Under the pieces are notes generated by a model. That model had not been told where the DNA came from and searched no databases. It saw only the letters and a list, made by a program, of their open reading frames with translations. Source: Antennarius striatus (Eukaryota > Chordata > Actinopteri > Lophiiformes > Antennariidae). From it: a DNA stretch of 64,000 bases. Of this stretch, positions 1 through 64,000 are shown in pieces. The stretch's first letter is position 1; every line of letters begins with the position of its first letter. Both the position numbers and the translations under genes were made by a program. The stretch covers positions 11,234,501 to 11,298,500 of the forward strand of contig NC_090797.1 in the NCBI RefSeq assembly GCF_040054535.1. Direction: 5' to 3'.

Positions 1-4
1 GTTT

Positions 5-108
<104 letters not shown>

Positions 109-224
109 CTACATACATTAGAAAAGCATATGTTCATACTTTACTGTATATTGCAAACTGGTTAATTTAAAATGACCAAAGAAAAATGTCACTAATTTTA
201 ATTTTTTCATGAGAAAATATAAAA

Positions 225-1420
225 AGACGAACCACCGCCCCAGTCTGCCACTCTTTCAGTACTGTCCCAGACTTCCATGCAATGTTAAAAAGGCATGTCA
301 CCCATGACAGCCCCTCAACACCCTGGGCCTTCAGCATTTCAGGGGTTAACTCATCAACACCCAGGACTTTGCCGCCATGAAGTTGCTTAACCACTTCGGT
401 GACGTTGCCCAGACAGATTGATTCAAGTCCCCCATCATCCTCCATCTCTATCTCTGAAACACAGGGCAGGTCAGTTGGGGTAGTTGAATTTAGGAGTTCC
501 TCAGTGTTCTTTCAACCGAACGACAACCTCCTCAGTCGAGGTCAACAGTGTGCCTTCCTTGCTGTATACAGCTTGGATGGTCACCCGCTTCCCCCTCCTG
601 AGGTGTCGGACAGTCCTCCAGAACAACTTTGGTGCCGTCCGAAAGTCCTTCTCCATGGCTTCTCGGAACTCTTCCCACACCCTTTGTTTTTTCCTCCAAG
701 GCAAAACAAAGGGTGTGGCCAAGGCTGCAGTCCTTCTGGCCTGTTGGTACCCTGCAACTGTCTCAGGAGGCCCCAGGGACATTATGCCCCTGAAGGTCTC
801 TTTCAGTCGGACGGCTTCTCTAATCACCAGGGTCCACCACGGAGTTCTAGGGTTATCACCCCTCGAGGCACCCAAGACCTTTAGACCACAGCCCTCAGCT
901 GCAACTTCAGCAATGGAAGCTTTGACATCGACCATTCAGGTTTGATGTCCCCAGCCTCCAAATGGATGCAGGAGAAGCTCCTTCGGAGGTGGGAGTTGAA
1001 GGCCTGGCGGACATAGTCCTCCTCCACACATTCCCAGTTCACAAACACTACTCATTTGTGCTTACCAGGTCTATCCAAAGGTTTTCCCCACCAACGGACC
1101 CAACTCACCACCAGGTGGTGATCAGTTGACAGCTCTGCCCCTCCCTTTACCTGAGTGTCCAAAACACACGGTCGAAGGTCAGATGATACAATAACAAGAT
1201 CTATCATTGACCTCCGACCCAGGGTGTTCTGGTATCAGGTATACTTGTAGCATCCTTGTGTTTGAACATGGTGTTAGTTATGGTCAAGTCATGAGGACAG
1301 AAATCCAACAACATAACGCGTCCATAATGATAATGGACAGGAGGATGGCTGCAAGATACAAAATTCATCAAAGTTAAACACAAAATATATTGTAACAACA
1401 AAGATTTACACCAATGCACA
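225..1420 (-). mobile_element. Decayed non-LTR retrotransposon (endonuclease to reverse transcriptase)
   Basis: Read on the minus strand, three broken frames follow the order of a LINE polyprotein. Around 1420-1090 is the end of the endonuclease domain (FKHKD..., then RSMIDLVIVSSDLRP and STDHHLVVSWVRW). Around 935-490 is the linker with VWEEFREAMEKDFR and FWRTVRHLRRGK. Around 445-235 is the start of the reverse transcriptase (GVDELTPEMLK, LFNIAWKSGTV). Stops and frameshifts separate the pieces and the palm domain is missing, so the copy is dead. The same family has a fragment at 7190-7385 on the other strand. Exact family not assigned. Confidence 0.8.
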
Positions 1421-1503
1421 CACATGTTATATACAAGCAAACATACAGGAAGTGGTTCAGTTTTCCTCAAGGAATAAGGGCCAGCAGAGGGTTGATGTAT
1501 GAT

Positions 1504-2402
1504 TCATGCTAGCCAGGAATGATGCTGGAGCTGCTTCAGAGAGGGACGCTGCTGAGGGTCCTCAGCCAGACACAGACGCAACACATTTTGGCAGTTTGGA
1601 GAGAAGTTCTGACCAATGCGGAGGCCTTTCTTCAAGAAGAGGCTTGTCTTAAAGTGTCCGTGCAGCATTTCGTAGAGAACCACTCCGATCTGCCACACAG
1701 TAACAGGCCTACTACAGTACTCTAAATTTGTGACCCACTCTGGTGGAGCCAAGCTAGGAGTTCCAGTATAGACACCTTCAACTGTATCCCCGTCATTAAT
1801 GAACATGCTTAGACCAAAGTCAATTAGCCTCAAACGGGGAACATCAGTCCTGGTGTCAACCAAGATATTTTCCATTTTAATGTCTGCATGGAAAATCTTG
1901 TTGGCATCAAGTTCTCTAACAGCTTCAACCAGCTGCTTAAATAAGAGTCTGGCCTCCCCTTCCTCCAAGGTACCTCCTTTGGAATTCTTGTATTCACAGA
2001 GGTCAACTGCTGAAAATGGAAATTCCATGACGATGATGAGTTCCTCCTCTAGGTCATAGTAGTCCAGGAGGGAAATTGATGCAGACTTGCCAAACGATCC
2101 TCCTGCTTGTTGAGACATCTTCTTCATGAAGAGCACTTCAAGAGGAATCTTGCTCCTGTCCTCGTCTTTACGGAGAACTTTGGCCTGGGGAATGTGCTTG
2201 ATTGCGACATGGAAACCATCTTCTTTCCTGTAACCAGCATACACAAATCCCTGGCCTCCACCACCGAGTTGGTGCAGTTGACAATATTTAGCCTCAAACT
2301 GAGCTTGACTGACTCCCTTGTCGTGCTCCTGTGTCTCTGCGGATTGACATTGAGACTCACGTCGCCTGGTATGGATTCTATCCATTAGGGATATTTTAAG
2401 TC
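1504..2402 (-). CDS. Pim-like kinase domain exon (terminal exon)
   Basis: The exon begins after a strong acceptor (CTTCCATTTCAG) and encodes the whole kinase fold without an intron. Positions below are in the 622-residue model. Glycine loop [12 protein letters not shown] is near 369-380, the ATP-binding lysine in VAIKH is 392, and the helix-C Glu is about 412. The catalytic loop is [10 protein letters not shown] with Asp 497 and Lys 499, and DFG is at 518-520. The activation segment ends in PPEW instead of the usual APE, and [11 protein letters not shown] follows; both are Pim hallmarks. Catalytic Lys, Asp and DFG are intact, so it is probably active. Oddity: the HRD arginine is replaced by alanine (HAD). 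The 312-codon frame continues 40 bp further upstream into the intron, giving an alternative start at 2442, but the splice model fits better. Confidence 0.88.
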
Positions 2403-5400
2403 CTGAAATGGAAGTCAGAAAACGCCCCTTTAGTACCTTCACTACCTGATCAAAATGGTTATGTGAACTAGCGCTTGAAGCTGACAGAGCAGGTTTGTCT
2501 TGTATTGTACTGAAGTGGTATTTTGAGGTACTTCTACTTCATGTTAGAAAGTAAGACAAACTTTTCACTGCTTTGCTTGAAAAAGTTCACATAAATTGTG
2601 ATGATCCTGCTCGAGACAGTAGTGGACTAAATTTAAGAGACTTTACTTACTTGAAAATAAACCCGCCTGTTGTTCAGCCTCCTGAGTCTTTGCAAGGTCA
2701 ACAAGGTGATGAGAGGTTGTGCTCTGATGAGGAGGCAGAGGTCGGCCGTCCTGAAGTTTGTCGTCAGCTCTGCGTCTTCGCAAACGCTTACGAACTGTCA
2801 GGAACATCACAAAGATCTCATTACTTTAAACTCTAAATTGTTCTAGATATTAATATACAGACACTGATTACAAAGACATATTAAAGCTCACCAATTTCAA
2901 ATTTCATCATGCAATAACCTAAACATACCAAACATACATACAGTCTTAACCGTATTAACATAACCCTTTTATTCTGGTACAGAAAATGAACTACAGTTCC
3001 TGTAATTATAGCAAGTTATTAGATCTCTAATGTTGTTGAAAGTCATTGTGCTTATTGATTATGATTCAATTAACAGAAGTCCGCTGTGATAAAGAACTGA
3101 AAACAGTTCCTGATGCACCACTAATGTGTATTTTAAATCTTTTCAATGACATCAGAAACCACCCAGTTAGTACCTTCACTACCTTATCAAAATTGTTACT
3201 AGAACTTTTTTTTTTTAAATTAACTGTATTGATCCCCGTAAGGAAATTATTCATCCACTCTGTATTAGGTGGTTGCATATAAATATATATGGAAGTGGAT
3301 TAAATTTCTTCACAGATGTCACTTACGTGAAAAAAATAAACCTGTTTGTTGTTCCGCCCTCTGCGTCTTTCTTTCGTCAAAAAGGTCATCAGAGGTCTTC
3401 CTCCATACAGCCTCCTGCGTCTTGGTGGCAGACACAGACTCAATCTCTTGGCTTGAGCCCTGCAAAGGCAGAAGTTGGGTCTCCTGAAGTTTGTCATCAG
3501 CTCTGCGTCTCCACAAACACTTGTGACCTGTCAGAGACATCATATAAATCTTACTCCTTTAAAGTCGAAATTGTTCTACACATTACCATACAGACATTGA
3601 CTACAAAGATGAATAAAAGTTAATAAATTTGAAATTTATTTTGCAATAATCCAAAAATACCAAAAATTCAGAAAACAAACAACATAATCCTTTTTACTTT
3701 GGTACATAAAAAAAGTGAAGACAGTTCATGTGATTACAGCAAGTCAGATCTCTAATATTGTCTAAAGTCATTGTGCTTCTTATGATTTAAAATGGTTACC
3801 AGAACTACAGGTTTAAATTGATAGAGCAATTCGAGGTACTTCTACTTCATGTTAGAGAGGATCTTTTCGCTGCCTTGTTTGGAAAAGTTTATAAAAACTG
3901 TGATGATCCAGCTATAGACAGTAGTGGATTAAATTTCTTCAGAGACATCACTTACGTGAAAATAAACCTGTCTGTGGTTCAGCCTCCTGAGTCTTTGTGA
4001 AGTCAAAAAGGTCATCAGAGGTCGTCCTCCATGCAGCCTCCTTCGTCTTGGTGGCAAACGCTGTCTCACTCTCTTGGCTTGAGCCCTGGAAAGGCAGAGG
4101 TTGGCTCTCCTGAAGTTTGTCATCAGCTCTGCGTCTCCACAAACACTTATGACCTGTCAGAGACATCATAAAAATCTTACTCCTTTAAAGTCTAAATTGT
4201 TCTACACATTAACATACAGACATTGACTACAAAGACAAATAAAAGTTCATCAATTTCAGATTTCATTTTGTCAGTGGTGGGCAGTCAGGACCAGCTAGGC
4301 CTTCGCTGCCGGCCTTACATAACCAGAAATCATGATAATATTTATGCTAAAAGTTAATTATATTTTAATGCATTTTCCTTAAATAAATCTATTTAAATAC
4401 AGTATATGTATAAATATATGTACATATACATTGGGATATAATACAGCATGGTCCAACACTGGGTCAGTGTTCTATTTTTAGGCTAAAGAGGTTTTATCCA
4501 ATCAGAATTCAGGTAGGTTGTGTTGCCAGGTTGAATGAAATCTGTCCAGGGCCTTTAATCTAGATTGTAAGGGTCCCTGCACTGTGAGTGTACGCGCAAA
4601 TATAGTTAATACACAGATGTGATAGCCTATCAGATCACAAGTTGCGACTCTAAGGCCTTCTAGCTGGCCTTGCGTTGTCCTGATACGTACGTGTCCTGTG
4701 ATTGGATACTCACTTCAAATCTTCTTGTTTTTTTGCTCCATCAATGGCTGGAGGAAAAAACGAAGATTTGGTCGCCCGATCCCTAGCTAGCTAACTAGCT
4801 AACCTGTCCCAGGCTGCAAAAGACTTTGTGCACCATTTCCAGATAACTAGTTACAAGCGGTACTCATGGCTGACCGGCTCCGAGGGATGCTGCAAATTGT
4901 TCAGCTGGAAATGCCTTTTGTTTGCAAAGCATGGATTTGGTCTTTGGAGCCACACTGGACTTGAATTTTTTAATCAAGGCAGCAAAGAGACACCAAAGCA
5001 CGACTGCACATTTGCTTTTAAAAACTTCTGGGGGCACAAAGAGTGGATTCGCAGCTCAAAGAAGAAGTACACAACTAAATGGAACTTCTTTATTTTCTTG
5101 CTGGGCATGACACAAATCAGCATTACCAGATGTTCTGGTAAACAGTGTTTACTGCCACCTAAAAGCGCTTTAAACAATAAGAGTGTGGGAAAAGGTAATA
5201 CTGATAGAAGGTGGTTTAATTTTTTTACTGGGATGTTCTCCAGCACCCCTAAATCCGCGACAGCGGATGACGCGGATTTAGAAGATGAATAAATGAATGA
5301 TTAATATTAATTTAATTATAGAACTAGAAGTTAAAGCTGAAAGAGCAAATTTGTCCTATGTATTGCGCTGAAGTGGAATTCTGAGGCATTTCTTCTTCAT

Positions 5401-7443
5401 GTTAGAATGGAAGATGAACATTTTTACTGCGTTGTTTGCAAAAGTTTACATAAAAATGGTGATGATCCTCCCATAGACAGTGGTAGATTAAATCTCTTCA
5501 GAGACTCCACTTACGTGAAAATAAACTTGTTTCTTGTTCAGCCCTCTGACTCTTTGTCAACAAGTCAACGAGGCCATCAGAGGTGTTCCTCTGATGAAGA
5601 GTCAGAGGCTGGCTCTCCTGAAGTTTGTCATCAGCTCTACGTCTCCACAAACGCTTATGACCTGTCAGAGACATTACAAAAATCTCATTACTTTAAACTG
5701 TTCTACACATTAGTATACAGACACTGACTACAAAGAAATTAAAGTTCATTAATTTCAAGTTTCATTTTGCAGTAATCCAAACAGTTAACACCAATCATAT
5801 ACCAAATAGTTAAAAAATAAATAATCTCTTGCATCTTGTCAAGAAAATGAACTGAAGAAAGTTCCTGCGATTTCAGCAATCTATTAGATCTATAATGTTG
5901 TCTTGTCATTGAGCTTATTGATTATGATTCAAATAACTAAAGTTCTTCTTCTCTATTCGACTTTTCCCTTCGGGGGTCATTCCTCTTTGGGCATCCTGTC
6001 ATAAGCTTTTTCCAAATCTACAAAAACACAGTGCAGCTCACTCTGGCCTTAGCAGTACTTCTCTATCAACATCCTCAAAGTAAATACTGCATCTGTAGTA
6101 CTTTTTTTGGCCTAAAACCATGCTACTGCTCACAAATGCTCACTTCTGCCCATAGTCTAGCTTCAACTACTCTTTCCCATAACTTCAGTGTATGGCTCAT
6201 CAGCTTTAATCCTCTGTAGTCACCACAACTCTACACATCTCCCTTGTTCTGAAAAATGGGCACCTCTGCATCATGTCAACCAACTCTCTACCTTCTCCTG
6301 TCACAGTTCCAACATTTAACATCCCTACTCTCAGTCTTATACTCTTGGCTTTCCTTTTCTCTCTTCCTACAAACACTTTTCTCCTCTCCTTCGACCAACA
6401 GCAGTCCAATTTCCACCAGCACCCTGTAGGTGAACAGCACTGATGACGGTCGTTTTTAACCCGATCCTCAACCGATCCGGTATGGAGGTCATAGGTTTTA
6501 TTCGCATGTTTGATTTTACAAATGTTTTACATCGGATGCCCTTCCTAACACAACCCTCTGTATTTATCTGGGCTTGGGACCGGCACATTAAGACACTGTC
6601 TTGTGCCCTTTTGCAGCTACATTCTTTAAATAACTAAAGTTACCTCTGATAAATAATAGTTCCTGATGGACCACGTTAGTACCTTTACTACCTGATCAAA
6701 ATGGTCACTAGAACTGAAGCTGACCGGGCAGATTTGTCTTATGTATTGTACTGAAGTGGAATTCTGAGTTACTTCCTCTTCATGTTAGAAAGGAATGAAC
6801 TTTTCGCTGTGATAATCCTGCTATAGACAGTAGTAGATTAAATTTCTCCAGAGACGTCACTTACGTGAAAATAAACCTGCCTGTGGTTCAGCCTTCGGAG
6901 TCTTTGGAAGGTCATAAGAGCTCTTCCTCTGATGAGGCGGCAGAGGCCGGCGCTCCTGAAGTTTGTCGTCAGCTCTGCGCCTCCGCAAACGCCTATGACC
7001 TGTCAGAGACATCATACCAATCTCATTCAACTCCAAATTGTTCTACACATTAGCAAACAGACACTGACTACTAACACTATGTTGCTGGAAGTTTTCTGCT
7101 CCTGGTAGAGTCACACAAGTCAAACAAGTCTCAGGTGAAGGGCCAGACAAATGGTTTAGAAGACCCCATGAAAGAAACAAGGAGGGAAAAAAGTGACCCT
7201 AGGGGGAGGAAGCCCGGGGCCCACGTGTAGAGCCGGGCCTGGATTGACCGTTGACAATGACAGAGACACCTGGAGGGGCGTGGTTGAGAGGAATGGCCTC
7301 CCTGATCTAAGCACAAGCGGTGTCATGTTGTTGAACTTCTGTGTTAGTCATGGATTATCCATAACTAACAACATGTTCAAACACATGGATGGACGGACGT
7401 ACGTACGGACGTACGGACGGACGGACGGACGTACGGACGGACG

Positions 7444-7481
<38 letters not shown>

Positions 7482-8296
7482 TAGATAGATGTGACCCGCG
7501 ACAGCAGAAGTGGGTCCCATGATCCGCCATAAGTCACCTCTGATGAATAAGTAACAGTTCCTGATGCACATTAATGTGTGTTGTACGTCCTGTCATTGAC
7601 ATCAGAAAGCACCCAATTGGTACCTTCACCAGCTGATCAAAAAGGTAAATTTAAGCCATTTGGCTGAGGTCCGCTCACAAAAGTGTGAAGATCCTGCTAT
7701 ATACAGTAGTGAATTTAATTCGTTCAGACTTCACCTACATGAAAATAAACCTGTCTGATGTTCTGCCCTCTGAGTGTTTTTGGGGTCCAAGAGGTCATCA
7801 GAGCCCTTCCTCTGATAAGGAGGCAGAGGCTCCTGAAGGTTGTTGTGAGCTCTGCGTCTCCAAAATCGCTTATGACCTGTCAGAGACATCATACAAATCT
7901 CATTAAACTCCAAATTTTTCAACACATTAATTTAATTAATTTACAGATATTGATTTCATAGTGAAATTAAAGTTCACTCATTTCAAATTTCATTTTGCAA
8001 TAATCCAAAAATAACAAACATACTTAAAACATAATAACATAACCCTTTTTACTCTGGTACAGAAAATGAACTGAAGACAATTCCTGTGATTACAGCCGGT
8101 TATTAGATCTCTAATGTTGTTTAAAGTCATTGTATTTTGTTTTTGATAATGTTTCAAATCTCTGAAGTCACCTATGACAAATAAGTTCCTGATACACCAA
8201 AGGTGAATTTTCTCTGTTGAACTATTTTCATTTGATAAAACAATGTGAATAAGTTTTCCACAGCTGGAATTAAATGTTAGTGGACTTACGTTTCAT
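1504..8296 (-). CDS. Pim-like Ser/Thr kinase gene with six tandem N-terminal exons (gene model)
   Basis: Predicted eight coding exons on the minus strand: 8290-8296 (start), 7739-7876, 6865-6999, 5515-5661, 3956-4153, 3327-3527, 2651-2794 and 1504-2402. Their lengths (7, 138, 135, 147, 198, 201, 144, 899) sum to 1869 bp, which is 622 residues plus stop. All junctions are phase 1 and no stop interrupts the joined frame. Residues 1-324 are six copies of a 45-67 residue repeat. Each opens with a basic motif like [15 protein letters not shown] and ends near GLFS. Residues 325-622 are the Pim-type kinase domain. The family phosphorylates Ser/Thr and Pim-like genes are strongly expanded in fish. 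The repeat's role is unknown; its basic clusters resemble nuclear-localisation signals (inference). Copies may be all included, skipped or used alternatively. Transposon insertions between exons C/D, D/E and E/F all fall in introns. Confidence 0.75.
2651..2794 (-). CDS. Repeat exon A of the Pim-like gene
   Basis: 144 bp, phase 1-1. It follows an acceptor ending CCTGACAG and is followed by a perfect donor GTAAGT. It reads [15 protein letters not shown] and then a more variable Pro/His/Gln-rich part ending AGLFS, with no stop. It lies closest to the kinase exon. Joined to it, the split codon is A|GA (Arg). The opposite strand also happens to be open here, but it loses its frame in other copies. 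Confidence 0.72.
3327..3527 (-). CDS. Repeat exon B of the Pim-like gene (long form)
   Basis: 201 bp, phase 1-1, with acceptor GTCTCTGACAG and donor GTAAGT. It begins [15 protein letters not shown]. Like exon C it carries an extra stretch of about 55 bp (LQGSSQEIE...ATKTQEA) absent from copies A, D, E and F. Exons B and C therefore look like the most recent duplication pair. No stop in frame. Confidence 0.75.
3956..4153 (-). CDS. Repeat exon C of the Pim-like gene (long form)
   Basis: 198 bp, phase 1-1, with acceptor GTCTCTGACAG and donor GTAAGT. It begins [15 protein letters not shown] and shares the extra middle segment with exon B. On the opposite strand the equivalent frame has stop codons within this copy. 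That argues that the minus strand is the coding one. Confidence 0.75.
4272..5140 (+). mobile_element. hAT-like DNA transposon remnant
   Basis: It starts with a CAGTGGTGGGC tip like those of fish hAT elements. A related tip occurs at 19283. From about 4830 the plus strand reads a TTF/ZMYM-type zinc-finger segment ([34 protein letters not shown]), the N-terminal region typical of hAT transposases. The catalytic part is absent and one expected Cys has become Ser. The element sits in the intron between repeat exons D and C of the Pim-like gene. Confidence 0.6.
5150..5225. repeat. Fragment of a small inverted-repeat element
   Basis: The stretch around GAGTGTGGGAAAAGGTAATA matches the interior of the intact element at 12232-12539 and another piece at 9125-9175. 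It joins the tail of the hAT remnant, so the apparent protein frame running through here is not a real gene. Confidence 0.6.
5515..5661 (-). CDS. Repeat exon D of the Pim-like gene
   Basis: 147 bp, phase 1-1, with acceptor GTCTCTGACAG and donor GTAAGT. It reads [15 protein letters not shown], then a short variable acidic/Ser-Thr part, ending TSLFS. Open throughout. Confidence 0.75.
5945..6640 (-). mobile_element. Internally deleted RTE-like non-LTR retrotransposon
   Basis: On the minus strand it runs from a 5' part (a GGAAGGGCATCCG-type leader near 6540), through an endonuclease start ([17 protein letters not shown]) and a reverse-transcriptase piece near 6220-6020, to a 3' tail with AGAAGAAGAA near 5945. 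Large internal parts are missing. It is inserted in the intron between repeat exons E and D. The subfamily call is from memory of fish repeats and is tentative. Confidence 0.65.
6865..6999 (-). CDS. Repeat exon E of the Pim-like gene
   Basis: 135 bp, the shortest copy, phase 1-1, with acceptor GTCTCTGACAG and donor GTAAGT. It begins [15 protein letters not shown], the most arginine-rich copy, and ends AGLFS. Open throughout. Confidence 0.74.
7190..7385 (+). mobile_element. Non-LTR retrotransposon endonuclease fragment
   Basis: The plus strand reads [18 protein letters not shown], then [19 protein letters not shown]. This is the same endonuclease segment as in the element at 225-1420, in the opposite orientation. 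It is truncated by the tetranucleotide repeat that follows and lies in the intron between repeat exons F and E. Confidence 0.7.
7386..7491. repeat. Tetranucleotide microsatellite (GGAC/GTAC/ACAG/ATAG)
   Basis: About 26 tetranucleotide units that change type along the tract, from GGAC/GTAC to ACAG and finally ATAG. It begins exactly where the retrotransposon fragment stops. Confidence 0.95.
7739..7876 (-). CDS. Repeat exon F of the Pim-like gene
   Basis: 138 bp, phase 1-1. The acceptor is GTCTCTGACAG; the donor is GTAGGT, the only one of six that is not GTAAGT. It reads [15 protein letters not shown] and ends TGLFS. First copy after the start exon. Joined to exon E the split codon is T|GT (Cys), where the other copies give C|GT (Arg). 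Confidence 0.72.
8290..8296 (-). CDS. Start exon of the Pim-like gene (ATG AAA C)
   Basis: ATG AAA followed by one base and a perfect donor GTAAGT. This leaves phase 1, exactly what every repeat exon and the kinase exon need. Joining C|GT gives MKR, then HKRF. The 5' end of the exon and its promoter cannot be placed. Evidence is positional plus phase only, hence moderate confidence. Confidence 0.55.
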
Positions 8297-9060
8297 GACT
8301 GCAGATCGATGACAAAAACAACAAATCGTTCACAGCTTGGATTGCTGCTTGAATCCCAATGTGAGGGGTTATTAAATGAGTTAAAAGCTATGATGTTCTT
8401 TGATGTTGTTTGATGATGTTAGGACAAATGGCTAACCCGCTGATTCAGTGAAGAGACACAACTTTCCTCTTTGAACTACTTTTATTGCTTTTAAATTCTT
8501 ATCAATGAACAAATTGGGAGGCTTTGAGGATCAAACTCTATGCCATCTTTCTGTCTGCGCTTCACAGCAAGAAGCTACTGGAACTCCTACCAAAATGCCA
8601 TCTGGTCCACCAACACTTTTACCTTGGATTCGATCTTACACAGAACTCTAAGTGTCACTTGAAGGTCTTTATTCACTCATCTCTTTTTAGCCATGACACC
8701 ATCAAACACAAATTTGTGCTTCATTTTCAAGCATGTGCACTTTTTTATGCAAACACAAATCATTGCCTGACATCCTTAAGATCACCCCTATGTAAAAGTT
8801 GTGTCATCAATTTGCTACCCTGGAGTGCAGTAAGTTATCTTGTACCTCTGTTGGAAACTAAAAATATTGCATTAAATTACGTACTCTTAATTGCCAAAAA
8901 TAGATATTGTAGCGGCTAAGCCACGCTTGAGGCCATTGAGGGTTCCACTGCACTTGAATAATTGCCGCATTGACGTGCTTCCTTAAATAAAATCTGGCAC
9001 GCCAACCTTTTGCTTTAAATGTTCCGTTTACAGTGCGCCCTCACGCATTTTAGATAGGCA
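8297..9060. other. No gene recognised upstream of the Pim-like gene
   Basis: This should hold the 5' leader and promoter of the Pim-like gene. A plus-strand frame at 8524-8919 (131 codons) shows no family features and lacks obvious splice context. It is probably chance or repeat-derived. Confidence 0.4.
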
Positions 9061-9124
9061 GTCAATTGGCTGACGGGATCTGAAAGTGCGCTCCGTTCCG
9101 TGAGTCTCGGACTTCGTGAGACAC

Positions 9125-9262
9125 AAAAACGCTTTAAACAGTCGATAAGAGTGTGGGAAAAGGTAATACAAAAAAGTACAGTAATCCCTCGCGTATTTGC
9201 GCTTCAAGATGCCCAGCTTCACTACATCGCAGATTTTTAGTAGGTGGTCACATGATACCCTA
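9125..9262. repeat. Rearranged fragments of the ACAGTAATCCCTC element
   Basis: An interior piece (GAGTGTGGGAAAAGGTAATAC near 9150) stands directly before a left tip (ACAGTAATCCCTCGCG from 9179). This order is reversed relative to the intact copy at 12232-12539. Confidence 0.65.
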
Positions 9263-9369
9263 GGCGCAAGCCCACTGTATACCTCCATACAGTGAATGGA
9301 TGTTTGGCTCCCTCCAGCCACTCTTCGAGAGTTAGTTTAACAGCCAAAAGTTCTCAGTTTCCAACATTG

Positions 9370-10100
9370 TAGTTCTCTCTGTGGGGGGAGAGACCCAATC
9401 TCAGAAGCATCCATCCCAATAAGAAACTGCAGCTCCATGGTTGAACTGGGTCAGAACTGGAGCTGTGGTGAAACGGCACTTGAGTTTGGATGTGTCAGCC
9501 CATGCTGTCCAGACGAAAGGCTGGGAGGTTAAAGTCAGGGTAGTGGGGGGGAGCAAACCCCACAGCAAACCCCACAAAACGCTCCAACTGCTTTTATGGG
9601 AGTGGGCCACTGTGGGAAACTGCCTCCACTTTAGCAGGATCCATCTTCACGTGTCCCCCAGCAATGACAAACCAAAAACAACACAGTGAAAACATGGAAC
9701 TCACACTTCACAAACTTAACAAATTACCAATAGGTGTTGGAGTACCTGACGACCGTGCAGCAGAGAAACTGAAGATGTCGTTCAGGTAAACTTGGTGAAT
9801 CCTTAGTTCCATGCATAGGGGGAAAAAGTGGAGTCCATTAATGGCAAGGGGGATGGAATTCTTGAATATTATGTTGTTTAATTCCCAAAAATCAATGCAG
9901 AGGCGGAGTGAGCTGTGCTTTTTACTGACAAAGCCTGCACCCACCGGCGACGATGATGGTCTGATGATGCCTGCAGCCAAGGAGTCCCAGATGTACTTCA
10001 CCATCACAACCATCCCTATATCAAGAAGCCATTAAAGTTGTTCATGGTGTTCGTGAAGGACCAAAGGCCATACGTGGACCCTGACCTTCAGTGCAGAGGT
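9370..10100 (-). mobile_element. Ty3/gypsy retrotransposon pol remnant
   Basis: On the minus strand, about 9990-9810 reads a decayed reverse-transcriptase start ([29 protein letters not shown]). Farther downstream, about 9610-9400, is an RNase H-side segment (QPFVWTAWADTSKLK, FTTAPVL). The order is correct for pol, but frameshifts and gaps make it non-functional. Confidence 0.7.
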
Positions 10101-10600
10101 GCTATGAATAAAGTTCTAAACACTTGAGGCACTCAAATTTGCAATACCATCTCATTTAAATTGAGAAACTTGTGTTTTTTTGTTTTTACAAAGTATTCAA
10201 ATATATGCAAATGTAATTTTTTTCAGATTATAGAAATATTAAGGCAAGTCTCCATCCAACAAATCTAGTTTTTCATGTATTAAAAATAACAAAACTTTGC
10301 ATGTCTCCAGTCATGTGTCAAACATCCTCAGCTGGCATTAAGTGCCAACTCAAACTATTAGTTCTACAATTCTTCTGCTTTGAGATCTTCTAGCTGCATT
10401 ATTTATTCCCACATGCTGTGGGAATAAATAAATTACATCCATCCACTTCGACTCCTGAGCCATTTTCTGCCAACCGGCAGAACAGGTTGGTAGAAAAGCT
10501 TTATAGCTTAGCTTTCCTCTGGCCTCTTATAATTTTAACCCATTTTGACCTCAATGTTGCGGTGATAAGCATCAATTAAAAGGAACAAAAAGGCGTTTGA
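10101..10600. other. AT-rich spacer, nothing recognised
   Basis: AT-rich spacer between the gypsy remnant and the hbp1 promoter. No coding or repeat structure is evident. Confidence 0.4.
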
Positions 10601-10710
10601 CACACCAATTAAAATGAGGGAAACCAGTGATCGACATCATCTTGAGCCAATAGGATCGCAGAGGAGGTGGGCGTCTATCTGTCGCTTCCTCAAACAAGGA
10701 GACTGTTTTG
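10600..10710 (+). promoter_or_regulatory. hbp1: Probable hbp1 promoter and first non-coding exon
   Basis: A good donor, TTTTG|GTGAGT, ends a candidate 5' untranslated exon at 10710. The coding start lies in the next exon, after the acceptor TCTGTTTCAG at 11914. The transcription start is not visible directly; its place is inferred from the donor. Confidence 0.45.
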
Positions 10711-11924
10711 GTGAGTTCGTCGAAGTTCATTGAAATCATTTATGGCTTTTGGAAGCGCTGAATCAGAGAAGTAATTTCACAGTTTGAGTGTTTATTACTT
10801 ATATTTGACAAACGACTGAAATGTCGAGACTGACAGCGTTGACTTTTGTCCGCAGTGTTCGTCATTCTGAGCTCAGTCACTCTTCATTGTTGACGGCAGA
10901 TGTTTTGTCTCTTTTGCGCAATAGATTGGCTCGGATATTTTAATGCATTTACTGTAATAATATTTCAAACCACTAATACCCATAATATAGTTTATAGTTT
11001 TCAGTATTTGCTGTTTCGTGACAATAAATTCCGCTCCTGTTGACGTTAGTCGTGTTTGTGTCTGATTAGCGCTCCTGACTGGTGTTGAGCTACTTCAGCT
11101 GTTTCCGCTCACTATTGAATGAATGGAGTTTCTGCGCATGCGTGTAAAATCGCGTAGTTTATAAACAACAGGGCGGGCAGACGGAATCCAGTATTTGTAC
11201 ATAAATAAGACACTTGAGCAGCCATCATTATTATTTTAATGGAGCACTTGGAATGTTTGTGTGAGGCTGCTGGAATGGGCAGCCAGCCAAGTGTCGCGTT
11301 ATGTCACCGCGTCTCCTTATGTCACCTCAGACAGTTATAGCCTATACATTACAGCAGGAGGCTCCAGTGTCTCAGTTTGGGTTATAGGCTCTTCCTTATG
11401 GACATGTTGCCTACACTTGGAAGCATGTACTTTTCTTTTTTTTTTTTTAAACACAACTCCAGTCTGGAAAATGATTCACCTCCCTAAAAAGCATGACAGT
11501 AAGAAAAGTATTTCAGATCACATTGTTGTTGTGAAAGCATTACTCACCCAGAAGCACCAGGAATGTCTGCAGGGATTTTAAAGTACATGCGTCAAACTCG
11601 GGTTATTTTAATGAGGAAAAAGAAGTTGTAATCTTTACAAATTGAACTTTTCAGGTCAAAATATTGCAGGAACTTGACAGTTCAAGAAATTTTTAATGTA
11701 AATGTGGTAGTTGTTGTATTGAACTGCTTGAAGTACTGTTGCAGAACTGTATTGGTAACAGCTGATTTATAATATATTCTGCCATTTGACTGAAATGTAG
11801 GCCTGATTAACTTTTCTCCTTACTGTACATATTTTTGTGTTATGATTCACAGAAAATACTGCTAGGATTATAAAGTGACTGTAGGGTATGCATTTATTGA
11901 GCTATCTGTTTCAGTGAGGACATC

Positions 11925-14900
11925 ATGGTTTGGGAGGTGGTGACCCCCCCCGGTACTGTCCAGGGATCCCAAACATCAAAATCTGGAAGAGCTGGAACCT
12001 CAGGATGAACATATAGGTTAAAAAAAAGAGGACTTTTCACAATAAAGCTTCAAAACTCTGAAGTAACTCCGGTGAAATCCTCAGAAGACAGCGGCAGGAG
12101 ACAGTTATGAGAACATCAATCTCATTGGGTGAAATCAGTGGAATTTCTTTTGAACTACTGATTGCTAGACTCGTAACAGATAAATACAGGAAATACTCCA
12201 AATATAAAAGAATTTTTTTTTTTTTGCAGTACAGTAATCCCTCGCTTATTCGCACTTCAAGATGCACGGCTTCACTACATTACGGACTTTTAGTAAGTAG
12301 TCAAGTGATACTGTATTCGCATTCTATCCGACTCACGGTTCCTCCTGCGACTTTTCTTTAATACAAAAGTGCTTTAGACAGTCTATCAGAGTGTGGGAAA
12401 AGGTAATACAGATAGAAAGTGGTTTAAACGTTTAAATTACCGTAAATAATACGATAAACAGTTCTTGGCTATATCGCAGAATTTCGTTTTTTGCGGGTGG
12501 TTCTGGAACATGTTAACCGTGAGTAATGAGGGATTACTGTATTTCTATGTTTCTATGTATGTCCACCTTACCTCACTTGCTAATTTATAATATGCTATGC
12601 TATACAATATATCACCCAACCACACTACACTATTCTAGTCAGTGAATCTAATATGACAAAGTAGTATGAGCTATGTACAACTTTATGTTGTCCTGTCATA
12701 ACTTAAATAACACAAACATGCTAAAAAAACGACGTAAGCATCCTGTTGTTCTTCTATTAGAAGTGATGATGGATGCAGATGGAGATCAAACTCATGACGT
12801 GCTCCGCTGTGAAGAACGCCTCCCCTCCTCACCTGGTTGGGCCACCAGCGACAGTCACATAGAATACGGTAAAACAACAGCATGGGGCAGGTTTTATCAC
12901 AGTGGAGGAATGAATATCATAATGCTCCCTCATCTACCCATTAGATGAGGGAGTTATTGGTAGCTTCCTGTCGTTTTTGTCATAAGATCATCCTTTATTT
13001 GTCCCACAGTGGGGAAATTGGCATGATGACAGCAGCAGAGAAAACATGGTTCATTCACACCTCAGTAATTATAAACATATTAACAATTTACAACCACCAA
13101 TGTACCAATTTACAACTACAAACTACACTGTTCATGTTTTCATCCCAGACTAAACTGTCGCCATAGCAAACAGATGATAAAAAAAATATTATTAACCAAG
13201 CAACCCTAATGAGCACAAAGCGCAACGAGGAGCCACCGTCTTTAAAACTGATGACAAAATACAGATCAGCTTCAGATTGTCAGACGTAATTTTTCTGCTT
13301 CTGCTACTTCCTACTCCTAGATGACCTTCCTGACCTGCAAGAGGTCCAGGATAAGGTGGAGACAGCAGGTCCTGCGGCGTACCAGGTGGACATGGGCTTG
13401 TCACATCAGGAACGTCACGTCAACACGCAACCTCCTGACACACTGTGGCTGACACAGCTGGCTCACATTGCCACAGGACCCCAAAGCCCTCTGGTCCAAG
13501 AGGCTCCTCACAGCAGGTGTGACTGCAATGTTTGTCTTCATTAAGATATATATTTTAAATTCAGTATTAAAGTGTGTCAAATTGTATTATCCCAACAAAT
13601 CTCCATCAGGTATGCCTGCGCTCTTTGCAATCGGTGTCAATTTCATTTCAGCTCCCTTGTGGTCTTCAGCCCCAGCAGTAATCCACATTCCTATGCTCCG
13701 CCTGCCCCCCCTCTACCCAGCAGCACCTTGTTGTCCCCCGCTGGTCGTGGCAGAGAGCGCTGGTGCAACAGGGTAGAGCTCATGTTCAGCTGCTACCTCT
13801 GAAAACCATAAAGAGCCTCTTTTGTTATCTTGGACGTGTTTAAACGCCGTGTATCACTGAGAGGTGTTTAATGATGTTTGTTTGAAGCGCCTGCTTGTAG
13901 CTGCTTGTTTCTTGTGTATTCCTCAGTCAGGCTCTGCTTTATGTTTCCCCAGAAGAGCAGTGAATGTGGGTCTGCAGTGTCAACTCAATCTTCTCTGTCT
14001 GATGATGAAGAAGACATGGGCTGGAGCTTCTCGTGGCCGCCCACTGCCTGGCACTGCTTTCTCAAAGGTAGGAGAAGCTAGAAGACAATGCACAAGTTTT
14101 TGTCATCTGGTTTTTTTTTAAAAATTCTTGTCCATCTCTTGCCTTAATCACGCCGAAATTTGAGATTTATTTGAGTCTTATTTAAGAGGAACAATTCCAT
14201 GTTACCAGGTACACTTTTACGCTTCTGCAATGGCTCTGACGCTGAGTGGCAGGATGGCGAGAATCTGGAATGTGCCGAAGATGACAATGATGAGGAGCAA
14301 TCCATGTCTCTGAAGGTAGATAATAAAGTATGTGGTGGCATCTTGAGTTCACTTGTATGTTCGTTGTTGTGCTCTTTATTTAGTATTCCTGGTCATGGTG
14401 TGTTTAGTTCAGGGTTAATGTTCTTTGTACTAAAGCAGTTGCAGTAACATGGTATGTATTAAGGAGCAGTAAGTCTGAAGGTATTTCACTGCCAACGGTT
14501 GTCAGACAAACACAAAAGACAGAAAAAAATAAGTGATAACAAAAGCAAGGATCCACTGAAATAAATGTTGGCACACGTACCCATAAAACCCTTTTCTTTG
14601 GCAGAGTTATGGCTCTGAGGGTCTGCAGCTGGTGGAGCATTCAGACATTGTGTTGTCTGGTCAGGCTTTCCTACAGCTGACCTTTGACCCCGGGGTATTT
14701 GGACACACCCACTTAATGGCCCGGTGTCAGCTTGATCACCCGTTCTACGTCAAAAACAAAGGTCGGGGTGATGATGAGAGAACACGGTAACTCCTCAAAA
14801 CAAGCTCACACTTGACTTCTTTACACGCTGTCTTGCTTTCTGCTAGGCTGGTCTTCGTTTCACCCTAGCCTGACTGTGGTGCATCATGGGATACCATGCT

Positions 14901-15759
14901 ATGAAATGGAGGTGGGAAATGTGTGCCTCCCACCAGGACACAGAGATGCCAAACGCGCGGACGAATCACCAGTCTTTGACACATTCAGGAGGTGAAATGA
15001 GGAGCAAATAAAATATTCAGTACATTCGATATGCTGTTTTAAATCCACACGAGCTACTGCGTGTGAAACACCTCCTGTTGTATGTGTGTTCTTCAGTTAT
15101 GACTTCACTCCTTTGGACTCGTCTGCTGTTTACGTGTTGAGTGGTATGGCCAGACGACGACGAGCCTCCCAATCCAGCGGGGGCGCTGTTTCTCCAACCA
15201 GAGATCCATCATCTGGTATTAACCTCCTCCACTGGTTCAGTCTTCTGCATTAATAAAGAGAAGCATGAAAACACTCAGCTTGAGAAGAAATACGTTGTTG
15301 ATGTGTCCCATAAAGATCCTGCAGATGCCCGTTGTCCTGGTTACTCCCATGCTCATGGTCAAACACCCACCACAGCAGGAAGCATCAGGACCACGCCCCT
15401 CAAGTGCAAGCGGCCAATGAATGCCTTCATGCTCTTCGCCAAGAAGTTCAGGGTGGAGTACACACAGATGCACCCTGGGAAAGACAACAGGTGGGCGTGG
15501 ACCCCGTTTTTTCATCCCTTTTCACTCTGAAGACATTTTTATTTGATTTTCTTTGCTGCCAGAGGCTAGCAGCTACTTTTTAAATTATTTAATGACGCCT
15601 CGTCCGTGTCACGCTTGCATCCAGTCTTACGACCAGTCTCATTCATATGTACAGATGTTGATTCAGCAATGTCAATTTTTCCACCACTATCTCAGATAAA
15701 AAAACAACAACACCACCTTCAGAAAGTTTATTCAGACTGTCTAAAAGTGTGTGTCTGTC

Positions 15760-15803
<44 letters not shown>

Positions 15804-16046
15804 GCAGAGCAATAAGTGTCCTCCTTGGTGAGTGCTGGAAGAAAATGCGATGTGAAGAGCGGCGGGTGTTCACCTTACAGGCCAAAGCTCTTGCAGATGA
15901 ACAGAAAAGACTCAACCCAGATTGCTGGAAACGCAAACGAAGCAACTTGGTAAGAACACACACACACACACATACACACACACACCCATTGGTAAATGCT
16001 TTTACTCCTGTCTAATTTTTTTGTTTGTGTCCAACAGGAAAATTAA
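11925..16046 (+). CDS. hbp1: HMG-box transcription factor 1 (HBP1)
   Basis: A nuclear, sequence-specific repressor that restrains cell-cycle and Wnt target genes (family knowledge). Twelve coding exons were traced: 11925-11952, 12761-12868, 13321-13516, 13652-13772, 13953-14067, 14209-14315, 14605-14761, 14847-14991, 15097-15215, 15325-15490, 15808-15949 and 16038-16046. They sum to 1413 bp (470 residues) with every junction in phase. The start MVWEV matches the family. LPSSPG (exon 2) and WLTQLAHIATGPQSPL (exon 3) are conserved N-terminal motifs. The AXH domain is about 185-335 and the HMG box about 392-461. The protein is somewhat shorter than mammalian HBP1 (about 514), mostly in the serine-rich linker before the HMG box. 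The last coding exon adds only Glu, Asn and a stop. Confidence 0.93.
12232..12539. mobile_element. Intact small inverted-repeat element (mariner/pogo-type MITE)
   Basis: 308 bp, bounded by TA at both ends. Terminal inverted repeats are CAGTAATCCCTC at the left and GAGGGATTACTG at the right. It has no coding capacity and lies in hbp1 intron 1, counting coding exons. Pieces of the same family occur at 5150, 9125 and 35262. Confidence 0.85.
12988..13025 (-). repeat. Dispersed retroposon 3' tail
   Basis: The minus strand reads TTTCCCCACTGTGGGACAAA followed by TAAAGGATGA. A very similar motif precedes the (TTATC)n array at 57865-57983. It is probably the 3' end of a fish SINE or LINE; the remainder is not recognisable. 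Confidence 0.5.
13953..14991 (+). CDS. hbp1: hbp1 AXH-domain exons
   Basis: Four exons (13953-14067, 14209-14315, 14605-14761, 14847-14991). They carry SLSDDEED and WHCFLKG, then GSEGLQLVEH, LQLTFDPG, CQLDHPFYVKNKG and GWSSFHPSLTVVHHG. This is the AXH fold shared with ataxin-1, used for protein contacts with co-repressors (family knowledge). The exon borders fall inside the fold and all phases agree (0-1, 1-0, 0-1, 1-2). Confidence 0.92.
15325..15949 (+). CDS. hbp1: hbp1 HMG-box exons
   Basis: Two exons, 15325-15490 and 15808-15949, split the HMG box after GKDNR. The first holds KCKRPMNAFMLFAKK and VEYTQMHPG. The second holds AISVLLGECWKKM, FTLQAKALADEQKRLNPD and the basic tail CWKRKR. The acceptor of the first (GATCCTGCAG) has a weak pyrimidine tract. 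The second exon is flanked by (TG)n and (CA)n tracts. Confidence 0.93.
15764..15803. repeat. (TG)n tract at the acceptor of hbp1 exon 11 (second HMG-box exon)
   Basis: About 20 TG units end four bases before the exon's AG acceptor (15806-15807) and replace a normal pyrimidine tract. A short TCTG run precedes it. Confidence 0.97.
15955..15986. repeat. (CA)n tract at the donor of hbp1 exon 11 (second HMG-box exon)
   Basis: CA repeat, interrupted once by TA, starting five bases after the donor's GT-containing hexamer. It is complementary to the upstream (TG)n tract. Confidence 0.95.
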
Positions 16047-16266
16047 GGCTGCAGACAGGAAGTCAACAGTTGATGCAACCTGTGGGTGTAAACACACACA
16101 AATCCACATTCTGATGTAACTCAAAAGGACCTTTTGACACAACAGATGTTTTTTGTGTCCTCAAGGAAGGATTTGTTTTAGGTTTATTTTAAGAAGCTTC
16201 CAAAAAATCTTGTGACAGTAAAAAGAAAACTATTTTCCACCGAGTTTTATATAAGATTATGATGGT

Positions 16267-16272
16267 AATAAA
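16267..16272 (+). terminator. hbp1: hbp1 polyadenylation signal candidate
   Basis: AATAAA about 220 bases after the hbp1 stop. It is the first canonical signal downstream. Confidence 0.5.
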
Positions 16273-18960
16273 CAAAAGCCCGTGATTGTCTTCAGTTTCT
16301 CATTATACGCTTAAAACTGGTGGACGTTGCGGTGCTGTAGCTTTATGTGACAAGTAGAGAATGTAGCTATTTTTCCAGAATTATATATAAAGATTATACA
16401 AACACAAAGTATTTTAACTTTTCTTCTCATATCTGAAATACATTAAGTTATTTTAAAAAGGTATGCAATGAATTTTCTACCATATTATTTTAGTAAAAAT
16501 TCAAGTCGGTGCAGTGGGTAGGGTCATGTTGGCAAAATGACAACACATATCCTTTAGATCTTCTGACTACATACTGAAGTTTATTAATGCATTAGATACA
16601 CGTTATTGATGTGACTGCTGCAGTGTCAAATCTGGTGACACACATTTCTTGGTTTTAACTTAAATTTAAAGCTTTTATGTGTACATGTATTATTATGTGT
16701 ATTTTGTGTATTGATTACTTTGTATTTACCATCATGTGGAGGAGACAATGAAATACAGTACATTATGATATAATTGAAACCATAACTTTGTAAGCACATG
16801 TGGGGGTTTTTTGTGCAGAAGAAAACTAAAGCATTTGGGTCTAAACAAGGACATTTTATTTTCTCTCAGAAAAAGAAATGAGTCAAATCATAAGCAAGGC
16901 GTTCTTCCTTTTGTTGTGTACACATTTCACCAGTTTATAGCTGGTGATGACCACAGAGTCCTTAAGCTATAATCAGACAGATATAAAGAGATAACAGTCC
17001 ATTAAAACTATACACTTTATCAATATTCCCAGGCTAAAATTATCAAATCGAATCCACAGTTATATGTGTAAATGACTAGAAAATATTTTATAGTAAAATA
17101 TAAAATTTATAGAGATACAGTATAAACATACAATAGTAATTTGACCTTCTTGTCCATTCAGGACTTTTTATACAGACAGTTTGGATAGTCCTCTTAGATC
17201 TGGTTTGAACACTGGTCCAGTAGCAGTAGTTGCAGTGGATGCAGTCGTGGGGGATGACATGGAAAACCTCAATCAAAAATGACAATCGAAACAGGAATTC
17301 AAAGAAATTACAGGGATGCAGTCACATGGTGAAAAATCTCACTCCAGTTTGTCACATCATGACATGACAGCATCGATGACACCTGTCTCAGTTGAATAAT
17401 GTACTCATGCTCTTAATGATTGTATTGATTTGATTATTCTGTTACAGAAGTGATTAAAAAGGTTTTGAAATTTTTATTTTGCAAAAAAAATATCTTTTAT
17501 AAATCCCAGTCTGCATATGTAAAAAAATATTTGAACGTACATACATGAAAGTAGCGAGCACAACAAGACTGTAAGAATTTTTTTTATTAAAAATAATTAA
17601 TTTGGCACATTAGTCACACAGCTGTATCAAAACAAGTTAAGGGTGCAAGGAAATGACTTACAAAAGGCACAAGGTACCAGAGACCAGTGGAACACAATGT
17701 GAATAGAAAGTTATGAACAGAAAAGTCTCAGCAGTCTTTAGGCCACTGTAAAGGCCTTGGATGATTTATTCCACTTCACTATACGTGGTAGTTTACTCCC
17801 CAAGTCTGTCCAATACATTTCTATGTAATCTTCAGAAATCTTGCTTTATTTTTGTGTTCTCTGCTCGCCAATGTTTATTTCTGCTTTCCAGAATAATGAC
17901 TGAATATACAATTTATGACAAAAGGTGAAAAATTACAATTTTAAAGATTTATATGAATTTAAGGTCGGTTTATGAATGAAAACATTTATCTGTCTCAAAA
18001 CAAAAAAAATTCTAATGAAGTAGTGGAGAATTAATTTAACAGTAATTCTTCTTGATAGTTTTCATATTGATTCAGTTTTTAATTGACGCCCCCAAATACT
18101 TTTTGGCCATTTCTCATTCATTGTTGGGAAGACAGTGAAGCTCTTTTAGTACTTCCCAATATTTTGTAATAGTTACCTCCATTATTAACACTTAATTGAC
18201 CAATGCTCATGAGACTTCATAACAGGAGTTATCAGATCTAAAATCATTTAGATCAATGTTTTTATCATTAAATGCTCTTGGGGTTTTCACTGAAGATTTA
18301 CTATTGCAAAGATGATTCATTGCAATCATAACCAGTTGAATAAAATGTTAAATGTCCCCAGTCTTCCGTCTGCTTGGTTACACTTCTGCCAACCACAACT
18401 GGGAATTTTTAACAGCACATTATATACTGATTGCTGATCAGCATCAAAACAATAAAAAACTAGGTAGTGCTTGTTTATCTGCAGGCTTAGTGTGCTTATG
18501 ATAAATATTAAGTGTGACGCTGGGAGAACAAAGGACATAATAAAATTAATTTTCCACTAACATGTCCATCTGAATTTAATTTTATAGTGATAATGTTCAG
18601 AGTACAATCTGGAAAGTGAACATGGGCCCAGTATTAAAAGAATCAATCGTTATCCATGCTTACTGTGTGTTCATTTCACCCACTGGGATGTCAAAGCTGG
18701 TTGGAAATGTGTTCCGTGTCGAGAGGATCTTGCAGCTTTGTCGTCTATACAGGCTCACACTGACAGTACGGTGTGTACAGGGCTGACTGAAATAACCCAG
18801 CTGTGTAAAAACATGTTTGGACGTCCCTGCTGTAAAACACAAGTGAAGCGTGTGGAGCTCCTGATAAAGAACTTCACTCCTCATTGAGGTGGAATTTTAG
18901 TGAAGGGAGTCAAAACCTACATTGGTTTGTATTCCCTAATATTTTACAGGATTATTACAT
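16273..18960. other. AT-rich spacer between convergent hbp1 and ptprz1
   Basis: No gene or transposon is recognised. Part of it may be ptprz1 3' untranslated sequence if a distal polyadenylation site is used. Several TTTATT motifs (AATAAA on the minus strand) occur, for example near 17585 and 17875. Confidence 0.5.
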
Positions 18961-18970
18961 TTCATTTCTT

Positions 18971-18976
18971 TTTATT
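18971..18976 (-). terminator. ptprz1: ptprz1 proximal polyadenylation signal candidate
   Basis: AATAAA on the minus strand about 113 bases after the ptprz1 stop codon. More distal signals exist, so the true 3' end is uncertain. Confidence 0.4.
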
Positions 18977-19088
18977 TGATTGTTAAACACACTGGAACAC
19001 TCTGTGTTCACATCTGGAGACTGCAGACAGACACGACCCTCTCAGCACATGTTGGGCTTACTGACAGTCGTGGTTACGTTAACGCGTT

Positions 19089-54132
<35,044 letters not shown>

Positions 54133-54420
54133 GGTCTCCGCGAGAAGAAAAAAAAAGACACTTTGGAGACAGTGATGTTGGAAAAGCGAGTCGGTGCGTA
54201 AAGATGCGCTAGGAGGGCATCTTCACTCCTCTGCTGCCTCTGTGTGGCACTAAATGCGGTTTTGGCTCGACTTGTCGCGATTCGGTCGGGATTCGATTTC
54301 CGAAGCGCTGGTTGGTCGATAGGGGAAGCGCGCTCACGTGCATCGCAACAGGAGAACAGAGTGCGTGTGCGCGCCTCCCGCTGCCCTTCATGTACATCAC
54401 TGGATCACTCCTCTAATAGC
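54133..54420 (-). promoter_or_regulatory. ptprz1: Probable ptprz1 5' leader and promoter
   Basis: GC- and CpG-enriched relative to its surroundings (GGGAAGCGCGCTCACGTGC near 54325) and directly upstream of the start exon. No TATA box is obvious. The transcription start is not placed. Confidence 0.4.
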
Positions 54421-54444
54421 CTTATGATATTACTACAGGGGCAC

Positions 54445-54446
<2 letters not shown>

Positions 54447-54485
<39 letters not shown>
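54447..54485. repeat. (GT)n microsatellite
   Basis: About 19 GT units upstream of the ptprz1 promoter region. Confidence 0.96.
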
Positions 54486-54486
<1 letters not shown>

Positions 54487-54680
54487 AGTATTAAAGGCTT
54501 TTATTTGTTTTAGCTGCTCTGGCAGCTGTGTGTGTGATTCATGTTTTTCCTTCAGTAGAAGCAACGTGGACACTCTTTATCGTTTGACAAAGCAAGATTG
54601 TCCAAAAATTCACGATGGGGATGAAGTGTACCCACTCTTCTTGTGTCTTTATTATATCCTACGTTGTAAAAATAATCATA

Positions 54681-54958
54681 TACAGTATTTTCCGCACTAT
54701 AAGGCGCACCTACAAGCCTTTAATTTTCTCAATTTCTTATAATCCAATGTGCCTTATATATGACAATTTTTAAAAATTGACCATTCATTGATGTTGATTT
54801 CTCAGATTTGTTTTATAATCCAGTGTGCTTTATAATCCAGTGCACTTTATAATCCAGTGCACCCTAATGTACAATTTAAAAAAATTTTTTTTAGATAGGC
54901 CATTCATTGAAGGCGCGCCTTATAGTCCAGTGCGTCTTATAGTGCAGAAAATACTATA
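54681..54958. mobile_element. Small inverted-repeat element (Tc1/mariner-type)
   Basis: The left end TACAGTATTTTCCGCACTAT and the right end CTTATAGTGCAGAAAATACT, then ATA, are near-complementary. The interior repeats AAGGCGC and AATCCAGTG motifs. It is about 278 bp with no coding capacity. Confidence 0.8.
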
Positions 54959-56187
54959 ATTATTTCTGGCAGGTTAGCTGGGTTGTCATCGAACATGATG
55001 GTTTACGTTTTCTTACCTGCAGGTGAGTATGAGAGCACTGAGAATAAATGTAAGACATACTGATGTTCCTTTAAATATCTAATCCTGCTGTTAAGCATCA
55101 CAAGTCTCTGTCGTGGAATAACATGACGAATATCACAATTTTTCATTTTGTGCACCTCAGAGTTTGAAAGAAATTTAAGGAGAACCTTCAGATTTTGGGG
55201 GTGATTTCAAAAGGGTGAAAATAATGGAGAAGGTGGATGTAACTTGAGCACTGCCACACAGAGGAATTAGGGTGTATTGTCTATGGTGGGGAGATTTGGC
55301 AAAAGTTGGACTACCAAGATTCCCATGAAGTACACAATGACATAGAACTCTCTCTCTCTTCTCCCTCTCTGATTCAAGAAGCTCTGCGAACGAAAATTAA
55401 AACAGTTTGAAAGAGGCCATAACATAAAAATATGAAAAGAAAAAAAATCCTGCAAAACACAAAAGTCTGAGGGCCAAAATAGAAAATTGACCTGACCTCA
55501 GCATGTTTCTGAATATTTAAAAAAAAAAAAAAAAAAAAAGTATCAGAATAGCATCAGTTTTAATTTTAAAATTCCAGAAGGAAGTGACCAACCAGTTTTT
55601 ATGGGCAAACAAGTTTTTAATTGAAGAAACTAAAAGTAAAAAAGGATGATTGTGGAGAACGATTAGTTGTTTTTTGAATTTTGTCTGCTTTTTTTTAAAG
55701 TGTTTTTTTTAGTTTGATAAATGTTAAAAGGTTAGATGTTTTCTTTGTTCAGGAAACACACAGTACTGTTTAAAATCCTACCATTGTTTGTTTTTGAGAT
55801 GTGAATTCCTTTTTTGCATGAATCTCTTTTGTATTTTTTCTGTCAACGTAATTATCTTGTAATTTGGCTATTATGAATAAAAGTGATTTTAAAAATTAAA
55901 AAAAAAATCAAAAATCTCTCTCAGCACGTGTGAGTGTCATATATGTGTACTTCTTATGAAAAAGAATCAGATAGCACACACTTGTAGGGAATTATGAATG
56001 TCTTTGAAGGAGAATGTGCGTGAGAGAGGCTCCATCTGCACAATAATACGATGCTCTCGTTACTCCGTGTGCATTAATCAGCATAAATTAAGGGGGATTA
56101 TCCTCTTTAACTCAGGCAGGATCCTTGTCTCACTTGTTGAACCAACATTTTTTGAGATGAATGTTACAATCTCCTCTCTTTGCTTTT

Positions 56188-56188
<1 letters not shown>

Positions 56189-56267
<79 letters not shown>
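56189..56267. repeat. (GT)n microsatellite
   Basis: About 39 GT units. Confidence 0.97.
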
Positions 56268-57864
56268 CCCGTGGCTTTGACAGGTGTAAAGACGCAAACT
56301 GTGAGGTGACTGGTCAGAGCACACTGACATTTTGCTGAGAGGAAGGGATTCTACGCTTTTACAGATACTATTACTGCGGAAAGCTGATTTGGTTTTCACT
56401 GCTACCATATGCACTGTATGGATTATGGATTATGTCTTTGCTTTCCATATCCTTTCTCCAACTGTGCATTTGAGGATCAAGGTCAACAATTCTGCAGGAG
56501 TTCATGTGGGTCATTCCACAGTCAAGTTTTTTCGCCTGCACTGTTTAATATGTAGAAGAATTTGGTTTTACATATTAATTTTGTTTCTTCTACAGTACTG
56601 ACTACAGTCAGTAATCATACATTTTAACCATCAAGAACCCACACTCGTTTATCCTTAAAGGAACATCATGTGGGTTATAACACAGACCAAGTGAACCACA
56701 TAGTACAGGAACATTCAATGTGTCACCGTGGGTTCTCTACGGTTAAGTCACTGTCTTCCCCAAAAGAGAGGAGAAACTGAAACAATCACAACATCGGAGC
56801 TGCAAATGTGGTTACTGCAAGTCGAATCGACGTCTGTGTCTTTGTGTGTGCAGTGATTGGGTGTCGATTAGCAGTTGATTGGTGCCTTCCAATTATTGAG
56901 TGTTACTTTTGCTGGACATTCCCCATAATTGTTGTTATTAGTACTACTAAAGATTATAACTCTCTTTATTTCTACAATTATCACATGCCTGAATGATGTG
57001 TATGATATTATATGTGGTATAAGTGCTCAAAACCCTGTGAAATAGTGAAAGCTGTTTTAGAGTGGATAGAGATACGTATTGACTTCCAGCAGTGGCAACT
57101 GGAGGTCAATATTGTGGATTCCACTAGGCTGATAAATACTGGTCGATGGGTGTGTGTGTGTGGGTGTGGATGTGTGTGTGTTTGTGAGAGAGCAACTTAA
57201 TGAAAGACAATAGAAACATAGAGACACGTGAAAGTTATTTTTATAAGGAAAAATTTGACATTTGAATATTACTCTAAAGACAGAATGTCAGATAAGGCTG
57301 TTTATCATATAACGATGGCCTCTCTCAATATGTTGTATAAATGTTCTGAGCAGAATGTACATGCAGAGGAAGGAATGGACAAGAGTATTATTTAGGTCTG
57401 TTATGAAAACTGTGGTAATGATGCTTTCTGTAGGGTTCAGGAAACATCATCACTGCAGAAGTTTTGTAGGGTCAGTCTTTGGTTATTACACTGAGATCAA
57501 AGGTGTCACATGAGCACCATGTCTCTGATTAGTCACCAAACTCAGATGAAATCACCATGGGATTAACAGGGACTGCCGTACAACCGTAATAAAAACAGTA
57601 GTACATTATTCTAACAATGAAGTTATTGTAGAAAACATCTAGTGTTGACTGATCTTGGTTAGATTTTTAATTCCCCAAAAAGGCAGGTCAGGACTGAATG
57701 ACAAAGCTTCCTAAGAGGTGCAGTCTCACAAGACCAGGCGTGAATGGAGCAACTGTGTATTTTGACTTAACTTTTCACTGGAGAAAACAATTCTCTGATT
57801 GATCATGACAAGTTTCAGCATCTATCAAACCGACCTGTACATTTATGACCACATTGGCAACTTC

Positions 57865-57983
57865 ACAAATTTCCCCACTGTGGGACAATAAAGGATTATC
57901 TTATCTTATCTTATCTTATCTTATCTTATCTTATCTTATCTTATCTTATCTTATCTTATCTTATCTTATCTTATCTTATCTTA
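57865..57983 (+). repeat. Retroposon 3' tail with (TTATC)n array
   Basis: TTTCCCCACTGTGGGACAAT and AAAGGA lead into about 17 TTATC units (57896-57983). The same leader motif appears inverted at 12988-13025, so the pentamer array is probably the expanded tail of a retroposon. Confidence 0.75.
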
Positions 57984-59747
57984 CTGTGTCGAGCTGAAAC
58001 CCTGACAACAACTATCTATAGGGATTATGAATGTGTAATCCTGCAGGAAAAAATGCTTCTAACCTATGAATTGAACAAATGTATTCACTAACACATATAA
58101 AACCATTGAAGAATAAAGAGAAAATCACAAATCATTAGAGGAGTTAAGACATGTTGAGTAAAAGATGTTGTGTCATGCAAGCAGAATTCAGGTGTGAGGA
58201 TGTTGCTGCTATCAGGTAAACAAAGACAGTGTGGCCGGGTTATATGAGGGTTTCATCCCAACTACTTCCAAACCCAAGAGGAATTAATTTGACAGAAGAC
58301 TTCAACTCTTTTCTGATTTTCCATCTGCTGATCCACTACCAAAAAGATTCTAAACCAGAGCCTCTCCCTAGGAAGCACTTAATTCATGTAAATGATTTAT
58401 AATGATGTAATAAAATACTGTTTATCACACATAGCCAGTTGTCCATGACTATAAAGGGGATTTTTCTGTGTGTTCATTATCAAGTTCTAATAGGGTATTT
58501 TTAGTCTGATCAGCTTAAAAATATGTCCAGAAGGGCTCCACCCTAACCCTCAAAATATACCTGGTCAGTAAGAAGAGCCAGGATTCGTAAGAGGCGGGAT
58601 TCGGGAAGTGTGAGGTTTTAAAAAGCACTTTATAAAAAAACTCAAACTAAAGGTGGAGAATGAACATTCAGATATTATTTCATTGAACCAGCGGTGCAGT
58701 GGGTAGCGCTGCCGTCTCACAGCATTCCACCTGAGGCATTTATGTGTGTTCTCCCCCATGTGTGCGTGTCTTCTGTTCCGGTTCCGGGCTTCTTGCCACC
58801 AACAAAATAATTTCTAAAACACCATAAATTTCTCCCCAGATGTCAAAGTCAAGTGATTCTCCTCCTCATTAGAAATTATTATCACCTCCTAAGATATTTT
58901 AATGCATCACACTATCTCTAGTTATCAGACTGACATTGACTGTATTGCTATAATTATCTCTATGAAAAGTTAGATGTTACTTCTTAAGTCATGCATGTGA
59001 ATAGATCATTATGAATGAACTGAAATGCTCCTGCAGACACAGGGAGAATAAGCATCACATAATTTAAACAATTCAGAAAACAAGGGTTTAACACGATGGT
59101 GAAATAATTTAAGCAGTTATCAATGTGTAGTGAATGCACCGTCTCTGAACCACCATTCATAACCAGTGAGCTCTGTGATGGGTCTAGTCCAGGAGTCCTG
59201 CTTCAAATTCCATCAACGCTGGTTCAATACACACGTGTAGAAAACTGACTGCAGTCACATATCCCTGATGACTTCAACAGAAATAACTATTCGTGGCAGT
59301 ACAAAGCACTTTATATTCTGGCTGAGATGCAAAGCAAGTGTGTTTCCTCTAGTAATGTCTTGGCTGACAGCACTCAGCTATAAACACTACTTCAGAGAAA
59401 TCATCCATTATGGATGTTTCAAGGATATATTTGCATGATTCTGTTTGGATAAACACTCTGGAATGGCCCTAAAAATGATGTCTCAGGGTGAAATACCTCA
59501 GCTGGAGGTGCTGGAGGCGCTTTAAACACCAGAAAGTTCAGAGGTCCATGGTAATGCAGACAAAATATAAATTAGCGCCCCTCTTTCATGGGTTGATATT
59601 TCCTTTTGCTACCCGTAGAGAATTAAACAAACATGCTGACATTATCTTTTACGTCTCTGTTCATGCACTGACAGGTTCTTTAGCGTCTTTAGTCTCTGAG
59701 ACCAGTTGTTAAACCAGCAGGTGCAGCTGTTGGAGATATAATACTAT

Positions 59748-59749
<2 letters not shown>

Positions 59750-59783
<34 letters not shown>
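59750..59783. repeat. (AC)n microsatellite
   Basis: About 17 AC units. Confidence 0.96.
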
Positions 59784-59786
<3 letters not shown>

Positions 59787-60499
59787 CATCAGATGTCTGC
59801 ATGAGAGCAGAGATACTGATCTCTGTACTTTCTGAACTACATTTTCTCATCAGCTATATCCAATCATTAAAAAGTGCCTTCTTTGCATGCTGTTATGTGT
59901 TCTTCTTTTTGAATAGCTGAAATTTACTATTAGTTTCTAAAAGAGTATGACATAAGGTAACTTGTCAGTGATATCAGGTCCTGGCACACTGTACAAATAT
60001 GAGAGTTGTAGAATATCGATAATTTATTAGCATTTTCTACAAAAACTCAAACAACAACTTGAGATACAATATCTGCTCACTTTTTCCACTATGACAGTAA
60101 AATGCACATGTTTGTCACTGACAATTCTGGCTATTTCAAATATTATTGGAAAAACATTTCATGTTATACTATTAGATGTTATATTATTCAAGAGCAGAAA
60201 ACATTCATATCATTAGTTGTTTTTTTTAAAATGTTCTTTAGCTTTTTGTACAAATGAGAATATTTTATGTGTTGTAAACATCAGTTTCTATTTTCCAACA
60301 TCCTCTGCAGGAATCGTTTTATTTTCTTGTGTATAAGGATACATTTTTCTTAAACATGCCTTTGAGAAACAGGCTCTAGTCACTAAACAGGAGCAGACTA
60401 GGATGAAAACACTCAGTGCCGAGGGAAGAAACAAACTTGATTCGAGGTCACTTAGTGATGTGTGACATGAATATTGAATTAAGTTCTCTCCCTCTCTCT

Positions 60500-60620
<121 letters not shown>

Positions 60621-61300
60621 TAGTTTCCAAAGAAGGGGCTGATCACCGTGCCCCCAAATCACACTGCTTCAGTTTTCATTTACTTTCCATCCATGCAAGC
60701 ACACGAACTGAGAGGGATTGCTGCAGGGTGCCATAGCAACCAGTGGGGCTATTCTCCTTCACTTGGCTGAGAGGGGAAAGAGACAAGGAGAGAGTTGATC
60801 AACAACACACATTTCGGATCTGCCTGTCACTGTCAGCTATGCATACACATACAAAAATAATTAGAAGTTAAATGCCAACATCTGCATATGCAAGTTTGGG
60901 AAGTGTGTGAATGCTGATGTAACTATTTGTGAGATGTGGGAATTATTTTTACATAAGGACAAGACATCTTAATGCACAAAAAAATTCATTTTTACCATCT
61001 ACAGGTTCATTTTCAGAGTTAAATCATGATTTTTTTTAAATATGGAAGTTATCTATATTGAAAACCAAATTTCCAGCTGCTTTGCTGTGAGATAAAGCAT
61101 CTGTTGTTTTCTTTCTTTGTTGTCAGTTGGTTTTTAGTTAGTTTGTGATTGTTTTTTGTAGCTGTAATAATTGTCATTTTTTAATCAATATTGACTTTTG
61201 AATATCTAGTGTGAACTAAACAAAAAAAATAAGAAGAAAACAGTCGCATTTCGTTCAAGACAACAGTACATTTTTACCAGTGTCTCAAGTAAAGGCAAAG

Positions 61301-61567
61301 CCTTACTAGTATTTCACTTTGAGCTTGAATTGCGCCACCAAATGGTAGATGTAGGTCACTGCGGTTTGACGTCATCACCAAGCGACAAGGAAGTGACGGA
61401 ATTCCCGTCCTTCAACCTCAGGAGCTCCAGCTCATGAACACAGGAGGGTTGTGTATGTGATCACACACAATAATAATAAGTTATTATTGGAGGTTATGTA
61501 GTGTTAAAACCCGCTGCAGCCGCCTGGAGACGTTAAAACTTTTTTGGAGGTTCCAGCGTTGCGTTTG
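61301..61567 (+). promoter_or_regulatory. coa6: coa6 promoter and first non-coding exon
   Basis: A more GC-rich stretch containing GTGACGGAATTCCCG leads to a candidate untranslated exon ending GCGTTTG|GTGAGTG at 61567. The coding exon follows after an acceptor TGTGGTGCAG at 62158. The transcription start is not fixed. Confidence 0.5.
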
Positions 61568-62163
61568 GTGAGTGTTTATACCGCTAACAGCTAATGCTAA
61601 CACATTAGCACTGACTGACACGAGTAATAATAATAATAATAGATATAATGTAAATAGTTTAAAGTCACTTATTTGAATGATCATGATACATAAAGCATAT
61701 ATTACATTTTCTGAGGCTCATGTGAGAATGTAGAATCACAGCATGAAGGATTTAACATGAAGACAAGCAATAAAAACATGGCATGCTAAAAGAAATGTTA
61801 TTAATGTTATAATGTAATGCCATTTATTTTTCTCCGTTCTTGGACACTGAGCAATACAGAATGATTATAGTGAGAAACGTGTTTCTGGGGCAGGTTTTAT
61901 ATATACTGTAGTTATATATACATACATTAATAATTATTTTTTTACATTTTTAATTTAATTAATTAATTTTATATGTACTGTAGTTATATATACATACATT
62001 AATATATGTATACAATTTTAAAAAAAATACACTGAATTTATCCCCGCAGGGAAATTTAGATACAAAGTGTTTTTTTCTTCATTTTTCTTTTCTTCAATGC
62101 CTGTCACATTGCAGACTATAACTTACTTGGTATTTAAATCTCGCTTTCTGTGGTGCAGCAGTG

Positions 62164-62502
62164 ATGTCAGCTCCAAGCTCTGCAGAAAGGAAGGCCTGCT
62201 GGGACACCAGAGACCAGCTGTGGAAATGTCTGGATGACAATCACGACAATGCTGAATCCTGCGAAAAGTTTCAGAAAAAGTTTGAGGCAGCTTGTCCAGC
62301 GCAGTGGGTAATATCTCCTCTCTCAGTATAGGGCACCATATCAGAAAGACTGAAGTGAGAGCAATGTGATAAAATCTTAATCATTTTGAACTTAACTTTT
62401 CAGGTGAAATATTTCGCAAAGAGGAGAGATTTCCTGAAATACCAAGAGAGGATGCAGAAAGAAGGCTTCACGATTGCTGATGGCCCCAAGCAGCCGACTT
62501 AA
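62164..62502 (+). CDS. coa6: Cytochrome c oxidase assembly factor 6 homologue
   Basis: Two coding exons, 62164-62307 and 62404-62502, joined in phase 0, give 80 residues. It is a small intermembrane-space protein that helps deliver copper to the CuA site of cytochrome c oxidase subunit 2 with SCO proteins (family knowledge). The twin cysteine motifs are visible: Cys12-X9-Cys22 and Cys33-X10-Cys44, within KACWDTRDQLWKCLDDN and SCEKFQKKFEAACP. CPAQWVKYFAKRRDF follows. The length matches the family's short form. The start MSAPSSAERK follows the acceptor by five bases, so no upstream extension is available. AATAAA lies at 62629. Confidence 0.93.
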
Positions 62503-62628
62503 CCACCAGACAGGAAATTAGAATTTGTAGAATTGATGACTTTTTAGAAGTGCAGAATACATGACAGGTTTTTCCCCACTGAATGCTACGCAGAGAATGT
62601 GAACGTAAATTATTTTTCATGTAAGAGG

Positions 62629-62634
62629 AATAAA
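62629..62634 (+). terminator. coa6: coa6 polyadenylation signal candidate
   Basis: AATAAA 127 bases after the coa6 stop codon. Confidence 0.55.
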
Positions 62635-62847
62635 GAAAGATGTATATCAGCTAAAAGACATGTATATTTGAGCTGCTCCTCAGAAATAAGGGTTTATTAT
62701 GTCATCAAGCTCAGCTGATCTGAGCTGGTCTCTGATGAGGAAAATAAAATGATGTGAGGGAAATAAATCTCCAAAAGTGTTTGCAACAAAAAAAACCCAC
62801 ACACCTGGCCGGGAACACAAAAGTGACTACAAAAAACAAATGTTCAG

Positions 62848-62947
62848 TCTCACCAGAGAGGGAGAGGTCATCCAGAGAGGTGCCTGCGTCCTGGTAGTAC
62901 CCGATAATCCAACCGGCAGCTGTGCCGTCTTGACCGATTCCCCAGAC
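62848..62947 (+). other. Candidate exon of an unidentified gene
   Basis: After TGTTCAG one frame is open across 100 bases (EGEVIQRGACVLVVPDNPTG and further). It ends at a strong donor, CAGAC|GTGAGT. No family is recognised and no partner exon was found, so this may be chance. Confidence 0.2.
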
Positions 62948-63977
62948 GTGAGTTTTTTACAGATTTTCACGCTGTGAGGAATGTTTTCTGTAGTCCAATA
63001 AATTTATTCGTAGCTGCAGGTTTCTCTCCTGGTGATGCCTGGTTTATTCATCTCTCACCTGTGAATATCTATTAGTAAAGTTTTTGGTCCACACCTCCCT
63101 GACAGGTGCGTCTGAACACCTGGTCATTAATCCAACCATCATTACTAATTTCAGTGGAAAAATTACCGCTGTTCGAAATACATACATGTTGCACAAATTC
63201 TACATTCCTTTAGTATGCATTCATTCAACCCATAAAAAACCCTATGACATATACTTCATTAATGTGACGGTGTCACACAATTACTCTGGTGATAAAGTCT
63301 TACAATTGGGAAAACTGGGAATTAAATATTTCTGAATTGACAAAAGAGATGTGCAAAGTCATCCTGTTGCTTAAGATGTGAATACATCGAAATAAAATAT
63401 AGATTGTTTTATGATAAACACATACTTTGAGAGGAACTGGCCACTAAAATCTTTTCAAGAGAACTGCAAACCTTCAAGGCCTTGTTTTCTGTTTGCATCC
63501 ACACTGTCAAAGGGAATGCTGAAGTAATGTAAGCTGGCTGTTGAATGCTATAGCAACTGAGATAGATAGTGGTTCTGTAGGTTTTACATTTGTGAGGCTG
63601 TTGTTTATGGTTAATATGTCATGTGGGTCATTAAAAATAATACATTCAGAAGTTCCCAACAGCCAGACAACAAAGAAAATATTAAGGCAACCACAGTTGA
63701 AGCTCTTGTTTGCAGAATAAATAGAAACATTGAATGCATAGACTGATGGTAGGATTGCTGCGAAACATACAATCTTGCTGCCACATACTGAGAAAAACCT
63801 AAAAGGAGAGGTAAGCTCAGACATCAAGTCATCATCAAATCCATGATGGTATGACTTTAAATAGAGTACCATTTATTTTTTTAATATTGTAATGACATCA
63901 GGTACAAGAACATGATTGAGGGGGAAAAAAAATAACGTAAGCATTTACACTACTGCGTTCCATTATATAAGGAGCGT

Positions 63978-64000
63978 GGCAGTGGAGTTCCTCCACTGCC
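63978..64000. repeat. Perfect 10-bp inverted repeat at window edge
   Basis: GGCAGTGGAG, loop TTC, CTCCACTGCC. The arms may extend beyond the window. Confidence 0.85.

Follow-up and report, generated by a model that had tools for sequence, protein, structure and literature searches.

The question raised by this locus is how a protein kinase exon comes to lie behind six similar small exons, and how these exons are used. The window, i.e. the whole analysed stretch of 64,000 nucleotides from contig NC_090797.1 of Antennarius striatus, carries all parts of the gene on its minus strand. A start exon (8290..8296; ATG AAA C directly followed by GTAAGT) contributes seven coding nucleotides and ends in phase 1. 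It is followed by the repeat exons R1 (7739..7876, 138 nt), R2 (6865..6999, 135 nt), R3 (5515..5661, 147 nt), R4 (3956..4153, 198 nt), R5 (3327..3527, 201 nt) and R6 (2651..2794, 144 nt, nearest to the kinase exon); R5 is closest to R4, with which it has a 54-nt insert in common. The lengths vary but are all divisible by three, every copy is phase 1-1 and preceded by an acceptor ending in GACAG (6/6), and the donors read GTAAGT in five copies and GTAGGT in R1. The kinase exon (1504..2402) starts right after TTTCAG at 2402 and comprises 299 codons, counting the split one at its start, and a TGA stop. Joining the start exon, R1-R6 and the kinase exon gives a predicted reading frame of 1869 nt (622 codons plus stop) with no internal stop. 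This array had been proposed in a sequence-only reading of the DNA, and its coordinates, lengths, phases, splice dinucleotides and open 622-residue join were all reproduced. That one Pim-type kinase gene carries a small exon in six tandem, diverged versions is thus well supported at the level of DNA structure. Openness alone is weak evidence for the exons, because other frames are open as well (sense frame 0 and antisense frame 0, each in 5/6 copies).

The kinase exon matches the Pfam Pkinase domain with an E-value of 9.8e-42. In a comparison restricted to solved structures, PIM-2 and PIM-1 made up the best 42 among the best 60 of 1795 matched sequences and aligned over the whole domain, and the E-value dropped from 2.1e-40 to 6e-22 at the next family. 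The catalytic features GGQG, VAIK, HADIK, DFG and PPEW are present. Both the best matches and the catalytic residues place the exon in the Pim kinase family (PIM-1, PIM-2, PIM-3). Two features set it apart from Pim: the Arg of the HRD motif is replaced by Ala (HAD), also in the five paralogues examined, and the whole kinase lies in one exon, as against six exons in mammalian Pim genes, this being our reading of a PMC10380471 figure legend in which the word printed is "codons". The search of viral contigs confirmed no relative of the kinase.

Next, we compared the gene with its relatives on the same contig. Of 73 kinase matches, we retained 29, one being the window gene and the others its 28 close paralogues located 1.1-1.7 Mb away, 25 of them full-length and three partial (12637012, 12809917, 12875578). 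The remainder were 35 distant kinase matches and nine C22 fragments, namely seven C-terminal pieces with TAA (12441748, 12684850, 12702093, 12729581, 12771161, 12823501, 12866611) plus two parts of kinase exons that are interrupted (12636825, 12876222). Each paralogue kinase exon (28/28) is paired with one homologous upstream exon, compared to six in the window gene; these counts are lower bounds from two pooled searches, with a third as check. Each exon was assigned to the first kinase exon that follows it downstream on its own strand; for three exons (12645753, 12760919, 12776615) the distance is 3.5-8 kb. The single-copy state expected of relatives is found within this genome, in all 28 paralogues.

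The sequence-only reading had judged the exon features hard to explain without selection, and the paralogue exons show that they exceed chance: all 28 are open, phase 1-1 and bounded by AG and GT. Nine paralogues were assembled, and every one gave an open join of start exon, upstream exon and kinase exon (343-352 residues). The start-exon pattern, ATGAAA(C/G) followed by GTAA(A/G) with its context, occurred at 30 places in the genome, exclusively in the window gene and the cluster, and the reversed-pattern control gave 0. Furthermore, the 5' region of the window gene is 78-80% identical to 12 paralogue places. The repeat exon can be assigned to this family because each of the 28 paralogues has a homologous exon and because the start exon is found only here and in the cluster. 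The cluster contains 29 start exons versus 28 kinase exons; the start exon at 12419085 is followed by neither an exon nor a kinase match up to the next start exon.

R1-R6 proved to be parts of a larger unit in direct repeat: they are adjacent and mutually homologous, and the flanking intron is homologous too, which is the pattern of tandemly duplicated exons. Based on self-comparison, the unit begins inside the start-exon intron, takes in the exon together with the intron that follows it, and ends some 10 nt into the kinase exon; it measures approximately 0.6-0.75 kb where it has not been lengthened by insertion. Its approximate right edge lies in 2392..2469 (direct repeat D9), which covers the end of the downstream intron and the first ~10 nt of the kinase exon, with homologues in the array introns at 3129-3206 (77%), 7579-7656 (72%) and, more weakly, 6638-6715 (62%). 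The R1-R2 intron retains, at 7587..7637, a remnant of the region around the kinase-exon 3' splice site, with 84% identity to the V2 paralogue across 51 nt. A unit junction was located in the R5-R6 intron (3074..3192), where the kinase-acceptor homologue passes into a homologue of the start-exon intron (8211 onward).

We consider it likely that this is a Pim-like kinase gene of the family's structure whose middle exon was tandemly duplicated to six copies, and that several or all copies are joined in one mRNA. The ancestral gene would have consisted of a start exon, one short exon and one kinase exon. As the parent exon was symmetric (phase 1-1), each copy added by duplication keeps the frame. 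The earlier suggestion that any number of copies can be joined therefore stands as far as frame is concerned, but frame-neutral joining is no separate adaptation, since the family's single exon was already symmetric. In the most probable case, a single transcript contains several or all copies in their order along the gene, and the N-terminal tail would then be a concatemer of modules of about 45-67 residues, each headed by a basic motif (16-residue consensus), versus a single module in the paralogues.

A comparison of substitution rates between copies had been suggested as a check for selection, and it gave a divided answer. For the first 15 codons of R1-R6, pN/pS was 0.36 (interval 0.19-0.82), rising to 0.57 with an interval spanning 1 when V1 and V2 were added. 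For the whole exon it was 0.76, with an interval (0.51-1.18) that spans 1, and 0.93 with V1 and V2. Signs of constraint are confined to the basic first 15 codons; they suggest that the basic motif is under coding constraint, and through this motif the tail might contribute to localisation or interaction. In the V1 paralogues the RRR motif is partly lost, an observation that counts against the proposed explanation.

The main alternative is that the copies are mutually exclusive or cassette exons, with one or few per transcript, yielding kinases with one sequence-variable module. This possibility is unlikely but deserves consideration. According to a passage in PMC9013439, tandemly duplicated exons are often tied to mutually exclusive choice; the paralogues manage with a single module, and the symmetry of all copies preserves the frame whichever one is chosen. 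Moreover, the modules differ in charge, and their codons beyond the first 15 show a pN/pS of about 1. However, joint inclusion of symmetric exons carries no frame penalty, and the introns separating the copies (428-1361 nt, calculated from the coordinates) pose no steric block to the joining of neighbours.

Alternatively, the array could be a relic in which only R6, or none of the copies, is now used while the others decay. Whole-exon pN/pS is not significantly below 1, and the kinase itself shows a dN/dS of about 0.6 against the cluster. Pairwise differences among the exons range from 11 to 26%. Mean divergence is 0.19 in the exons and 0.26 (upstream) and 0.36 (downstream) in the flanking introns, where the means include badly aligned parts (upstream of R2 and downstream of R5); of the intron pairs that align well, several lie at 0.15-0.25, i.e. 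about exon level. These intron pairs at exon level, the pN/pS intervals spanning 1 (for the whole exon, and for the first 15 codons once V1 and V2 are added) and the modest pyrimidine tracts of the repeat acceptors (8/14 versus 11/14 for the kinase exon) also count against our preferred explanation. On the other hand, frame, length modulo three and both splice sites are kept in 6/6 copies although these are separated by a mean pairwise dS of 0.29, a depth similar to that of the split from the cluster (dS of 0.24-0.26 for the kinase). Since the codon-based alignment forces gaps to multiples of three, it is the divisibility of all six lengths by three that counts as independent here.

We simulated neutral retention assuming a star tree, a consensus ancestor and indels at 0, 0.10 or 0.15 per substitution, one third of them in frame. 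At 0.11 substitutions per site and copy, six independent copies were retained with a probability of 1.4e-3 without indels and of 1.7e-6 and 8.6e-8 with the assumed indels; for five independent copies the values were 4.3e-3, 1.6e-5 and 1.3e-6. Over all settings tried, retention ranged from 7e-3 to 1e-9 (six copies) and from 1.6e-2 to 4e-8 (five copies). It is unlikely that drift kept every copy open, in frame and spliceable, and we regard the relic scenario as improbable. Together with the paralogues and the start exons, the simulation upholds the view of the sequence-only reading that the copies serve, or once served, as exons in a Pim-like kinase gene and are unlikely to have been retained at random.

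Duplicated first exons ahead of common exons are known from UGT1A, as an excerpt of PMC9013439 describes, and R1-R6 could by analogy be alternate first exons with their own promoters. Copies of the UGT1A type start translation and lack a 3' splice site; R1-R6 contain no Met, a 3' splice site precedes all six, and a separate start exon is conserved. We reject this option as very improbable, and the alternative N-termini of this kind put forward earlier are unsupported for the same reasons (no Met, a 3' splice site in each repeat). It had also been proposed that transcripts starting in the kinase exon and skipping the array would refute the exons. This objection loses weight with the conserved start exon and with the Met near the kinase-exon start being absent at that place in 8/9 paralogues read; it keeps some force from the ninth (V2), which has it. 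This Met, which V2 shares with the window gene, might act as a start codon, and this counts against the explanation that we prefer. Finally, the notion of a non-coding tandem repeat open by chance, for which the equally open sense and antisense frames could speak, is rejected as scarcely credible given the same open phase 1-1 exon upstream of 28/28 paralogue kinase exons, the accompanying start exons and the neutral simulation.

The window gene shows a known process, tandem exon duplication, in a symmetric exon; at the level of titles and abstract beginnings, we found no literature report of a Pim kinase with a repeated-exon array. Tandemly duplicated exons reportedly occur in about 10% of animal genes (a passage in PMC9013439, citing a 2002 study). 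The gene resembles obscurin, Dscam1, UGT1A and others in its adjacent homologous exons with homologous intron sequence, and differs in having six copies alongside 28 single-copy paralogues as an internal reference in the same genome. This natural experiment, with 28 kinase exons carrying one linking exon each and one outlying relative carrying six, allows a direct comparison of the effect of the array on splicing and on the kinase N-terminus.

A likeness in fish is offered by the zebrafish NLR-B30.2 family, for which parts of PMC4852459 describe N-terminal extensions with several peptide repeats of about 30 residues on single exons and a NACHT domain in one large exon. Both families are expanded in fish and have N-terminal exon repeats, but the domain differs (NACHT versus kinase). 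Downstream of the repeats no FISNA/NACHT exon was found, the kinase exon lying there instead, and the only FISNA place on the contig is C22:11602343. The window repeats, in which the gene also differs from Pim, gave nothing significant in Pfam (a sub-threshold UPF0193 match for R6, E 0.12) and no solved-structure match at E up to 1.

Were all repeats translated, the Pim family, which to our knowledge is described as lacking regulatory domains, would gain a kinase with a repeated tail; otherwise, the gene would be a neat example of a tandemly duplicated exon that has stayed in frame. An N-terminally extended form, Pim-1L, is known, and its extension has been suggested to alter location (in a portion of PMC10380471). 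An R-x-x-S basophilic site is present at an invariant Ser in R1-R5 and absent in R6, in V2 and, at that Ser, in V1. The sequence-only reading had suggested that the array might tune how many basic repeats a kinase carries. Speculatively, and with little likelihood in our estimate, the repeats might form a modular regulatory tail, in which the modules spliced in would determine how many self-phosphorylation or pseudosubstrate sites there are, and hence activity or location. Evolution could then adjust copy number like a dial, with a setting of one in 28 paralogues and of six here.

To find the direction of the copy-number change, we turned to trees of R1-R6, V1 and V2, in which the sole resolved group was R4+R5 (support 98-100); the next-best grouping, R2+R6, reached 81 in the exon-only tree and was absent from the flanked tree. 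V1 and V2 are 73% identical in their exon segments and 91% in their kinase segments. We considered an ancestral array of which V1 and V2 kept different copies and dropped the idea, because their start regions are also only 82% identical.

The gene on the minus strand of the window is predicted to join a 7-nt start exon, six homologous tandem repeat exons (R1-R6, with R6 nearest the kinase) and a single Pim-like kinase exon (1504-2402). On rereading, the coordinates that a sequence-only reading had proposed for the six exons were matched exactly, and each copy proved open in the frame predicted there, with a length divisible by three. Every repeat exon is preceded by ...GACAG and followed by the donor GTAAGT, except for GTAGGT at R1. 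Placed end to end, the eight exons make up 1869 nt, and the sole stop is at the end. R1-R6 are parts of repeated units whose homology extends into the intron on both flanks, and their uneven spacing partly reflects other sequence within the introns, for example an interspersed repeat between R2 and R3 and a microsatellite between R1 and R2.

In comparison with solved structures, the best 42 matches of the kinase exon were PIM-2 and PIM-1, followed by a gap and then SNF1/AMPK; the catalytic residues are kept except for Ala in place of Arg in HRD. Across the 548 Mb of genome searched, 73 kinase matches were found, of which 29 are close, namely the window gene and 28 kinase exons at C22:12.38-12.89 Mb (C22 being contig NC_090797.1, on which the window occupies 11234501-11298500). 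These 28 are 73-78% identical to the window kinase (25 full-length, 3 partial), and the cluster appears to be recent. Seven kinase C-terminal fragments (residues 222-292), each with one TAA, lie at C22:12441748, 12684850, 12702093, 12729581, 12771161, 12823501 and 12866611, each ~0.85 kb downstream of a same-strand cluster kinase exon. They are apparently what is left of a partial duplication that was multiplied together with the cluster.

Three genome-wide peptide searches found the repeat exon only in the window gene and in the cluster, save for one C9 match (E 1.4). When each exon was assigned to the nearest downstream kinase exon, the window gene received six and all 28 others received one, at a distance of 3.5-8 kb in three cases and 0.25-1.2 kb in the rest. 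Splice sites and frame were read for all 28 paralogue exons (10 in long stretches, 18 separately; mid-cluster coverage was largely search matches, five 3.9-kb loci and 241-base stretches), and all were open, phase 1-1 and bounded by AG...GT, two of them carrying an in-frame 6-nt deletion. Start exon, single exon and kinase were joined for nine of the ten paralogues in long stretches, leaving out the tenth with its interrupted kinase exon, and all nine joins were open (343-352 residues). A start-exon pattern drawn up from the window gene and four paralogues occurred at 30 places in the genome (one in the window, 29 in the cluster), and its reversed control at none. Given these 28 single exons and the conserved start exon, the exons of the sequence-only reading are therefore real in the sense of being kept by a gene family, and the window gene is the member with extra exon copies. 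One of the 29 cluster start exons, at C22:12419085-12419109, is followed by another start exon with neither an exon nor a kinase match in between, and is probably a gene remnant.

Most cluster genes are of one type, V1, and 19 of 27 V1-type exons encode identical 44 residues. The single V2 gene carries its exon at C22:12380303-12380446; V2 and V1 are only 73% identical in the exon segments vs 91% in the kinase segments, and the 3' end of the V2 exon encodes a different, lysine-rich tail. In the eight V1-type genes among the nine joined paralogues, the kinase exon has its first Met at 21 codons in, a position without Met in the window kinase; V2, the ninth, shares with the window kinase a Met six codons into the exon. 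An interspersed-repeat stretch in the R2-R3 intron (window 6263-6620) has an 81% identical copy in the start-exon intron of V2 (C22:12378684-12379038), in opposite orientation.

Self-comparison showed that the duplicated unit begins in the start-exon intron (~8211) and ends ~10 nt into the kinase exon. Homologues of 2392-2469 were found at 3129-3206 (77%), 7579-7656 (72%) and 6638-6715 (62%), the first continuing into start-intron homology. A relic of the acceptor region of the kinase exon (84% to V2 over 51 nt) survives in the R1-R2 intron, which also contains a tetranucleotide microsatellite. Phase matching needs no extra explanation, because duplicating a symmetric exon together with its introns keeps the frame at any copy number. 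R4 and R5 form the closest pair (tree support 98-100). Since the mean dS among repeats (0.29) is near the values that separate the window kinase from five cluster kinases (0.24-0.26), the array and the window-cluster split are of about the same age. One gain in the window gene is the simplest account of the six copies, rather than loss in the cluster.

Neutral drift was simulated from a consensus exon at 0.11 substitutions per site per copy. The probability that all six copies stay spliceable and open was 1.4e-3 without indels and 1.7e-6 or 8.6e-8 with assumed indel rates; for five independent copies, a count used because R4 and R5 share history, it was 4.3e-3, 1.6e-5 and 1.3e-6, respectively. 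All settings ranged from 7e-3 to 1e-9 (six copies) and from 1.6e-2 to 4e-8 (five). Against selection stand the pairwise dN/dS among repeats (0.53-1.04), the pooled pN/pS (0.76, interval 0.51-1.18) and some well-aligned intron pairs whose divergence does not exceed that of the exons, even though mean divergence is higher for introns (0.26 and 0.36) than for exons (0.19). Constraint is uneven: pN/pS is 0.36 (0.19-0.82) in the first 15 codons, which encode the basic motif, and 0.99 in the remainder, with pN as low as in the first 15 codons in 1.3% of random sets of 15 ungapped codons; when V1 and V2 are included, the value for the first 15 codons is 0.57 and its interval spans 1. We read this as selection that would act on the frame and the basic motif, leaving the remainder loosely constrained.

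The modules encoded by R1-R6 are probably spliced in series, which would lengthen a basic tail of the kinase. Pim kinases are described in PMC10380471 as being without regulatory domains, and the N-terminal extension of the 44-kDa Pim-1L is suggested there to put the kinase at the plasma membrane; the likeliest role of the tail is therefore to alter the location of the kinase or its partners. In R1-R5 the invariant Ser is the last residue of an R-x-x-S; R6 and V2 lack this motif, and in V1 it is not found at the invariant Ser. A preference for basic sites is a general feature of Pim kinases, with which the consensus peptide given in PMC10380471 agrees.

Tandem exon duplication itself is known, and is described as common in PMC9013439 and also reported in PMC9741552. 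Among the papers listed in our literature search, which covered few subscription journals, none pointed to a Pim kinase with such an exon array. The window gene can be likened to a fish immune family with duplicated N-terminal peptide repeats, whose N-terminal peptides are described as lying on single exons (PMC4852459). FISNA is a domain of this NLR family (PMC4852459), and FISNA-type NLR places number only nine in the whole genome, vs the 28 cluster kinase exons.

Elsewhere in the window, domain matches on the minus strand mark a Y_phosphatase exon (20038-20427) and an fn3 exon (28752-29117), so that a receptor-type tyrosine phosphatase gene seems to have exons within 20038-29117. On the plus strand, an HMG-box exon (15141-15530) matched PF00505 at E 1.2e-4, narrowly missing the curated cut-off; by eye it may be HBP1-like.
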